A stretch of 64,000 nucleotides of DNA from the NCBI GenBank assembly GCA_017462385.1, contig JAFTRE010000004.1, positions 50,461 through 114,460 of the forward strand, written 5' to 3'. The translations under genes and the position numbers were made by a program. The stretch is from Clostridia bacterium. Lineage in GTDB: Bacteria; Bacillota; Clostridia; Oscillospirales; CAG-272. Positions 1 through 64,000 of this stretch are shown here, piece after piece (position 1 is the first letter of the stretch; each line of letters opens with the position of its first letter). The notes under the pieces are model-generated. The model was not told the origin of the DNA. It ran no database searches and saw nothing but the letters and a program-made list of their open reading frames with translations.

Positions 1-3000
1 ACCGTTTGTGGCGGCGGCGACCCCACATATGCCTCAAAGCTGGCAGACTTCCCCATCTGGAACTTCCACGGCACAGCGGATGCTTCCGTTCCCTACTCTT
101 GCTCGGTTGAAATGTGCGATGCTCTTAAGAGCGTCGGCAACGACAAGCTGAAATTCACCACCTACTATGGTAAACCCCACAGCATCTGGAATCAGACCTA
201 TTCTCAGATAGAGGTTTGGGAATGGCTGCTCTCTCACAAGAAGTCCGACAGAGAGGTCGAAAAAACTGTTGAGCAGATCACGGAATATACCAAGGAACAA
301 TCCGGTCAGATCTGGGAAGGTGAAACCGATATTAGATACGGTACCAACTTCACCCTCACCGGCACCGACAAGCGCTTCTATCCTCAAAACCTTGACAGCT
401 ATAATTTCTGGACGATAGAAACCGCGCGCCCCAGCCAGAACGCACACGCCATCTGGACAGCTAAAGCTGTCGGCGATACCATGACCATTCCCCTGGATGT
501 CGAAGTATCGGGTGAAAAGGAATTTTACATTCAGTTCCTGTGCTCTCAGGACTTCGGTATCTTCGATATCTACTGGGATGACGAGCTTATCGGCGACGAC
601 ATCGACACATACGCTGCCTATGTAAAGAATGTCACAAACGAAAGACATCTGGTAGAATTCAACCTCGGCAAGCGCAACGTCACTAAGGGTGAGCACACCC
701 TCAAGATTGTAGCAGTCGGCCAAAACACAGACTCCGTCGGTTACGCGATGGGTCTTGACTTCTTCGAGCTTGTCGGCGAGGACGGCGTTCGCCGCGTGGT
801 CAATATCAACAACACCGATGCCAACGAGCTGGGCTACATAACCCGTTTTGAGGACGGTACCATCCGCTACGAGGCGGAGAGAATGGAGCTGTCTGTCGGA
901 ACACAGGCAGACATCACCGCCGGTACAACGGTTGTGGAATACACCACCGGCGCTTGGACTACCTGTACCAAGTATCCCGTAAGCTTTGCAAAGCATCTCT
1001 ACTGGACCAAGGGTTCGGAAATATCCCTGATATTCTACGTTGAGGAATCCGGCGAATATCAGCTCAATTTCCACGGCATGATCTACCCCAATTACGGAAT
1101 CATGAAGGTACAACTTGACGGCGCAGAAATACTGACGGTAGACCAATATTCCGCGTCAGATTCGGTAGACATCTCAATGATGTTCGCGCCCGAAAAGACC
1201 TACAACCTGAGCAAAGGATATCACACCCTTACCCTAGTTCAAAACGGCAAAAACGCAAGCGCAACCAATACTAATACATATCAGTCTCTCGACTATATGG
1301 AGATCAAGAAGGTTGGCGAATATAAGGTAACCGGCCAGATCTGGGAGGGTGAGACGGATCTTCGCGCGGCACACTACCTTAATAATAAGCATAATTTTTA
1401 CTATCAGGACGTTTCCTCCGTTAATACCACTACAGACGCGAGATGGTTAACAACAAATAAACCTTCAAATGACGGTCACGCTATCTGGAATGGATTTATG
1501 GAAGACGGAGCTACTGAGACAAGAGCATTGAAAGTCGGCGATGAATTAGTAATGACACTGGATGTTAAGACTTCCGGAATAAAAACCTTTTATCTGCGAT
1601 ATTTATGTTCCGGTGACTTTGGCATTTTCGACATTTATTGGGATGGTGATAAGATCGGTCAAGTTGACATGTATGCTGGTTACACTGCCGAAAGTCCTCG
1701 TCAATTTAAGGATACCGCACTTTGCACACGAGAGGTAACCCAAGGAACACACACTCTGACGCTAAAGGTTGTCGGCAAAAACGAAAACGCCACAAAATAT
1801 AACGGAAGTATCGACTTCTTCGAGCTGGTGGGCACCGACGGTCTCCGTCATGAGCGCTCTATTGATTATCGTGGTTCGAATTATAATGTTATTTCTTACT
1901 CTGACAATGGAACTATCCGTTATGAAGCGGAAAATATGGCGCTTGACTATGCAACACAAGCTAAAATAGATGCCGGCACATACGGAATAGCTCCCCAAAC
2001 CTATAACAAAGTATACTCCACTGTCAGCGGCTACAATTTGATTCGTTGGCCATACAATGCAGCGAACATTGGAGAAAAATTCTCCTTTGTATTCAACGTA
2101 GATGAAGCCGGCTACTATTCCGTTGGTGCAGGAAATGTTACTGCAAATAGGTTTGGTATGGTACAGTATATGGTCGATGATCAAATTATTAGTGAAGTCA
2201 TAGATCAATATACGACAGATGTCGGTAGCCAACATCACCGTCCGCTTACCACTACCCCGATTTTCCTTTCCGAAGGAAAACATACCTTCTCTATGGTATT
2301 AAAGGGTAAAAATGATGCCGTTACCAACCCCAATTACGTATCTCTCGACTACATCGAGCTGACCAAGGTTGATGACCTCGACACCGCGATCACCGGCAGA
2401 AGCCTTACCCTCGCCGACGATCTCACAATTACTTATGCGGCAACCGTTCCGGAGGAGACTATCGGAGATAACCGCGTCGCAATGAAGTTTGAAATGAACA
2501 ACCGCCGCGGCGAGGCAACCTCCATAACCGTTGCTCCTTGGTCTCAGAATGCCAACGCCGGCAAATACACATTCCGTTTCGAGCACATCGCTCCCCAGAT
2601 GATGGGCGAGAACATCAAGGTCTCCCTTGTTCTGGTAGATGAGCTCGGAGCAGTTGTCAAGACGCTCGACACCGTCGAGTCCGACAGCGTTAAAAATTAC
2701 TTGATGTCCCTGCTCTCCACCGCCGATCCGACCGAAGACGCCGCGCTCATCACGCTCATCTCCGACCTTCTGACCTACGGTCAGGCGGCTGTTGATTACA
2801 CGGGTGACCCCGTTGCAAAGGTTCTTGACGGCACCGAGACAGGCCTCACCGTTTCCACCACTGCCGTTGCCGAGAGCACCAAAACACTCACCACTGCCGA
2901 CGGCTACACAGGCGGCACCAAGTTCACCGCCGCAAGCGTTCGCTTCGACAATATCAACAAACTGCTCTTCAAATACACCGCCGACGCCACAAAGACTGTC

Positions 3001-3264
3001 ACCGTTAAGGTCGACGGCGTTGAGGTAACTCCCGTATCGCTCGGCTCGGACAACTACGCCGTTTACACGGATGGCATTTACGCCATCGCGCACGACACCG
3101 CAGTTAAGGTCGAGCTTCTTGAGGACGGAGTGGTAGTTCAGACACTTGAGTATTCCGTCAACAATTACGCATACGCAATGCAGAGCAGCACCAACGAAAG
3201 CATGAAGGCGCTTGCAACCGCTCTCTACCGTTACGGTGCATCCGCAGTTGCATACGCAGGCTGA
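1..3264 (+). CDS. Secreted esterase with two paired carbohydrate-binding-like modules (5' end outside window)
   Basis: The reading frame is open from base 1, so the N-terminus lies outside the window. Bases 1-240 encode the end of an alpha/beta-hydrolase esterase: NFHGTAD carries the acid residue (Asp at 79-81) and GKPHSIW the catalytic His (178-180). Two modules of about 340 residues follow (about 301-1325 and 1333-2370). Each starts with GQIWEGETD and contains an internal YEAE start, so each looks like two CBM6/CBM35-like beta-sandwiches; the halves end in DFFELVG and LDYMEI/LDYIEL. The last 290 residues (2371-3261) are a Thr/Val-rich region common at the end of large clostridial exoproteins. 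Module 2 is visibly AT-rich against its flanks. Sugar or ester substrate is unknown; deacetylation of plant glycan is a guess. Confidence 0.8.
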   Translation, partial: TVCGGGDPTYASKLADFPIWNFHGTADASVPYSCSVEMCDALKSVGNDKLKFTTYYGKPHSIWNQTYSQIEVWEWLLSHKKSDREVEKTVEQITEYTKEQSGQIWEGETDIRYGTNFTLTGTDKRFYPQNLDSYNFWTIETARPSQNAHAIWTAKAVGDTMTIPLDVEVSGEKEFYIQFLCSQDFGIFDIYWDDELIGDDIDTYAAYVKNVTNERHLVEFNLGKRNVTKGEHTLKIVAVGQNTDSVGYAMGLDFFELVGEDGVRRVVNINNTDANELGYITRFEDGTIRYEAERMELSVGTQADITAGTTVVEYTTGAWTTCTKYPVSFAKHLYWTKGSEISLIFYVEESGEYQLNFHGMIYPNYGIMKVQLDGAEILTVDQYSASDSVDISMMFAPEKTYNLSKGYHTLTLVQNGKNASATNTNTYQSLDYMEIKKVGEYKVTGQIWEGETDLRAAHYLNNKHNFYYQDVSSVNTTTDARWLTTNKPSNDGHAIWNGFMEDGATETRALKVGDELVMTLDVKTSGIKTFYLRYLCSGDFGIFDIYWDGDKIGQVDMYAGYTAESPRQFKDTALCTREVTQGTHTLTLKVVGKNENATKYNGSIDFFELVGTDGLRHERSIDYRGSNYNVISYSDNGTIRYEAENMALDYATQAKIDAGTYGIAPQTYNKVYSTVSGYNLIRWPYNAANIGEKFSFVFNVDEAGYYSVGAGNVTANRFGMVQYMVDDQIISEVIDQYTTDVGSQHHRPLTTTPIFLSEGKHTFSMVLKGKNDAVTNPNYVSLDYIELTKVDDLDTAITGRSLTLADDLTITYAATVPEETIGDNRVAMKFEMNNRRGEATSITVAPWSQNANAGKYTFRFEHIAPQMMGENIKVSLVLVDELGAVVKTLDTVESDSVKNYLMSLLSTADPTEDAALITLISDLLTYGQAAVDYTGDPVAKVLDGTETGLTVSTTAVAESTKTLTTADGYTGGTKFTAASVRFDNINKLLFKYTADATKTVTVKVDGVEVTPVSLGSDNYAVYTDGIYAIAHDTAVKVELLEDGVVVQTLEYSVNNYAYAMQSSTNESMKALATALYRYGASAVAYAG

Positions 3265-3287
3265 TCTCAGGAAAGGAGACAACCAAC

Positions 3288-3386
3288 ATGAAAAAATACG
3301 AAACTCCCATACTTACAGTAATAACACTGACAACAAAAGACATTATCACCAACAGCTTCGACGGCGACGAAGATACCTTCATTTAA
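3288..3386 (+). CDS. Small 32-residue peptide of the MKKYE-P-type
   Basis: A 32-codon frame with a strong GGAG ribosome site 7 bases upstream, in the 200-base gap between two surface-protein genes. It starts MKKYETPILTVI, continues with a KDIITNS segment and ends acidic (DGDEDTFI). Short proteins with the layout 'MKKYE.P-hydrophobic-DIIT.S-acidic tail' recur in clostridial genomes next to secreted proteins, from memory of the family rather than a search. No function is known to me; there is no signal peptide and no Cys. Confidence 0.6.
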   Translation: MKKYETPILTVITLTTKDIITNSFDGDEDTFI

Positions 3387-3397
3387 TTTATCCACCC

Positions 3398-3423
3398 GCA
3401 CTGCCGCCTCGCGGCGGCAGTGC
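3398..3423 (+). terminator. Hairpin after the small peptide gene
   Basis: Perfect 11-bp stem (GCACTGCCGCC / GGCGGCAGTGC) with a TCGC loop. No T run follows, so it may be a processing or attenuation hairpin that sets the ratio of the upstream esterase to the downstream surface protein. Confidence 0.5.
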
Positions 3424-3465
3424 AACAAACAAAAAACTTTATTTATATTAAAAGGAGAAAAAGCA

Positions 3466-4815
3466 ATGAAACGTACTATCAGCATTTTTCTGGCAGTAAT
3501 GACGCTCATTTGCGCACTCAGCATGTTCAGCGTCACCGCATCTGCGGCCGATGTTCCCTCCGGTCAGATCTGGGAGGGTGAATCCGACCTCCGCCGTGAA
3601 TACACCATCGACTTCGCCTCCAGTTTCTATCTGCAGAACAACGAGGGCTACAACGATGAGACGGCTTTCCCCACCTCCGAGCGCCCCAGCATGGACTGCT
3701 CCGGCTTCTGGAAAGCCACCGAAAACGGCGACCGCCTTATCATCACACTCGACGTTAAGACAGAAGGCAAAAAGACCTTTTATATGCAGCTTTTGAAGTC
3801 CGCCGACTTCGGTATCTTCGACATTTACTATGACGATAAGCTGATCGCCGACAACCTCGACCTCTACTGCGAAAAGGCAAGCAGACAGTTCTTCGAGTTC
3901 AACCTCGGCCAGTATGACGTAACTCCCGGCAAGCACACCCTGACCTTCCAGGTCGTCGGCAAAAACGACCTTTCCACCAACTACGTTTTCCTTATCGACT
4001 ACTTTGAGATGGTCGGCGAGGACGGCGTCCGCCGTACTCAAAAGATCAGCGAGCGCGACCACAATTACGGCATTATCAGCTACCCCGAGTATGACGTCAC
4101 CCGCTATGAGGGCGAGGGCCTGACTCTCACCGCAGAAACCATGGCACTCATTTCGGATCAGTCCTACTATGTTCAGATCTACGGCAAAGACGCCGCAATA
4201 CTCAGCTACAACAAGCACTTCTTCTGGAACAAGGTCATTCCCGGCGACGAAATGGCATTCGAGCTGCCAATCGATCAGGACGGCGAGTATGAGATCACTG
4301 TCAGCAGCATGGCAGGTAAGGACTACGGCATGGCACAGTGGTACATAAACGATGTTGCCCTCGGCGAGGAAATGGATTACTACAATGCAGAATACCTCTG
4401 CAAGACCTTCACAGTTACCATGATGCTCAAGAAAGGCGCAAACGAGATCTCCTTCATAGCAACAGGTACAAACGAGAAATCCACAAACTACGTTCTTTCT
4501 TTCGACTATGTTGAGATCAAGAGAATCGGCAACTATGACGAGTCCGCCGTTACCACTCCCGACGTTACAACGACCACAGAGCCCGAGGTGACCACAACTC
4601 CCGAGCCCGAAGTCACCACTACCAAGCCCGTCGAGGTAACAACACCCGCAGAGGTCGAACCCACCACTACTCCTTCCGAGAATACCCCCACCACTACTCC
4701 CGCTCCCACTACCACCGAGCCCACCACCAGCGGCGGTTGCGGTGGTCTGGTCACCCTCGGCGTGGTCGCTGCTCTCGTCCCCGCCGCTGTTATCATCAAG
4801 AAAAAGAAGCACTGA
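3466..4815 (+). CDS. Surface protein: one paired beta-sandwich module, Thr-Pro stalk and C-terminal anchor
   Basis: The start is set by an AAAGGAG site. Residues 1-28 are a cleavable signal peptide ending SASA. Residues about 31-355 are one copy of the same IWEGE/YEGE double module found twice in the esterase upstream (DFGIFDIYYDD matches DFGIFDIYWDD there). Then comes a 65-residue Thr/Pro/Glu stalk (TTTPEPEVTTT repeats) and a tail GGCGGLVTLG, a hydrophobic span and KKKKH. That tail looks like a sortase/rhombosortase-type or Cys-lipid anchoring signal, but it lacks LPxTG. The shared module suggests that this protein and the esterase bind the same ligand, one shed and one held on the cell. Ligand unknown. 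Confidence 0.8.
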   Translation: MKRTISIFLAVMTLICALSMFSVTASAADVPSGQIWEGESDLRREYTIDFASSFYLQNNEGYNDETAFPTSERPSMDCSGFWKATENGDRLIITLDVKTEGKKTFYMQLLKSADFGIFDIYYDDKLIADNLDLYCEKASRQFFEFNLGQYDVTPGKHTLTFQVVGKNDLSTNYVFLIDYFEMVGEDGVRRTQKISERDHNYGIISYPEYDVTRYEGEGLTLTAETMALISDQSYYVQIYGKDAAILSYNKHFFWNKVIPGDEMAFELPIDQDGEYEITVSSMAGKDYGMAQWYINDVALGEEMDYYNAEYLCKTFTVTMMLKKGANEISFIATGTNEKSTNYVLSFDYVEIKRIGNYDESAVTTPDVTTTTEPEVTTTPEPEVTTTKPVEVTTPAEVEPTTTPSENTPTTTPAPTTTEPTTSGGCGGLVTLGVVAALVPAAVIIKKKKH

Positions 4816-4847
4816 CACACCCCTATATAATATAAAGGAAGAAAACT

Positions 4848-6365
4848 ATGAGAAAAATCGCATTTTTGATGTGTCTGCTCATGGTGCTCTCGGTATTCGC
4901 CGTCGCTTGCTCCAACAACAACGACGTTGACGACTCCACCACTCCTGCAGACACTACTGTCGCTCCTTCGGGCGGCGATACGGAGAACCCCGGCGATGTC
5001 ACCACCGAGGTGGATATCTACGCCAATCTGCCTACCGGTTCTTACCCCGGATTTCAGTTCGACATTCTGACCTCCCCCGTCTCCTGGACGGCATATGAAA
5101 ATATGTGCATCGAAGCGGCTTTGGGTGAGCCCGTTGAGGACGAAATATACTACAGAAATGTCGAGGTCTCCGAGGCTCTCGGCATCACCATAGCCGAACG
5201 CATCACCACAGGTGACACCGAAGCAAAATCTATTATTGCCGCGCAGGCAATGGCGGGCGACCAGTCCTATGACATGTTTGCCGCTTCCGCCGCATTCAGT
5301 ACCGACCTCGCCATTGAAGGCTATCTCATCGACCTCAACGATCTGCTCTCCTTCGACTTTGAAAAGCCCTGGTGGGACAGCGGCTACAATGAGAGCATCA
5401 AGCTGGGTGAAAAAATGTACGCCGCCTTCGGCGACCTCAGCATGTCTTATGTCGGCGGTGTATTCTGTATGGCATTCAACCCCGACATGATTGCCGCTTA
5501 CGGTCTCGACAACCCCTACGACATTCACGCCGCAGGCAACTGGACATATGAGACCATCTATCAAATGATGTCTCAGGTCACCGAGGACAAAAACGGCGAC
5601 GGCACAAAAACCACACTGGACTCCGACGTGTTCGGTATAGTCGGTCACAACAATCAGCTCATTCACTTGGTTCTGGGCTCGGGCGAGTCGCTCATCAAGC
5701 GCAATGACGCCGAGGGCACCATGACACTGTACACAGATAACGAAAGATTCTTTAACGCATTTGCATCTGTTGTCGATACCTTCGTCAACTTTGAGGGCGC
5801 CGTCTGGGCGGGCATCGCCGAGGGCTACAGCGATTATAACAAGCAGTTCACTGTCTCCGGATATGCACAGATATTCAACGAGGGACGCTCGCTGTTCCTG
5901 ACCGACGTTATGGCGGCATTCAAGGACAACCGCGAGGCTGAGATCCCCTATCAGATCATCGACTTCCCCAAGTATGACTCCGCACAGTCCGATTACTACA
6001 GTGTTCGTTACAGCGGCGGTCGCGGTATCACCATGATCAGCGGCTTCAATGATGACGACCTGGAGCGCAATGCTACAGTCATCGAAAACATGGCAGCCTA
6101 CAATCACAAAAACGTAATTCCTCAATTCATTGAGGTCACCCTGTACTACAAGTACGCAAAGGATCAGCAATCGCTTGAGATGCTTCAAGGCATGCTCAGC
6201 CGCACCGGCTTCTCCGATCTCGCGTTCCTTTACAACTGGGGCTCTATCAATACCATTACAACCAACCTCTTCATAAACGGTCGTACCACCATTGCTTCCT
6301 CTCTCAAAGCCATTCAGACCAAGTTCAACAAGGAAGTTGCTTCTGTTCTGGAAGACTTTGAATGA
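4848..6365 (+). CDS. Extracellular solute-binding lipoprotein, family 1-like
   Basis: A 505-residue protein with a lipoprotein signal (LSVFAVAC, Cys 21) followed by an Asn/Asp/Thr linker. The body has the size and layout of family 1 sugar-type binding proteins, with a DMFAASAAFSTDLAIEGYLIDLND segment typical of the first lobe and EIPYQIIDFPKYDS in the second. It begins 32 bases after the surface protein with its own AAGGAAG site, so probably the same operon. No permease genes adjoin it, so it is either an orphan binding protein sharing a distant permease or a surface sensor. The ligand cannot be read from sequence. Confidence 0.75.
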   Translation: MRKIAFLMCLLMVLSVFAVACSNNNDVDDSTTPADTTVAPSGGDTENPGDVTTEVDIYANLPTGSYPGFQFDILTSPVSWTAYENMCIEAALGEPVEDEIYYRNVEVSEALGITIAERITTGDTEAKSIIAAQAMAGDQSYDMFAASAAFSTDLAIEGYLIDLNDLLSFDFEKPWWDSGYNESIKLGEKMYAAFGDLSMSYVGGVFCMAFNPDMIAAYGLDNPYDIHAAGNWTYETIYQMMSQVTEDKNGDGTKTTLDSDVFGIVGHNNQLIHLVLGSGESLIKRNDAEGTMTLYTDNERFFNAFASVVDTFVNFEGAVWAGIAEGYSDYNKQFTVSGYAQIFNEGRSLFLTDVMAAFKDNREAEIPYQIIDFPKYDSAQSDYYSVRYSGGRGITMISGFNDDDLERNATVIENMAAYNHKNVIPQFIEVTLYYKYAKDQQSLEMLQGMLSRTGFSDLAFLYNWGSINTITTNLFINGRTTIASSLKAIQTKFNKEVASVLEDFE

Positions 6366-6375
6366 TCTTCTCACC

Positions 6376-6401
6376 GATAGGCGCCCCTCGGGGCGCCTAT
6401 C
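6376..6401 (+). terminator. Hairpin terminator of the surface-protein operon
   Basis: 12-base arms GATAGGCGCCCC / GGGGCGCCTATC directly after the binding-protein stop codon; a weak T tract follows within 20 bases. Confidence 0.7.
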
Positions 6402-6446
6402 CTTAAAGAATTGAAAGTTTTTTCTCTTTGGAACTATGGCCACGAT

Positions 6447-6475
6447 TGACAAATCGTGAAAACCATAGTATAATG
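6447..6475 (+). promoter_or_regulatory. Consensus sigma-A promoter
   Basis: TTGACA (6447-6452), 17-base spacer, TATAAT (6470-6475), 33 bases before the lipoprotein start. Both boxes match consensus. Confidence 0.9.
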
Positions 6476-6508
6476 GTTTTATTATATTTTTGTATAAGGA
6501 AGTTACAC

Positions 6509-8347
6509 ATGAAAAAAGCAACGTCATTATTGCTGGTACTGCTCGCGTTGGTGCTCCTTTTGTGCGCTTGTTCCGGCCCTGCTGACAACAGCGGCGACAC
6601 CGACGGCAACGACAGCAATACCGCAAACACCACGCCTGCCGACACCACCTCCGTACCCGCAACTTATATCTCGCTTAACGACTATGCTGTCGTCCGCGCC
6701 GACACAATGGAAAAAGCAACGATCAGCGCCGCTTCGGATATGTGCGTAAAGCTCGGTAAGCTGCTCGGAAAAACGATAAGGATGAGCTCCGACTGGATAA
6801 AAGGCTTTGAGGACGACCCGACCGTCGAAAATGATGAATACGAAATTCTCATCGGCGCCACAAACCGCAAGGAGTCCAAAGAGGTGCTCGCCGAGTTTAG
6901 CGGCGACTCCGACTTCGCGATCCGCGTCGTTGGCAAAAAGATAGTCATTGCAGGAAAATCCGACAGCGCAACCTTGCTCGCACTGGAGCGCTTCAGCGAG
7001 CTGTGCCTTAGCGGTGAGACCCCGCAGGTCGCAGAAAACCTCAACGTTGTGCACGCGCCCAGCGTTGCAGGCAGTGCCGCATACATACTTGCCACCGAAT
7101 ACACCGCCATCCGCCCCGCTGACGGAGGAGAATATTCCGTCTCCACGATCACCGCATTGCGTGACGCTCTTAAGGAGATCACAGGTCAAACAGTAGCTAT
7201 CGCGGTCGACGATGTCAAGGCCAGCGTGCCTGCAAGCGGCTATGTTTCGACCGACAAAGAGATCTTGCTCGGCGTCACAAACCGTGCCGAAAGCATAGCG
7301 GCAGCCGAAACTATCGGCGCGATGGATTACACCATCAGCATCACCGAAAACAAGGTTATCATCTGCGGCGGCACTCCCCTTTCCACGCTTCGCGCAATAG
7401 ACCGCTTCGCAGAGTGCCTGCGAACGGGTGAGCTTAATTCACTTGAAGCCGGCAGCTTTACCTACACCGAGGTATTCACCGACCTTTACTCCTACAACCC
7501 GTTGTGCTACGACAGTTCCTCATTCGTTCCCGATTGGAGCGATAAATACTCCTATCCCGACTGGATGCTCGATTTTGAGGAAAAGACATACGCCATAACG
7601 CAGAACAATCTGCGGAATATGAGCATGTCGCACCGCTCCGATCTGGTCTACTACCCCGAAAACAGCATTGAGGGTATTTTGTCGGCAATTCTTTGCGGAA
7701 TAGATTCCGTCGAGGTCGACGTTTCCATCACAAAGGACCATGTTCTGGTGCTCATGCACGACCTCACACTCAAACGCACCACTGACTTTTCCGCAAAGGC
7801 TGGCAAAAATGGTCTGCCTACGTCGGAATACATTTACGACTGGACTTACGAGGAGCTGCAGCAGCTTTGCCTTAAGACCAACAGCGGCAAGCAGACAGAA
7901 TACAAAATACCCACGCTTTATGAAGCAATGATGGTCATGAAGGATCGCTGCTTTATTCACCTTGACCAAAAGATCGCTGTAATGCCCACGCCGCGCACGC
8001 TGACTGCCAACGACGAGGTTTTTGCAATGGCGGATGAGATCGGCTGCAAGGAAATATTTTTCTATGACTACGGTCTTAACACCATGAAGACCTGGTATTC
8101 CATGAACAGATCCGACGCAGACTTTTCCGCTTTTGTGAACAAGATCTCGGGTTATCTCAAGAACGGCGCAATCAGAAAGCGTTACTGGTGCTTCGGTGAT
8201 GCCGAGGTCGGCGCGACCAACACATCCTACGAAACAGTTGCAAACTGGGAAAAGCTGAGAAACGAGGGCAAAACACTGCTGTGGACCAATAGCCCGCACA
8301 AATATACACAATACATCGCCGAGAATTTTTCTCCCGCTACCCCTTAA
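6509..8347 (+). CDS. Lipoprotein with two repeat domains and a GDPD-like phosphodiesterase domain
   Basis: The start ATG 6509 is chosen because the protein then begins with a lipoprotein signal (LLLCAC, Cys 21) and has AAGGA upstream; upstream in-frame codons lie inside the promoter. Residues about 45-170 and 190-310 are two copies of one domain (EYEILIGATNRKES and DKEILLGVTNRAES are the matching cores). Residues about 365-600 resemble glycerophosphodiester phosphodiesterase: SHRSDLVYYPENS, VEVDV, MHD and HLDQK stand where GDPD has HRG, E-D, HD and IELK. The HRG Gly is replaced and the IELK Glu is Asp, so activity may be altered. Anchored outside the membrane; substrate unknown. Confidence 0.7.
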   Translation: MKKATSLLLVLLALVLLLCACSGPADNSGDTDGNDSNTANTTPADTTSVPATYISLNDYAVVRADTMEKATISAASDMCVKLGKLLGKTIRMSSDWIKGFEDDPTVENDEYEILIGATNRKESKEVLAEFSGDSDFAIRVVGKKIVIAGKSDSATLLALERFSELCLSGETPQVAENLNVVHAPSVAGSAAYILATEYTAIRPADGGEYSVSTITALRDALKEITGQTVAIAVDDVKASVPASGYVSTDKEILLGVTNRAESIAAAETIGAMDYTISITENKVIICGGTPLSTLRAIDRFAECLRTGELNSLEAGSFTYTEVFTDLYSYNPLCYDSSSFVPDWSDKYSYPDWMLDFEEKTYAITQNNLRNMSMSHRSDLVYYPENSIEGILSAILCGIDSVEVDVSITKDHVLVLMHDLTLKRTTDFSAKAGKNGLPTSEYIYDWTYEELQQLCLKTNSGKQTEYKIPTLYEAMMVMKDRCFIHLDQKIAVMPTPRTLTANDEVFAMADEIGCKEIFFYDYGLNTMKTWYSMNRSDADFSAFVNKISGYLKNGAIRKRYWCFGDAEVGATNTSYETVANWEKLRNEGKTLLWTNSPHKYTQYIAENFSPATP

Positions 8348-8361
8348 GATCAATATTTTGG

Positions 8362-8391
8362 CCACCCGACCGCATGGTCGGGTGGTTTTTT
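8362..8391 (+). terminator. Strong intrinsic terminator
   Basis: 10-bp stem CCACCCGACC / GGTCGGGTGG, GCAT loop, then six T (8386-8391). The last T bases form part of the next -35 box. Confidence 0.95.
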
Positions 8392-8418
8392 GACAAAAAC
8401 GAGAAAAAATTATATAAT
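8390..8418 (+). promoter_or_regulatory. Consensus promoter of the ECF sigma gene
   Basis: TTGACA (8390-8395), 17 bases, TATAAT (8413-8418). The -35 box begins in the T tract of the preceding terminator, so the upstream unit is closed exactly where this one opens. Confidence 0.9.
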
Positions 8419-8452
8419 TTAAATACACAGCCGAAAAAAACGCGTCCCGCGC

Positions 8453-8481
8453 GCGTCTTAGTAACAGAAGTCGACTTCATT
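8453..8481 (+). repeat. 29-base leader repeat, copy 1, with perfect 12-base palindrome
   Basis: 28 of 29 bases match copy 2 at 9973-10001. It contains GAAGTCGACTTC (8467-8478). It sits in the 5' leader, about 30 bases after the likely transcription start and 17 bases before the sigma-factor ATG. Possible operator or RNA element. Confidence 0.8.
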
Positions 8482-8497
8482 CACTGAAAGGAGAAAA

Positions 8498-9010
8498 ATG
8501 GACAATCGTCAGCTACAGGATCTGTTCGCCGCGGTGCGCGGCGGCGACACAGAGGCGTTTGCCGCCATATACGGCGACATGAAAACGCCCGTCTACACTG
8601 TTATATACCGCATCGTCGGCTCGCATGAGACGGCAGAGGACATAATGCAAGAGCTGTTTTTGCGGCTGTTCCGTTGTCCTCCCGAAAGCGATGTGAAAAA
8701 TCCGCGCGCCTACATATTCCGTGCGGCGCACAACATGGCTATCGACCACCTTCGCCGCGACCGTACTCTTCCGCTTGACGACGCTCCGCCCTCCGCGCAC
8801 TCAGCCAAAGTCACCTCTGCACTTGACGCAAGGCTCGACATTGAAACCGCGTTGCGCCGCCTTTCGGACGAGGAGCGCCGCGTCGTTATCCTGCGCTTGA
8901 ATGCCGATCTGACGCTTCGCGAAACCGCGGACATAATGGGCAGAAGCATTGCATCCGTCCATCGAACCTACACCCGCGCACTAAAAGCATTGAAGCAACA
9001 GCTTCAATGA
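8498..9010 (+). CDS. ECF-type RNA polymerase sigma factor
   Basis: A 170-residue protein, the usual ECF length. Residues about 12-80 are sigma region 2 (AEDIMQELFLRLFR and NPRAYIFRAAHNMAIDHLRR). Residues 110-165 are region 4 with a helix-turn-helix (LSDEERRVVILRL, LRETADIMGRSIASVHRTYTRALKAL). The start is fixed by AAAGGAG. It has its own consensus promoter, and a leader repeat that reappears before the third gene of the cluster. No classical anti-sigma (ZAS or RskA type) is adjacent; the next gene is a single-pass membrane protein that could take that role. Confidence 0.9.
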   Translation: MDNRQLQDLFAAVRGGDTEAFAAIYGDMKTPVYTVIYRIVGSHETAEDIMQELFLRLFRCPPESDVKNPRAYIFRAAHNMAIDHLRRDRTLPLDDAPPSAHSAKVTSALDARLDIETALRRLSDEERRVVILRLNADLTLRETADIMGRSIASVHRTYTRALKALKQQLQ

Positions 9011-9035
9011 CCGTCACTCAAAAAGGAGTAAAACC

Positions 9036-9935
9036 ATGAAAAAATTATTTATAATATTCGCATTATTGCTTGTGTTTACAATATGCGCCCTGCCAGTCGC
9101 TGCCGACGGCGAATACGCAAATATGCAGGCACTCTGGGATCACTGGGTCGCCACAGCCGAGGACAACGCACTGTCTATCTACCCCGAGGGCGTCTGCGGC
9201 GTCTGGTGCTACGGAGACATGAGCCGCGTCACAATTATGGTCACAAAGGATGCGGCCGGTCGCGCCACCCGTGACGAAATACTGTCCTCTCTCGCCGACT
9301 CCACGGGCGTTGACTTCACTTACGGCGTCTACACCCACCTCGAGCTTCGCCAAATACAGCACGAGCTGGATCAAAAATGCATGAACGGCGAGCTGAAAGA
9401 CACAGGACTTTGTTGGTTTGGCGTGAATGAGCAAAACAATTATCTTATGATAGGCATCAACACCGCCACCCCCAACGCCGCCGCATTCATGCAGGAAATG
9501 TTTGATAAATATCAAGACCGCGTCGCCTTTGAGCATTGCGACGGAGTGTTTGACTATTATATCCAGAACATGGGGCAGGAGGATATCGGCAAATTATTTG
9601 TCGCCGACGATAGTATTGACTTATCAAACGGCAAGCTCGACAACATTATAACCTATGCATCTGCCACCGCCGTGTCGGGCGGCGCAATCGTCACCCCCAC
9701 GGCCGTTGAGCCGTCTTACCATTGGCTACTGATACCCTTAACACTGCTTGCCCTTGCCATTGTCGGCGCACTGGTACTGCGCTCAAAGCGCCCGCAATCC
9801 GCTGTGCTCTCAACCGGCGAGGTAATCATCTCCACGCCATCGGACATTAAAGCCGCTGTTCGCTACGCTGCCGTAACTCCGTCGGCCGCGCTCGATGCTC
9901 GCATACTTGATGCCACCAAACACAACGACAATTAA
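9036..9935 (+). CDS. Single-pass membrane protein, candidate partner of the ECF sigma factor
   Basis: 299 residues, 25 bases after the sigma gene, with AAAGGAG. Signal peptide 1-23 (ending VAAD), extracytoplasmic part about 24-228, one membrane span about 229-249 (HWLLIPLTLLALAIVGALVL) and a 46-residue cytoplasmic tail. The outer part has a pattern of alternating strands and an amphipathic helix (VYTHLELRQIQHELDQKC), with four Cys. The order of elements resembles the secreted protein encoded next (10027-10563) and, loosely, alpha-lytic-protease-type prodomains. No enzyme motif is seen. The tail inside the cell could contact the sigma factor, which is inference from position only. Confidence 0.7.
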   Translation: MKKLFIIFALLLVFTICALPVAADGEYANMQALWDHWVATAEDNALSIYPEGVCGVWCYGDMSRVTIMVTKDAAGRATRDEILSSLADSTGVDFTYGVYTHLELRQIQHELDQKCMNGELKDTGLCWFGVNEQNNYLMIGINTATPNAAAFMQEMFDKYQDRVAFEHCDGVFDYYIQNMGQEDIGKLFVADDSIDLSNGKLDNIITYASATAVSGGAIVTPTAVEPSYHWLLIPLTLLALAIVGALVLRSKRPQSAVLSTGEVIISTPSDIKAAVRYAAVTPSAALDARILDATKHNDN

Positions 9936-9972
9936 TTTCAACAGAGGGTGAGTACCAAATGCGTTTCCATAT

Positions 9973-10001
9973 GCGTTTTAGTAACAGAAGTCGACTTCAT
10001 T
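9973..10001 (+). repeat. 29-base leader repeat, copy 2
   Basis: Matches 8453-8481 at 28 of 29 positions, with the palindrome GAAGTCGACTTC at 9987-9998. It ends 25 bases before the ATG of the secreted protein gene, in the same relative place as copy 1. Confidence 0.8.
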
Positions 10002-10026
10002 ATCAAAGCAACAAGGAATAAATATT

Positions 10027-10563
10027 ATGAAACCGAAAAAAATATTTTTATCATTAGTATTATTTTTCGCGCTTTTAACATTGTGTATCTTGCCGTCGGC
10101 CTCTCTTGATCAAACAATTATATCGCCCATATATGAAATGTCAGCCGCTGAATTAAACATTCATTTAACGGATGTAGCATCACAAGTAGCCGATCAATTT
10201 TCGGAAGAACAATTCGGCGGTGTATATATAGATGAAAATCGTGTTATCATCAATGTAGTAAACGAAGTATATAACAAGCTTCCAAACACACAAAGTACTA
10301 AAAATGGAGTTATTGTAGAATATCATCCTGTTGAGCTTTCGCTGGCGTATTTGGAAGACATTATGGATCAAATGACTCCATATATGATGCAGTATAAAAT
10401 ATGCACCATTGACGCTGACGATGTAACTAATACGCTTGATTTGGAGGTGGTTGAAAAAACGGATGAATTGTGGGAGTTTATTGAAAGCTATATTGATCCC
10501 AAATATGTCCGAGTATCGACAGTATCTTCATATCCAACAGCTACTGTTGCTTATGGAGACTAA
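10027..10563 (+). CDS. Small secreted protein of unknown function
   Basis: 178 residues with a signal peptide (MKPKKIFLSLVLFFALLTLC, cleavage near residue 26). The mature part has the strand-helix-strand order GGVYIDENRVIINVV, then ELSLAYLEDIMDQM, then NTLDLEVVEK, parallel to the extracytoplasmic part of the preceding membrane protein (GVWCYGDMSRVTIMV, ELRQIQHELDQKC, NNYLMIGINT). The gene is visibly AT-rich compared with its neighbours, so it may have a different origin despite sharing the leader repeat. It could be a ligand or inhibitor for the sensor, or the regulated output. No catalytic motif. Confidence 0.7.
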   Translation: MKPKKIFLSLVLFFALLTLCILPSASLDQTIISPIYEMSAAELNIHLTDVASQVADQFSEEQFGGVYIDENRVIINVVNEVYNKLPNTQSTKNGVIVEYHPVELSLAYLEDIMDQMTPYMMQYKICTIDADDVTNTLDLEVVEKTDELWEFIESYIDPKYVRVSTVSSYPTATVAYGD

Positions 10564-10609
10564 AATGATCATCCTGATGCCATCAAGCACAACTATCATT
10601 AAAAACAGC

Positions 10610-10643
10610 AGGTGGTGCCTCAAATTTATTTGAGGCACCACCT
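10610..10643. terminator. Bidirectional terminator between convergent genes
   Basis: 15-bp perfect stem AGGTGGTGCCTCAAA / TTTGAGGCACCACCT with TTTA loop, between the secreted-protein gene (+) and the PqqD-like gene (-). Confidence 0.85.
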
Positions 10644-10661
10644 ATATTTATTGCAGTATAT

Positions 10662-10925
10662 TTATTCCAATATTCCCGCGTCGGACAGCTTTTTGATAAA
10701 ATCATCAACGTCACGGGAGGCACGTTCCTTATCAACGTCGTATTCGGCAAGCAACGCCTCAACAAGCGCCTCGCGATCAGTCTCCTCGGTCAGCTTTTCC
10801 CAAAGAAACGCGCCACAGCCGCCGAGCATCACGACACCCGCAAAATTGCGCGACAACTCACCTGTAGCCACCGCGACGGTATCATTTCCTATTTTGGACA
10901 GCACAAATCCGTTTTTTATTTTCAT
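10662..10925 (-). CDS. PqqD-like peptide-recognition (RRE) protein
   Basis: 87 residues from ATG 10925, chosen because GGAGG lies 8 bases upstream; an in-frame ATG at 10979 sits inside the promoter. The sequence MKIKNGFVLSKIGN, then VAVATGE, then FLWEKLTEETDREALVEALLAEYDV, then FIKKLSDAGIL follows the PqqD fold: three strands and then a winged-helix bundle. PqqD-family proteins bind leader peptides of ribosomal peptide products and hand them to radical SAM enzymes; many clostridial ones are free-standing. No maturation enzyme or precursor adjoins it, so its client is unknown. Confidence 0.75.
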   Translation of the reverse strand: MKIKNGFVLSKIGNDTVAVATGELSRNFAGVVMLGGCGAFLWEKLTEETDREALVEALLAEYDVDKERASRDVDDFIKKLSDAGILE

Positions 10926-10963
10926 TCTATCATCCTCCGATACAGTCAAAGCATATTGATTAT

Positions 10964-10992
10964 ATTTTACCATATCCAACGCCTTTTTTCAA
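10964..10992 (-). promoter_or_regulatory. Promoter of the PqqD-like gene
   Basis: On the minus strand TTGAAA (10992-10987), 17 bases, TAAAAT (10969-10964). Confidence 0.75.
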
Positions 10993-11019
10993 TAGCAACA
11001 ACAAAATTTAATAAATTAA

Positions 11020-11043
11020 GGGGCTGTGCCGAAGCACAGCCCC
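11020..11043 (-). terminator. Terminator of the dpp operon
   Basis: 10-bp stem GGGGCTGTGC / GCACAGCCCC with CGAA loop, 32 bases after the binding-protein stop, with a T-rich run on the minus strand. Confidence 0.85.
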
Positions 11044-11074
11044 CATATTTATAAGGTGAAGAGTCAACCTAACA

Positions 11075-12829
11075 TCAGTCGGTGATGTTGGAGTAGTACT
11101 TCTTCAGGGTCTCGATAGCGCTTGCAACGTTGCCTGCGTATGCATCAGCAGATACATCGTAGTAACCGTCGTAATCAGCGCTGTCGCCTGCGTTCTTGTA
11201 GAACTCGTTGCCGTCAGCGTCGGTCATACCCATAGCGACGAAGGAGGAAGCGGGAACCTGGCCGGCCTGTGCGATCTTATCAACAACATAGTTGCGGTCG
11301 ATAAGCAGAGCAAGTGCATTTCTGATCTCCTGCTGAGCCTTTTCCTTCTCAACACCGGTCAGGTCGCTGCCGGGGAGAAGATCCTCGTTGATGTTCCAGC
11401 AAACATAGTAGGTACCGATCTGACCTGCGATGACGAACTCGTCAGCGTAGTCGGTCTTCAGAGAAGCGATCTCGTTGGTGGGAACGTTGTCGATGAGCAG
11501 CCAAGAACCGTTCTTGAAGTTGGACAGCATGTTGTTAGCGTCGTCGGACAGGAACATCTTGATCTCGTTCATCTTAACGTTAGCAGCATCAAAGTAGTTA
11601 GCATTCTTGGTCAGAGTGATAACACTGTCATGCTCCCAAGCGGAGATGGTGTAAGCACCGTTGCAGATGTAGGTGGAGGGATCGGTTGCCCAAGCCTCGT
11701 TATCGTATGCGGAGGGGTGTACGGGGTAGTAGGTCGGGAATGCGAGCAGCTCGTTCCAGTAGGAAATAGCGTTGGAGATGGTGATGGTGATGGTTCTTGC
11801 AGCATCATCAGCGGTAGCGTTGAGCTTATCTGTGCCGTAGCCGTCAACGACCTCGAACATGTAGCCGTAGTCAGCACCAAGCTCTGCGGAAGCAGCGCGG
11901 TTCCAAGCGTCTACAAAGTGAGAAGCCTTGACCTCGTCGCCGTTAGACCACTTCATGCCTTCCTTAATGGTGTAGGTGTAGGTAACGGTGCCGTCAGCGT
12001 TAACAACGCCCTCGGGAAGAGACTCAGCAGCATCAGCAACGATAACGAGGTTGCCGTTAGCATCCTGAGCCCACTTAGCCAGACCGGAGAACAGGTGAGC
12101 GATCATGGTAGCACCGTCAACAGCACTGTTGAGAGCGGGGTCGAGGGTATCGGGCTCGGAAGCGAGACATACGGAGATGGTGTCGGTCTTGCCGGCAACG
12201 TCAGCCTGCATGAAGTACTTGTAGCCCAGAGGGTTGGAGTAGAAGCCGTTTACACTGTCATCGATCATGTACAGGTCTGTGTAGAAGTAAAGGGGAACGA
12301 TACAGCCGGTTTCCATCAGCATATCCTCTGCAAGGTGCATCATTGCATAACGATTGGTGGAATCGGTGCAGCTCTTGATTCTTGCGATCAGCACGTCATA
12401 GGTCTCAGCCCATGTGCCGTTCTCAACCTTATCGGAATAGCCATAGGGGGTAAGGTCGATGCTGTACATCTTAAGGTCGGCGTGTTCGCCCTTACCGAAC
12501 TGAACATCGTTGTTACCGGAATTAGATGTCCACATGTCGAGGAAGCAGATCGGGTCGTTGTAGTCAGCGAGCCAACCGTTTCTTGCGACAGAGTAGTCAC
12601 CATTCTTACGCGTGTTAAGGAAGGTGTTCCATTCCTGGTTCTGCAGGTTCATGGTGATGCCGGCAGCTGCGAATGCGCTCAGCAGATACTCACCGATCGC
12701 CTTGTGGTTGTCATCAGTGTTGTAGAGATAGGTCAGGGTAGGTGTGGTTACTGTGTCGTTCTTGCCGCCGCATGCAACGAGAGACAGCATCATAACAGCC
12801 AGAAGAACCACTGCAATAATTTTCTTCAT
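11075..12829 (-). CDS. Circularly permuted dipeptide/oligopeptide-binding lipoprotein (SBP family 5)
   Basis: 584 residues with a lipoprotein signal (LSLVAC, Cys 20) and an AAAGGA site. Residues 30-208 match the segment that normally ENDS family 5 binding proteins (PTLTYLYNTDDNHKAIGE, then NGDYSVARNGWLADYNDP, ending NPLGYKYFMQ). After a six-residue linker, residues 214-584 match the part that normally BEGINS them (TISVCLASEPDTLDPALNS, then YTIKEGMKWSNGDEV, ending SAIETLKKYY). The order of the two parts is reversed, with the cut at the usual linker before the last lobe, and nothing is missing or duplicated. It is the last gene of a complete importer operon, so it is probably the working binding protein. 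An assembly artefact cannot be excluded. Confidence 0.85.
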   Translation of the reverse strand: MKKIIAVVLLAVMMLSLVACGGKNDTVTTPTLTYLYNTDDNHKAIGEYLLSAFAAAGITMNLQNQEWNTFLNTRKNGDYSVARNGWLADYNDPICFLDMWTSNSGNNDVQFGKGEHADLKMYSIDLTPYGYSDKVENGTWAETYDVLIARIKSCTDSTNRYAMMHLAEDMLMETGCIVPLYFYTDLYMIDDSVNGFYSNPLGYKYFMQADVAGKTDTISVCLASEPDTLDPALNSAVDGATMIAHLFSGLAKWAQDANGNLVIVADAAESLPEGVVNADGTVTYTYTIKEGMKWSNGDEVKASHFVDAWNRAASAELGADYGYMFEVVDGYGTDKLNATADDAARTITITISNAISYWNELLAFPTYYPVHPSAYDNEAWATDPSTYICNGAYTISAWEHDSVITLTKNANYFDAANVKMNEIKMFLSDDANNMLSNFKNGSWLLIDNVPTNEIASLKTDYADEFVIAGQIGTYYVCWNINEDLLPGSDLTGVEKEKAQQEIRNALALLIDRNYVVDKIAQAGQVPASSFVAMGMTDADGNEFYKNAGDSADYDGYYDVSADAYAGNVASAIETLKKYYSNITD

Positions 12830-12923
12830 GATTTGTGTCCTTTCTTGATTTTAATGTTTTATAAAATATATGTCTCAAGGATGCACGCCTCAAAACACAT
12901 AAATATACTATGCAACAAGAGGC

Positions 12924-13913
12924 TTAATTAAGCTCCTCTACGCGATGGCAAGCGACAAAATGTCCCTTTTCGATCTCGCGAAACTCGGGCATCTCCTCGG
13001 CGCAACGCTCGCAGGCATGAGCACAGCGGGTGCGGAAGGGGCAGCCGGAGGGCGCATTGAGAGGAGACGGAATGTCGCCCGACAGCGGGATGCGCTGATT
13101 CTCGCGCGCGATCTTGGGGTCGGGCATGGGAACCGCCGACATAAGCGCCTTGGAATAAGGATGCAAAGGACGCTCGTATATCTCCGCGGCATCGGTAAGC
13201 TCGACCATTTTGCCGAGATACATGACTGCGATACGGTTACTGATATGGCGCACGACCAGCAGGTCATGTGCGATGAACAGATACGTCAGCCCCAGCTTTT
13301 CCTGAAGCTCGCCAAACATATTTATGACCTGAGCCTGAATGGACACGTCAAGTGCCGAAACGGGCTCGTCGCAGACTATAAACTCGGGATCGACCGCCAG
13401 CGAGCGGGCGATACCTATTCTCTGGCGCTGACCGCCCGAGAACTCATGCGCGTAACGCGATGCGTGCTCACTGTTAAGACCGACATGCTCCATCAGTTCG
13501 AGCACTCTTGCGCGGCGCTCCTCCTCGTTCTGATACATTTTGTGTATATCGAGCGGCTCGGCGATGATATCCGAGACAGTCATGCGGGGGTTGAGCGAGG
13601 AATAAGGATCCTGGAACACCATGGTCGCCTTTTTACGGAACTCATTGATGTCTGCCTTTGTTTTTATCTCGTGGCCGTCGTAAACAATATCGCCGGATGT
13701 GGGAGTATACAGGTGCAACAGTGTACGTCCTACCGTGGTCTTGCCGCAGCCCGACTCACCGACCAGACCCAGTGTCTCACCGCGGTTGATAGTAAATGAA
13801 ACATCATCAACTGCCTTGAGGGGGCGGGTCTTAAACATACCCGTGTTGATATCGAAATATTTTTTGAGGTTTCTGACCTCTACAAGAGGACTGTTATTTT
13901 GCTTTTCACTCAT
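12924..13913 (-). CDS. dppF: Dipeptide/oligopeptide ABC importer, ATPase F
   Basis: 329 residues from ATG 13913 (GGAGGAG upstream), overlapping the end of dppD by 8 bases, which implies coupled translation. Walker [10 protein letters not shown], signature FSGGQRQR, Walker [13 protein letters not shown], and the C-terminal Cys-rich motif [15 protein letters not shown] found in Opp/Dpp ATPases, where a 4Fe-4S cluster has been seen in some relatives. It powers uptake with the DppD protein. The assignment dpp versus opp is not certain. Confidence 0.93.
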
Positions 13914-14934
13914 TTTTGGTCTCCTCCTCACCGTTCGCGGGCGGATTTTCGAGCTTGCCGCTTTCCATCGCGTCCTTAACATTCATCCAGCAAGCCGCGT
14001 GATGATCGTCATTAATGACCATACGCTCTGCCTTGTGCTTTAAGCAGACCTTCATTGCCGCATCGCATCTGGGAGCGAAGGGACATCCCTCGGGCATATT
14101 GAGCAGGTCGATGGGAGTACCTGTGATAGGCTGAAGCCGCTGACCGAACGTGGTAGTAGTCGGAATGGAACGCATAAGTCCCTTGGTATATTCATGGCGG
14201 GGATTGTAGAATATTTCATCCGCTGTTCCCTGCTCACAAATTGAGCCTGCGTACATGACTATGACCTCATCGCACATCTGTGCAACGACGCCGAGGTCAT
14301 GAGTTATCATAATGATAGCCATGCCCAGTTCTTTCTGAAGCGAGGTCATAAGGTCGAGTATCTGAGCCTGAATGGTAACGTCAAGCGCAGTTGTCGGCTC
14401 GTCGGCAATGAGAATGTCAGGCTCGCAGGCAAGCGCCATTGCGATAACGACACGCTGTCTCATGCCGCCCGACAGCTCATGAGGATACTGCTTCATGCGC
14501 TTTTCGGGTTCATTTATATTGACCAGGCGCAGCATTTCCACTGCTCTGGCATGTGCTTCTTTTTTATTTCTGCCGGTGTGCAGCAGAATGGATTCCATGA
14601 TCTGATGACCGATGGTATGCGTGGGGTTGAGCGAGGTCATGGGGTCCTGGAATATGATGGACACCTTATTGCCTCTGACCTTACGCATCACCTTCTCGCC
14701 CGAGCCGACCAGCTCCTCGCCGTCAAGCTTGATAGAGCCGCCCACGATTTTACCTGTGGACGCCAGAATCTGCATGATGGAGTAAGCAGTGACCGATTTT
14801 CCCGAGCCGGACTCGCCGACGATACCCAGCACCTTACCTCTTTCGAGATTAAAGGATATACCGTTTACCGCCTTGACCTCGCCCGCGTCGGTAAAGAAGG
14901 ATGTATGCAGGTCATTTATTTCAAGTAATGCCAT
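13906..14934 (-). CDS. dppD: Dipeptide/oligopeptide ABC importer, ATPase D
   Basis: 342 residues. Walker [10 protein letters not shown], signature LSGGMRQR, Walker [14 protein letters not shown], and the C-terminal [15 protein letters not shown] motif. It forms the ATPase heterodimer with the DppF product, with which it overlaps. The preceding permease gene ends 43 bases upstream. The last residues (NGEEETKNE) are a short acidic tail. Confidence 0.93.
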
Positions 14935-14977
14935 TTTATTGACCGTGCCCGCAATTCGGGCTTTCCTTTCCTAAATC

Positions 14978-16039
14978 TTAACCGTTGAGTTTGGGGTCGA
15001 ATGCATCGCGCAGACCGTCACCCAGCAAATTGAGAGACAGAACAATAAGCGAAATGACTACAGCGGGGATAACGAGTCTGTAGGGATACGAATTGATACC
15101 GTTAAGCGCATCGGACGCCAGCGAACCGAGCGAGGGCATAGGCGCGTTAACACCGAGTCCGAGGAAGGACAAATAGCTCTCGGTAAATATTGCGCTGGGG
15201 ATCTGAAGCGCGGTGGAAATAATGATAACACTGATACAGTTGGGCATGAGGTGCTTGAAGATTATCCACTTGCCGCGCGCGCCGGCAGCCTGAGATGCCA
15301 GCACATATTCCTGCTCGCGAAGTGACAGTATCTGTCCGCGGATAAGACGCGACATGGATACCCAATAAAGCACGCCGAACACTATAAACAAGCTGATAAT
15401 ATTAGCACCGATCTTTTCCAGCACCGTGCCTTGTATTATCTCATCCAGCTTTGTCTGCTTGAGCGCGGACGCCAGCAGTATGATAAGCAACATATCGGGC
15501 AAAGAATAAATGATATCGACGATACGCATGATGACAAGGTCTACCTTGCCGCCACAGTAACCCGAGATGGAGCCGACGGTCATACCGATGATAAGAACGA
15601 TGATGCTTGCGAAGAAACCGACAGCAAGCGAGATGCGCGCACCGTAAATTATACGGATAAAATAGTCACGTCCCTGAGAGTCGGTGCCAAAAACGTGCGG
15701 GAACACGGTTTCGCCCGCTGCAATTTTTGCCTGCTCGGTAGCGCCGTACTGGAAAGGCGCGAGGTTGTTATACGAGGCATCAACGGGCTTGCCGAGCTGA
15801 ACGCCCAGCATCTGGTCGTAAGAATACGGCCAAAAGAAAGGTATTATTATACAACTGAGTGTTATCAGCACAACAATTATAAGGCTGACAAGCGCCACCT
15901 TGTTTTTAACAAATCTTTTTACACCGTCACGGAAAAAGGTGGAGGAGGGGCGCATCTGCACCATATACTCCTTTTCCGATTCCGTTGCGGGATTAAACGC
16001 ATCAAGATCCAGATGCATGCTAAACATTTTTTTGTTCAT
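14978..16039 (-). CDS. dppC: Dipeptide/oligopeptide ABC importer, permease C
   Basis: 353 residues from ATG 16039 (AAGGAGCAAGGAA upstream; the longer frame has no ribosome site). A soluble N-terminal region with the OppC_N pattern precedes six membrane spans. The EAA loop, which contacts the ATPase, is EYVLASQAAGARGKWIIFKH, followed by SYLSFLGLGV. A loop of about 60 residues between spans 1 and 2 (QLGKPVDASYNN to VFGTDSQGRDYF) is typical of the C subunit. Confidence 0.93.
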   Translation of the reverse strand: MNKKMFSMHLDLDAFNPATESEKEYMVQMRPSSTFFRDGVKRFVKNKVALVSLIIVVLITLSCIIIPFFWPYSYDQMLGVQLGKPVDASYNNLAPFQYGATEQAKIAAGETVFPHVFGTDSQGRDYFIRIIYGARISLAVGFFASIIVLIIGMTVGSISGYCGGKVDLVIMRIVDIIYSLPDMLLIILLASALKQTKLDEIIQGTVLEKIGANIISLFIVFGVLYWVSMSRLIRGQILSLREQEYVLASQAAGARGKWIIFKHLMPNCISVIIISTALQIPSAIFTESYLSFLGLGVNAPMPSLGSLASDALNGINSYPYRLVIPAVVISLIVLSLNLLGDGLRDAFDPKLNG

Positions 16040-16058
16040 TTCCTTGCTCCTTTCCGAC

Positions 16059-16988
16059 TTACTCCAGCGTAATACGCGGGTCAATGACCTTATAGAGAAT
16101 GTCACTGACAAGGTTCATTATAACTATCAGAATGGCAAGCACTATGGTAGTACCCATGATAAGCGTATAGTCGCGGTTGATAATACTGCTGACGAAGGAG
16201 CGTCCGATACCGGGAACGGCAAATATCTGCTCAACGACCAGAGACCCGGTAACGATGTAAGCCAGCATGGGACCGAAATAGGTAATAACGGGAATGAGCG
16301 CGTTTTTGAGCGCGTGACCGAAAATTATTTTAATGCTCGAAACACCCTTTGCCTTAGCTGTACGGATGTAATCTTGACCGAGCACATCGAGCATGGACGA
16401 ACGGGTCAAGCGGGTAATATTAGCCATAGGCGACAGCGAAAGCGTAATTATGGGAAGAACAAGTCCGCCCGCCTCTGCGCCGTTTGCCGGGAATATAGCC
16501 AGCTGTACCGTAAACAACAACAGCATAAACGTACCCATAATAAACGAGGGCATTGAGACAAACGCGGTAGTTACTACCATAATAACACGGTCGATCAGTT
16601 TATTGCGTCGAAGCGCGGCGACAGAGCCGAGCACCGTGCCGCAGACGAGTGCGATTGCGGCGGCAGCAAGACCCAACTTTGCCGAGGTCTTCATACCGTC
16701 TGCAATAATATCAATAACCTCGCGTCCGCGCTGCTTGATGGACGGTCCGAAATCAAATTTTGTGACAATATCCTTGATGTAAGTAACATACTGCTGGAAC
16801 AGCGGCTTGTCCAAACCGTACTTTTCCTCGAGTGCGGCCTTAGCGGCTTCGGAGATAGCCTTTTCACCCAAAAAGGGACCGCCGGGAACCGCGTGCATGA
16901 CAAAGAAGGTGATAGTAATAACTATCCATACCGTCAAGAGTGCAAGCCCTATTCTTTTGAGTATGTAGCGTAACGTTTTAGTATTCAT
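16059..16988 (-). CDS. dppB: Dipeptide/oligopeptide ABC importer, permease B
   Basis: 309 residues from ATG 16988; a GTG at 16997 is an alternative start. First gene of the five-gene importer operon (dppB-C-D-F-binding protein). Six membrane spans, the N-terminal RYILKRIGLALLTVW segment that opens nearly all DppB proteins, and the EAA loop DYIRTAKAKGVSSIKIIFGH. It forms the channel with the DppC product. Confidence 0.93.
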   Translation of the reverse strand: MNTKTLRYILKRIGLALLTVWIVITITFFVMHAVPGGPFLGEKAISEAAKAALEEKYGLDKPLFQQYVTYIKDIVTKFDFGPSIKQRGREVIDIIADGMKTSAKLGLAAAAIALVCGTVLGSVAALRRNKLIDRVIMVVTTAFVSMPSFIMGTFMLLLFTVQLAIFPANGAEAGGLVLPIITLSLSPMANITRLTRSSMLDVLGQDYIRTAKAKGVSSIKIIFGHALKNALIPVITYFGPMLAYIVTGSLVVEQIFAVPGIGRSFVSSIINRDYTLIMGTTIVLAILIVIMNLVSDILYKVIDPRITLE

Positions 16989-17060
16989 TATCCACACCTG
17001 CTGCTTTCTTTTGGCGGCATACGCGCAGCTTTCACCTCACGCACACCGGATGTTCATTTT

Positions 17061-17089
17061 AGTATATCACAAACGGCGCTCTTTTGCAA
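17061..17089 (-). promoter_or_regulatory. Promoter of the dpp operon
   Basis: Minus strand TTGCAA (17089-17084), 17 bases, TATACT (17066-17061), about 70 bases before dppB. The rest of the gap up to 17290 is AT-rich and shows no other clear element. Confidence 0.75.
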
Positions 17090-17292
17090 TAGTTTTTTCA
17101 ATTATTATAAATAATAATTAACAAACTGTTAAATTTGAGCATTATGTGTCCGTTATGACATGCATCCGCTATTATATCACACATTCGATTTTTTTGCAAC
17201 CCCATTTTTCATTTTTTATCAAAACGCCGCGAAAAACCTCGAATTTCGATCAAAATGTGCAACCTGTTCGGTGGTGTTCTTGCAAAAATCAT

Positions 17293-17316
17293 AGGGCGGC
17301 TCCGAGGAGCCGCCCT
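17293..17316 (-). terminator. Terminator of the blaI-M56 operon
   Basis: AGGGCGGCTC / GAGCCGCCCT stem with CGAG loop, 12 bases after the last stop codon and followed by T-rich sequence on the minus strand. Confidence 0.85.
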
Positions 17317-17327
17317 ATTGAGGGTAT

Positions 17328-19406
17328 TTACTGCTTTTTTGCAACAGAGATGTGTTTGCTGATGACGGTGCCGTCGGCCGCGGTTTCATATGTGGTCTCA
17401 TATATGTATACCGACCTGCTCGATTTAAGCGGGACACCGTCATCCGCAACTATCAGCTTGCCATTCTCCAGGCTGAGCGTAAAATATTTTATCTGTTCGG
17501 GATCATATTTGGGTGTGGCTTTTATGATTAGGGCACCGTCCTCAGCCGTCTCGAACGTCAAATACGCAAACCCAACCCCCGTCGAATAATACCATATCGC
17601 TTTCTCATATATATCCGGCTGGACTTCTTCAAGCCGTGAAAGTTGAATGGAAAAGCCCGTCTCCGATTTGTTCATCAAAAGTTCTTCCATTACCCCGTCT
17701 CCATCCAGATCATATCTTGCAAGACGTATATACTTCAGCTCGAGCAGTCCGCTTTCCACCTGGTATACAGTCTTTTTTTCTGCGCTCAGATTATTTATGC
17801 TTACCACATCCGAGATGTACGGCTCGGTTGTGCTGATCTCCCCGCTGTATGTGATCTGAAGTCTGTTTCCTATCCTGAGTATCGCCATATCATCCTCAGC
17901 GCTTATGTTCGCGATGTTTACGGTAATATTCTCGGCTATCGTCGCCTCGCGCGTCATGGAGTGCGGCGTTACCGTCAGGCTGTCCTCATTGACAGCCACC
18001 AGCGTGGCTTCAAACCAGCGTGTACCGTTTAAATTGTCGCCGCTGTAGCTGTTGTTGTCAAAATGATATCTTGCCGACGCCAAGCAATCCGCCGAGAACT
18101 GCTCGGCATATATCGACACATCGAGCTTATCCCGCAGCTGCTCGGGAAACATTTTACGCACATCGCGGGCGTTATTCGTGCCGTTTTCGGGGACGCTGTA
18201 TTCAAGCAGGCGATAAGACGCCACAAAATCCTTTATCTTTATCACCGTCGGCTCATATGAGCTGCTCACCAGCCTTGTCTCACCGTCAACGCACTCGTAT
18301 GCCGTATGCAAGATCACGGCATACACCGTCAGCTCGTTGCCCTGCCGCGCACTGCCGAGTACCGTGTGTGCCTCACAGCGGTAATAGTCGGACGAGTACT
18401 TGGTCATATTCTCGCGCGATATTATTTTATTGATGAATTTTTCATGCCGCTCGCTCAGCTCACCCGAAAAATCGTATTCAATCGGCTCAGGCGGGTCGGT
18501 CAAAAAGCAGACGGCGGTAACAATAAGCGCAACGACTGTCACAGCCACTATCCAAAACGCGGGTCTCTTATAATTAAGCACGGTTTTTATCCTCCTTTTC
18601 ACGCCAACCTCGCCGAACGCCAGCGGGCAGGCGGATATCATTTTTCTCGGTACACTGCAATTTATCAGTGCCTCGGAATACGGCTTTTTAATGTTCGAGC
18701 CCAGCTTTTTTATAACTTTTTCGTCACAGGCAAGCTCGATGTCCCGACTCAGCAATATATACGCCACCCACATCAGCGGGTTGAACCAGTGCAGCGTCAG
18801 AATCACAAAGCCGAGCGGCTTCCATACATGATCCAGCCGCCTCAGATGCGCACGCTCGTGTGCGAGGACAAATTGCTCGTCCTCCCGCCGCAATGAGGAG
18901 GGCAAATAAATGCGCGGACAAACTACTCCGAGTATGAACGGCGAGCCGAGGCGGTCGCACGTCCAAATATTGCCCTCAATATGCGCCGCCTCGCGCACCT
19001 TGATGTATATGCGCAGATAGCTTACCAGCATGTATATCAGCATAGCTGCAACGCCGACCAGCCAAACGGCAACAAGCACCGACATGACGGTATCGCGCGG
19101 GGCGACGGGTGTCACGGTGACATTCCCTGTTTGCACTCCCGCGATATTGACCGTCCCCATGTTCGGCTGAACGCTCGGCTGTACCGAGCTCGCGCCCGTA
19201 ACATCGACGGCGCGCGGCGAGGGAATGAGGCTGAGCACGCTTTCAAAGGAAAACGGGCAGACAAGCCGTATACCCACCAGCGCCCACAGTGCACAGGTGA
19301 GCGCCCTAGGCGCTTTTTTCAGCATCAACCGCAACAGCACAACCGCAAGCACGAGCCAGCTCGCGGCAATGCTCATATCAAGTAATTTCAAAAAGACGTC
19401 ACCCAT
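17328..19406 (-). CDS. BlaR1/MecR1-like M56 receptor protease with long sensor domain, second copy
   Basis: 692 residues. The N-terminal half has four membrane spans and an M56 metalloprotease site, HERAH at 183-187, with the conserved block LHWFNPLMWVAY and DIELACDEKV. A fourth or fifth span (FWIVAVTVVALIVTAVCFL) leads to about 390 residues outside the cell. That outer part is not a penicillin-binding domain (no SxxK-SxN-KTG set seen), so the signal is something other than beta-lactam or is unknown. It lies 24 bases after its paralogue, in one operon with blaI. In the family, the protease domain triggers loss of the repressor when the sensor is engaged. Confidence 0.88.
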   Translation of the reverse strand: MGDVFLKLLDMSIAASWLVLAVVLLRLMLKKAPRALTCALWALVGIRLVCPFSFESVLSLIPSPRAVDVTGASSVQPSVQPNMGTVNIAGVQTGNVTVTPVAPRDTVMSVLVAVWLVGVAAMLIYMLVSYLRIYIKVREAAHIEGNIWTCDRLGSPFILGVVCPRIYLPSSLRREDEQFVLAHERAHLRRLDHVWKPLGFVILTLHWFNPLMWVAYILLSRDIELACDEKVIKKLGSNIKKPYSEALINCSVPRKMISACPLAFGEVGVKRRIKTVLNYKRPAFWIVAVTVVALIVTAVCFLTDPPEPIEYDFSGELSERHEKFINKIISRENMTKYSSDYYRCEAHTVLGSARQGNELTVYAVILHTAYECVDGETRLVSSSYEPTVIKIKDFVASYRLLEYSVPENGTNNARDVRKMFPEQLRDKLDVSIYAEQFSADCLASARYHFDNNSYSGDNLNGTRWFEATLVAVNEDSLTVTPHSMTREATIAENITVNIANISAEDDMAILRIGNRLQITYSGEISTTEPYISDVVSINNLSAEKKTVYQVESGLLELKYIRLARYDLDGDGVMEELLMNKSETGFSIQLSRLEEVQPDIYEKAIWYYSTGVGFAYLTFETAEDGALIIKATPKYDPEQIKYFTLSLENGKLIVADDGVPLKSSRSVYIYETTYETAADGTVISKHISVAKKQ

Positions 19407-19429
19407 GATGTTATCCTCCTTTTAAATTT

Positions 19430-21130
19430 TTACTCTGCCCCCTGCTCCACCACAAAGCTTACAAACTCCGCGCTGTCGGGTACGGGGCACTGCGCCACGG
19501 GCGAGTTACCTGAATAACGATAGCTCGGTATTTTCGAAGACTTGTTTGCAACAAACCGCCAGCCGTTATCTGTCTGCTCAAAAAAATATACGTTATCGCC
19601 GTCATAAGTTCGCAATATCAATTCACCATCGGATATCTCATAGTTTCCGTGCGCCAGATAACTGCTGAACACCGAATATGAAAAAGAAAAACTGTTATCC
19701 TGCTCGCGCAGGGTGACGGTAGGCGTCATTGGGTCGGGAGATTCGAGATATACATACTGACGAAATGTCTTGTCGTCACTATTCGTCACAAGCGTCGTGC
19801 CGAACAATTCAAAATGTGCCCGAGCTTGGTCAAGACATCCCTCTTTGTGCTGTTCGACATAAAGCTGCGTGCTCGTCAGCCGCCACAGATACCATGGAAA
19901 CATTTTTTTAATATCCCCCTGATTATACGAACCGTCCCTCGGTATCTCATAATCCACAAACGAATATTCTCCATTCTTCACATCAAGCGTAATGACCGTC
20001 GGTATATGCGAGCCGCATTCGCTCGCAAGAGTGCCGTCGATAAAGGAATATTCGGTATAATACACCACCGCATACACCTTTATGCGGCCGCCAATGCGGC
20101 GCGTGCCGAGAATTGTGTGCTCCTCACAGCAAAAATGATCATCCGACTCTCGGTTTCGGTTTTGCTCCAGAATAACGCTCGAAATATAGTCGTCAATATC
20201 GACCTCAGTGCCGACAGGGTCAGTCAGAAAACAAACAGCCAACACAGCAAGCGCCACCGACGCCACGACAATGACCCAAAACGCGGGCTTTTTATAGCTC
20301 AGTACCGATTTTATCCGGTCCTTGACCCCCACCTCGCCGAACGCCAGTGGGCAGGCAGATATCATTTTTCTCGGTACGCTGCAATTTATCAGTGCCTCGG
20401 AATACGGCTTTTTTATGTCAATTCCCAACTGTTTAATGACCTTTTCATCACAAGCAAGCTCGATGTCGCGGCCAAACAATACATATGCCGCCCACATCAG
20501 CGGGTTGAACCAGTGCAGCGTCAAAATTACAAAACCAAGCAGTTTCCATACGTGATCGAACCGCTGCAGATGCGCGCGTTCGTGCGCAATGACGAATTCC
20601 ACGTCCCGCTCGCGCATCGCGGACGGAAGATATATCCTCGGGCGAACGACACCCAGTATAAACGGAGTTCCGATATGGTCGCAAACCCAAATATCATCTC
20701 CGGCAGGCATCGCCTCTCTTACCTTATGATGTATACGGAGATAGCTTACCAGCATATAAATCAGCATTACGGCAATTCCGATCAACCAAATGGCAGGCAA
20801 CACCGCCATGATGTTACCAAATGCATGCTTTGTTTCAACAGCATTGTTTCTGATATATTGATTTACACCCTCGTCTATCATCTCAACCCCAGCATTGACG
20901 ACGGGGAGCGCCGTTACACCGTCGTTTGTAATGGTATTGGTGCTGGGTATGAGACTGAGCACGCTTTCAATGCTGAACGGGCAGATAAGTCTTATCCCGA
21001 CAAATGCCCACAGCGCACACATGATAAATTTGGGCGCTTTTTTAAATATGAGGCGCACAAGCAGCACAGCAAGCACGAGCCAGCTCGCGGCAATGCTCAT
21101 GTTGATGAGCTTGAGCAATATATTTGCCAT
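19430..21130 (-). CDS. BlaR1/MecR1-like M56 receptor protease, first copy
   Basis: 566 residues, starting 2 bases after the blaI stop codon. The membrane/protease half is closely similar to that of the next gene (HERAH at 183-187, LHWFNPLMWAAYVL, KKPYSEALINCSVPRKMI identical in both), showing a recent duplication. The outer domain is about 260 residues, shorter than and clearly different from the sister's, so the two receptors probably answer different cues but act on one repressor. No beta-lactamase or PBP2a gene lies nearby. Confidence 0.88.
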   Translation of the reverse strand: MANILLKLINMSIAASWLVLAVLLVRLIFKKAPKFIMCALWAFVGIRLICPFSIESVLSLIPSTNTITNDGVTALPVVNAGVEMIDEGVNQYIRNNAVETKHAFGNIMAVLPAIWLIGIAVMLIYMLVSYLRIHHKVREAMPAGDDIWVCDHIGTPFILGVVRPRIYLPSAMRERDVEFVIAHERAHLQRFDHVWKLLGFVILTLHWFNPLMWAAYVLFGRDIELACDEKVIKQLGIDIKKPYSEALINCSVPRKMISACPLAFGEVGVKDRIKSVLSYKKPAFWVIVVASVALAVLAVCFLTDPVGTEVDIDDYISSVILEQNRNRESDDHFCCEEHTILGTRRIGGRIKVYAVVYYTEYSFIDGTLASECGSHIPTVITLDVKNGEYSFVDYEIPRDGSYNQGDIKKMFPWYLWRLTSTQLYVEQHKEGCLDQARAHFELFGTTLVTNSDDKTFRQYVYLESPDPMTPTVTLREQDNSFSFSYSVFSSYLAHGNYEISDGELILRTYDGDNVYFFEQTDNGWRFVANKSSKIPSYRYSGNSPVAQCPVPDSAEFVSFVVEQGAE

Positions 21131-21132
21131 AC

Positions 21133-21495
21133 TCAGCCCTCCTCATGCTCCGCTATCATGCGGCGCAGATATTCAAGCTCCTCCGCCGTCAATGCTTTTC
21201 GGGCGGTAAATGCGGCGAGAAAGGCGGGAAGTGAGCCATCAAACGTCTGCTCGACGAATTTTTCGCTCTGCACGGCGTAAAAATCGGCGCGCGAGACGCG
21301 CGAGGTGACCGTTCCCTTGTTATTTTCAAATATTCCCTTATCGCACAGCCGCTTGAGAACGGTATATGTGGTTGACTTTTTCCATTGCAAGCGCTCCTCG
21401 GCGAGCTTGACTATCTCGGCGGAGCTGACAGGCTCGCGCTCCCAAATAATATCGGCAAAGCGGGACTCGACCGCCCCAAGCTGCATTTCGTTCAT
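21133..21495 (-). CDS. blaI: BlaI/MecI-family transcriptional repressor
   Basis: 120 residues, the normal size. A winged helix (AESRFADIIWE-type start, then VKLAEERLQWKKSTTYTVLKRLCDKGI, where the TTYTVL-RL recognition helix is diagnostic) and a C-terminal dimer region (LTAEELEYLRRMI). The Asn-Phe cleavage motif of staphylococcal BlaI/MecI is not obvious. It is the first gene of the unit with two M56 receptors. Two TACA-3-TGTA operators lie over its promoter, indicating self-repression. Confidence 0.92.
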   Translation of the reverse strand: MNEMQLGAVESRFADIIWEREPVSSAEIVKLAEERLQWKKSTTYTVLKRLCDKGIFENNKGTVTSRVSRADFYAVQSEKFVEQTFDGSLPAFLAAFTARKALTAEELEYLRRMIAEHEEG

Positions 21496-21519
21496 TTATA
21501 TCATCCTCCAAATTTGGTT

Positions 21520-21569
21520 TACACGTTGTAGACTAACTATAGTTTACACCATGTAGACCAATTTGTCAA
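21520..21569 (-). promoter_or_regulatory. blaI promoter with two BlaI-type operators
   Basis: Minus strand TTGACA (21569-21564), 17 bases, TAAACT (21546-21541). Inverted repeats TACA-CCA-TGTA (21545-21555, in the spacer) and TACA-CGT-TGTA (21520-21530, at the likely start site) are 25 bases apart and fit the BlaI/MecI box core TACA..TGTA. Confidence 0.8.
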
Positions 21570-21580
21570 GAGGAAATTTA

Positions 21581-21611
21581 AAAAATGGGAGGATCAAATC
21601 CTCCCATTTTT
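21581..21611 (-). terminator. Terminator of the aconitase X operon
   Basis: AAAAATGGGAGGAT / ATCCTCCCATTTTT with a CAA loop. It isolates the unit that ends at 21635 from the blaI promoter immediately beyond. Confidence 0.9.
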
Positions 21612-21634
21612 TTATATTTATTTTTATTCGACTT

Positions 21635-22084
21635 TTATTCGACCTCGACCACGCCGCCGTCCTTGACGGTTACGGTCATGCCCTCCTTGACATAGCTCAA
21701 GAACTCCTCGCCCAGCGAGTCGATAACGGGCATTTTTGTGCTCTCGCCGTCAAGCCATACGTCGGCAAGAATAACGCCCGCGCCCGCGAGCGAATCTATG
21801 GGCTGTGAGAACAGCATGCAAGCAGGCTGACGCCCCATGGCGCACGCACAGTAAATCACCAAGCCTCCCGTCGTCGAGCCGATGGTCTGGGGCAGGCACA
21901 GCGCCTTGCCCGCCATCTGACGTCCGTACAGATCGGGGTTGTTCTGGTCGCCGCAGGTCGCATTCTTGTCACCGAACTGAAGCGCTTTCTGAAAGGATGC
22001 CAGCGTATTGAGTCCGCCGTGCGAAACGAGCGCCTCGGCGCTGACCGTGCCGGGAGCTACGACTCTTCCCTGAAATGTTTTCAT
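21635..22084 (-). CDS. Aconitase X swivel domain subunit (DUF126)
   Basis: 149 residues. Contains the DUF126 pattern: GRVVAPGTVSAEALVS at the start, PQTIGSTTGG in the middle, ADVWLDGES and a C-terminal GMTVTVKDGGVVEV strand. In aconitase X, the small swivel subunit closes over the Fe-S site of the large subunit. It overlaps the large-subunit gene by an ATGA, so the two are made in equal amounts. Known two-subunit members dehydrate cis-3-hydroxy-L-proline or phosphomevalonate; neither substrate can be chosen from this sequence alone. Confidence 0.9.
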   Translation of the reverse strand: MKTFQGRVVAPGTVSAEALVSHGGLNTLASFQKALQFGDKNATCGDQNNPDLYGRQMAGKALCLPQTIGSTTGGLVIYCACAMGRQPACMLFSQPIDSLAGAGVILADVWLDGESTKMPVIDSLGEEFLSYVKEGMTVTVKDGGVVEVE

Positions 22085-23358
22085 TTGCAGTTACCTCCTG
22101 TGATCTGCGCGAGTATCTCGTCGTCGGTATAGTAGCGCGCGGTTGTATATGTGCGCAGCTTATTGGACGAGGTAATGACCGGCATTTTGCCGCAAAGCGG
22201 GTTGTTCATATACATAAGCGGGCAAATGTAGGACACGATAACGCCCATATTTTTGAGTTTCGCGGCGAAGTCCGTCTTTTCAAACTCGGCAATGACTGCG
22301 GGCGACGAGGTAAACACGGTGGGAATGACCACCTTTTTGTTGCCCGTTTCGGCGAGTGCCTTGTCCAGTCTGTCCGTCCAGCTCTTGAGCTGCTCCAGAC
22401 TCATATGGGGACATCCCATAAAGCAAAGCTTGGGAGTTGCGTCGGCGTTCTTCCAAATGACGGGATAGCTGTCGTAAACGCGCTTCAGCTCTGCGTCGTC
22501 AATGACATACACCCGCGCGCCCTCTTTTATCAAGCTCTCGCCCAGCTCTTTGGCATCGGGGGTCAGATTTTCAACGTGATAAAGGCCGACCGCACCGTTA
22601 GAAGCCGTCGCCGCACCGAAATCCTTGAGATATGTGCAAGCTGCGTCATCCAGCTCGGTACCCAGCCACTTGTCAAGTCCCTTTATGTAGGGGACCTCCT
22701 CCATAACCTTCATGCCGATGGCAGAGCCCAGCAGCTGTGCCTCGGGCTTTTTGCTCGTTTTGATCTCGACTATCCAGGTCGCCTTACGTCCCTCGTCGGT
22801 AAGCAAACCGAATTCGGGGACATAGCCCGCGATAGAGCCCATGATATCGATAATGCCGGAATTGCGGTTGCAACGCGCGCCGAGAACCGAGTTTGCATAG
22901 ACAACAGCGGACGACTCCGCCCAGGAAAGCACCTCGCCGCGCTGCGGCTTGTTGCCGACCTCGTCCATGTAGCAGGTGCAGGTGAAAGCATTGTCGTCGA
23001 TAAGACCAAGCGACTTGAGCTGTGCCTCGTAGCTGTCCTGCTTTGAGTACATAAATTTATTAAATATCAGCTTTTGCAGAAAGTTTGCGGGAACATTTTT
23101 GTCCAGCGGTCGGGGGTCGACCGAAAATTTCTGCCCCGACACCGCACCCGCATCGATGAGCTGCTGCATGAGATCGAAAACGGGCGTCATCATTTTGAGT
23201 CCGAACGAGGTCACAAGATGATTGTATTTGCTTGTAACAGGTACAAGTCGCTGCGCACCGAACAGCTCGCCGTAACGCACAACGGTCTCCATGACGCGCG
23301 CCTTGACTTCACCCTCGGCACCGTCAAGTATCGCCTGTTGCTCTTTAGTCAGAACCAT
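22081..23358 (-). CDS. Aconitase X catalytic subunit (DUF521)
   Basis: 425 residues with the aconitase X hallmarks: the N-terminal LTKEQQAILDG, the conserved SKYNHLVTS segment, SAVVYANSVLGARCNRNSG with a likely cluster Cys, CFMGCPHMSLEQL with two further Cys, and a C-terminal ICPLMYMNN segment. It works as a dehydratase with the DUF126 protein encoded right after it. The ene-reductase gene lies upstream on the same strand, beyond a hairpin pair, so the two could share a transcript or a catabolic route; that link is inference. Confidence 0.9.
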   Translation of the reverse strand: MVLTKEQQAILDGAEGEVKARVMETVVRYGELFGAQRLVPVTSKYNHLVTSFGLKMMTPVFDLMQQLIDAGAVSGQKFSVDPRPLDKNVPANFLQKLIFNKFMYSKQDSYEAQLKSLGLIDDNAFTCTCYMDEVGNKPQRGEVLSWAESSAVVYANSVLGARCNRNSGIIDIMGSIAGYVPEFGLLTDEGRKATWIVEIKTSKKPEAQLLGSAIGMKVMEEVPYIKGLDKWLGTELDDAACTYLKDFGAATASNGAVGLYHVENLTPDAKELGESLIKEGARVYVIDDAELKRVYDSYPVIWKNADATPKLCFMGCPHMSLEQLKSWTDRLDKALAETGNKKVVIPTVFTSSPAVIAEFEKTDFAAKLKNMGVIVSYICPLMYMNNPLCGKMPVITSSNKLRTYTTARYYTDDEILAQITGGNCK

Positions 23359-23480
23359 AATTATACCCTTTCATTATTAAATATATTTCCAAATGGGCGC
23401 CGTACGCGAAGCAGGACGGCGCTCATCCACCGAAAGATAAACTTTATTTTTTCTTGCCTTTGGTTTAAAGTTTTGGGATT

Positions 23481-23534
23481 CCGGAGGACTTTTTCAAAAG
23501 TCCTCCGGCGGGGGTGCGGGGGTTAGCCCCCCGC
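23481..23534. terminator. Two adjacent hairpins between ene-reductase and aconitase X genes
   Basis: CCGGAGGACTTTT / AAAAGTCCTCCGG (23481-23508) and GCGGGGG / CCCCCGC (23516-23534). The first is a standard strong stem; it should end most transcripts from 25.6 kb. The 'AGTCCTCCGG-GGGGGTGCGGGGG' wording looks like a dispersed clostridial intergenic repeat. Confidence 0.7.
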
Positions 23535-23538
23535 ATAA

Positions 23539-25605
23539 TTACAGCTTCATTGCCACATCCCACGCGCCCCAGATAACGGTGCGCAGATTGCCGACAGCTT
23601 TTGCGTCACCGATAACGTGAACGCCCTTTGTGGTAAGCGGCGCGGGATTGTAACCGACAGACAAAATCACCGAGTCGGCACTGATGATGCTCGCCTTGCC
23701 GTCCTTGTCTACCAGCGTAATAACACCGTCACCTATCTCCTTGACTCCTGTCTCAAGGAATACAGGAACCTTGTTGGTCTTGAAGAAGTCACGGAGATAG
23801 CTTGTGTTGGCAAGACAAATGCCCTTAGTGGTGATCAGGTCGTCCTGCATTTCCACAATGGTGGGGCACTTGCCCTGCAAGTACAGCTCATATGCTATCT
23901 CGCAGCCCGTCAAGCCGCCGCCGATGACAACAACATTTTTGCCGACCGTCTTGTTTCCCAGCAAAAAGTCAACCGCCTCAACTGCCTTTTCAGCACCGGG
24001 GATCGGAATTCTCTTTGCCGTAGCGCCCGTAGCCACAATGACCTCATCGGCGTCAAGCGCGCCCACGTCGGTGACCTCGGTGTTAAGCTTAACTGTAATG
24101 GACTCGTGCTTTGCAAGCTCGCGAATATACCACGCGATCAGCGCTCTGTCCTTTTCCTTGAAAGAAGGAGCTGCCGCAGCGATAAACACACCGCCCAGAC
24201 GATCGCTCTTTTCATAAAGCGTTACGCTGTGACCGCGCTTCGCGCACACCAGCGCCGCCTCCATGCCGCCGATACCGCCGCCGATGACAGCCACCTTCTT
24301 TGCCTTCTTGGCAGGCTCTATGTGGTATTTTTTGGACTGCATGGTCTCGGGATTGAGAGCACAGCGCGCAAGACCCATAGTGTCGGTGAGATCCTGCGTG
24401 TTCGCATGACCCTTTGAGGACGAGAAGTTGAAGCAGCCTGCGTGACAGCCGATGCAGGGCTTGATGTCCTCAAGACGATTTTCAATAAGCTTTGTGACCC
24501 ATTCGGGGTCAGTCAAAAACTGACGGGCAACACCAACTGCGTCTATCTTGCCCGCGGCGACCGCCTCAGCGCCCACGTCAGGCTCCATACGTCCCGCGCA
24601 AACCACGGGAATATCAACGAACTGCTTGATGTGCGCAACATCCTCGAGATTGCAGTTCTGCGGCATATACATCGGCGGATGCGCCCAGTACCAAGAGTCA
24701 TATGTACCGTTGTCGGCATTCAGCATATCGTAGCCGGCGTCCTGCAAATACTTTGCCGCCTTCTCCGACTCTTGCATGCCGCGTCCCACCTCGGTGTACT
24801 GCTCGCCCGGCATAGCGCCCTCGCAAAAGCCCTTCATTTTGGACTCGACCGAGTAACGAAGCGACACGGGATAGTCCTCGCCGCAAGCCTCTTTTATAGC
24901 CTTGACAACCTCGACGGCGAAGCGGTAACGGTTTTCAAAGCTTCCGCCGTAGTCGTCGGTGCGCTTGTTGAAAAATTCAATGGCAAACTGGTCCAGCAGA
25001 TAGCCCTCATGCACCGCGTGAACCTCAACGCCGTCAACGCCCGCATCGCGGCACAGCTTTGCCGTCTTTGCAAACGCCTCGATGATCTCGTGTATCTGCT
25101 CGACCGTCATCTCGGGGCACTCAATATCGTGCGCCCAACGCGAGGGCTGAGGGCTGGGAGATGCCAGCTCATGCGAGGTATCGATAATGGGCTTGATAAG
25201 CGCGCGGGTGAACTTGTTTTTGTGCAGCGGAGCTACAAGCTCTGTGATTGCCCACGAACGCCCCATGCCTGCCGTAAGCTGAACGAACAGCTTGGCACCG
25301 GTCTTATGTATCTCGTCCATAAAGACCTTGAGCTCTTCAAACATCTTGGGATTCTGCCACAGCCATTTACCCCAGAATGTGTCGCGCAGAGGTGCGATGC
25401 CGGGAATTATCAGACCAACATTGTTGTTGGCACGCTCGAGAAATAGCTTTGCGGCCTCCTTGTCGAAATGGCAGCCGCCAAGCTCGAACCATCCGAAAAG
25501 TGAGGTTCCGCCCATCGGACACATGACAATGCGGTTTTTGATCTCGACATTGCCTATCTTCCAGGGCGTAAACAGCGCCGCGTAGCGAGGGTCTGTTGTT
25601 TGCAT
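23539..25605 (-). CDS. NADH:flavin oxidoreductase / 2,4-dienoyl-CoA reductase type ene-reductase
   Basis: 688 residues, in the range of BaiCD/BaiH and 2-enoate reductase. Residues about 1-370 form an old-yellow-enzyme TIM barrel (FTPWKIGNVEIKNRIVMCPM, and HEGYLLDQF with the active-site region DDYGGSFENRYRF). A 4Fe-4S motif CIGCHAGC plus a later Cys (LARCALNP) follows. Residues about 435-688 are a FAD/NAD(P) domain with two dinucleotide folds (VAVIGGGIGGMEA and VVVIGGGLTGCEIA). It reduces a conjugated C=C bond using NAD(P)H through FAD, Fe-S and FMN. The substrate could be an enoate, an enoyl-CoA or a steroid. Its promoter carries the same operator as the marR promoter. Confidence 0.88.
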   Translation of the reverse strand: MQTTDPRYAALFTPWKIGNVEIKNRIVMCPMGGTSLFGWFELGGCHFDKEAAKLFLERANNNVGLIIPGIAPLRDTFWGKWLWQNPKMFEELKVFMDEIHKTGAKLFVQLTAGMGRSWAITELVAPLHKNKFTRALIKPIIDTSHELASPSPQPSRWAHDIECPEMTVEQIHEIIEAFAKTAKLCRDAGVDGVEVHAVHEGYLLDQFAIEFFNKRTDDYGGSFENRYRFAVEVVKAIKEACGEDYPVSLRYSVESKMKGFCEGAMPGEQYTEVGRGMQESEKAAKYLQDAGYDMLNADNGTYDSWYWAHPPMYMPQNCNLEDVAHIKQFVDIPVVCAGRMEPDVGAEAVAAGKIDAVGVARQFLTDPEWVTKLIENRLEDIKPCIGCHAGCFNFSSSKGHANTQDLTDTMGLARCALNPETMQSKKYHIEPAKKAKKVAVIGGGIGGMEAALVCAKRGHSVTLYEKSDRLGGVFIAAAAPSFKEKDRALIAWYIRELAKHESITVKLNTEVTDVGALDADEVIVATGATAKRIPIPGAEKAVEAVDFLLGNKTVGKNVVVIGGGLTGCEIAYELYLQGKCPTIVEMQDDLITTKGICLANTSYLRDFFKTNKVPVFLETGVKEIGDGVITLVDKDGKASIISADSVILSVGYNPAPLTTKGVHVIGDAKAVGNLRTVIWGAWDVAMKL

Positions 25606-25650
25606 AACAAAGCTCCTTTTATATTGATTAAAATGTTTACACGACAGTTT

Positions 25651-25697
25651 GTTGTAAAAACAACATTTATTTTACCACATTTCGCCGACATTGTCAA
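25651..25697 (-). promoter_or_regulatory. Ene-reductase promoter with MarR-type operator
   Basis: Minus strand TTGACA (25697-25692), 17 bases, TAAAAT (25674-25669). The inverted repeat GTTGTAAAAACAAC (25651-25664) starts 4 bases after the -10 box. The same 14 bases occur in the marR promoter at 55820-55833. Confidence 0.8.
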
Positions 25698-25714
25698 CCG
25701 TTTTGAATAAATAA

Positions 25715-25791
25715 GTAGGGCGGGGGCTCTGCTCCCGCCGCCAAAAACGCGCAAATCTGTTGTCGCGGCGGGAGCAGAGCCCCCGCCCTAC
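25715..25791. repeat. Long perfect inverted repeat, 27-bp arms
   Basis: Arms 25715-25741 and 25765-25791 (GTAGGGCGGGGGCTCTGCTC and its complement) around a 23-base loop. Lies between the ene-reductase promoter and the micro-ORF unit. Shape and composition fit a dispersed palindromic element rather than a gene-specific terminator. Confidence 0.8.
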
Positions 25792-25808
25792 GCCGTACAA
25801 TGAAATTT

Positions 25809-25833
25809 GCCCGCCGACATGAAGTCAGCGGGC
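25809..25833 (-). terminator. Hairpin closing the micro-ORF transcript
   Basis: GCCCGC-GAC / GTC-GCGGGC stem with one mismatch, 8 bases after the second micro-ORF stop; a short AAATTTCATT run follows on the minus strand. Confidence 0.6.
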
Positions 25834-25840
25834 GTTCGGT

Positions 25841-25885
25841 TTATGTCGCAGCAAATGGGAGCCGTGGTTTCCGTGCTTTATTCAT
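25841..25885 (-). CDS. Micro-ORF 2, basic 14-residue peptide
   Basis: MNKARKPRLPFAAT, net charge about +4, with an ATG that overlaps the stop codon of micro-ORF 1 (ATGA), so it can be translated by coupling. It ends just before a hairpin. Too short to judge by coding statistics; real expression is inferred from promoter, ribosome site and overlap. Confidence 0.4.
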   Translation of the reverse strand: MNKARKPRLPFAAT

Positions 25886-25914
25886 TCTGTCCCCCGGCAC
25901 TCTGGTGTTGTCAT
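25882..25914 (-). CDS. Micro-ORF 1, 10-residue peptide under XRE-type operators
   Basis: MTTPECRGTE preceded by AAAGGAGGAAAAC, an excellent ribosome site, and by a TTGAAA-17-TATAAT promoter loaded with three operator copies. It could be a peptide signal, a leader peptide, or the translated part of a small RNA. Confidence 0.5.
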   Translation of the reverse strand: MTTPECRGTE

Positions 25915-25933
25915 GTTTTCCTCCTTTAATTTC

Positions 25934-26015
25934 GCAACTTATCGGTTGCATTATAATAATTATAGCAACTTATTGGTGGAATTTCAAGTGCAACTTATCG
26001 GTTGCATGATATAAT
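25934..26015. promoter_or_regulatory. Divergent promoter region with three XRE-type operators
   Basis: Inverted repeat GCAAC-6-GTTGC at 25934-25949 and 25990-26005, and a weaker copy at 25965-25979. Minus promoter TTGAAA (25987-25982), 17 bases, TATAAT (25964-25959): the weak copy is inside the spacer, one strong copy is at the -35 edge and one covers the start region. Plus-strand -10 TATAAT at 26010-26015 serves the XRE gene and has a poor -35. Confidence 0.8.
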
Positions 26016-26069
26016 CTATGTATTGAACAAAATTAAAGGCCGAAAAGCCTCGAAAATCGGAGGTGCTTT

Positions 26070-26288
26070 ATGCATTTTTACCAACGGCTGAGAGATATGC
26101 GCAACGACAGGGACAAAACGCAGGAGGACATAGCGAAAATTTTGGGCACCGCCAGACAGCAATATGCCAAATACGAAACGGGTGCTCAAGAATTGCCCAT
26201 GCATCATTTTATAACCTTAGCAAAATATTACAACGTCTCGCTGGATTACCTCGCAGGACTCACCGACACGCCGAAAAAATTGTTTTGA
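26070..26288 (+). CDS. XRE-family helix-turn-helix repressor
   Basis: 72 residues, a lone Cro/CI-type domain: RLRDMRNDRDKTQEDIAKILG, ARQQYAKYETGAQELP (recognition region), FITLAKYYNVSLDYLAG. It starts with a GGAGG site. It faces the micro-ORF transcript across a region with three copies of a palindromic operator, which is the expected layout for a repressor of both itself and the divergent unit. Two further XRE genes of the same size class lie at 63.2-63.8 kb. Confidence 0.88.
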   Translation: MHFYQRLRDMRNDRDKTQEDIAKILGTARQQYAKYETGAQELPMHHFITLAKYYNVSLDYLAGLTDTPKKLF

Positions 26289-26801
26289 TATGCAAACACC
26301 GCGCGCGTCTCAACAAATCGTTCTGTAGTGGTCGGCGCCGTCCCTACTCCATTGTTTCATCCAAAAATTTATAAAATGGGATTTTACCAAAGCCTCTCCC
26401 ATAGGGAGAGGTGTCGCGGCTTGCCGCGACGGAGAGGGTGTTTATTAGCATCGATCTTACCCTCTCAGTCGCCTTTGGCGACAGCTCTCCCCCAGGGAGA
26501 ACCTATTTATGGTGGCGTTCGCAATAGCCTTTCCCTTGAGGATGAAGAAAGGATGAGGTGTAACCACCGCAGGTGGCGTTTGTTTATATGCCGAACGGAT
26601 GCTCCGCATCCTACACCTCATCAGTCACCGCGGCGCCGCGCTTACGCTTGCTTGCGGTGACAGCTTCTCCTCAAGGAGAAGCCTATTTATGGTGGCGTTC
26701 ACCCTTAATTAGCCTTCTCCGGCGGAGAAGGCTATTTGTGACACCCTAAAATTAATTATCCGCCGACATGACGTCGGCGGATAATTTTTACCATATATAA
26801 A
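26289..26801. repeat. Nest of palindromic MITE-like repeats
   Basis: No gene is seen in this 510-base stretch. Two units of one family lie head to head: 26391-26440 (CTCTCCCATAGGGAGAG, then GTCGCGGC-TT-GCCGCGAC, then GGAGAGGG) and its inverted partner 26458-26503. The same family flanks the DUF559 gene at 61.0-61.45 kb. A second family follows at about 26524-26700 (ends CCTTGAGGATGAAG and CTTCTCCTCAAGGAGAAG, with an internal GATGAGGTGTA pair), then a short GCCTTCTCC-GGCGGAGAAGGC stem near 26712. A perfect hairpin TTATCCGCCGAC / GTCGGCGGATAA at about 26756-26784 ends the stretch and may terminate the P-II gene. Confidence 0.8.
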
Positions 26802-27488
26802 TTATATCCTGAATGCGTTTTCCACCGCGACCGAGCAAATAATGCCGCCCGCTTCGGTGGTAAGACCGTATTCGCTGTTGACGCTGTTCATTATCTGCGG
26901 ACAAATACCGACAGGCGCAAGAATGGCGATGATCTCCTTTTCGTCATCCATATGAATGTCAGTGAACTGCTCAAATTCACCCGCGCCCGCAAGTCTGCCG
27001 CGAATGACCGTTCCACCCGTAGCTCCCGCCGTTTTGGCACACGTCATGACCTGCTCCGAATATCCCCGGTTTACCGACATAAGTATCAAATTATATTTGT
27101 TTTCGCTCTTTGACATATCCACATTCGCTCCTTTTTCGTTATTTGCCGTAGCGGTTCTTGACAAAACCGCCGCCGAAAGTCTGTTGATCGCCGAAAGCGG
27201 CAGAACCATTGTAAGTCCTCTGTACTTTGAGGCGCCGCCGGGATGGCTCTCCGTCTCTGCTATCATACCGTACACCGCGCGCCGCGGCGCCAGGCTTATG
27301 ACAATATCCTTGTCGTTACTGCTCAGACCGAAAAGATCCATCATCTCGGAGGGCGCCGTGCCGTGTCCGACGGTCTGCAAATGAAAGGTTATGTTCTTTT
27401 TCTTCATCATTTCGATGAACGACTTACTTTTTCCGCGCTCGATTATCGAGATCAGCAATAAAATACGGTCAAGCTCTGTTTTGTTCAT
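26802..27488 (-). CDS. Double-domain P-II-like regulator
   Basis: 228 residues made of two P-II (GlnB-like) halves, about 1-112 and 126-228. The second half reads LILMSVNRGYSEQVMTCAKTAGATGGTVIRGRLAG, the classical start of the fold, and ends with IICSVAVENAFRI. The first half is more divergent (LLLISIIERGKSKSFIEMMKKKNI). P-II proteins bind ATP/ADP and small effectors and regulate a partner, often a membrane protein. The ATGA overlap with the DUF1538 gene marks that protein as the likely partner. The usual uridylylated T-loop Tyr is not evident. Confidence 0.82.
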   Translation of the reverse strand: MNKTELDRILLLISIIERGKSKSFIEMMKKKNITFHLQTVGHGTAPSEMMDLFGLSSNDKDIVISLAPRRAVYGMIAETESHPGGASKYRGLTMVLPLSAINRLSAAVLSRTATANNEKGANVDMSKSENKYNLILMSVNRGYSEQVMTCAKTAGATGGTVIRGRLAGAGEFEQFTDIHMDDEKEIIAILAPVGICPQIMNSVNSEYGLTTEAGGIICSVAVENAFRI

Positions 27489-29023
27489 ATCGTGCTGTCC
27501 TCACAGTCATAGTACATAATATCGTTGTCGATGCTGACAAGCACCCGTCTCGCCTTGCGGATCATGCTGCGCTGCTTGACGCGGGCGCTAAGACCCATGA
27601 CCTGTATTGTGATAAGCGGCGTCATGGCTACCAGCGCAACGACGCCGAAAGCGTCCTGCATGACGTTGCCGCCGAGCACCTCGCAGGCACCGAGCGCAAG
27701 CGGCAGAATAAACGCCGTTGTGAGCGAGCCGCTGGCAACTCCGCCCGAGTCAAAGGCGATTCCCGTATAAATGGGCGGTACAAAAAACATTATGATAAGC
27801 GATATCGAATAGCCGACTATCAGAAAAGGAAGTATGGATATACCCGTGATAACGCGCAGCATTGATATACCGACCGAGACCGCAACGCCGACAGACAGCG
27901 CCAGCTCCATAGCCCGCTGAGAAATTGCGCCGTTGGTGACCTCCTCAACCTGCTTTTTAAGCGAATGAACGGCGGGCTCTGCCGTCACTATAAAATATCC
28001 CACGACCATGCCCACGGGGATAAGCCAGTATTTTGCTCCGCTTTGCGCGATCTCCGCGCCGATCAGCTTGCCCGCAGGCATAAAGCCCACGTTTGCTCCC
28101 GTGAGGAAAAGCACGATGCCGATATATGTATACAAAAGGCCGAAGCTGATCTTTATCATCTGCCGCGCCTGAAATCTGCGCGTCAGCAGTTGGAATAACA
28201 AAAATATTCCGATAACGGGCAAAAAGGACATAAAGACCTCCTTGCCGTATTCGGGGATGCCCCGCATAAGTGCCAGAAAAGCATCCTTTGTTGTCTCGGC
28301 GACGGCAACAACAGCACTGCTCGTCTCGGGCTCGGGCTTGAAGCAAATGCTCAGCACCAAAACAGCCAAAACAGGTCCGATACTGCACAACGCGATAAGA
28401 CCGAAGCTGTTGTCGGAGGAATTTTTCTTGTTGCCCTGCGCCGCCATGCCCGCGCCGAGCGCAATAATAAAGGGAACGGTGACGGGCCCCGTTGTAACTC
28501 CGCCCGAATCAAAGGCGGTCGCCACAAAATCGTCCGACACGAAAAAGGCGAGTATCATCGCCGCTACATAAAATATGAGCAACAGTCTTGCGAGTGGTAT
28601 ATTTTTCCGCGCTCTGATAACAGCAACCGCCAGAAAGACGCCCGCACCAATGGCAACGCACCAGATAAACACAGCGTTGGGTATTGACGGCACCTGCTCC
28701 GCAAGCACCTGCAAATCAGGCTCGGCAACCGTGACCAACACTCCGAGCACAAGACATATTATAGCAGGGATGACGATGCGCTTGTGTTTTCCCAGCACGA
28801 CACCTATGCTCTCGCCCAAGGGCTCCATGGATATTTCCGAGCCGATGGTAAAAAGACTCATGCCGAGTATCAAAAGAAAGGTTCCGAAAATGAACAGCAC
28901 CAGCACGCCCGCGTTAATTGGCGCTATGGTAACGCTCAAAACAAATACAATCGCCGCGATGGGCAAGACCGAGCCAATTGATTCGGTCAAAGCACTTTTT
29001 AATTGCCTCAAGAAATCCTCCAC
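27485..29023 (-). CDS. DUF1538 integral membrane transport-like protein, duplicated
   Basis: 512 residues with 12 or so membrane spans in two halves. Each half has the block AFDSGGV..G..T..FI (ATAFDSGGVTTGPVTVPFI near 170-190 and GIAFDSGGVASGSLTTAFI near 420-440), so the protein is a fusion of two DUF1538 units. The frame opens with GTG at 29023, but a TTG at 29011 has GGAGG five bases upstream and is a good alternative. DUF1538 is described only as a putative transporter. Overlap with the P-II gene points to allosteric control of transport by nucleotide or metabolite level. Confidence 0.82.
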   Translation of the reverse strand: MEDFLRQLKSALTESIGSVLPIAAIVFVLSVTIAPINAGVLVLFIFGTFLLILGMSLFTIGSEISMEPLGESIGVVLGKHKRIVIPAIICLVLGVLVTVAEPDLQVLAEQVPSIPNAVFIWCVAIGAGVFLAVAVIRARKNIPLARLLLIFYVAAMILAFFVSDDFVATAFDSGGVTTGPVTVPFIIALGAGMAAQGNKKNSSDNSFGLIALCSIGPVLAVLVLSICFKPEPETSSAVVAVAETTKDAFLALMRGIPEYGKEVFMSFLPVIGIFLLFQLLTRRFQARQMIKISFGLLYTYIGIVLFLTGANVGFMPAGKLIGAEIAQSGAKYWLIPVGMVVGYFIVTAEPAVHSLKKQVEEVTNGAISQRAMELALSVGVAVSVGISMLRVITGISILPFLIVGYSISLIIMFFVPPIYTGIAFDSGGVASGSLTTAFILPLALGACEVLGGNVMQDAFGVVALVAMTPLITIQVMGLSARVKQRSMIRKARRVLVSIDNDIMYYDCEDSTI

Positions 29024-29206
29024 TTCTATCTCTTACGATGTATCGATGATAATTAGTTGTTAATTATAATTATATACGACATGTATGAAGAGGCTGTGAA
29101 TTAAATGTGTACGATGTGATAAATCCAAAATTATTTTTCGCGTCAAGCACACAAAAAACGCCCGCCGACAAACATCGGCGAACGTTTTTGTGTTACCGCA
29201 TGAAAT

Positions 29207-29941
29207 TTAAATTCTGCCCAATACCGTCATGAGCGGGACAGGGTCGTTTGCCGTGATGAGGTCGGCGCCGTGCTCGATAGCGTAGCGAACATCCGCCTCG
29301 TTGTCGGCGCAATACATGTGCATGGGCATTCCCTTTGCCGCGTAAATGGGCAGAATTTCGGAACGCATGATGCGCATATTTATGCCGATCTCGTCGTAAT
29401 AATTATAAGAGTCCTCGACAAACTCGTGCATCTGGAAATCGGGATAACCCATGGTGCGACCGTTGTATTTCGTCTTTATGTACTTGATGATGCGAGCGTT
29501 AAAGGCGTAGAAATAGCAGGTATCGAAAAAGCCGTATTTTTTGAGCAGGGCGACCGTCAGGTCGACATTTTCCTCGGTATACTCCTTGATCTCAACGCCA
29601 AGCTTTATGTCGGGACGCTTAGCGGCGCAAAGCTGCAGTGTCTGCTCCAGCGTGGGAACACCAATGCCCTGCCCTTTAAACTGATCCCCGAACTTTGCCT
29701 CGTAGCAGGCGTCCAGCTCGCACACCTCGGCATATGTCATGTCGCGCAGATGACGGTCGACACCGCAGGTGCGGCGGCAGTTTCCGTCATGCATGAGCAC
29801 GGGCACCTTGTCGCTCGTCAGCCAGACATCGAACTCCATTGCGTCAACGCCAAGCTCCAGGGACGCCTCGTAAGATATGAGTGTGTTTTCGGGGTATTTC
29901 GCGCAGTATCCGCGATGACCCTCGACCAATATGTTTTTCAT
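29207..29941 (-). CDS. Glycerophosphodiester phosphodiesterase, cytoplasmic UgpQ type
   Basis: 244 residues without signal peptide. Complete active-site set: GHRGYCAKYPENTLISYEA, then MEFDVWLTSD, then LMHDGNCRRT, then LGVEIKEY, and the C-terminal GADLITANDP. It splits glycerophosphodiesters to glycerol 3-phosphate and an alcohol. It has an AAAAGGAG site and its own promoter. Its opening HRG.CAKYPENT is nearly the same as in the GDPD at 59.9 kb, so the two are likely paralogues. Confidence 0.9.
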   Translation of the reverse strand: MKNILVEGHRGYCAKYPENTLISYEASLELGVDAMEFDVWLTSDKVPVLMHDGNCRRTCGVDRHLRDMTYAEVCELDACYEAKFGDQFKGQGIGVPTLEQTLQLCAAKRPDIKLGVEIKEYTEENVDLTVALLKKYGFFDTCYFYAFNARIIKYIKTKYNGRTMGYPDFQMHEFVEDSYNYYDEIGINMRIMRSEILPIYAAKGMPMHMYCADNEADVRYAIEHGADLITANDPVPLMTVLGRI

Positions 29942-29972
29942 GTAAATAAAGCTCCTTTTAGGTGGTTAAAAA

Positions 29973-30001
29973 AGTATAACACATTCCACCGCAGTTTTCA
30001 A
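29973..30001 (-). promoter_or_regulatory. Promoter of the GDPD gene
   Basis: Minus strand TTGAAA (30001-29996), 17 bases, TATACT (29978-29973). Confidence 0.75.
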
Positions 30002-30049
30002 GCATTTAGGATAAAAATAACGGTTAAACATATATTTTGAATAAAACTC

Positions 30050-30079
30050 TTGACAGAACGGTAAACTTTATGATATAAT
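30050..30079 (+). promoter_or_regulatory. Promoter of tRNA-Gln
   Basis: TTGACA (30050-30055), 18 bases, TATAAT (30074-30079), 11 bases before the tRNA 5' end. Confidence 0.85.
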
Positions 30080-30090
30080 CAAGAAGTTAA

Positions 30091-30165
30091 TGGGATGTCG
30101 CCAAGCGGTAAGGCACTAGACTTTGACTCTAGCATTCGTCAGTTCAAATCTGGCCATCCCAGCCA
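30091..30165 (+). tRNA. tRNA-Gln (anticodon TTG)
   Basis: Acceptor TGGGATG / CATCCCA, anticodon stem CTAGA / TCTAG around loop CTTTGAC (TTG reads CAA), T loop TTCAAAT, and an encoded CCA (30163-30165). 75 bases with CCA. Confidence 0.95.
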
Positions 30166-30212
30166 ACACAAAAGGCACCCATATGGGTGCCTTTTGTGTT
30201 GGCTGGGATGGC
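30153..30212. repeat. 28-bp perfect inverted repeat that includes the tRNA 3' end
   Basis: Left arm 30153-30180 covers the last bases of the tRNA and the following AACACAAAAGGCACCC; the ATAT loop is 30181-30184; the right arm 30185-30212 repeats it inverted. The inner part acts as a terminator. A further direct copy of 13 tRNA bases (GTTCAAATCTGGC) occurs at 30259-30271, and GGATTCGAAC at 30307-30316 resembles another tRNA T-arm on the minus strand. Confidence 0.85.
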
Positions 30213-30367
30213 TGTTAAGTGAAATGACACCCCAAAACTCGAAGCGTTTTGCGGAAATGTTCAAATCTGGCTCGTCACCGTTTATATGTACTTATTTGCG
30301 GTGTCGGGATTCGAACTTGCGAAACGTTTGAGATATAATGAACGAAATCAGAAAGGCGGCGAAAACC

Positions 30368-30396
30368 TTGAAATATTGGCCTACATATGTTACAAT
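30368..30396 (+). promoter_or_regulatory. Promoter of the PstS-like gene
   Basis: TTGAAA (30368-30373), 17 bases, TACAAT (30391-30396), 27 bases before the ATG. Confidence 0.8.
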
Positions 30397-30423
30397 ATAT
30401 AAAAACCACACGGAGGTATTGAT

Positions 30424-31611
30424 ATGCCCAAGCTCTCACGCTCCGACGCGCTTTTTCTGACCTTGAAGATATTTCTGTCACTTGCTGTTATCGCCGCTGC
30501 CCTCATTGTCGGCTTTTTCCTTTTGATATTCATGTCCTTCGGCGGCATCTGGACGATAACCATGATACTGAGCCTTTTTATACTTCCTCTGCTGCTACCG
30601 CTGATCTGGCTTAATAAGAAAAAGCGGTATCTTGTGGGCTACGGCTCTTATGTTTTGTGCTTTGCGATCCTGCTCGGCACTCAGCTTGGTATTCGAGCCT
30701 ACAACAACTCCATAACCATCGACACCGCGCCCGCCATAAATGTGCACGAATACATGCCCTTTGATGAGGGCTCCAAAATAGTAAAGATAGACAGTCAAAC
30801 ACTCAGCTTTGACGGGGTTCCCGAGCGACTGCTCCCCAAGATCGACGGTGCGGCGGCGGCATTTCCCGTTTATTCTGCCTTTGTGCACGCGGTCTACCCC
30901 GACACGGTAGGCTTTAACACCAAAGACGGAGCTTTTGTTTACAACAATACTGTATACGGCTACCGCGCGCTCGGCGAGAAAGCGACCGACATTTTCATCG
31001 GTGCGGCGCCTTCCGAGGAGCAGGTCGAGAATGCGCGGCAGCTCGGCACCACCTTTGAATACACGCAGATAGGCTCGGAGGCCTTTGTTTTCTTTGTCCA
31101 TCGCGACAACCCGATAGAAAGCCTCTCCGTCGAGCAAATAAAGGGAATTTACTCAGGCGAGATAACCAATTGGAGCGAGGTGGGCGGCAAAAATGAAAAA
31201 ATAGTTGCCTTTCAGCGCAACGAGGGCAGCGGAAGCCAAAGCATGCTCATTCGCTTTATGGCCGGAACGCCCATTATGCCGCCCGACACTCAGACATCCG
31301 TCGGCGGGATGGGAGACATTATCGAGGAAGTCGCCGATTACAAGAACAAGTCTACCTCCATCGGCTTTTCTTTCCGCTTTTATGTTGAGGGCATCATTAA
31401 AAATCCCGACATAAAAATGATAGCCATCGATGGTATTGCACCTACCGTTGAAAACATAAAAAACGGCTCATATCCTATAATAGCGCCGGTTTATGCCGTA
31501 ACGTACAAGGACAATCCCAATCCAAACGTGCAAAAGCTGATCGATTGGATGCTGTCCGAGGAGGGGCAGTATATTATCGAGCAGTCGGGCTATGTAGGAG
31601 TCGGCAACTGA
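30424..31611 (+). CDS. Membrane-tethered phosphate-binding-like protein (PstS family)
   Basis: 395 residues with a GGAGG site. Residues about 12-95 hold three membrane spans (LKIFLSLAVIAAALIVGFFL, IWTITMILSLFILPLLLPLI, YGSYVLCFAILLGTQLGI). Then comes a PstS-like periplasmic-binding fold: FFVHRDNPIESLSVEQIKGIYSGEITNWSEVGG and FQRNEGSGSQSML are the standard phosphate-loop motifs. A normal PstS is a lipoprotein with pstCAB next to it; here there is neither lipobox nor transporter. It may be a fixed phosphate or anion sensor, or a binding protein for a distant transporter. Confidence 0.8.
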   Translation: MPKLSRSDALFLTLKIFLSLAVIAAALIVGFFLLIFMSFGGIWTITMILSLFILPLLLPLIWLNKKKRYLVGYGSYVLCFAILLGTQLGIRAYNNSITIDTAPAINVHEYMPFDEGSKIVKIDSQTLSFDGVPERLLPKIDGAAAAFPVYSAFVHAVYPDTVGFNTKDGAFVYNNTVYGYRALGEKATDIFIGAAPSEEQVENARQLGTTFEYTQIGSEAFVFFVHRDNPIESLSVEQIKGIYSGEITNWSEVGGKNEKIVAFQRNEGSGSQSMLIRFMAGTPIMPPDTQTSVGGMGDIIEEVADYKNKSTSIGFSFRFYVEGIIKNPDIKMIAIDGIAPTVENIKNGSYPIIAPVYAVTYKDNPNPNVQKLIDWMLSEEGQYIIEQSGYVGVGN

Positions 31612-31649
31612 ACCGCAATTTAATGCTATAATAATGAGAAAGGAACATT

Positions 31650-33161
31650 ATGAGCTCCGATACAAAAAAAGCCGTTGTCACAACGGAAAATGAAATATAC
31701 ACAGTTGATATTGGCACGCGTCTTGATGCCGCGCTCGGTCTGCCGCTGGCTTGCGGCGGGCACGGCAGGTGCGGAAAATGCAAGGTTACCGCTCACGGCT
31801 CGCTCTCGCCGCTCAGCGAAAGCGAACAGCGTCTTTTGACAGCGCAAGAGATAGCGGACGGCGTGCGGCTCGCCTGCCGCGCCAAAATCATGGGCAACTG
31901 TCGGGTTGAAAAATACGCCCCCCACACCCCGGACCTTAAAATAATGCTTGACGGCACTGCGGCGTCGCATACCTGCCTCCCTGCTTTCAAAAAATACGCA
32001 ATTGCTATCGATATCGGCACTACGACGCTTGCCGCGCGGCTTTACGACACGAACGGCAAGCTGATAGGCGAGGGCGGAGGCAAAAATCCGCAAGTTGCGT
32101 GGGGCGCGGACGTCGTTTCGCGCATCGAGGCGTCGGTGGGCGGACAAAAAGACGCGCTGGCACGCAGCATCCGAGACGCCGTGGACAAGCTAATACAAGA
32201 GCTGGCAAGCTCTGCCGGCATCTGCACGCAGGACATCGACGGACTTGTGATCACGGGCAACACAGCGATGCTTGTTTTTCTCACGCGCGGGGACGCCGAG
32301 CCCATGTCGCACGCGCCATTTTGCCCCGAGGAGCCTTTCGGCAGAGTGCTGACCGCCGGGGAGCTGGGACTCACCTCTCTGCATCCGGATACGCAAATAT
32401 ATCTGCCTCCCTGCATCTCGGCATTTGTGGGGGCGGACATGCTTTGTGCTGTTTTGGCGGTAAATATGTGCGAGTCCGACGAAACATCTCTGCTCTCGGA
32501 CATAGGCACCAACGGCGAAATGGGGCTGTGGCACAACGGCGTATTGCGCGTATGCTCGACCGCCGCAGGCCCCGCGTTCGAGGGCGCTATGATCGAAATG
32601 GGCATGAACGGTTCTGCGGGAGCTGTTGACCATGTCACGCTTTGCAACGGCAAGCCGGCGGCTCATGTCATCGGAGAATGCGCGCCGGTCGGCATCTGCG
32701 GAAGCGGACTTATTGACGCTGTCGCGTGTCTGCTCGACTGCGAAGAGCTGGACGAGAGCGGCTATCTCGAGGACGGCAGTGCAGTGATAACCCCGCCCGT
32801 CATACTGACGCAAAAGGACATACGCATGGTACAGCTTGCAAAAAGCGCGATCTGCGCGGGAATCACCACGCTGATCTCGGCGGCGGGCATCGACGGACGT
32901 GATATAGACAAATTTTATATTGCGGGCGGCTTCGGCAGCTATCTCAACATAAAAAATGCGGGCAGGATCGGACTTGTTCCGCCCTCACTGACAGACAGGG
33001 CGACCGCCGTCGGGAACGCCGCGCTCGCAGGCGCCTCCATGCTCTTGCTTGACACATCTCTGCGCCGCAAGGCTCTTGACATGAGCAAAAATGCGACGCT
33101 CACCGACCTTGCCTCAAGTCCCGTATTTTCCGAAGCTTATATGCGCGGAATGCGGTTTTGA
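31650..33161 (+). CDS. ASKHA-domain / 2Fe-2S protein, RamA/RACo-like corrinoid activase
   Basis: 503 residues. N-terminal ferredoxin domain with CGGHGRCGKC and a later Cys (LACRAK) binding a plant-type 2Fe-2S cluster. From about residue 115 there is an ASKHA ATPase fold (AIAIDIGTTTLAARLYD, LVITGNTAM, LSDIGTNGEMGLW, FYIAGGFGSYL), as in DUF4445 proteins. Characterised relatives use ATP to re-reduce inactive Co(II) corrinoid proteins of methyltransferases. No corrinoid protein or methyltransferase is present in the window, so its client is elsewhere. It follows the PstS-like gene by 38 bases. Confidence 0.87.
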   Translation: MSSDTKKAVVTTENEIYTVDIGTRLDAALGLPLACGGHGRCGKCKVTAHGSLSPLSESEQRLLTAQEIADGVRLACRAKIMGNCRVEKYAPHTPDLKIMLDGTAASHTCLPAFKKYAIAIDIGTTTLAARLYDTNGKLIGEGGGKNPQVAWGADVVSRIEASVGGQKDALARSIRDAVDKLIQELASSAGICTQDIDGLVITGNTAMLVFLTRGDAEPMSHAPFCPEEPFGRVLTAGELGLTSLHPDTQIYLPPCISAFVGADMLCAVLAVNMCESDETSLLSDIGTNGEMGLWHNGVLRVCSTAAGPAFEGAMIEMGMNGSAGAVDHVTLCNGKPAAHVIGECAPVGICGSGLIDAVACLLDCEELDESGYLEDGSAVITPPVILTQKDIRMVQLAKSAICAGITTLISAAGIDGRDIDKFYIAGGFGSYLNIKNAGRIGLVPPSLTDRATAVGNAALAGASMLLLDTSLRRKALDMSKNATLTDLASSPVFSEAYMRGMRF

Positions 33162-33174
33162 TATTTTTTTGATA

Positions 33175-33202
33175 AAAGTCGCCCTTCGGGCGGCTTTTTA
33201 AC
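33175..33202 (+). terminator. Intrinsic terminator
   Basis: AAAGTCGCCC / GGGCGGCTTT stem with TTC loop and a T tract, 14 bases after the ASKHA gene. Confidence 0.9.
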
Positions 33203-33282
33203 ATTTCGTAAACATTTCCCAAACAAAACGCAAAAATCAGCGGTGTATAATACGGGTACTAAAATAAAGAAAGCAGGCTTTT

Positions 33283-33663
33283 ATGGAAAATAATAAGGTA
33301 TTCACCTATCGGTATTCCGCCAAGCAAAATGCCGAGGTTGAAAATATCAGAAACAAGTATATACCCAAGCAGGTCAGCAAATTGGATATGCTGAAAGAGC
33401 TTGACCGTCGGGTACAAAACGCAGGGCTTGTTCAAAGCTTAGTGCTCGGCATCATCGGCTGCCTGATCTTCGGCGTCGGAATGTGCTTCGCTCTTGATGT
33501 GTTCGCGGGGCAAGACTTTATGGCTGTCATCTTGTGCATTTTGGGAGCGGCCATCATGATTCCCGCATATCCTGTTTACCGACACATTTACGAAAAAACA
33601 AAAGCGGAGCTTACCCCCGAAATTTTGAGACTGTCGGGTGAGCTCATGAAGCAAAAAAATTAA
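33283..33663 (+). CDS. Small membrane protein with two spans
   Basis: 126 residues. A charged N-terminal region of about 48 residues is followed by two spans (VQSLVLGIIGCLIFGVGMCF and MAVILCILGAAIMIPAYPVY) and a short C-terminal helix. No known domain recognised. It lies 21 bases before an ABC exporter ATPase, so probably the same operon. A TATAAT at 33246-33251 is a possible -10 box, with no good -35. Confidence 0.7.
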   Translation: MENNKVFTYRYSAKQNAEVENIRNKYIPKQVSKLDMLKELDRRVQNAGLVQSLVLGIIGCLIFGVGMCFALDVFAGQDFMAVILCILGAAIMIPAYPVYRHIYEKTKAELTPEILRLSGELMKQKN

Positions 33664-33684
33664 AGCGAGGAAAAGAGACTTAAA

Positions 33685-34599
33685 ATGAACGCCATTGAAA
33701 TCCGAAATCTATCGAAAAGCTTTCGCGGAATGTATGCCGTCGATAGTCTAAATATGACCGTACCCGTCGGAGCGATCTACGGCTTTATCGGCGAAAACGG
33801 CAGCGGAAAGTCCACAACCGAAAAGCTCATATGCGGACATCTCGTTCCGGACGGAGGCGAGATCAAGCTGTTTGGAAAGGATTATACAGACGCGGGCGTC
33901 CGAGTCAGGGTCGGTGCGCTGATCGAAAATGCGGGCTGCTTTCCCGGCTCGAGCGTGTATCAGAATCTGATGATGCAAGCCATCAACCTCAATCTTGAAA
34001 ACCGCGACGAGGAGATCGCACGTGTGCTCAAAACAGTTCGCATGGAGGACTCGGCGAACATCAAATTTAAAAGCTGTTCGCTCGGCATGAAGCAGCGCAT
34101 AGGCATTGCCATGGCGCTACTCGGCGACCCCGCCCTGCTCATTCTTGACGAGCCCATCAATGGCCTTGACACCGACGGAATGCGCATCATGCGAGAGATC
34201 CTCGTAGATATTACCAAAAATTACGGTTGTACCGTGCTTATCTCCTCTCACATTCTCGGCGAGCTTGAAAAGATCGCAACTCATTACGGTATCATCCGTC
34301 AGGGCAAGATGATCATGGAAATGTCCGCCGAAGAGCTGGAGGGCAGAGCCCGCGTATTCGTATCGCTCAAGACAAGCGATATGGCGGGTGCCAAGGCGGT
34401 TCTGAAAGCAAAATACGGCGTCGTCAAGCAAGAGGACGAGTATCTTCGCGTGTACGATGTGGAGGATACCGAAAGCATAGTTGAATATCTGCTTCAAAAC
34501 GGGCACGTTGTCAGCGAGATCAAAAAGAACAAGATTGGTCTTGAGGAATACTACATTGAACTGATGTCACGTCCTACGGACGGCAAGGAGGCGAAATAA
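33685..34599 (+). CDS. ABC exporter ATPase, BcrA type, module 1
   Basis: 304 residues. Walker A GENGSGKSTTEK, signature SLGMKQRIGIAMALL (the LGMKQR form is typical of bacitracin/lantibiotic-type exporters), Walker B LLILDEPINGLD, H-loop SSHILGELEK. A C-terminal extension of about 80 residues resembles BcrA. It pairs with the permease beginning 2 bases downstream. Confidence 0.9.
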   Translation: MNAIEIRNLSKSFRGMYAVDSLNMTVPVGAIYGFIGENGSGKSTTEKLICGHLVPDGGEIKLFGKDYTDAGVRVRVGALIENAGCFPGSSVYQNLMMQAINLNLENRDEEIARVLKTVRMEDSANIKFKSCSLGMKQRIGIAMALLGDPALLILDEPINGLDTDGMRIMREILVDITKNYGCTVLISSHILGELEKIATHYGIIRQGKMIMEMSAEELEGRARVFVSLKTSDMAGAKAVLKAKYGVVKQEDEYLRVYDVEDTESIVEYLLQNGHVVSEIKKNKIGLEEYYIELMSRPTDGKEAK

Positions 34600-34600
34600 A

Positions 34601-35410
34601 ATGACTCGCGAATTAAAATTTGACTCCCCGAGCTTTGTTCAAAGACTCAAGGGCATGCTCGGCGTGGATTTTTACCGTCTTTTCCACACTCCGCTGTTTT
34701 ATATTTTTCTCGCCATTGCCGCCGTCATTCCCGCAATGATACTCGGCACAATGGGCGCTGAGGGCGCAGAACAGCTTTACACCAACACCTGGCACATAAT
34801 CGCCGCACCGACGCCGCTTTATGTGGTAAACGGCATTGCCGAATACGCCAACATGAACATGGTATTCATATTCGGCGGTATCATGGTGTCTGTCTTTATC
34901 GGGCACGACTATAAGTCCGGTTATGTAAAGCAGTTGTTCACCACCCACGCTAAAAAGCAGGACTATATGATATCAAAATCCCTCACCTGTGCTTTCGCCA
35001 TGGCTTGTATGTGCATCACTTATCTGCTCGGAGCGGTTGGCGCGGGCTTGTTTGCGGGCACATCCTTTGAGATAAACGTCGGCTCGCTGATCTGTGCCGT
35101 TCTCGGAAAAATGATCATGAGCCTCGGCTGGGCCAGCCTTTATACCTTTCTCAATGTTATCTTCCGTAAATTCTTCGGTATTTCGATCGCGTCGTCCTTC
35201 TTTTTCGGCACGGGCATTCTCATCATCGGCGCGGCGGCAATACTCGGCAACAATTCCCTGCTCAACATATTCCTGTACGGCTCGTCGGTCTATGCTTGCC
35301 TGTCCGCCAACATTGTAACCGTGCTTGTATGCCTTGTTTGCTCGGTAGCGTGGGCAGTTATTTATAACGTCCTCGGCACAAAGCTGCTTTACGCGAGCGA
35401 CGTATATTAA
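34601..35410 (+). CDS. ABC-2 type permease, module 1
   Basis: 269 residues with six spans, of the ABC-2/BcrB kind. It opens with a cytoplasmic stretch (LKGMLGVDFYRLFHTPLFYI), and the segment FIGHDYKSGYVKQLFTTHAKKQDYMISK between spans 2 and 3 has the signature form seen in this family. Overlapping ribosome site in the ATPase 3' end (AAGGAGG). Exported substrate unknown; antibiotic or peptide self-protection is typical of the family. Confidence 0.87.
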   Translation: MTRELKFDSPSFVQRLKGMLGVDFYRLFHTPLFYIFLAIAAVIPAMILGTMGAEGAEQLYTNTWHIIAAPTPLYVVNGIAEYANMNMVFIFGGIMVSVFIGHDYKSGYVKQLFTTHAKKQDYMISKSLTCAFAMACMCITYLLGAVGAGLFAGTSFEINVGSLICAVLGKMIMSLGWASLYTFLNVIFRKFFGISIASSFFFGTGILIIGAAAILGNNSLLNIFLYGSSVYACLSANIVTVLVCLVCSVAWAVIYNVLGTKLLYASDVY

Positions 35411-35425
35411 AAGGAGGCGGCACAA

Positions 35426-36322
35426 ATGAATGCAATAGAAATCAGAAATTTAACCAAAAGCTTCGGCCCCAAGCAAGCCGTCTCGGGACTTAACATGACC
35501 GTTCCCGAGGGCGCAATTTACGGCTTTATCGGCGAAAACGGCTCGGGTAAATCCACGACCGAAAAGATCATATGCGGACTCATTCATCCGAGCGGAGGAA
35601 CGGTCAAGCTGTACGGCAAGGACCATACCGACGCCGACGTGAGAGCCGGGGTCGGCGTGCTGATCGAAGCCCCCGGATGCTTTCCCAACTACAGCGTATG
35701 GAACAATATGATGCTCCAGGCCGCCAATCTCGGCATCAAGAACGCCGAGCAAGAGGTCGTCAAGGTTCTCAAAACGGTGAGAATGGAGGGCGCGGCATCA
35801 AATAAATATAAAAACTGCTCACTCGGCATGAAGCAGCGTATCGGCATTGCCATGGCTCTGCTCGGCAATCCGTCTCTGCTTGTACTTGACGAACCGATCA
35901 ACGGTCTGGACGCCGACGGCATGCGCATCATGCGAGAGGTGCTTGTGGATGTTACGAAAAACGGATGCACCGTCGTTGTTTCCTCGCACATTTTAGGCGA
36001 GCTTGAAAAAATAGCAACTCATTACGGCATCATCCGCGGCGGAAAAATGCTGTGCGAGATGACCGCCGAGCAGCTTGAAGCAAGCTGCCGCACCTATACG
36101 GCGCTTCAGGCAAAGGATATGAGTCGCGCAAAGGCGCTGCTCGCCTGCAAATACTCCCGAGTAGAGCAGGATGAGGCGGGATACATTCGTGTTTACGATG
36201 CCCCCTCTCCCGAGGAGATAGTTACTCACCTTTATGAAAACGGCATTCTTGTCAGCGAGATCAAAACCGACAAGATCGGCCTTGAAGAATACTATATCGA
36301 CTTAATGAAGGAGGGCAAATAA
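35426..36322 (+). CDS. ABC exporter ATPase, BcrA type, module 2
   Basis: 298 residues, closely similar to module 1 (MNAIEIRNL.KSF, YGFIGENGSGKSTTEK, SLGMKQRIGIAMALLG, VLDEPINGLDADGMRIMRE). It arose by tandem duplication of the ATPase-permease pair. AAAGGAGG ribosome site. ATPases of modules 1 and 2 could pair with either permease. Confidence 0.9.
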   Translation: MNAIEIRNLTKSFGPKQAVSGLNMTVPEGAIYGFIGENGSGKSTTEKIICGLIHPSGGTVKLYGKDHTDADVRAGVGVLIEAPGCFPNYSVWNNMMLQAANLGIKNAEQEVVKVLKTVRMEGAASNKYKNCSLGMKQRIGIAMALLGNPSLLVLDEPINGLDADGMRIMREVLVDVTKNGCTVVVSSHILGELEKIATHYGIIRGGKMLCEMTAEQLEASCRTYTALQAKDMSRAKALLACKYSRVEQDEAGYIRVYDAPSPEEIVTHLYENGILVSEIKTDKIGLEEYYIDLMKEGK

Positions 36323-36323
36323 T

Positions 36324-37145
36324 ATGCAAACAACAATTGAACGCAACACTTTCGGCAAAAGACTCAAAACAATGCTGAAAGTAGACTTCCGCAGAATGTT
36401 TACCATGCCGCTCCTTTACATTCTTGTGGGTGCCTGCCTCCTGATGCCCATCGCCATACTTGTTATGACGACTATGATGGACGGCGCCGTCTCGGTCGAC
36501 CCGACAACGGGAGTGGAGACTGTGATCGAGGGCTTTGACAGCGTCTGGCAGATAATCGGCTCGGTCAGCGGCGATGCAGCCGTCGGAACGCAGGACGCGG
36601 CGGCCGGCATGAGCCTCACATCCATGTGCAACATCAACATGCTGTATTTCGCAATAGCCGTTCTTGTTTGCATCTTCGTTGCCGAGGACTTCAGAAGCGG
36701 ATATGCAAAAAATCTGTTTACTGTCCGCGCAAAAAAGACCGATTACGTCACGTCAAAGACGCTGGTCTGCTTTGTCGGCGGCGCGCTGATGATACTTGCC
36801 TTTTTCGTCGGTTCTCTGCTCGGCGGCGCCATCTCGGGACTTCCGTTTGACATGGTAGGCTTCTCTGCGGCGGAGCTTGTGATGTGCGTTGCCTCAAAGG
36901 TGATACTTGCGGCGGTGTTCGTTCCGATATATCTTGTTATGAGCGTCGCGGCAAAACAGCGGCTTTGGCTGTCGCTCGTTCTGTCGATGATGGTGGGAAT
37001 GTTCCTTTTCATGATGATACCCATGCTCACACCGCTCAATGCGGGACTCATGAATGTCTTGCTGTGCCTCGCGGGCGGAGCACTGTTCGGCGTAGGCCTC
37101 GGAGCGATCAGCAATACAATATTAAGAAAAACAAGCTTGGTATAA
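36324..37145 (+). CDS. ABC-2 type permease, module 2
   Basis: 273 residues with six spans. Same layout as module 1 (LKTMLKVDFRRMFTMPLLYI, FVAEDFRSGYAKNLFTVRAKKTDYVTSK) but diverged more than the ATPases. An extra external loop after span 1 (about residues 52-92) is larger than in module 1. Last gene of the exporter operon. Confidence 0.87.
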   Translation: MQTTIERNTFGKRLKTMLKVDFRRMFTMPLLYILVGACLLMPIAILVMTTMMDGAVSVDPTTGVETVIEGFDSVWQIIGSVSGDAAVGTQDAAAGMSLTSMCNINMLYFAIAVLVCIFVAEDFRSGYAKNLFTVRAKKTDYVTSKTLVCFVGGALMILAFFVGSLLGGAISGLPFDMVGFSAAELVMCVASKVILAAVFVPIYLVMSVAAKQRLWLSLVLSMMVGMFLFMMIPMLTPLNAGLMNVLLCLAGGALFGVGLGAISNTILRKTSLV

Positions 37146-37151
37146 GCCTTG

Positions 37152-37194
37152 AGGAGCTGTCTCAAATTTGAAATTTGAGACAGCTCCTTTTTTT
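37152..37194 (+). terminator. Terminator of the exporter operon
   Basis: AGGAGCTGTCTCAAATTT / AATTTGAGACAGCTCCT, followed by seven T. Confidence 0.95.
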
Positions 37195-37227
37195 GAGCTT
37201 GCCGCAAGTCATTCGACAAAAATGCGA

Positions 37228-37256
37228 TTGACACGGCATATTTATTGTGGTACAAT
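37228..37256 (+). promoter_or_regulatory. Promoter of the HAD-YbaK-transaldolase unit
   Basis: TTGACA (37228-37233), 17 bases, TACAAT (37251-37256). Confidence 0.85.
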
Positions 37257-37309
37257 GAAACTACTGTAATTTGATTGATATCATCTTAAACCAAAAGGAA
37301 TGAAGCGTC

Positions 37310-38089
37310 ATGAAAAGAATTCTCGAGAAAAAAGGCTTTATCTGCGACATGGACGGCGTTATCTATCACGGCAACCGTCTGCTTGACGGCGTTACCGAGT
37401 TCGTCCACTGGCTTACCGAAAACAACAAAAAATTCGTATTTCTGACAAACAGTCCCGAGCGCACCCCGCACGAGCTTTCCATGAAGCTGGAACGCATGGG
37501 GCTTTCGGTCTCTGCCGACCATTTTTACACCAGCGCTATGGCGACGGCGGAGTTTTTGTCTGCCCAGATGCCGGGTTGCACGGCATATGTCATCGGAGAG
37601 GCCGCGCTTTCCAAGGCGCTTTACGACCACCGGATATATATGAACGACGTCAACCCCGACTATGTGGTCGTCGGAGAGACGCGCACCTACAGCTTTGAAA
37701 AAATAGAAAAAGCCATAGCTCTTGTCAACAAGGGTGCCAAGCTGATCGGAACCAACCCCGACACCGTCGGCCCCACCGAGCACGGCATCATGCCCGCCAC
37801 GGGCTCGCTCATGGCGCCCATTGAGATCGCCACGGGCAAAAAGGCATATTTCGTCGGCAAGCCCAACCCTCTCATGCTCCGCCACGGCCTGCGCATGCTG
37901 GGCTGTCACAGCGAGGAGATCGCATTTATCGGCGACCGCATGGACACCGATATCATCGCGGGCATTGAATCCAATGTGGACACCGTCCTGGTGCTTTCGG
38001 GCGTTACCGCAAAAGAGGATATCGACCTCTTCCCCTACCGCCCCAAGTTCGTGATGGATGGCGTTGGCGACATCATAAAACCGCAATAA
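37310..38089 (+). CDS. HAD-IIA family phosphatase, NagD-like
   Basis: 259 residues. HAD motif I DMDGVIYHG, motif II FLTNSP, motif III Lys near GKPNP, motif IV GDRMDTDI, with a large C2B-type cap between motifs II and III; this is the NagD/PGP class. Members dephosphorylate nucleotide or sugar phosphates, often as clean-up enzymes. RBS AAAGGAATG. First gene of a three-gene unit. Confidence 0.88.
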   Translation: MKRILEKKGFICDMDGVIYHGNRLLDGVTEFVHWLTENNKKFVFLTNSPERTPHELSMKLERMGLSVSADHFYTSAMATAEFLSAQMPGCTAYVIGEAALSKALYDHRIYMNDVNPDYVVVGETRTYSFEKIEKAIALVNKGAKLIGTNPDTVGPTEHGIMPATGSLMAPIEIATGKKAYFVGKPNPLMLRHGLRMLGCHSEEIAFIGDRMDTDIIAGIESNVDTVLVLSGVTAKEDIDLFPYRPKFVMDGVGDIIKPQ

Positions 38090-38117
38090 TTAAAAAACTT
38101 TACTTCGGGAGATTAAA

Positions 38118-38609
38118 ATGTCCATCGCAAAAGTCAAAGAATTTTTCACATCTTATGGCATTGCCGACCGCATACTGGAATTTGAAGTTTCCAGCGCGAC
38201 GGTCGAGCTCGCCGCCGCGGCACTTCACTGCGAGCCCTGCCGCATTGCCAAATCGCTTTCGTTTTGCATCAACGGCGCGCCCATTCTGGTTGTCGCGGCG
38301 GGCGATGCCAAGGTTGACAACCACAAATACAAGACCCGGTTCGGCACAAAAGCCAAAATGCTCGACCGCGAGCAGACCGCCGAGCTTATCGGACATGCTG
38401 TCGGCGGTGTTTGCCCGTTTGCTGTCAACGACGGCGTGACGGTCTACCTTGACGAGTCGCTCCGTCGATTTGACACGGTATTCCCCGCCTGCGGAAGCAG
38501 TAACAGCGCTATCGAGCTGACCATTCCGGAGCTTGAAAAATATTCCGGTTTTGCTTCGTGGGTCGACGTGTGCAAGCTGCCCACCGACGCCCAAGCTCCC
38601 ACACCTTAA
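38118..38609 (+). CDS. YbaK/EbsC-type aminoacyl-tRNA deacylase
   Basis: 163 residues with the YbaK/ProX fold: CRIAKSLSFCINGAPILVVAAGDAKVDNHKY (the catalytic Lys is in the first segment), VGGVCPFAV and a C-terminal VYLDESL-type strand. The family removes wrong amino acids (Ala, Cys or others) from tRNA-Pro and related tRNAs. It sits 28 bases after the HAD gene. Confidence 0.9.
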   Translation: MSIAKVKEFFTSYGIADRILEFEVSSATVELAAAALHCEPCRIAKSLSFCINGAPILVVAAGDAKVDNHKYKTRFGTKAKMLDREQTAELIGHAVGGVCPFAVNDGVTVYLDESLRRFDTVFPACGSSNSAIELTIPELEKYSGFASWVDVCKLPTDAQAPTP

Positions 38610-38633
38610 CAAAAGCAGGAGAACAGTTTCATT

Positions 38634-39317
38634 ATGTACGAACTTATGCTCGACACCGCCAATCTCGACGAGCTGCGCGCAGGACTTACCGCATGGCCCA
38701 TCGTCGGCGTCACCTCCAACCCAAGCATTCTGAAAAAAGAGGGTAATATTGACCTCTACGCCCGCCTTGCCGAAATAAAAGCGCTGTGCGGCGACGGCAA
38801 AAGCCTGCACGTTCAGGTCGTCTCGAACACTACCGAGGACATAATAAAAGAAGCGCTCTGCATTCTCGACCGCCTCGGACGCGACATCTACATAAAAATA
38901 CCTGTCAGTGCCGCAGGACTTCCAGCCATCAAGCAGCTCGCCGCCGATGGCGTGCTCATCACCGCAACCGCAATTTATTCTACCTTTCAAGGCATGCTCG
39001 CCACGCTTGCAGGCGCGAAATATCTTGCCCCCTATTACAACCGTATGCAAAACAACTGCACCGACCCCCGCACGGTCATCCGCGAGCTGCGCGATTTCAT
39101 CGACGGCGCGGACAGTGACACCAAAATACTCGCCGCCAGCTTCAAAAACGTCGCTCAGGTGACCGACGCATTTGCCGCGGGCGCACACAGTGCCACCGTC
39201 AGCACCGACATCATAAAGTCGGCGCTCGGTATGGCGAGCATTGACGCCGCCGTCGAGGCTTTTGCCAAGGATTTTTACGCCATCCACGGCGAGGGGCAAA
39301 CAATGATGACAATATAA
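38634..39317 (+). CDS. Transaldolase-like / fructose-6-phosphate aldolase family
   Basis: 227 residues, the short class of transaldolase (TalC/FSA). MLDTANLDELR, VTSNPSILKKEG, the Schiff-base Lys in IYIKIPVSAAG and ITATAIYSTFQ are the expected motifs. FSA versus transaldolase activity depends on a few active-site residues and is not decided here. The gap to the YbaK gene is 24 bases. Confidence 0.9.
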   Translation: MYELMLDTANLDELRAGLTAWPIVGVTSNPSILKKEGNIDLYARLAEIKALCGDGKSLHVQVVSNTTEDIIKEALCILDRLGRDIYIKIPVSAAGLPAIKQLAADGVLITATAIYSTFQGMLATLAGAKYLAPYYNRMQNNCTDPRTVIRELRDFIDGADSDTKILAASFKNVAQVTDAFAAGAHSATVSTDIIKSALGMASIDAAVEAFAKDFYAIHGEGQTMMTI

Positions 39318-39360
39318 AAAGTGGCTGTCTCAAATTGTAAATTTGAGGCAGCCACTTTTT
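39316..39360. terminator. Bidirectional terminator between convergent genes
   Basis: AAAAAGTGGCTGTCTCAAAT / complementary arm ending GCCACTTTTT, with A/T tracts on both sides; near-identical in core (GCTGTCTCAAAT) to the terminator at 37152. Confidence 0.9.
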
Positions 39361-39369
39361 ATATTTAAT

Positions 39370-40308
39370 TCAAATAAACCGATTAAACCACATAAGTATC
39401 TCGGCGCGCATGACGGGCGAGATCTTATGCGCTACGCCCTCCATCATGTGCAGCTCGATATATGAGCCCGAGCGGCGAACGGAATTGACAAACTCCTCCA
39501 CCATAATGGGGTCAACCGTAGTATCCGCCGTTCCCTGCCATATCTTGATGGGACAAGGTGGAATAGTGACGCGCTTGCCGTCCGCACCTATAAAGGAACG
39601 GATGCGGTAAGGATTGAAGCCGATAGTATTCGCCTCGCACCATTCGTCCGTCGGAAAACGGTAAATATCGACGATGCGGTCATGTGTGCTGGGCTTGCCC
39701 TCGGCATGCGCCGTTTTGTCCCAGGTGCCTATGCAATAGTGGCCATCAACCGTAACACCATCCATGTTCAACCGGGGATAAAACATACCAATTGCTGTCA
39801 CAATGCCGGGAAAGGTGTGCGCGAAATTCATCGCTGTATGCCCGCCCATCGACGCACCCGCCACCAGCACGCTCTCGGAAAGGTTAAAATGCTTGATGGC
39901 ATAGCGATAAGCCTTATAAGCGGCAAATAAATGCTCGGGGCAGCCCATCGTCAGCCCGTGCGGCTCGGCGCCGCAAACATCCAGCGCGGCATAGCCCGCT
40001 TCGATGCACTCCTCGACATAATTCACACCACCGATCAGGTTCTCCGCTTCACATACGCGGCCACCCGCGCCGTGAAAGGACAGTATCAGAGGTGTTTGCT
40101 CTCCCGTCTCGCTGTAGTTATCGGGCAAGCAGAGCACGCATTCGCACTCCGCGGGCTGTTCACGATCCAGCACCTCATGTGCTGTCGACCCGCTGACATC
40201 GCGAAAACGGTTAAATGTGACTGTAAAATAGATATATTCCCGCTCCCGCGCGCCCTTGATCAGGCCACCCTTTCGGGAGCTTGGAACCATTGTTTTTCTG
40301 ATTTCCAC
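39370..40308 (-). CDS. Cytoplasmic alpha/beta-hydrolase esterase
   Basis: 312 residues, GTG start with GGAG upstream. Oxyanion-hole region LSFHGAGG, nucleophile GASMGG, acid in WQGTADTTVDP, His in MEGVAHKI. No signal peptide. The last part (KIWQGTADTTVDP to VAHK) is laid out like the secreted esterase end at the left edge of the window. Could be an acetyl-xylan or sugar esterase-type hydrolase working on imported oligosaccharides. Confidence 0.8.
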   Translation of the reverse strand: MEIRKTMVPSSRKGGLIKGAREREYIYFTVTFNRFRDVSGSTAHEVLDREQPAECECVLCLPDNYSETGEQTPLILSFHGAGGRVCEAENLIGGVNYVEECIEAGYAALDVCGAEPHGLTMGCPEHLFAAYKAYRYAIKHFNLSESVLVAGASMGGHTAMNFAHTFPGIVTAIGMFYPRLNMDGVTVDGHYCIGTWDKTAHAEGKPSTHDRIVDIYRFPTDEWCEANTIGFNPYRIRSFIGADGKRVTIPPCPIKIWQGTADTTVDPIMVEEFVNSVRRSGSYIELHMMEGVAHKISPVMRAEILMWFNRFI

Positions 40309-40347
40309 GATGCGCTCCTTTGCTTTTATAAGCCTGACTCTCCGATT

Positions 40348-40884
40348 TTATTTGTTCTTCATGAGATCGCGGATCTCGGCGAGCAGCTTGGCCTGCTCGA
40401 GAATGCTGGCGTCAAGCGCAGCCTGCTTCTCGGCGGCGAGCTTTGCAGCCTCGGCGGCTGCCGCTTTCTCGGCTTCTGCCTTTGCCTTTGCCTCCTCAGC
40501 CTTTGCGGCTTCCTCGGCGAGCTTCTTAGCCTCGAATTTCTTTCTGATGCCCGTGATAATGCGAACAAGCAGGAAAACGCAGAAGGCTGTGATCAAAAAG
40601 TCAAGTATAGTCTGCAACCATGTGCCCCAGAGGATCGCAACCTCAGCGGTCACGACCGCGCCCGACTCGTCAAGCACAGCAGGGGTAATGACGGTCTTGA
40701 TAGCGTCAAGTCCGCCCTTTTTCATGAATATGTTGACTGCGGGGTTGATGATGTTGTTGACAAGTCCGGTAACGATCTTGCTGAACGATCCGCCGACTAC
40801 AACACCGACTGCCATATCAACCACGTTGCCGCGGGTGATAAACGCTTTAAAATCTTTCCAAAATGTACTTTTTTTCTTTGCCAT
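40348..40884 (-). CDS. mscL: Large-conductance mechanosensitive channel
   Basis: 178 residues from ATG 40884 (AAAGGAG upstream). FKAFITRGNVVDMAVGVVVGGSFSKIV is the conserved MscL first span, and the second span is LDFLITAFCVFLLV. After it comes an unusually long Ala/Lys/Glu coiled-coil tail (about 70 residues) ending LLAEIRDLMKNK. Opens under membrane tension to release solutes. Confidence 0.93.
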   Translation of the reverse strand: MAKKKSTFWKDFKAFITRGNVVDMAVGVVVGGSFSKIVTGLVNNIINPAVNIFMKKGGLDAIKTVITPAVLDESGAVVTAEVAILWGTWLQTILDFLITAFCVFLLVRIITGIRKKFEAKKLAEEAAKAEEAKAKAEAEKAAAAEAAKLAAEKQAALDASILEQAKLLAEIRDLMKNK

Positions 40885-41003
40885 TTTAAGTCTCTCCTTT
40901 TCGGATATATTGTTATACCGACATTTTACCACATTATCCGCAATATATCAAGATGTTTTTGCATAAAAAGCACGCATCAAAAAATTTCATTTTTCGGTTC
41001 TAT

Positions 41004-41687
41004 CTACATCCCGTCCGATGCGGCGCGGAAATCGGGTGACAGCAGAGTAAAATTATTGCCCTTGAAATCGATCAATCCCTCGCGGCGCATTCTCCCCAGC
41101 TCGCGCGACAGCGCACTGCGGTCGGTGCCCAGATAAAATGCCATGTCCTCACGGTCAAACGGCAATGCAAAGCTGTCCGAGCCGCTTTGCGCGGCAAACT
41201 GCGACAGCAGGGCGTTTATTTTTGAACGGATGGTCAGCTGGGATAAAATTTGTATGCGGTCGTTCATGGCGAGCGCGCGTGCGGCAAGCATGGAGGTAAA
41301 ACGGAAGGACAGCGCGGCGACATCGGCATCCGCAAGCGAGGCAGGGTCGGCAAGGCGGGCGGGCGACAGCCACATAACACGGCAAGCATCTACAGCCACG
41401 ATATAAACGGGCGAAAGTCTGCCCAGATACGCCAGCGACTCACCAAATGTGTCGCCCGCGCCGACATTTGCCATTATCATGTGATGACCGTCACGGTCAT
41501 CGCGCAATACCTGCACCTGCCCCTCCAGTACCAGTCCGAATGCGGGCATGGGAGACGCGACAGGCACAAGAAACTCGCCGCGTACATAGCTTTGCTCGCG
41601 AGCGGCGAGCAGGGACAGTGCTCTCTCGAGGGCGGCGTCATCCAGACCCGCAAAAAGCCGACAGCGGCGAAGTATTTTTTTGTTCAT
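41004..41687 (-). CDS. Crp/Fnr-family transcriptional regulator
   Basis: 227 residues from ATG 41687 (GGAGG upstream; the longer frame has no ribosome site). An N-terminal cyclic-nucleotide-type beta-barrel (GEFLVPVASPMPAFGLVLEGQVQVLR, AGDTFGESLAYLG) and a C-terminal winged helix (DREDMAFYLGTDRSALSRELGRMRREGLIDF). The N-terminal Cys set of Fnr is absent, so it is not an Fe-S oxygen sensor of that kind. Target genes unknown. Confidence 0.9.
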   Translation of the reverse strand: MNKKILRRCRLFAGLDDAALERALSLLAAREQSYVRGEFLVPVASPMPAFGLVLEGQVQVLRDDRDGHHMIMANVGAGDTFGESLAYLGRLSPVYIVAVDACRVMWLSPARLADPASLADADVAALSFRFTSMLAARALAMNDRIQILSQLTIRSKINALLSQFAAQSGSDSFALPFDREDMAFYLGTDRSALSRELGRMRREGLIDFKGNNFTLLSPDFRAASDGM

Positions 41688-41715
41688 AGCGACCTCCGGG
41701 CGTTTTAATAATAAT

Positions 41716-41744
41716 ATTTTACCACATTTGCGTTGCAGTTGCAA
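41716..41744 (-). promoter_or_regulatory. Promoter of the Crp/Fnr gene
   Basis: Minus strand TTGCAA (41744-41739), 17 bases, TAAAAT (41721-41716). Confidence 0.75.
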
Positions 41745-41810
41745 CAAAAAATGCGATATTTCATCGCGAAGATGGCATAACGGGGATATTGTTGCAATAA
41801 AAAATACAAA

Positions 41811-41846
41811 TAGCCCGCTGACAAATGTCAGCAGGCTATCTTTTTT
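41811..41846. terminator. Terminator after the Gfo/Idh gene
   Basis: TAGCC-GCTGACA / TGTCAGC-GGCTA with an A-rich flank on one side and a T run on the other; works on the minus strand for the oxidoreductase gene. Confidence 0.8.
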
Positions 41847-43065
41847 ACAGCACGTCCTTGATGGGTCTGTTTTTGTATTTTCCTCGTGTGAAGTCGGGTA
41901 CGTTCTGCGGCGCGCCACCGTTTTGGATTGACTGCTCGCTCAGATATGTAATGCTCATCCAAGCCGCCATATCGTAAACGTCGATGGGCATCTCGCCGCC
42001 CTCGCGCAGTGCCTTGACAAAGGCGCGGAACTCAACACCGTCCATGCCGCCATGACCCGATTTTTTGCCCTCCTCGCTCATCTGCTTCCACGACTCGGGC
42101 AGATACTGTTCCTCATAATCGCGGGCGTTGTTCTGATATGTCAGATAATTGCGCGGCGTATCGAACCACTCCTCCATGCCGTCCAGATAAACTATATTAT
42201 TGCCCATTTCGTACATGCCGCGCGTGCCGCGAACGGTAAACTCACGGTTGTAAAAGCGCGGAAGTGATGCGTCAAGGCGCAGAGTTATTGTCTCGCCGTT
42301 TTCGCAGGTGATCAGCGTGGTCACGATATCGCCCTGAAGTACAGTCTCGCCGACGCGGTTGGGGTTTATCGTGTCGCGGTTGCGTTCGACATAGTCGGCA
42401 AAGCCGCGCGCCTTGCTTGCAACCGACACCAGCGACACCATGCGGTTGCCGCGGTTGATACCCAACAGCTTTGCAATGGGACCCAGCTCGTGCGTCGGGT
42501 AGTTTTCGCAGTTATGGTCGCGGTAGTAAGACAGACGATAATGTCTGTTCTCCTCACTGCTGAGTATTTCCCGCCGCAGGTCATGCGCATACGAGCCGGC
42601 GCAATGCACTATCTCGCCGAAAATACCGGCGCGCGCCATTGCCGTTGCGAGCAGCTCGCTTTTATTGAAGCAGCAGTTTTCCATAAGCATGATGCGGGTG
42701 CCTGTCCGCTCATAAGTATCGACCAGCCGCCAGCAGTCCGCCTCGCAATAAGCGCCGCCGACCTCAACTGCGGGCACTATGCCCTGCTCCATGCACCACA
42801 CTGCCATGTCTATATGTGTATCCCAGCCTGTAGAGATCAGCGCCGCGTCGGGGCGTGACTCGGTGAGCACCGCCTGCCAGTCGGTGCCGCAGACGGGTGT
42901 ATAGGTGCTGTTTTCGGCAGCATATGCGCGTGCGCGCTCGACTCGGTCGTCATAAACATCGCAAAGACCTACTATCTCCACGCCCTCAATGGGCATTATC
43001 GCACGACGCATGAGGCTGTAGCCTCGGTTACCAAGGCCTATGACCGCAAATCTTACGTTTTCCAC
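41845..43065 (-). CDS. Gfo/Idh/MocA-family NAD(P)-dependent oxidoreductase
   Basis: 406 residues from GTG 43065, with GGAGGGG seven bases upstream. N-terminal Rossmann fold VRFAVIGLGNRG, then GLCDVYDDR, then LISTGWDTHIDMA. The body has the EVGGAYCEADCWRLVDTYERT and NYPTHELGPIAKLLGI segments seen in glycosidase-like or sugar dehydrogenase members (GH109-like). It acts on sugars or inositols; substrate unknown. The gene begins 15 bases past the mntP stop and is probably co-transcribed behind the Mn riboswitch. Confidence 0.87.
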   Translation of the reverse strand: MENVRFAVIGLGNRGYSLMRRAIMPIEGVEIVGLCDVYDDRVERARAYAAENSTYTPVCGTDWQAVLTESRPDAALISTGWDTHIDMAVWCMEQGIVPAVEVGGAYCEADCWRLVDTYERTGTRIMLMENCCFNKSELLATAMARAGIFGEIVHCAGSYAHDLRREILSSEENRHYRLSYYRDHNCENYPTHELGPIAKLLGINRGNRMVSLVSVASKARGFADYVERNRDTINPNRVGETVLQGDIVTTLITCENGETITLRLDASLPRFYNREFTVRGTRGMYEMGNNIVYLDGMEEWFDTPRNYLTYQNNARDYEEQYLPESWKQMSEEGKKSGHGGMDGVEFRAFVKALREGGEMPIDVYDMAAWMSITYLSEQSIQNGGAPQNVPDFTRGKYKNRPIKDVL

Positions 43066-43079
43066 GGTACCCCTCCGCC

Positions 43080-43655
43080 TCAAAAGCTGATAACGCCCAG
43101 ATGCTCGAGCAATATTTTAAGTCCGATAAGAATGAGAATAACGCCGCCTGCCAAGGTGGCCTTATCCTTGAAGCGAGTGCCGAATTTGTTGCCAATAAAA
43201 ACGCCGCCTATGCACATCAAAAATGTGACGATACCGACAAAAGAAATGTTCAGCCAGATATTCGCGCCGTCCATGGCCAGTGCTATACCTGCCGCCGCGG
43301 CGTCAATGCTCGTGGCAATTGCCATAACGAATATTTCTTTTATGCTGAAAGGCGTGCAACATTCGCAATCGTCGTCATCCCCGCGGATAACGTCGAAGAT
43401 CATTTTACCGCCGAGAAATGCAAGCAAAACAAATGCTATCCAGTGGTCAATGCTCTCGATATACACCGCAAAGCTGTTCGCAAGCAGGTATCCGAGCAGC
43501 GGCATAAGCGCCTGAAAGCCGCCGAAAAACAGCGCGATTATCAGCGCCTGCTTGATATTGACCTTTTTCATGCACAAGCCCTTGCATATGGAGACGGCAA
43601 ATGCGTCCATAGAAAGCGCGATTCCCAGCAAAAAGGCCTCGATCATAACCATCAT
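43080..43655 (-). CDS. mntP: Manganese efflux pump
   Basis: 191 residues from ATG 43655 (AGGGGG upstream). Six spans in two related halves: AFLLGIALSMDAFAVSICKG (with the conserved Asp) and MAIATSIDAAAAGIALAMDG. The family exports Mn(II). An Asp/Cys-rich loop (RGDDDDCECC) between the halves is notable. It is controlled by a yybP-ykoY riboswitch, matching the known Mn response of mntP genes. Confidence 0.93.
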   Translation of the reverse strand: MMVMIEAFLLGIALSMDAFAVSICKGLCMKKVNIKQALIIALFFGGFQALMPLLGYLLANSFAVYIESIDHWIAFVLLAFLGGKMIFDVIRGDDDDCECCTPFSIKEIFVMAIATSIDAAAAGIALAMDGANIWLNISFVGIVTFLMCIGGVFIGNKFGTRFKDKATLAGGVILILIGLKILLEHLGVISF

Positions 43656-43699
43656 AAGAAAATCCCCCTGAAAATGAAAAAATATTTTAGCGATAAAAA

Positions 43700-43824
43700 A
43701 ACAAGACCCGCGCATGGGCACAATTTCCCCATCCGCATGAGTCTTGTTAATTAAGGCAAGCCAGGCGCGAGCGCCAGTATGTTGACTTGCCGCATATTTC
43801 TATGCTAACTACTCCCTCACGAGT
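43700..43824 (-). ncRNA. yybP-ykoY manganese riboswitch with terminator
   Basis: On the minus strand the leader has the conserved GGGAGTAG and GTCAACATACT loops around a GGCGCTCGCGCC stem (about 43820-43752). Then comes an expression-platform hairpin with ends AACAAGAC / GTCTTGTT (43748-43700) and six T. Mn(II) binding would prevent the terminator and turn mntP on. Confidence 0.88.
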
Positions 43825-43830
43825 AAATCT

Positions 43831-43859
43831 ATTATAACAGTTTTGGATGTGGTTGTCAA
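43831..43859 (-). promoter_or_regulatory. Promoter of the mntP riboswitch transcript
   Basis: Minus strand TTGACA (43859-43854), 17 bases, TATAAT (43836-43831), both perfect. Confidence 0.92.
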
Positions 43860-43880
43860 GATGAATAATAATAAAATGTA

Positions 43881-43909
43881 TTGTAAATTCCGCGTATTGA
43901 TGATATAAT
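43881..43909 (+). promoter_or_regulatory. Promoter of the second ECF sigma unit
   Basis: TTGTAA (43881-43886), 17 bases, TATAAT (43904-43909). The leader to the ATG is about 110 bases. Confidence 0.75.
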
Positions 43910-44023
43910 ATTCAGAGCAAAAAGTTTTTCAAAAATTTTTAAAAAATTTTCACGCGCCATGCAACCTGCGTCAAAAAAAGTTGTCTTTATTGGTGTAGGG
44001 CACTTCGGCAGAACGGAGGAAAA

Positions 44024-44578
44024 ATGCAAGACAGTCAAATAATCGAGCTGTATTTCGCTCGCGACGAGCAGGCAATAAGCGCAACGTCGGCAAAATATAA
44101 CAGCTACTGCATGCAGATAGCCATGAATATCTTGCACAACAACGAGGACAGTGAGGAATGCGTCAACGACACTTATCTCGCCGCCTGGAACTCCATCCCG
44201 CCCAATCGCCCCGAACGGCTCTCTGCTTATCTCGGCAGACTGACCCGCAATCTTTCGCTAAATCGCTACAAATCTCAGCACGCATCCCGGCGCGGAGGCG
44301 GCGAATTCGCCCTCTCGCTGGACGAGCTTGACGACTGCGTCGCGGACACCGTATCCCCCGAGCAGGATGCCGAGGCGCTGGGCGCGATCATAAGCGAATT
44401 TCTTTACACGCAGTCCAAGGAGACGCGGCAAGTGTTCGTCCGCCGCTACTTCTACAGCGACTCCATATCCGACATCTGCGACCGCTTCGGAATGTCCGAA
44501 TCCCGCGCAAAATCCATGCTTCACCGAACCAGGCTTGCGCTTCGCGCTTACCTCGGCAAGCACGGAATCAACATATAA
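44024..44578 (+). CDS. ECF-type RNA polymerase sigma factor, second unit
   Basis: 184 residues. Region 2: ATSAKYNSYCMQIAMNIL, DSEECVNDTYLAAWNSIPP, LSAYLGRLTRNLSLNRYK. Region 4: FVRRYFYSDSISDICDRFGMSESRAKSMLHRTRLALRAYL. GGAGG ribosome site. Followed at 22 bases by its probable anti-sigma factor, a common clostridial pair in which DUF-type membrane proteins hold the sigma factor. Confidence 0.92.
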   Translation: MQDSQIIELYFARDEQAISATSAKYNSYCMQIAMNILHNNEDSEECVNDTYLAAWNSIPPNRPERLSAYLGRLTRNLSLNRYKSQHASRRGGGEFALSLDELDDCVADTVSPEQDAEALGAIISEFLYTQSKETRQVFVRRYFYSDSISDICDRFGMSESRAKSMLHRTRLALRAYLGKHGINI

Positions 44579-44600
44579 ATTCAGAAACAAGGCAACAAAC

Positions 44601-45155
44601 ATGAAAAACGAATTTTTGGCTCGCGCCATGACCCACATTGACAGCGCTCTTATCGAGGAAGCCAACGCCACCCCCGTGCGAAACAAATTCCGACTGTCCG
44701 AAAACGCTGCCCGCGGAATTTACCGCTGGGGAAGCCTCGCCGCCTGCGCCATATTGCTTGTCGGAATGCTGCTCATAAACAAATTCGGCAGCAACGACGT
44801 TTTGCTTTACGGCGAGAGCATCACGGCTCAGCCCCGAACGATCGCCGAATATATGCCCCGCGCCGTGACATACGCCGTCGATCCCGCCGCGCTGACGTCC
44901 GTCTCGCTCCCGTTGGAGCTTGAATTCGAACGCGTGACCGAGCTTACCGCCGAGCACGGCAACATGATAGTTCTCGACGAAAACGGCGAGACAGTATACA
45001 GCGGCGACAAATACACCGCAGATGGCGCGATTTCCCTTTGTATTCAGCTGCCCCCCGAGATGGCCGAATGCGTCATCTCCACCAACCGCGGCTATAATAT
45101 CGTGCTTGAGCTTGACTCCGAGTCGGGTCTCTGGTACGTCAATATAGAAAAATAA
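44601..45155 (+). CDS. Probable anti-sigma factor, single-span membrane protein
   Basis: 184 residues from ATG 44601. An N-terminal cytoplasmic segment of about 50 residues (ARAMTHIDSALIEEAN) precedes one span (WGSLAACAILLVGMLLI) and an outer domain of about 115 residues with a DENGETVYSGDKY hairpin. Order and position match the membrane anti-sigma factors paired with clostridial ECF sigmas: cytoplasmic N-terminus to bind sigma, outside domain to sense. Ribosome site weak (AAGGCAAC), consistent with translational coupling. Confidence 0.75.
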   Translation: MKNEFLARAMTHIDSALIEEANATPVRNKFRLSENAARGIYRWGSLAACAILLVGMLLINKFGSNDVLLYGESITAQPRTIAEYMPRAVTYAVDPAALTSVSLPLELEFERVTELTAEHGNMIVLDENGETVYSGDKYTADGAISLCIQLPPEMAECVISTNRGYNIVLELDSESGLWYVNIEK

Positions 45156-45188
45156 AAATTCATAAATATTCAAGGAGAAAACCCAAAA

Positions 45189-45854
45189 ATGAAAAAACTC
45201 TTAGCTCTCACACTTGCATGCCTCATGCTCACCATGTGCTTCGTCGCTTGCGGCACCAACAATGACAACGCAGACAACACCACCACAACCGTCGGAAACG
45301 ACAACACAACCACTCCCGCTGACACCACAACTGCCGCTCCCGAACTGGCCTATGACAGCGCAGAGGCTCTGCTCAAGCACATCATGGATTCCTACAATGC
45401 AACTGCCGCCGAGGAAACAAAGCTTTACGTTTGCGGCGGTAACCCCTACAACTTTGAGACCGTCAACCCCGAGGGTCCCGCTAAGTTCGTAGCTCTCGAG
45501 GATGCTGATTACGACACCCATCTCGGCTATCCCGCCGCTGATATTTCCAAGTTGGATGACGCCGCTTACATGTTCAACATGATAAACGTCAACACATTCA
45601 GCTGCTACGCCGTTCATTTTGCCAACAGCGCAGATGTTGACGGCATGGTAAGCACGCTCAAGGACAACATACTTGCACGTCAGTGGATATGCGGAACTCC
45701 CGAAAAGCTGGCCATCGTCAAGGCTCCCGGCGACTACCTCATCGTAGTTTGGGGCGCTGTAAGCTCCGGCGGTATCGTCGATCCCTTTGTTGCAGGTGTA
45801 ACTGCAGCTGTTGACGGCGCACAGATCGTTGTTGAACAGAACATAGTAGAGTAA
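45189..45854 (+). CDS. Lipoprotein of unknown function, third gene of ECF unit
   Basis: 221 residues with a lipobox (CFVAC, Cys 21) and a long Thr/Asn/Ala linker (to about residue 52). The mature part resembles the DUF4358 layout: an N-terminal helix YDSAEALLKHIMDSYN and a later core YLIVVWGAVSSGGIVDPF. It may be the sigma factor's target or part of sensing. AAGGAG ribosome site. Confidence 0.7.
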   Translation: MKKLLALTLACLMLTMCFVACGTNNDNADNTTTTVGNDNTTTPADTTTAAPELAYDSAEALLKHIMDSYNATAAEETKLYVCGGNPYNFETVNPEGPAKFVALEDADYDTHLGYPAADISKLDDAAYMFNMINVNTFSCYAVHFANSADVDGMVSTLKDNILARQWICGTPEKLAIVKAPGDYLIVVWGAVSSGGIVDPFVAGVTAAVDGAQIVVEQNIVE

Positions 45855-45881
45855 TTTATCTGTCACCGGGACATATCTAAA

Positions 45882-45913
45882 CGGGGCTGTTGCCGCAAAC
45901 GGCAACAGCCCCG
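45882..45913 (+). terminator. Terminator of the second ECF unit
   Basis: 14-bp stem CGGGGCTGTTGCCG / CGGCAACAGCCCCG with CAAA loop; A-rich rather than T-rich tail. Confidence 0.8.
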
Positions 45914-45963
45914 AAAAACAAAAGACACCTATCACATTCCATTTCAACACATAGGAGCCTCCA

Positions 45964-47361
45964 ATGCTTTTCTCGAGTATATCCTTCCTATATTATTTTA
46001 TCCCCGCTGTACTGATACTGTACTTTTTGGTGCCCTTCAAGCTCAAAAACACAGTCCTGCTGGCTTTCAGCCTGTTTTTCTACGCATGGGGTGGTGTTAA
46101 GTACGCGGCGCTTATGGTCATAGCCATAGTCATGGGATATATTTTCGGTCTTTTGATCGAAAAATTCCGCGTAAAAGGAATTTCAAAGCTGTTCCTCTTG
46201 CTGGCGGTGGCAATGATCATATCCTTTATGCTGTACTTCAAGTATACCGACTTCTTTATCGAAAACTTCAACAAGGTCACGGGGCTTTCCATTCCTCTGT
46301 TGCGCATCGTGCTGCCCATCGGCATCAGCTTCTATACCTTCCAGATAATCAGCTATGTCGTTGACGTCTACCGCGGTGAGAAAGCACAGAAAAACCCCAT
46401 CAACCTCGCTGCTTATGTCGCAATGTTTCCCCAGCTCATCGCAGGCCCCATCGTTCGCTATTCGGACGTCGCCCGCGAGCTGGAGACCCGCACTCACAGC
46501 TTCACCGAGGCGGGCGAGGGCATACGCCGCTTTATCATAGGCCTTGCCAAAAAGGTGCTCATCGCCAACTCGATGTTTGATCTGAGCGAGATAGCATACG
46601 CGGCAGACGAAAAAACCGTGCTGTTCTACTGGATATATGGCATTTCGGTCGCACTTTACATCTATTTCGATTTCTCGGGCTATTCCGACATGGCCATAGG
46701 TCTTGGCAAGATATTCGGCTTCCACTTTCTTGAGAATTTCAACTACCCCTACATTTCCAAGAGCGCTACCGAGTTCTGGCGCCGCTGGCATATGTCGCTC
46801 GGCTCTTGGTTCCGCGACTATGTCTACATCCCGCTGGGAGGTAACCGCGTGCCCAAATGGCGCTGGTTCATAAACATCTTCGCCGTCTGGCTGTTCACCG
46901 GCTTCTGGCACGGCGCGTCCTGGAACTTCATTCTCTGGGGTCTGTTCTTCGGCGTACTGCTGGTCATCGAGAAATTCTGGTTGCTCAAATACCTTGAAAA
47001 ATCCCGCGTGCTCAGCCGCGTCTACATTCTGTTTGCCGCAATGATCAGCTTCATAGTGTTCAATATCCCGACGCTGGGCGAGGCATTCTCCTACATCGGC
47101 GGTCTGTTCGGTGCGGGCGGCATCGCGTTCTCCTCGGCCGAAACGCTGTACTACCTGCGCAACTATGCGGTACTGCTGATCATAGCGATCGTCGGCGCGA
47201 CACCCGTCGTCAAAAAGTTGGCGACAAAGCTCTCCGAGTCCAAACGCTTCGGTAAAATTTCAAACGTGCTCGAGCCCATTATGCTGGTCTGCCTGCTGGT
47301 CGTCATCACGGCATTCCTTGTTGACTCGTCCTCCAACCCCTTCCTATACTTCAGATTCTAA
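45964..47361 (+). CDS. MBOAT-family O-acyltransferase (AlgI/DltB/PatA class)
   Basis: 465 residues, many spans. Contains the MBOAT block SLGSWFRDYVYIPLGGNRV and the catalytic His segment WLFTGFWHGASWNFILWG, plus YFDFSGYSDMAIGLGKIFGF. The family moves acyl groups across the membrane to a carbohydrate or teichoic acid on the outside. With a DHHW-type protein next to it, this forms a two-gene acetylation unit like AlgI/AlgJ. The acceptor polymer is unknown. Confidence 0.92.
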   Translation: MLFSSISFLYYFIPAVLILYFLVPFKLKNTVLLAFSLFFYAWGGVKYAALMVIAIVMGYIFGLLIEKFRVKGISKLFLLLAVAMIISFMLYFKYTDFFIENFNKVTGLSIPLLRIVLPIGISFYTFQIISYVVDVYRGEKAQKNPINLAAYVAMFPQLIAGPIVRYSDVARELETRTHSFTEAGEGIRRFIIGLAKKVLIANSMFDLSEIAYAADEKTVLFYWIYGISVALYIYFDFSGYSDMAIGLGKIFGFHFLENFNYPYISKSATEFWRRWHMSLGSWFRDYVYIPLGGNRVPKWRWFINIFAVWLFTGFWHGASWNFILWGLFFGVLLVIEKFWLLKYLEKSRVLSRVYILFAAMISFIVFNIPTLGEAFSYIGGLFGAGGIAFSSAETLYYLRNYAVLLIIAIVGATPVVKKLATKLSESKRFGKISNVLEPIMLVCLLVVITAFLVDSSSNPFLYFRF

Positions 47362-47379
47362 TAAGGAGGTAAAACACAC

Positions 47380-48501
47380 ATGAATACTAAAGTAAAAAAT
47401 ATCGTCGTCTGCATGGTTATGGCGATTTTCATACTCGGCTTCACGGCGCTTTGCCTCTTTATGCCCAAGCCAGAGTTTTTGGACAGCGAGCGCCGCGCGC
47501 CTGCGGAGTTTCCCGAGCTTTCCGTAGAGTCAATTATGAAAGACGGCGCCGATTACTCCGACAGCTTCATGAAAAAGTTTGACGACAACTACACCCCCGA
47601 CAACTTCCCTTTCCGCGACGCTTTTCGCAATATCAAGGCGTGGGTAGGTGCAAATATTTTCCTGCAAAAGGATAAGGACGGCGTTTTCGTTGTCGACGGC
47701 TACGCCGCCGAGATGCAGGAGGAGATAGACGAGAATTCCATCGCGCACGCCGCCGACCGCCTCACCTTTATATACGAAAAATATCTCAAGGATAAGGGCA
47801 TCACTCCCTATATCTCCATCATTCCCGACAAGGGCTATTTCCTCGCCGAGGACAACGGCTATCTTTCCATGGATTACGACGAGTTCATCGACAAAATGCT
47901 CGCAAGCGTTGATTTCGCAACATATATCAATATCAAGGATAGCCTTAGCATCGAGGATTATTACAAATCCGACACACACTGGCGTCAGGAGCAGCTGACC
48001 GATATTGCGAAGCTGCTTGTTGACGGCATGGGCGGCAGCTACAACAGCACATACACGCAAAATGTGCTTGACGTACCCTTTTACGGTGTTTACGCCGGAC
48101 GCGCCCCCAAGCCGCTCCGGTCCGAGACCGTGTATTATCTGACCAACGATAACATGGCAAACATCGCGGTCTACGACCATCAAAACCGCAAGGAGATATC
48201 GCTCTACGACATGGAAAAAGCACACGGCAAGGACGCTTACGATATGTTCCTTTCGGGCGAGCTTTCCATGGTCACCATCGAGAACTCCAACGCCAAAACG
48301 GACAAGGAGCTGATAATCTTCCGCGATTCCTACGGTCGTAGCATCATCCCTCTGATGGTGGACGATTACGCAAAGATCACCGTTATCGATATCCGCTATC
48401 TGCAAAGCACATTTCTCGGCAGCCTCATCGACTTCGAGGATCAGGACGTGCTGTTCCTCTACAGCACCCTCGTGCTCAACGCCAGCTCGGAGATGAAATA
48501 A
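47380..48501 (+). CDS. DHHW/AlgJ-X-like extracytoplasmic acetylation partner
   Basis: 373 residues with a signal-anchor span (IVVCMVMAIFILGFTALCLF). Two AlgJ/AlgX-like motifs are visible: YKSDTHWR (Asp-His pair) and FRDSYGRS (Ser nucleophile), as expected for an SGNH-like transferase that receives an acetyl group from the MBOAT enzyme and places it on a polymer outside the membrane. AAGGAGG site, 18 bases after the MBOAT gene. Confidence 0.87.
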   Translation: MNTKVKNIVVCMVMAIFILGFTALCLFMPKPEFLDSERRAPAEFPELSVESIMKDGADYSDSFMKKFDDNYTPDNFPFRDAFRNIKAWVGANIFLQKDKDGVFVVDGYAAEMQEEIDENSIAHAADRLTFIYEKYLKDKGITPYISIIPDKGYFLAEDNGYLSMDYDEFIDKMLASVDFATYINIKDSLSIEDYYKSDTHWRQEQLTDIAKLLVDGMGGSYNSTYTQNVLDVPFYGVYAGRAPKPLRSETVYYLTNDNMANIAVYDHQNRKEISLYDMEKAHGKDAYDMFLSGELSMVTIENSNAKTDKELIIFRDSYGRSIIPLMVDDYAKITVIDIRYLQSTFLGSLIDFEDQDVLFLYSTLVLNASSEMK

Positions 48502-48507
48502 AATATT

Positions 48508-48546
48508 GCAAACCGATGCCGCAAATTGCATCGGTTTGCTTTTTTT
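48508..48546 (+). terminator. Terminator of the acetylation unit
   Basis: GCAAACCGATGC / GCATCGGTTTGC stem and a T7 tract. Confidence 0.93.
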
Positions 48547-48549
48547 GCC

Positions 48550-48578
48550 TTGACTTTTTCCGCCATTTGGTGTAATAT
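48550..48578 (+). promoter_or_regulatory. Promoter of the glycerol-1-phosphate dehydrogenase gene
   Basis: TTGACT (48550-48555), 17 bases, TAATAT (48573-48578), 29 bases before the ATG. Confidence 0.7.
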
Positions 48579-48607
48579 ATATGTAATAACTTTTCCGGAG
48601 GCTTATC

Positions 48608-49930
48608 ATGATAGAATTCGATCCCAATGTTGTCTGTGAATGCGGCAAAGTCCACAAAACAGACCTTGAAAACTGCGTTGTCAAAAGCGGCGCCATCAAA
48701 GACATTCCCCTGTTTGTCAAAAAATACAACTGCAAAAAGGCCTACATAATAGGCGATATCAACACCTATCCCATCGCCGGCGACAAGATCGCCGCAATTC
48801 TCGCCGAGGCGGGCATCCCCTCCGCGCACCACATATTCCCCGACCGCCGTCTGGAGCCCGATGAAAAGGCTGTCGGCTCACTGCTCATGGCTTACGATGC
48901 CTCCTGCGACATCATCATCGCTATCGGTTCGGGCGTTATCAATGACATCAGCAAGATTCTCGCACACCGCACCGGTCATCCTTACATAATCGTTGCATCT
49001 GCCGCTTATATGGACGGCTATGCCTCCGCCACCTCCTCTATGGCGCTGGCCGGCGTTAAGGTAACCGTCAAGGCAAAGGCTCCCGAGGTCATCATCGGCG
49101 ACTTGGATATTCTGAGCGGCGCTCCCGTCCACATGGCAAAGGCAGGTCTTGGCGACATGCTGGCTAAGTACATTGCCATCTGCGAGTGGCGCATATCCAA
49201 CCTTATCAATGGCGAATATTACTGCGAGCATGTAGCTCAGTACACACGTGAGTCGCTGAAAGCTTGCGTTGACCGCGCTCCGGGACTGCTCACCCGCGAC
49301 CCCGACTCTATGGACGCTCTGTTCACGGGTCTTATCAACTGCGGCAAGTCCATGGACTACGCGGGCGTTTCGCGTCCCGCCGCAGGTGTGGAGCATTATT
49401 TCTCACACATCTGGGACATGAGAGGACTTGAATTCGGCACACCCACATCGTCTCACGGCGTACAGTGCGCTCTCGGCACGCTTTACACCATCAAGGCTTA
49501 CGATGCACTCAAAAAGGTAGTCCCCAATAAGCAAAAGGCACTTGACTACGCCGCTAACTTCGATTTCGAGGACTGGGGCAGACAGCTGACCGAGTTTGTC
49601 GGCAAGGGCGCCGAGGCTATGATCGCTCTCGAGGCAAAGGAGCACAAATACGACGTTGAAAAGCACAAGAAGAGAATCGATGTCATCATCGACAAGTGGG
49701 ACGACATTCTCAAGATAATCGACGAGGAGCTGCCTACACTTTCCGAGTTCGAGGCAATTCTCGACAGCTTTGAGGCTCCCAAGAGCCTTAGCGAGGTGGG
49801 CATGGACGACTCCAATCTCGGCATGGTTCTCAAATCCACCAAGGACATCCGCGATAAATATATCCTGTCGCGTCTGCTGTGGGATCTCGGCATCATCGAC
49901 GAGTTCTGCGACGAGGTTTTCGGTAAATAA
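48608..49930 (+). CDS. sn-Glycerol-1-phosphate dehydrogenase (AraM/EgsA family)
   Basis: 440 residues. N-terminal NAD fold (KKAYIIGDINTYPIAG), the conserved IIAIGSGVINDISKILAHRTG motif, MDGYASATSSMAL, KAGLGDMLAKY and the metal ligands around VEHYFSHIWD and SSHGVQCALG. It reduces dihydroxyacetone phosphate to sn-glycerol 1-phosphate, the enantiomer used in archaeal-type and some bacterial ether or heptaprenyl lipids. Longer than typical AraM by a C-terminal extension of about 60 residues. GGAGG site; monocistronic. Confidence 0.9.
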   Translation: MIEFDPNVVCECGKVHKTDLENCVVKSGAIKDIPLFVKKYNCKKAYIIGDINTYPIAGDKIAAILAEAGIPSAHHIFPDRRLEPDEKAVGSLLMAYDASCDIIIAIGSGVINDISKILAHRTGHPYIIVASAAYMDGYASATSSMALAGVKVTVKAKAPEVIIGDLDILSGAPVHMAKAGLGDMLAKYIAICEWRISNLINGEYYCEHVAQYTRESLKACVDRAPGLLTRDPDSMDALFTGLINCGKSMDYAGVSRPAAGVEHYFSHIWDMRGLEFGTPTSSHGVQCALGTLYTIKAYDALKKVVPNKQKALDYAANFDFEDWGRQLTEFVGKGAEAMIALEAKEHKYDVEKHKKRIDVIIDKWDDILKIIDEELPTLSEFEAILDSFEAPKSLSEVGMDDSNLGMVLKSTKDIRDKYILSRLLWDLGIIDEFCDEVFGK

Positions 49931-49947
49931 AATAAGGCCCAAACAAA

Positions 49948-49974
49948 AAAACGGCGGGCAACCGCCGTTTTTTG
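49948..49974 (+). terminator. Intrinsic terminator
   Basis: ACGGCGG / CCGCCGT stem, GCAA loop, T tract. Confidence 0.92.
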
Positions 49975-50099
49975 TTGCCCATTTTGTGCCAAACAGCAAA
50001 AGTGGCATGTCCAATTTGGTGTGTGTAATGGCTTTTTATCTGATACACTCATTTTATTTATATTCTCTCTCGCACTATACATATTTTTAAAATATTATG

Positions 50100-50128
50100 T
50101 TGACAAATCTGAATTTGTATGCTATACT
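50100..50128 (+). promoter_or_regulatory. Upstream promoter of the subtilase unit
   Basis: TTGACA (50100-50105), 17 bases, TATACT (50123-50128). Confidence 0.85.
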
Positions 50129-50161
50129 GAAAATGACAACCAAGAAAAGGGGGTGAATCCA

Positions 50162-50191
50162 ATGGCAAACGAGGATGATAATTATCGTTGA
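50162..50191 (+). CDS. Nine-residue leader ORF
   Basis: MANEDDNYR with AAGGGGGTGA six bases upstream, a nearly full-length Shine-Dalgarno match, in the leader of the subtilase transcript. Its stop codon overlaps the -35 box of a second promoter. A regulatory uORF or a relic of a lost gene. Confidence 0.4.
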   Translation: MANEDDNYR

Positions 50192-50217
50192 CATGGACAG
50201 AAAATTTGTGTTAAAAT
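50188..50217 (+). promoter_or_regulatory. Second promoter of the subtilase unit
   Basis: TTGACA (50188-50193), 18 bases, TAAAAT (50212-50217). Confidence 0.55.
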
Positions 50218-50295
50218 ATAAAAAACATTTTATTTCTGCCTTTGTCAACCTTGACCGACAACCAACTAACCGATCAAACAAAAAGGAGAAACAAA

Positions 50296-52037
50296 ATGAA
50301 AATTAAAAAAATACGTACAATAGTTTTTTACTTATTTTAACAACCATACTTTCAATGTTGCCCGTTAGTTCTGCAACAAATCTTTTAAATTCGGAAGAGC
50401 CAATTATCAGTAATAGGCTTTCAAAGGAATTAAATAGGTCTTCTTCGGAAAAAATTGATGTTAATATTTGGTTTAAGGATTCTTCACAATATGAAATATC
50501 CAAACTTATGACAGAAAAGATAGGAATGACCGAAGCGGAATGGAAGCTGTCTGTTTCCGAGGACACATCTATTGAGGAAATTCATGCTTTCAAAAAGATT
50601 AAAGCTGACATTTCCTCAAAGATATATACAAAAAATAATACAGCTCTTGCAAAAAAACATCTTGCATCTGACGAAATAATTTATATTAGCAAATATTCCC
50701 CATCTGTTTTGGCAACTATGAGCGCAGACAAAATAAAATCTCTTGCCACCAAGAGCAACGATATATTAAATATCGATTTATATTCAGATGAAGAGATAGA
50801 ATGTTCTTTGTATAGTGGCAACACATCTGAAGAAATCGCCGCTCGTATTGCAGAATTACAAAGACATTATAATTATAATGGAGATGGCATAAACATTGGA
50901 ATATATGATACAGAAATTCCTAATTCTGATGATATTCCATCCTGCAATTATATGGGATATTACGGTCCTAATGATTCGGGAATAGGAACTTTATCTCATG
51001 CGGAAAACATGGCTACTATAATAATAGATATTGCACCGGGTGCAAATTATTATTTTACAGCGAGCGGTGATAAAACCGTTTATGAGCGAATAGAATGGCT
51101 AATTGATAATTATGTGGACGTTATTAACTCGTCCATGAGTATTGGCCAAAAAACAAGTATGTATACTGCATTAAGTAAATGGTTCGATCATATATCATAT
51201 CAGCATTATATAACAATCGTGATGAGTGTCGGAAATAAAGACATAGATGAAAATTTACAATATACTATAGTGGGGCCTGTTGCGGAAGCACAAATGTCAT
51301 ATAATTGTATAGCTGTTGGTGGCATCAACCACAACACAACTCCAACAAATTATAGCGATGATTTCCAAGCAGCAACAATTTATTCAACTGTATCAAGTTT
51401 TAATGTCCCATTCAAACCAGATATATGTGCACCATATGGAGATTCATCTCAATCAGCCGCTTTAACTACCGGAGTTGTTGCATTATTAATGGGTGAAAGA
51501 AGCAGTTTGCTCCCATATCCCGAAATCATAAAAGCCATACTGACAGCTTGTGTTAATACAGACTCGCCTTATAGATTTTTGCCAAAAGACAGAAGCACCA
51601 ATGAACAGATTAACTCATATATGCAATTTGGCGCAGGATTGATCGACGCATATCTTGCTATAACATGTGCAACATCTGGAAACTACGCTCAAGCCTTAAT
51701 GCTATCGTCTGATACAATGAAAACACACACCTTTACTGTGACCAATACAGACCCTGTCCGTATTTCTTTATCTTTTTTACAACCGGTAGATATTGTTACT
51801 AATAATCACATAAGCACATCAAATTTTAGTGATTATAATAAACTTGATCTTGATTTAACAATAAGAAATGAATCATTAACTACACAATACTGCAACTCAT
51901 CGATATCTGCAAACAATGTTGAAATAGTAACATTCAATCCGCCTGCACCGGGAACATATAAGATACAGGTAAGCAGATACGGAACTCAATCCGAGGCTTC
52001 TAACGCATGGTATGGAGTTGCATGGTATCAAGAGTAA
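50296..52037 (+). pseudogene. Secreted subtilase (S8) with a one-base frameshift in the signal peptide
   Basis: The ATG at 50296 has AAAAGGAG and opens a signal peptide (MKIKKIRTIVF) that stops at 50338-50340. One extra T in the T6 run 50324-50329 restores a continuous frame into ILTTILSMLPVSSATN and the protease body, so the gene needs 7 T. The body (in frame from 50355) has Asp in GIGIYDTE-like NIGIYDTE, His in LSHAENMAT, oxyanion Asn in SVGN, and Ser in a divergent GDSSQSAALTTG instead of GTSMA-P. A C-terminal beta-rich domain follows. The unit is AT-rich, suggesting transfer. It could be a phase-variable gene, rescued by slippage, or a sequencing indel. Confidence 0.75.
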
Positions 52038-52055
52038 TATAGTAAGGAGGATAAT

Positions 52056-52613
52056 ATGAAGCATCGTTGTATAATTGGAGTAATGGTGTTATTAATTTTA
52101 TTGCTTTCAAGCTGCGCTACTCCGAACAATTATGCCGGCATGAACACTCCAACTACCGAGGACACGCCGGGTTCTATTTCACCTGTACAAAATGCCGTCA
52201 AGAATTATTTTGACTGGCAACCGCCGCAGAACTATTTTGTAGTGGAAAATTACGACGATTTGCAAGAGGTTTACGCTATGGCAGCCGAACTCCCGGATAT
52301 CACTGAATATATAAACATTGAAGGTGATTGGCGTCAAGCATATGAAGATAATACCTATGATCGGGAATTCTTTGAAACCGATTTTGTCGTAATTGCGATG
52401 TTTAAAACGGACAGTATGAATAATACGTTCAGTTATGATGTAAACGATGTAAATGACAGCAGAATATATATAACTGTTTCCAGTATTCGCCCCAACCCTT
52501 TTGCCGTTCATTCGGGAGCGTATCTTCTCGTCATTCCAATAGAAGGGCGGTACAAAGGCCAGCAAATTCAAATAGTTCACACCCGCACTCTTGAAACTTT
52601 TCCCGACACGTAA
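52056..52613 (+). CDS. Lipoprotein of unknown function
   Basis: 185 residues with a lipobox (LLLSSC, Cys 21). The mature part has no recognised domain; YDREFFETDFVVIAMF and SSIRPNPFAVHSGAYLLVIPIEG look like a small beta-sheet protein, possibly an inhibitor or partner of the subtilase 18 bases upstream (inference). AAGGAGG site. Somewhat AT-rich like the subtilase. Confidence 0.7.
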   Translation: MKHRCIIGVMVLLILLLSSCATPNNYAGMNTPTTEDTPGSISPVQNAVKNYFDWQPPQNYFVVENYDDLQEVYAMAAELPDITEYINIEGDWRQAYEDNTYDREFFETDFVVIAMFKTDSMNNTFSYDVNDVNDSRIYITVSSIRPNPFAVHSGAYLLVIPIEGRYKGQQIQIVHTRTLETFPDT

Positions 52614-52616
52614 TTT

Positions 52617-52657
52617 TAGCCCCCCGCGGCGCGTCTTGAACGCGCCGCGGGGGGCTA
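52617..52657. terminator. Strong bidirectional terminator
   Basis: 18-bp stem TAGCCCCCCGCGGCGCGT and complement, CTTGA loop, between convergent genes. Confidence 0.92.
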
Positions 52658-52660
52658 TAT

Positions 52661-54352
52661 TTAGTCTATACTCATATCCAGCTTAAATCTTTGGATCTTG
52701 CGCAGGGTGTTCTTGGGGAACTCTTTCTTTCTGACCTTGAGCACACCTATCTTCTTATAAGGCACGGCGGTTTTATTATAAGCGTCGACATATGTCTTGA
52801 GGTACTCCTTGATATCCTCGATACCGTTCTTTTCGCAGAAATCGTAGTCGGGATAAACCTCGGCGACGATGGCGTTATGCTCCATGCCGCGGCGGCTCTG
52901 TCCCTCGTAAACGATTATATCCAGCACGCCGGGAGTTGCCACCAGTGCGTTCTCGATCTCCTCGGGGTAAACATTCTTGCCGTTGGACAGAATGATAAGG
53001 TTCTTTTTGCGTCCCGTAATATACAGAACGTTATTTTTATCCAGCTTGCCGTAGTCTCCCGTCTTGAAGTAGCCCTTCTCGAACGCCTCGACAGTCGCCT
53101 GCTCGTTCTTATAGTAACCCATCATGACATTTGGACCCTTGACCCAGATCTCACCCTCGCCATCTTCATTGGGCTCGGCGATCTTGACAGTGTCCATATC
53201 GATAACGTTGCCGACACTGCCCTTGACTATATTCTTACTTCTGTTGACGGCGATAAGCGGCGAGCACTCGGTAATACCGTAGCCGTTGAGCGTGCTGATA
53301 CCGACAGCGTCAAAGAAATCAATAATAGTGGGGTTGATGGGCGCTCCGCCCGTGATGACCGTCTTGACATTGCCTCCGAACGCAGCGCGGATAGCACTGA
53401 AGAACTGCGCGCGGCGATCGATACCGACCTTCCGCAAGCCGTTCGACACCTTTATCATGCGATCAACCAGCGTTTCCTTGCCCTGTTCCTTGATATTTGC
53501 TTTTATCTTACGGTAGAAGGTTTCGAGATACAGAGGAACCAGCACCAGATGTCCCGGTTTCTGCTCCTTGAGCTCCTTCTGCACATAGCGTATACCCGCC
53601 GACATATACACCTCACAGCCGATCATAATATGACCGATCAGCATAATGGTAGAGCCGTAGGTATGGTGCAGCGGAAGAACACTGACTGTCTTATCCGAAA
53701 AATCGATATAAGGAATAACGTCCGCAACGTTGGAAATGATGGAGTTCTGCGACAGCATAACTCCCTTGCCCTTACCCGTGGTACCCGAGGTAAACACCAG
53801 AAGCGACAGCTTCATGGGATCGATGAGCGCATTATAATAGGGCTCGTCGTCACCCTCAAATTTGGCGCGACCCGCCTCGGTAAGAGCTGCAAGCGTGTTT
53901 TCTCCCTCGCCGCCCAGCGTAATGACCGGCGACTTAAGTCCGCACTGCTCGGCGATGGCGGCGGCTTTATCCTCCAGCTCGCTCTCACAGAACAGAAAAT
54001 CTATATCGGCGGTCTTTGCGGTCTCGACAAGATCCTCCGCCGCCCAATCGCGGTCCAGCGGAATAAGCACCGCACCGATGGACAGCACGGCATAATAGGT
54101 CAGCGCCCACTCATAGCAGGGCTTGGATATCAGCACGCAATGCTTGCCCGCATAGCCGCGCGAGATCAGCTCGCTCGCCAAGCCGCGGACGCTGTCGCGG
54201 AACTCGGCAAAGCTTATTTTGATGTCCTCACCGTGAAGCGGGTCATCACGATATGAATAAGCGTATTTTTCGCCGTAATATTCACCCGCCCACTCGATAA
54301 GGTCGCGGACATTGGTAAATTCTCTTTTTTCGTGAAGTACGTGATCTTTCAT
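52661..54352 (-). CDS. Long-chain acyl-CoA synthetase-like AMP-forming ligase
   Basis: 563 residues. ANL motifs: LLVFTSGTTGKGKGVML (P-loop), GYGITECSPL, YFKTGDYGKLDKNN, and the C-terminal hinge and Lys region GRKKNLIILSNGKNVYPEEIE with KNTLRKIQR at the end. It makes an acyl-adenylate and then acyl-CoA or another acyl thioester. Last gene of the marR-degV unit, 30 bases after degV, so likely fatty acid activation under MarR control. Confidence 0.9.
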   Translation of the reverse strand: MKDHVLHEKREFTNVRDLIEWAGEYYGEKYAYSYRDDPLHGEDIKISFAEFRDSVRGLASELISRGYAGKHCVLISKPCYEWALTYYAVLSIGAVLIPLDRDWAAEDLVETAKTADIDFLFCESELEDKAAAIAEQCGLKSPVITLGGEGENTLAALTEAGRAKFEGDDEPYYNALIDPMKLSLLVFTSGTTGKGKGVMLSQNSIISNVADVIPYIDFSDKTVSVLPLHHTYGSTIMLIGHIMIGCEVYMSAGIRYVQKELKEQKPGHLVLVPLYLETFYRKIKANIKEQGKETLVDRMIKVSNGLRKVGIDRRAQFFSAIRAAFGGNVKTVITGGAPINPTIIDFFDAVGISTLNGYGITECSPLIAVNRSKNIVKGSVGNVIDMDTVKIAEPNEDGEGEIWVKGPNVMMGYYKNEQATVEAFEKGYFKTGDYGKLDKNNVLYITGRKKNLIILSNGKNVYPEEIENALVATPGVLDIIVYEGQSRRGMEHNAIVAEVYPDYDFCEKNGIEDIKEYLKTYVDAYNKTAVPYKKIGVLKVRKKEFPKNTLRKIQRFKLDMSID

Positions 54353-54382
54353 CTATAAAAAACTCCAATTTTAAAATTATGA

Positions 54383-55249
54383 TCAGCGCTGCTTTGCAAC
54401 AAAAAACAATGCAAATGTTCCGGGGCCGGAATGCGCACCAATAACGGGCCCCACGTCGGTAATGACCTGTACCTCAACGCCGTGGCGCTGCTTTAGCAGA
54501 TCGGCTACAAACTTGGCATCATCTTCGCAATCGGCATGCGAAATAAACACAACACCGCTATCGGGTGTCTCGGCGGTCCGGCTGTATTGGTCCGCCATTG
54601 CGGTCAGCGACTTTTTTCTGCCTCTTGCCTTGTCAACCTTGGTCAAGTGTCCCTCATCGTCAACATGCATGATGGGCTTGATACCCAGCGTGTTGCCCAC
54701 AAAAGCGACAGTGGGGCTGACGCGCCCGCCGCGCTTGAGATAAACAAGATCGTCAACGGTGAACCAGTGCGCGATCTTAAGCTTGATATCCTCGGCAAAC
54801 TTCGCCGCCTCCTCAATAGTGGCGCCTTCGTTCTTTTTGTCAACAACAAGGCGAACGATCAAGCCCTCGCCCGCAGAGGCGCACAGCGTATCGACCGTTA
54901 TTATCTTGCGCTCGGGGTATTTCTCGCGAAGCTCCTCAGCCGCAACGCGTGCTGAGTTATATGTGGTGCTCAGTCCGCTTGAAAATCCAAGGTAAAGAAC
55001 GTCCTTTCCCTCTGCAAGCAGTGCCTCGAATGCCTCCGAGAAGGAGTCGATATTGATGGCAGCTGTTTTTGCCACGCCGCCGTCTCTCATTTTCTGATAA
55101 AACTCACTGACCGCCATGTCCTCGTTGGAATATTCCTTATCCGAATCGTTAAAGCGGAATGTGAGCGCGCGACATTGAACACCCCACTCGCTCAGCATGG
55201 CGGGCTTGATGTCACAACCGGAATCGGTAAAAATAACATAGTTGCTCAT
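54383..55249 (-). CDS. DegV-family fatty-acid-binding protein
   Basis: 288 residues from ATG 55249. VIFTDSGCDIKPAM at the start, YLGFSSGLSTTYNSARVAAEELR (ligand-binding Ser region), VDTLCASAGEGLIVRL, DDLVYLKRGGRVSPTVAFVGN, and GPVIGAHSGPGTFALFF at the end are the family blocks. DegV (FakB-type) proteins hold a fatty acid for phosphorylation by FakA; no fakA gene is in the window. Placed between marR and an acyl-CoA synthetase, it supports a fatty-acid role for the unit. Confidence 0.92.
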   Translation of the reverse strand: MSNYVIFTDSGCDIKPAMLSEWGVQCRALTFRFNDSDKEYSNEDMAVSEFYQKMRDGGVAKTAAINIDSFSEAFEALLAEGKDVLYLGFSSGLSTTYNSARVAAEELREKYPERKIITVDTLCASAGEGLIVRLVVDKKNEGATIEEAAKFAEDIKLKIAHWFTVDDLVYLKRGGRVSPTVAFVGNTLGIKPIMHVDDEGHLTKVDKARGRKKSLTAMADQYSRTAETPDSGVVFISHADCEDDAKFVADLLKQRHGVEVQVITDVGPVIGAHSGPGTFALFFVAKQR

Positions 55250-55286
55250 AAACTGTTTTCCTCTCTTAACTGTTTTGATCTGAAAT

Positions 55287-55781
55287 TTAATTGTTCTCTT
55301 GAACCGTTTTGCGGCGACGGCTGCGCGGAGCGTTGGTGACGTTATATTCATCGCATATTTTTTGAAGATTATGGCTGATAAGAGCAAGACTTTGATACAT
55401 TATCGTCCGTCTTTCCTCATCAAGCCCTTCGCTCACCGTCATTAACATCTCGTCGATCTTATGCGCGATGATCTCGCCCACTTCCCTGCCGCGCTCGGTC
55501 AGCTCCAGCGGAGTACGGTAACGCTTGAGCGTTATCGATCTGCGAACGATATATCCCTCCCGTTCAAGATGGTCAATGGAACGCGAGACATTTGCCTTAT
55601 CCTCCTCGCAAAGGTCACACAGCTGTTTCGCCGTCAGCGACTGTTGTCGATACAGATAGTACAGACAGGAAACATGGTGGCTTTTGAGGTTAAATTCCTC
55701 CATCTCCACAGTCTTAATCTTACGGATACTTCGATGAATGTTTGCTATCAGCCCTGTAAACGTCTCAAATCTTTGTTGCAT
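55287..55781 (-). CDS. MarR-family repressor
   Basis: 164 residues with the MarR winged helix: FNLKSHHVSCLYYLYRQQSLTAKQLCDLCEEDKANVSRSIDHLEREGYIVRR, then LTERGREVG. Strongly MarR/FabT-like in order. Its own promoter has two copies of a GTTG...CAAC operator, one identical to that in front of the ene-reductase gene. First gene of an operon with DegV and an acyl-CoA synthetase, so the ligand may be an acyl compound (inference). Confidence 0.92.
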   Translation of the reverse strand: MQQRFETFTGLIANIHRSIRKIKTVEMEEFNLKSHHVSCLYYLYRQQSLTAKQLCDLCEEDKANVSRSIDHLEREGYIVRRSITLKRYRTPLELTERGREVGEIIAHKIDEMLMTVSEGLDEERRTIMYQSLALISHNLQKICDEYNVTNAPRSRRRKTVQENN

Positions 55782-55819
55782 TACCTACGAATACCTTTCT
55801 TCAGACTGACTCTGAACAA

Positions 55820-55870
55820 GTTGTTTTTACAACATCAAAAATTATATCACAAGATTGTTGTAATGTCAAC
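55820..55870 (-). promoter_or_regulatory. marR promoter with two operators
   Basis: Minus strand TTGACA (55869-55864), 17 bases, TATAAT (55846-55841). Operator 1 GTTGTAAAAACAAC (55833-55820 on the minus strand) lies just past the -10; operator 2 GTTGTAATGTCAAC (55857-55870 on the plus strand) covers the -35. Expected effect: self-repression. Confidence 0.88.
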
Positions 55871-55936
55871 ATTTTTATGGATATTTATTTTTACATATGA
55901 AATTTTTGCTTTTGCGCCCCCAAAATCAACGATTAA

Positions 55937-55996
55937 GCACGTTATATCGACGAATCGGCACGTTAAATTGACATGTATATTAATAAATGCTACAAT
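55937..55996 (+). promoter_or_regulatory. Distal promoter of the protease pair with upstream direct repeats
   Basis: TTGACA (55968-55973), 17 bases, TACAAT (55991-55996). Upstream are two direct repeats GCACGTTA(T/A)AT (55937-55947 and 55958-55968), 21 bases apart, i.e. two helix turns. This is the geometry of a LytTR-type response-regulator site at an activated promoter. Confidence 0.7.
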
Positions 55997-56060
55997 TAAT
56001 AAAATATATTTATATATAATTTATTTTTCACCCAAAAACGGCGTTTACAACAAGTTATTG

Positions 56061-56089
56061 TTGACAAAATATTTCTGTTATGATAGAAT
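56061..56089 (+). promoter_or_regulatory. Proximal promoter of the protease pair
   Basis: TTGACA (56061-56066), 17 bases, TAGAAT (56084-56089). An inverted repeat CAACAAGTTATTGTTG (56048-56063) overlaps the -35. The leader to the first ATG is about 195 bases and contains a 10-bp hairpin at about 56219-56246. Confidence 0.75.
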
Positions 56090-56290
56090 AATCTTGCGAC
56101 ATAATTTCATATTAAATGTTAACCCTAAGTATGTATTTTTATTTTCGGTAAAAATGCATGCTCTGTTTTGCATACTTGCGGTTAGCTGATTGTATGTATG
56201 AAATTGTGTCGCAGCAATAAAGAGGTGCGTTTTTCGTGCGCCTCTTAATCGGGGCGCACTTTTTAATATAACTGCAAAGGAGACCTCCAC

Positions 56291-58045
56291 ATGAAAAAAA
56301 CAAAGCTTACAGCCATAATGCTTTCGGCACTTGCACTTATGCTTCTGTTCGTCGCCTGTGCAAAAATATATACCGTTACTTTTGACCCAAACGGCGGCAG
56401 CATACTCTCGGGTGAGGGTGTGCAGACGGTCGAGGAGGGGCAATCGGCAACGCCGCCCACGCCCGAGCGCCACGGCTATGTTTTCGACGGCTGGGAGGGC
56501 AGCTGGGAGGCTGTGACAGCAGACGCCTCCGTCCGCGCAAAATGGATCCCCGCCTATAACGTCAAATTCGATACCGACGGCGGCATCTCCGCCGACACCT
56601 CCCTGCTGACGCAGATTGTACGACAAGGCGAGGCGGCAGTGCTTCCCGAGGTCTCCCGCGAGGGCTATGAATTCGACGGCTGGGATACCGATGTCTCCTG
56701 TGTCACTTACGATGTCACCGTCAAAGCGAAATGGCTGCGCATTTATGAAGTAACCTACATACTCGCCGGCGGCACGGCGTCAAACGACGACCTGATAACG
56801 CAAACCATTCTCGCGGGCGAGCAGCCGACCGCCCCCCGCGTCACCCGCGACAAATATGTTTTCAAAGAATGGTCGGAATCCATAGACGAGCAAAACGGCA
56901 AAATAACCTACACCGCCGTCTGGGAGCGCAAGGTCTATTCTGCCAATGAAATAAGCAAATTAGCAAGCGCCGCGACGGCTGAGGTCACGACCTACCGCCG
57001 CAACAATGTTGAGCTGGCGCTGGGCTCCGGCTTTTTTATCAACGACTCGGGCGTTTTATTGACCAATTATCACGTTGTCGAGGGGGCATATGCAATAAAA
57101 GTCAAGCTCGGAACGATCATCTACACTGCTACAAAGGTCTTGGGCTACAACGAGAAAAAAGATGTGGCATATATACAGGTAAACACTCTCGGCAAAAGTC
57201 TGCCTTACCTCTCGCTGTCTGAAGAGCAGCCCCAAGTCGGAGAAACGGTCTACGCTGTCGGTAGCTCGCTCGGACTTACCGGTACCTTCTCCAGCGGTAT
57301 AGTTTCTTATGTTGACCGCGAGGTAGACGGTGTTAAATTCATTCAGACAACAGCCCCCATTTCGTCGGGCAACAGCGGCGGCCCGTTGATAAATCAGTAC
57401 GGCGAGGTCATCGGCATGAATACCGCTACATATACCGCGGGGCAAAACCTCAACCTTTCGGTCGCCGTCAGAGAGATAAATTCGGTAAGCTCAAAAAATC
57501 CCATAGCTATGGAGACATTCTTTAATATAACGACGCCTATCAAATATCTCATAGGTGAGATCGTAGAAAAACACTACGACATCCCCTATATGTATCCCGA
57601 TGGAACATATGCAGACGACGATATCACCATACATGAATGCGAAAACGGAACAACATATAAAGGGGTATTGAACAAAAGTGACACCGACAACTTTGAAACA
57701 AAAGTGTCCTCAAAGGATGGCGTTGTCATGATAATGATACGCGTGGATGATTACCACGATTTCAACAAGTTTGATATTCAAGTTAGAGCCAGCAAAGAAT
57801 TGAGCAGCGGCGAACGCAGAAATGTCGGCATCACTAATTCTAATATGGTTATCACATATACATCCGACGAAAACGGCCGAGGTATGATGGTTGCTATTAT
57901 CGACGTTCCGGATGATAAATACAACGACGGTGTCATTTATTATGGATTTACACTGTGCGATGCAACCGAAAAAATAAATTACGAATATTTTTCCTATGCC
58001 ATGACCGCGGCGGAATACAAAAAGTTTTCCGAATCCAATGAATAA
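56291..58045 (+). CDS. Membrane-anchored trypsin-like (HtrA-type) protease with three InlB-like repeats
   Basis: 584 residues with a lipoprotein-type signal (LLFVAC, Cys 23). Residues about 26-212 are three InlB B-repeat/Flg_new units (each VTFDPNGG-type start, GYVFDGWEG-type middle, and AKW at the end). Residues 215-420 are an S1C serine protease with a full triad: His261 in TNYHVVE, Asp291 in KKDVAYI, Ser362 in SSGNSGGP. A C-terminal beta domain of about 160 residues replaces PDZ. AAAGGAG ribosome site. It acts outside the membrane; the repeats may bind peptidoglycan or another surface. The next gene is a catalytically altered sister. Confidence 0.87.
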   Translation: MKKTKLTAIMLSALALMLLFVACAKIYTVTFDPNGGSILSGEGVQTVEEGQSATPPTPERHGYVFDGWEGSWEAVTADASVRAKWIPAYNVKFDTDGGISADTSLLTQIVRQGEAAVLPEVSREGYEFDGWDTDVSCVTYDVTVKAKWLRIYEVTYILAGGTASNDDLITQTILAGEQPTAPRVTRDKYVFKEWSESIDEQNGKITYTAVWERKVYSANEISKLASAATAEVTTYRRNNVELALGSGFFINDSGVLLTNYHVVEGAYAIKVKLGTIIYTATKVLGYNEKKDVAYIQVNTLGKSLPYLSLSEEQPQVGETVYAVGSSLGLTGTFSSGIVSYVDREVDGVKFIQTTAPISSGNSGGPLINQYGEVIGMNTATYTAGQNLNLSVAVREINSVSSKNPIAMETFFNITTPIKYLIGEIVEKHYDIPYMYPDGTYADDDITIHECENGTTYKGVLNKSDTDNFETKVSSKDGVVMIMIRVDDYHDFNKFDIQVRASKELSSGERRNVGITNSNMVITYTSDENGRGMMVAIIDVPDDKYNDGVIYYGFTLCDATEKINYEYFSYAMTAAEYKKFSESNE

Positions 58046-58089
58046 GCTTGCTGGTATCATGGTCTATTCCTAAAACGGAGTTTTATAAT

Positions 58090-59814
58090 ATGAAAAAATT
58101 CAAATTAACATTCATCATTCTCGCTGCGTTGACACTCACGCTTTTGCTCGCGGCATGCGGGAAACCCGAAATATATACCGTCACGTTTGACCCGAACGGC
58201 GGAAGCATACTCTCGGGCGAGGGTGTGCAGACGGTTGAGCAGGGTCAGTCGGCAACACCGCCTACGCCCGAGCGCCGCGACTATGCTTTTGACGGCTGGG
58301 ACGGCAGTTGGGAAGCCGTAACAGGCGACGTCACGGTCCGAGCCAAGTGGATGCCCGTTTTCAACGTAAAATTTGACCCCAACGGCGGAAATGTGACCGA
58401 CACCTCCCTGCTGTCCCAAACCGTGCGGCAAGGCGAGGCGGCTGTCGTGCCCGAAATGACGGCGCGCGAGGGCTATGAGTTTGACGGCTGGGACACCGAT
58501 GTCTCAAGCATCACCGAAAACATTACCTCAAAAGCAAAATGGACGCGCATCTATGAGGTCACATACGTCATGATGGGCGGCAAGACTGAGGACAAGCACC
58601 TCATCAAGCAGACCATTCGCGCGGACGAGCAACCCACCGCGCCCACCGTCACCCGCGCCCGCCACACCTTCCTGGGCTGGGATGAAAAGATAAACGAGCA
58701 AAAAGGCACTATAACCTACTCCGCCACCTGGGAAGCCAACACGCTGACTCCCACCGAGATCAGTGCACTGGTCAATCCCGCCACCGTAGAGGTCACCGCA
58801 TACCGCCGCGGCGGTATGGAATTCGGCATGGGCTCCGGCTTCTTTATCGATGCCGAAGGCACGCTCATAACCAGTTTTTACGTCATCGATGAAGCGTATG
58901 AATTCAAGGTCAAGCTGGCTGACTCCACCGAATATAACATAACTCACGTCATAGCCTACGATATCGATAAGGACATCGCAATACTCAAAGCCGACCTCGG
59001 CGGTAAAACTGTTCCCTATCTTACGCTGTCCGACCAAAGACCCGTAGTGGGCGACCCTGTCTATGCTATAGGTAGCTCGCTGGGGCTTACGGGCACATTT
59101 TCGAGTGGCATAGTCTCGTATCTTGACCGCGAGGTGGACGGCGTCAAATACATACAGTCGACCGCGCCGCTCTCTGACGGCAACTACGGCGGCCCGCTGG
59201 TCGATCAGTACGGCGAGGTCATCGGAGTAAACTCTGCTTCATATGCGGACGGACAAAATCTCAATCTTTCCGTTACCGTCAACGAGATCAACGAGATCAA
59301 AAATGTCAACCTAACCTCCGAGCAATTCTTTGAATCTGTTGTCATTTTCAAATATTTCATCGGAGAGCAGATCAAAAAGGAGGTTGAAAAAGACAACGTC
59401 TCGCAGGAGTGCCCCGACGGCTATACCGTTGAGGGTAAGATCACAGACGCCGAGGACATGGACATATACATGACCAAGGTCGATGCGGACACCGACTATA
59501 TCGCCATCATGATAGGCACAAAGACATACGAGGAGCTATACTATGTCATAGCGGTGCTGGGCTGCGCCAGGAGCAGTTCGGCAAGCTCAAGCTCCATACA
59601 GTCGCTCGAAACTGCCGATTTCGATCAATACATCGCCATGGGGCCCGACAACACCTATCTCTTAACAGTAATTGTCGAGATTCCTGATGACCTTTACAGC
59701 CGAGGCTACACATATTACGGCGCCGCAGTCTTCAACCTGAACGGTGCGCTGGATTATCAGTATTTCGCATACGGACTCACCGAGGCAGAATATAAGGCCT
59801 ATATGGGCGAATGA
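58090..59814 (+). CDS. Lipoprotein pseudoprotease, sister of the preceding protease
   Basis: 574 residues from ATG 58090 (CGGAG upstream). Lipobox LLLAAC (Cys 23), three InlB-like repeats, the same S1C fold and the same C-terminal domain as the preceding protein. The catalytic His is Tyr264 (TSFYVID against TNYHVVE) and the Ser is Tyr366 (SDGNYGGP against SSGNSGGP), while Asp295 is kept. The reading frame is intact and the surroundings of the site (GSSLGLTGTFSSGIVSY) are nearly unchanged, so the loss looks selected, not decayed. Probable role: regulator, decoy or substrate-binding partner of the active enzyme. Confidence 0.87.
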   Translation: MKKFKLTFIILAALTLTLLLAACGKPEIYTVTFDPNGGSILSGEGVQTVEQGQSATPPTPERRDYAFDGWDGSWEAVTGDVTVRAKWMPVFNVKFDPNGGNVTDTSLLSQTVRQGEAAVVPEMTAREGYEFDGWDTDVSSITENITSKAKWTRIYEVTYVMMGGKTEDKHLIKQTIRADEQPTAPTVTRARHTFLGWDEKINEQKGTITYSATWEANTLTPTEISALVNPATVEVTAYRRGGMEFGMGSGFFIDAEGTLITSFYVIDEAYEFKVKLADSTEYNITHVIAYDIDKDIAILKADLGGKTVPYLTLSDQRPVVGDPVYAIGSSLGLTGTFSSGIVSYLDREVDGVKYIQSTAPLSDGNYGGPLVDQYGEVIGVNSASYADGQNLNLSVTVNEINEIKNVNLTSEQFFESVVIFKYFIGEQIKKEVEKDNVSQECPDGYTVEGKITDAEDMDIYMTKVDADTDYIAIMIGTKTYEELYYVIAVLGCARSSSASSSSIQSLETADFDQYIAMGPDNTYLLTVIVEIPDDLYSRGYTYYGAAVFNLNGALDYQYFAYGLTEAEYKAYMGE

Positions 59815-59840
59815 CGCCTCGCCGATAAATTTTCTCAAAT

Positions 59841-59879
59841 AAAATCCACCCGACGACCAAATGTTGCCAGGTGGATTTT
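59841..59879. terminator. Bidirectional terminator
   Basis: AAAATCCACC / GGTGGATTTT ends around a long loop, between convergent genes; works for the protease pair and for the GDPD gene. Confidence 0.85.
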
Positions 59880-59889
59880 GTTATTAAAC

Positions 59890-60723
59890 TCAATCATGAT
59901 ATCCGCGCTCGCGGAGCAACTCGAGTATCAGGTCAGGGTTGTTGCAGGTAATAAGCTCGGCGCCGCGCTCGATAGCCATATCAACACCCTCGGCGGTCTT
60001 AACGCCCGCGCCCGCCCACGGGCGCACGCCGCGAGCCGCCATTTCGGCGAACTCCTCTTTTGTTGCCATGTTGGTGTACGCCGCTTTCGAAGCAAAAGAC
60101 GCATCCTTTGGGACGCCGAACATGCAACAGCAGTATGCATCGGCGTAGGGGTCTGTTGTCACCTCGCCCAGATGCTTGATGGGAAAATAAACGTGGCGGC
60201 GGTATTTGCTGCCGTATTTTTGCTGTATGTACTCGTGCAGCTTGCCCGAAAAGGTGTTTATGACACAGCGGTCGGTGTAGCCGTACTCATCTATCATGGC
60301 AAGCGCTCGGTCGCAGACCGAATACGCGACCTCCTCATGCCCCTCGGTGGGGTATTCCTTGAGCTCGATATCCAGCGTCATATCGGGCAGGGTCGCGAAA
60401 TACTCCATAAATTCTTTAAATGTAGGAATTTGATAGCCTCGGAACTGCTCGCCTTTCCACGCGCCCGCGTCCAGCGCGCGCAGCTCTTCAAATGTCTTGT
60501 CGATAACGCGCCCTGTGCCGTTTGTGGTTCTGTCCAGCGTGGCGTCGTGAATTAGCACCAGCTCGCCGTCGGCGCTGACGCGCACATCGGTCTCGACCTG
60601 ATCGACGCCCAGCTCCACTGCCGCGCGAAATGCCTGCATGGTGTTTTCGGGATATTTGGCACACCAGCCTCTGTGCGCCGCGACATATACGCGATCGGGA
60701 CGCTTGTCTGCAAGTATCATCAT
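59890..60723 (-). CDS. Glycerophosphodiester phosphodiesterase
   Basis: 277 residues from ATG 60723, with CGGAG upstream. Full GDPD set: AAHRGWCAKYPENTMQAFRA, VETDVRVSADGELVLIHDATLDRTTNGTG, LDIELKEYP, and GAELITCNNPDL at the end. No signal peptide, hence cytoplasmic. Close to the enzyme at 29.2 kb but with an insert (CCCMFGVPKDASF) before the last strands. Confidence 0.9.
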   Translation of the reverse strand: MMILADKRPDRVYVAAHRGWCAKYPENTMQAFRAAVELGVDQVETDVRVSADGELVLIHDATLDRTTNGTGRVIDKTFEELRALDAGAWKGEQFRGYQIPTFKEFMEYFATLPDMTLDIELKEYPTEGHEEVAYSVCDRALAMIDEYGYTDRCVINTFSGKLHEYIQQKYGSKYRRHVYFPIKHLGEVTTDPYADAYCCCMFGVPKDASFASKAAYTNMATKEEFAEMAARGVRPWAGAGVKTAEGVDMAIERGAELITCNNPDLILELLRERGYHD

Positions 60724-60773
60724 AATATATCTCCGTTCTGCCGCCGCGGGGGGCGCATATAGCTTACAAGACA

Positions 60774-60802
60774 ATTATAAAGCATATAGCACCGAAAATC
60801 AA
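60774..60802 (-). promoter_or_regulatory. Promoter of the GDPD gene at 59.9 kb
   Basis: Minus strand TTGATT (60802-60797), 17 bases, TATAAT (60779-60774). Confidence 0.75.
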
Positions 60803-60976
60803 GCATTTTTCGCGATAAAATCTATAAAATCGATTCCGCAAACACTGTAACTTGCCATGTTATTGATTCCCTCCACAATTTCTTATTTATCGTTCTGTTT
60901 TATCGCCGGGTTCGCCTTTGTATTACAAAGGCATCGGGCAAAGCCCATACCCCGAAAAATACACGGGCGCGTCCAT

Positions 60977-61029
60977 AGGCTCTCCCTTTGGGAGAGCTCC
61001 CGCGATAGCGGGTGAGAGGGCGTTTACGG
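60977..61029. repeat. Left palindromic end of the DUF559 element
   Basis: CTCTCCCTTTGGGAGAG, then CTCCCGC-GATA-GCGGGTG, then AGAGGGC. The stop codon of the nuclease gene lies inside it. Confidence 0.8.
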
Positions 61030-61401
61030 CAAATTTTTAATTCTCTCATTGATTACTTTATCAATCATATAGCAAACACCCTCAAAATTATCATCTATGT
61101 CTTTGTTGGAAAAACGCAAAACATAAATTTCATATCTTTCAAGAATTTCGGTTCTTGCCTCATCGTGTGCCTTGCCTTGATTTGTATAATGCTGTGAACC
61201 GTCAAGTTCTATGACAAGACGAGCGCTATGACAATAAAAATCCGCGATAAAATTATCTATGATACGTTGCTTATATATTTTCACCGGATAATATCGCAAA
61301 AAATCATACCATAAATGCTTTTCTTGCCGAGTCATATTTCGGCGCAAAATTCTTGCAACATTTAATAATTTATTGTTTTTCTTTAATGGTAGTTGCTCCA
61401 T
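61024..61401 (-). CDS. DUF559 / Vsr-like endonuclease-fold protein
   Basis: 125 residues. ARILRRNMTRQEKHLWYDFLR, YKQRIIDNFIADFYCHSARLVIELDGSQHY (the D...E.D core of the restriction-endonuclease-like fold), AHDEARTEILERYEIYVLRFSN. DUF559 proteins are predicted single-domain nucleases. The gene fills the space between two inverted copies of a palindromic repeat, so it looks like the carried gene of a small mobile element. No ribosome site as strong as those of its neighbours (GGCAAAATG). Confidence 0.85.
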   Translation of the reverse strand: MEQLPLKKNNKLLNVARILRRNMTRQEKHLWYDFLRYYPVKIYKQRIIDNFIADFYCHSARLVIELDGSQHYTNQGKAHDEARTEILERYEIYVLRFSNKDIDDNFEGVCYMIDKVINERIKNLP

Positions 61402-61404
61402 TTT

Positions 61405-61452
61405 GCCCTCTCCGTCGGCTTCGCCGCCACCTCTCCCAAAGGGAGAGGCTTT
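61405..61452. repeat. Right palindromic end of the DUF559 element
   Basis: GCCCTCTCC, then GTCGGC-TTC-GCCGCC, then CCTCTCCCAAAGGGAGAGG; in inverted order it matches the left end. The pair brackets one gene. Confidence 0.8.
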
Positions 61453-61475
61453 TCGTTAGCTCCATTTTAACACAT

Positions 61476-61510
61476 ATCGGCAGAGAAAACAATGTCTCTG
61501 CCGATTTTTA
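61476..61510. terminator. Hairpin between the DUF559 element and the FGGY kinase gene
   Basis: ATCGGCAGAGA / TCTCTGCCGAT stem; TTTTT follows on the plus strand. Could close the minus-strand kinase transcript. Confidence 0.55.
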
Positions 61511-61592
61511 TGAACTACATCTGCCGAATTGTGTGAACTTCCTTACAAATTCTCCGTTAAGAACAACAGAGAAATGTCCGCGGATGTTTTTA

Positions 61593-63080
61593 TTATTTTT
61601 GCTTATTTGTCTGCATAAACATGGGCTCGAGCGCCGCATAAAGCTTTTCAAACACCTTAAAGCCTGCCTCATATGTCTTTACATTCGCAGGAATGGGCTC
61701 AAATGTGCGCTCGATGCGAACGCGCTTTGCCGCCTCGGCGTAATCCGAACAAATGCCGAGCCCTATCAGCGCGCTGTATGCCGTGCCGACCGCGCCCGCG
61801 TGTCTTGTCGCCGCGGGAACGCGCACCGGCGTGTTCATAACATCCGCCAGCATCTGCATCCAGATGTCGCTGCACGAGCCGCCGCCGATAACACTGATGA
61901 CCTCGGGGCGCGGAAAGCCCTTGATGCGGTAATTGTAAAGACTGCCCATCTTAAGCTGGTAACAAACACCCTCCATGACAGCATGGGTCATGTGTCTGCG
62001 GTCGTGTCCGGGACCGAGATTGAGGAAATTGCCTCTCGCCTCATGGCTGAACATGGGCGGGCGCTCGCCGTAAAACCACGGCGTGGCAAAAACGCCCTCA
62101 CTTCCGGCGGGAATGTCGGCAATATCCTTGTCAACAAAAGCAAAAACCTTGCCGCCCATGCTCTCGTACTCCGCCGCGTATAGCTTTTTGACCGCCCAGT
62201 TAAAGGACAGCCCTATCGCCTGCATGCCGTAAATGGTAATGTCGCGGTCGCGGTCAAAGCCCGAAACATATATCTCCTTTGACTGATGCGGAATGGTATA
62301 GCCTATCCAACCCGACGAGCCGAAATACATATGTACCCCGCCGATATCCGAGCAGCCCGCGCCGACGGTTATCGCCTGAATATCGTTATTGCCCGCAAAA
62401 ACGGGAATGCCCGCAACAAGCCCCATCTCTTCTGCCGCGTACTCTGTCACATGTCCGACAAGCGTCTCGGCGTTGACAACAGGTGGGAATTTGGCCTCGG
62501 GAATATCTATAAAATCAAGTATATCGCGATATTTTTGCTCCAATGCGGGGTCGGGTGAGCGGACATAGCTGTTACTGATATCCATTGCCGCCTCGCCGGT
62601 CATACGCCATTTGAGATACGAATTTACCTCAAATATCACCTCCGCGCGCTCGATAACATCGGGGCGGTTTTCGCGCAGCCACATAAGCTTAGGCCAATAG
62701 TCGGCGGCGCTGAATATGTCCGCCCCGAAACGCGCGTTGAGCCGCTCGGCTTGGTCAGCGGCGCGGGCGTCAAGCCAGATTATGCTGTTATGAAGCACAT
62801 TGCCCTCGCTGTCGACGGGTATGATGCCCTTCCACAGCGTGCCGATGGCGATGCCTGCGACCGTGTCGGGCGAGATACCCGCCTTGCCGAGCACAAGTCT
62901 TGTAACCTCACAGACGCCCTCCCAATATTTAACGGGGTCCTGCTCGGCGTGACCCGGCACGGGGGTATAAAGCGGATAGTCGGCGGTGGCGGTGTCGACC
63001 ACCTCACCGCCCAGCGTCACTATCGCGCCCTTGACTCCGCTGGTGCCCAGATCGTATGCAAGAATATGACTTTTTTCCAT
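61593..63080 (-). CDS. FGGY-family carbohydrate kinase
   Basis: 495 residues from ATG 63080. Phosphate-1 loop AYDLGTSGVKGA, metal/acid region IIWLDARA, FAGNNDIQAITVGAGC, then the C-terminal adenosine region ISVIGGGSCSDIWMQMLADVMNTPV. This is the xylulokinase/gluconokinase class; substrate is not settled, and xylulose, gluconate or a related sugar acid are possible. No sugar transporter or isomerase neighbours it. Confidence 0.9.
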   Translation of the reverse strand: MEKSHILAYDLGTSGVKGAIVTLGGEVVDTATADYPLYTPVPGHAEQDPVKYWEGVCEVTRLVLGKAGISPDTVAGIAIGTLWKGIIPVDSEGNVLHNSIIWLDARAADQAERLNARFGADIFSAADYWPKLMWLRENRPDVIERAEVIFEVNSYLKWRMTGEAAMDISNSYVRSPDPALEQKYRDILDFIDIPEAKFPPVVNAETLVGHVTEYAAEEMGLVAGIPVFAGNNDIQAITVGAGCSDIGGVHMYFGSSGWIGYTIPHQSKEIYVSGFDRDRDITIYGMQAIGLSFNWAVKKLYAAEYESMGGKVFAFVDKDIADIPAGSEGVFATPWFYGERPPMFSHEARGNFLNLGPGHDRRHMTHAVMEGVCYQLKMGSLYNYRIKGFPRPEVISVIGGGSCSDIWMQMLADVMNTPVRVPAATRHAGAVGTAYSALIGLGICSDYAEAAKRVRIERTFEPIPANVKTYEAGFKVFEKLYAALEPMFMQTNKQK

Positions 63081-63119
63081 ATTTACCACCCTGATCTCAA
63101 CAGTTTGTTTTTCACTCCA

Positions 63120-63148
63120 ATCTTAGCACAACGCCCCCAAAAAGTCAA
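63120..63148 (-). promoter_or_regulatory. Promoter of the FGGY kinase gene
   Basis: Minus strand TTGACT (63148-63143), 17 bases, TAAGAT (63125-63120). Confidence 0.75.
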
Positions 63149-63232
63149 TACATTTTTGAGGGCGCGCGCTATATTTCATCACGGTACTTTATTTTCTTGA
63201 TCGGTCAAGGCGGTCGGGAGTTTATTTTTAAA

Positions 63233-63436
63233 TCAATGCACTTCTCTTTCAACAAGATAATCGAGCGTTACATGATAATAATCGGCGAGCTTAATGGCAG
63301 CCCACAACGGAAGCTCACGTTCTCCTCGCTCATACCGCTGATATACGGTAAGCTGCATATTTAATACTGCGGCAATTTCTTTCTGTGTTTTATCATGATC
63401 TTCTCTCAGATCTCTTACTCGGCGATATAAAAACAT
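63233..63436 (-). CDS. XRE-family regulator (divergent pair, left)
   Basis: 67 residues, a lone helix-turn-helix domain: RRVRDLREDHDKTQKEIAAVLNMQLTVYQRYERGERELP, then LADYYHVTLDYLVE. Similar in length and order to the XRE protein at 26.1 kb (RLRDMRNDRDKTQEDIAKIL). Divergent from the second XRE gene across shared operators. GGAGAGAAG site. Confidence 0.87.
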   Translation of the reverse strand: MFLYRRVRDLREDHDKTQKEIAAVLNMQLTVYQRYERGERELPLWAAIKLADYYHVTLDYLVEREVH

Positions 63437-63471
63437 TTCTCTTCTCTCCTACATAATCATATCTAAAAGCA

Positions 63472-63527
63472 ATTATACAAAAAAGTACCGTACGGTGTTG
63501 ACAAATAACGCCGTGCGGTGTTATAAT
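63472..63527. promoter_or_regulatory. Divergent promoter region with palindromic operators
   Basis: Plus promoter TTGACA (63498-63503), 18 bases, TATAAT (63522-63527); minus -10 TATAAT at 63477-63472. Operator ACCGTACGGT (63487-63496) followed by GTT, and an imperfect second copy GCCGTGCGGT (63510-63519) also followed by GTT, 23 bases apart. The first is in the minus-strand spacer and next to the plus -35, the second in the plus spacer: a repressor there would close both promoters. Confidence 0.8.
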
Positions 63528-63567
63528 GTGATTATAACATTCAATCGAATGAAGGAGAATACATTTT

Positions 63568-63786
63568 ATGAAAGAATATGAAAGATTAAAACAACTGCGA
63601 GATGAGCATGGATATTCTGTTGAAGATATTGCAAAAGCACTGAATATGTCGCCGCGCAGGGTGAGAGATTGGGAAAGCGGCAGAATAAATGCAAGCTTCA
63701 AAGAATATATTGCGCTTGCAAAGCTATATAATTTGAGCTTAGATTATATACTGGGGCTTATTGATACACCGTTGCGGCTTGAATAA
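63568..63786 (+). CDS. XRE-family regulator (divergent pair, right)
   Basis: 72 residues: RLKQLRDEHGYSVEDIAKALNMSPRRVRDWESGRINAS, then LAKLYNLSLDYILGLIDTP. The ending (LSLDYILGLIDTPLRL) resembles that of the 26.1-kb protein (VSLDYLAGLTDTPKKL), so the two are likely paralogues. GAAGGAG site. Monocistronic, ending in a terminator. Confidence 0.88.
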   Translation: MKEYERLKQLRDEHGYSVEDIAKALNMSPRRVRDWESGRINASFKEYIALAKLYNLSLDYILGLIDTPLRLE

Positions 63787-63828
63787 CACGACTTCGGACT
63801 CTCCGCGACGGTGGCGTGCAAAAAAGAT

Positions 63829-63862
63829 AAATCCGAACCCAAAGGTTCGGATTTGTTTGTTT
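63829..63862 (+). terminator. Terminator after the right XRE gene
   Basis: AAATCCGAACC / GGTTCGGATTT stem, then GTTTGTTTTG. Confidence 0.9.
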
Positions 63863-63928
63863 TGTGAAGCGACTACATACGAGATATTTTCTCGTCATTT
63901 TTAGCAGTGCCTGAACCCTCACAGTGTT

Positions 63929-64000
63929 TTAGCAGTCGAGCAGTGACTGTTTGATTTTGAGACCGCCTATAAAAATCACTGTGATCTGCTCTTTGGAATC
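63929..64000 (-). CDS. Possible 3' end of a gene running off the window edge
   Basis: On the minus strand the last 23 codons before a TAA read DSKEQITVIFIGGLKIKQSL and LDC. The wording vaguely recalls the end of serine-recombinase-type proteins, but the piece is too short to assign. The region 63863-63928 shows no other element. Confidence 0.25.
   Translation of the reverse strand, partial: DSKEQITVIFIGGLKIKQSLLDC

Follow-up and report, generated by a model that had tools for sequence, protein, structure and literature searches.

Family 5 binding proteins of the OppA/DppE type (cluster C) are represented by the solved chains 8ay0 (DppE), 8are (OppA), and 1b05 (OppA), which we take to come from B. 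subtilis and S. typhimurium; in OppA, the amino end of the bound peptide is presumably held by Asp419. As far as the excerpted text of the source papers goes, domain III is lobe 2 at residues 297–582 in AliD (PMC11192437, in which one passage swaps the lobe names) and spans 286–503 in BbOppA4 (PMC5736914), both chain ends lie in domain I in each protein, and aspartate D501 of AliD binds the peptide amino end (PMC11192437). Natural circular permutation has been described for a tethered binding protein of an ABC importer, in a different class: excerpts of PMC4990184 present TpMglB-2 (Tp0684) of Treponema pallidum, "Type Ic / Cluster Bc," as a permuted glucose-binding lipoprotein with homologs in Gram-positive gut bacteria, and its authors raise an adaptation to membrane anchoring. 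The fold of that protein is Type I/Cluster B, and the part that is permuted belongs to the N-lobe and has 13% identity to the E. coli counterpart (same excerpts), whereas the parts of the protein described here keep 63 to 74% identity to an unpermuted ortholog. Our protein falls outside the TpMglB-2-like class (Type Ic, permuted N-lobe sugar-binding fold), and the relation between the two is one of analogy, not membership. Within family 5, the titles and abstract openings of the open-access literature yielded no natural circular permutation, in agreement with a first-pass annotation of this DNA, which knew of none; the published permutant belongs to the other class (PMC4990184, in excerpt).

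The gene under study lies in a 64,000-nucleotide stretch of a Clostridia draft genome (the window) and occupies positions 12829–11075 of the minus strand as one open frame of 584 codons, encoding a 584-residue OppA-type family 5 binding lipoprotein. PF00496, the sole family found in a Pfam scan, matches at 179 bits (gathering cut-off, 32.4), but in two inverted pieces: profile positions 282–367 fall in the 5′ part and 3–264 in the downstream part, so the canonical segment order of the family is broken. Phmmer searches against PDB sequences gave the same inversion, residues 15–340 of chain 8are (OppA) aligning with query residues 210–544, and residues 368–455 and 460–522 with query residues 29–114 and 147–209; it was also seen against solved DppE proteins, and among solved proteins the closest matches bind oligopeptides and dipeptides. 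A canonical profile built from 29 unpermuted relatives (583 positions) matched the window protein, in chain order, with positions 6–36 (15 bits), 405–582 (326 bits), and 36–400 (566 bits). Over the core positions 38–581 (n = 544), 4 were uncovered and none was doubled. Each segment is present once, with one joint of the native ends and one new opening, and we read the protein as a circularly permuted variant of the PF00496 family, not an ordinary member. The first-pass annotation had proposed just this, a C-terminal part moved to the front of a frame that is open throughout, with each segment present once and the signal peptide and lipobox kept ahead of the moved part; Pfam, phmmer, and the 29-relative profile bear out the permutation, and the sequence pattern around Cys20 the placement of the lipobox. 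The window protein, at 179 bits, misses the 947-bit cut-off of the NCBIfam OppA equivalog NF011684; since an unpermuted ortholog (L005) misses it too, at 194 bits, the model appears simply to be narrow.

The likeness to the OppA/DppE type extends to all segments, the GW..DYNDP motif that binds the peptide N terminus, the signal peptide, the lipobox, and the position in an oppBCDF operon. The differences are that the native C-terminal 180 residues come first, that the native ends are fused, and that the lipid anchor would sit on lobe 2. In one respect the earlier proposal has to be corrected: it placed the break in the linker before the last lobe, whereas residues 30–208 comprise the second half of lobe 2 (domain III) together with the last segment of lobe 1, which puts the cut within lobe 2. 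Table 1 lists the parts of the gene and its neighbors.

Table 1. Features of the permuted gene and its operon in the window
Feature	Position	Strand	Basis
Signal peptide, residues 1-19, before the moved part	12773..12829	-	Sequence; profile 6-36, 15 bits
Lipobox cysteine, residue 20 (LVAC), expected lipid anchor	12770..12772	-	Sequence pattern; lipidation inferred
Tether linker, residues 21-29, from Cys to first strand of moved part	12743..12769	-	Sequence
Moved part, residues 30-208, natively C-terminal, profile 405-582	12206..12742	-	Pfam, phmmer, canonical profile
Joint linker, residues 209-213, from native C terminus to native N-terminal strand	12191..12205	-	Sequence
Natively N-terminal part, residues 214-579, profile 36-400, covering lobe 1 and the first half of lobe 2	11093..12190	-	Pfam, phmmer, canonical profile
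New C-terminal tail, residues 580-584, and stop codon	11075..11092	-	Sequence
OppF/DppF-type ATPase	12924..13982	-	PF00005 and PF08352
OppD/DppD-type ATPase	13906..14934	-	PF00005 and PF08352
OppC/DppC-type permease	14978..16111	-	PF00528 and PF12911
OppB/DppB-type permease	16059..16997	-	PF00528 and PF19300
Terminator-like hairpin, 11 pairs, after the binding-protein gene	11019..11044	-	Pattern only

A false order could arise in assembly or binning if tandem genes were collapsed or pieces misjoined, and the source is a draft (32 contigs, 83% complete; one other family 5 gene was matched, on another contig) of a kind that can be misjoined. Against this, the order of the window protein, which we call type A, recurs colinearly over nearly the whole protein at 64 to 88% identity in other metagenome-assembled genomes (MAGs) from several projects. 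In a family search covering 395 genomes, with the three best candidates of each genome scored and matches taken to 1e-20, type A was found in 13, the genome of the window included; 11 are colinear from residue 1 to 579–584 and two match partially (G227 and G276). An order search of 394 genomes added 7 more. By record title, type A comes from at least three projects (RGIG, SIG, and horse faeces), and all permuted genes with titled records are from MAGs. The joints are in frame and have been kept through divergence among relatives, and a search for direct exact repeats within the coding sequence found none of 14 bases or longer, which leaves an assembler little to jump on. Collapse of a tandem pair was rejected on the shared order and the lack of such a repeat, and we consider an artefact of any of these kinds extremely improbable, independent assemblies having refuted it. 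The annotation had looked to other genomes for the same order, which is now found, and had named breaks at the junctions as one way in which its proposal might fail; the agreement among independent MAGs speaks against any such break. As many related gut bacteria carry the same swap or one with another cut, the rearrangement is real and conserved, not a sequencing error.

Mapping of all ORFs on the canonical profile resolved three permuted orders within the ortholog group. Type A runs from 405–582 to 36–400, with limits varying by a few positions (24 full-length distinct sequences and one partial, L118; 0 to 9 of the 544 core positions uncovered, none doubled). Type B runs from about 310–582 to 36–312 (12 full-length; 0 to 2 uncovered, 0 to 8 doubled), and type C from about 500–582 to 36–492 or so, with its cut near 495 (17 full-length and one partial, L170; 4 to 29 uncovered, none doubled). 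The partial sequences L053, L087, L118, and L170 stand outside the full-length counts; two of them, L053 and L087, were not captured by the automatic start test but resemble, in their segments, B and A, respectively. The 43 loci from a search of genome contigs comprise 14 of type A, 10 of type B (one of them partial), 16 in canonical order, and 3 that are truncated or fragmentary; type B is found in RUG and TPA records as well. Type B includes three MAGs labelled Coriobacteriaceae (L051, L052, and L066), so by these labels the permutation crosses phyla. Permutation is patchy and becomes rare farther from the window: in the phylum sample, 13 of 398 genomes match at 1e-50, 10 of these are listed with loci, and permutation is confined there to the window and G788 (type B); in a class search with a type C query, 70 of 341 genomes match at 1e-70, and among the 20 loci listed L147 and L148 are type C, the others placed by profile being canonical. 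The several cut points within one ortholog group are the surprising part of these data, which go beyond the first-pass annotation in showing that the permutation is widespread, has three cut sites in this group, and has a counterpart in a second subfamily.

The permuted window gene is the last of five minus-strand genes in the order OppB, OppC, OppD, OppF, binding protein, PF00528 occurring twice and PF00005 with PF08352 twice; the complete Dpp/Opp operon recognized in the first pass is borne out. Hairpins of the pattern found behind it occur at 10 sites in the scanned region, against 5.8 expected from shuffles. Just past the hairpin lies a 105-aa ORF (10662–10979, minus strand) with, by eye, the look of a PqqD-type peptide-binding protein. 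A genome of the same family (G011) carries an unpermuted ortholog of 644 codons, likewise placed after OppF, with a single-piece profile match (3–582); it is this protein to which the window parts show 63 to 74% identity by segment. Two ordinary tandem binding-protein genes in relatives, which would have spoken against permutation, were not seen in the stretches examined, where one gene, permuted or unpermuted, follows OppF. There are three exceptions. In two Coriobacteriaceae-labelled MAGs (L052:5794–9574 and L066:5821–9583) the type B gene is followed by a further, divergent binding-protein gene of canonical order and a second opp-like set of its own; the type B genes of both have, by eye, a twin-arginine-like signal. 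In the third genome (L176:3957–4601, identical with L135:2951–3595), a remnant of a divergent binding protein, covering profile 373–582 only, directly follows the type B gene, a hint of tandem paralogs at the locus. A 215-aa ORF after the type B gene in G456, considered as a leftover half, was rejected as such, being a divergent paralog remnant.

To place the cuts on a structure, we counted by hand on a printed alignment with chain 1b05 (OppA), which puts them at about 285/286 for type B, 351–360 for type A, and 441–445 for type C, with the motif aspartate at residue 419. If domain III of 1b05 spans 271–486, as we assume, the type B cut is close to its start. All cuts found appear to map to lobe 2 (domain III), and the joints to connect native ends within lobe 1; with the lobe-1 ends joined and the cuts in lobe 2, the lipid anchor would move to lobe 2. 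The stretch from the cysteine to the TLTYLYN strand is as short as seven residues (in L080), so the lipid would hold this lobe close to the membrane. Conservation suggests that the fold is kept, and anchoring by lobe 2 would follow from the order of the segments. In the E. coli DppABCDF structure, according to excerpts of PMC12136057, DppA is touched on both of its lobes by helices of the DppB scoop motif, so a change of the tethered lobe could alter docking.

A second subfamily is permuted as well, with a cut near the type C point. The 737-residue protein L100 (G030) matches AmiA, AliB, AliC, and AliD (E 2e-72 to 7e-66) over their residues 4–506, where the match stops, and its N-terminal block has a weak likeness to the C-terminal ends of AmiA and AliB (independent E 0.075 and 0.2). 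Used as a profile of 11 relatives, this block matches residues 503–632 of the four solved proteins (E 3e-11 to 3e-9), the next match having an E of 0.14. AmiA, AliB, AliC, and AliD, all solved and unpermuted, are the closest solved relatives of the L100/L187 group, which differs from them in carrying the native C-terminal block at the N terminus and ending at WGPD[YF]GDP..YL.... A search of 196 genomes with L100 gave 20 matches at 1e-60 or better, of which 18, counting L100, show the permuted layout; of the other two, L201 is truncated at the 5′ end and L205 has a canonical-like end. Downstream of L100, on its strand, are OppB- and OppC-like genes. The cut falls after AliB chain position ~501; because the aspartate numbered D503 in PMC11192437 (in excerpt) is chain position 477, this corresponds to about residue 527, which would lie inside domain III if the AliD limits hold.

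The usual route to circular permutation is tandem duplication, fusion, and trimming of both ends, and the genes described here may have taken it. Similar joint linkers, such as VDGKTD and VDGKGD, occur in many A and B genes, and linkers akin to that of the window in other type A genes; they would fit a single fusion followed by different trimming, although this is only suggestive. A profile search over the ORFs of 186 loci found no fused duplicate of order N-C-N-C. Three long frames considered as double copies (L068, 1148 aa; L073, 1125 aa; and L125, a 1129-aa frame) were rejected, each holding one copy only; by eye, those of L068 (4252–7695) and L073 (4315–7689) have a canonical family 5 domain after dockerin-type repeats and a second, type I-like binding domain, so that a single chain would carry two binding folds.

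The tree of binding proteins (re-ordered sequences, 68 rows) needs seven changes of type. In AU tests, with groups chosen after the first tree, a single clade for A was not rejected (p = 0.211) and a single clade for B was weakly rejected (p = 0.0253). An OppF tree of 101 rows, with bootstrap unsettled, needs nine changes, its starred branches forcing three for A, two for B, and two for C, and again puts the type B sequence L135 together with L054 and L112, both canonical. Ten changes are required in a quick 67-row OppF tree; 67-row trees with A or B held together are even better (p = 0.673 and 0.58), and neither single clade is rejected. We therefore limit the claim to a minimum of at least one event per cut type in the ortholog group and one in the AmiA/AliB-like subfamily. 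The canonical-order gene L149:1354–3108 branches among the type C sequences in the binding-protein tree and in the OppF tree alike and may represent a reversal, a replacement, or a second gain.

With regard to function, the moved part of the window protein contains GWLADYNDP, which aligns with GWCADYNEP of 1b05, so the aspartate motif of OppA-type proteins is present. Written as [GAS]W.{1,2}[DN][YFW].[DE]P, the motif occurs in every type A protein (24 of 24), every type B protein (12 of 12), and all 7 operon-linked type C proteins, as well as in 66 of 90 canonical rows, many of them distant relatives. An OppF homolog lies upstream on the same strand, within 367 bases, of all 24 type A and all 12 type B genes, and within 567 bases of 7 of the 17 type C genes. 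Ten divergent type C genes of one genus (g94; L090–L099) have neither the motif (0 of 10) nor, in the stretches examined, Opp neighbors, so some permuted genes may not encode peptide receptors. These ten are possibly orphan receptors or sensors; the neighbors of L091 resemble, by eye, DegV, an alpha-galactosidase, and FtsW.

The window gene differs from L034 with dN 0.069 and dS 0.46 (dN/dS about 0.15), and by part with dN 0.070 and dS 0.56 in the moved part and dN 0.058 and dS 0.42 in the other. Compared with L036, dN is 0.12 and dS 0.80; compared with L043 as a whole, dS is saturated. The motif, the linkage to OppF, and this purifying selection make a working peptide receptor the best reading of the gene. 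Some copies do decay, the type C locus L170 (G485) appearing as two ORFs, and the window gene might likewise be a rearranged pseudogene out of use; its open frame, lipobox, motif, low dN/dS in both parts, and conservation over many genera make this very unlikely.

Based on these data, the window gene very probably encodes a functional oligopeptide-binding lipoprotein of the OppA type that has undergone circular permutation during its evolution. Its order, conservation, operon, purifying selection, and motif are observed directly, and they suggest the following picture. A short linker would join the native C- and N-terminal ends, both in lobe 1; the chain would be reopened in a lobe 2 loop just before the strand TLTYLYN; and a signal peptide with a lipid-anchored cysteine would stand at the new start. 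The protein would adopt the usual Venus flytrap fold with its two lobes, bind the free amino end of peptides through the aspartate kept in GWLADYNDP, and pass the peptides on to OppBCDF, the importer encoded in its own operon, while tethered by lobe 2 rather than lobe 1.

The new order may also have no functional consequence, being tolerated and spread by drift and operon transfer, a reading that is compatible with the picture above but opposes any meaning of the tether. In the trees, type A and type B genes are scattered among canonical orthologs whose operon context they share; tolerance of many cut points is conceivable, given that a single domain holds both native ends; and a canonical gene stands within the type C clade; on the other hand, every cut found is in lobe 2 and none in lobe 1, and two subfamilies are permuted. 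The confinement of the cuts to lobe 2 may itself reflect ascertainment bias, as the search started from a lobe-2 cut. We put this neutral course just short of an even chance. More tentatively, and as a possibility that we do not hold to be probable, gut Clostridia and Coriobacteria may repeatedly, by selection, have moved the anchor from lobe 1 to lobe 2, with at least three cuts in one group and a further event in the AmiA/AliB-like proteins.

Because Pfam reports plain family 5 matches and hides their order, such permutants may go unnoticed elsewhere. The two orders, still close in sequence when compared segment by segment, share a locus and an operon, a situation that suits tests of how permutation arises and what it costs, and the several cut points in one ortholog group make the route by duplication testable. 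Natural permutation points could also guide biosensor design. These proteins offer a natural handle on whether, in lipid-anchored ABC importers, the tether-bearing lobe matters for docking and peptide transfer; if the selective reading is true, ABC importers would have their lipid-bearing lobe as a tuned property, and nature would have run, in the family 5 binding proteins, an experiment on recurrent circular permutation.
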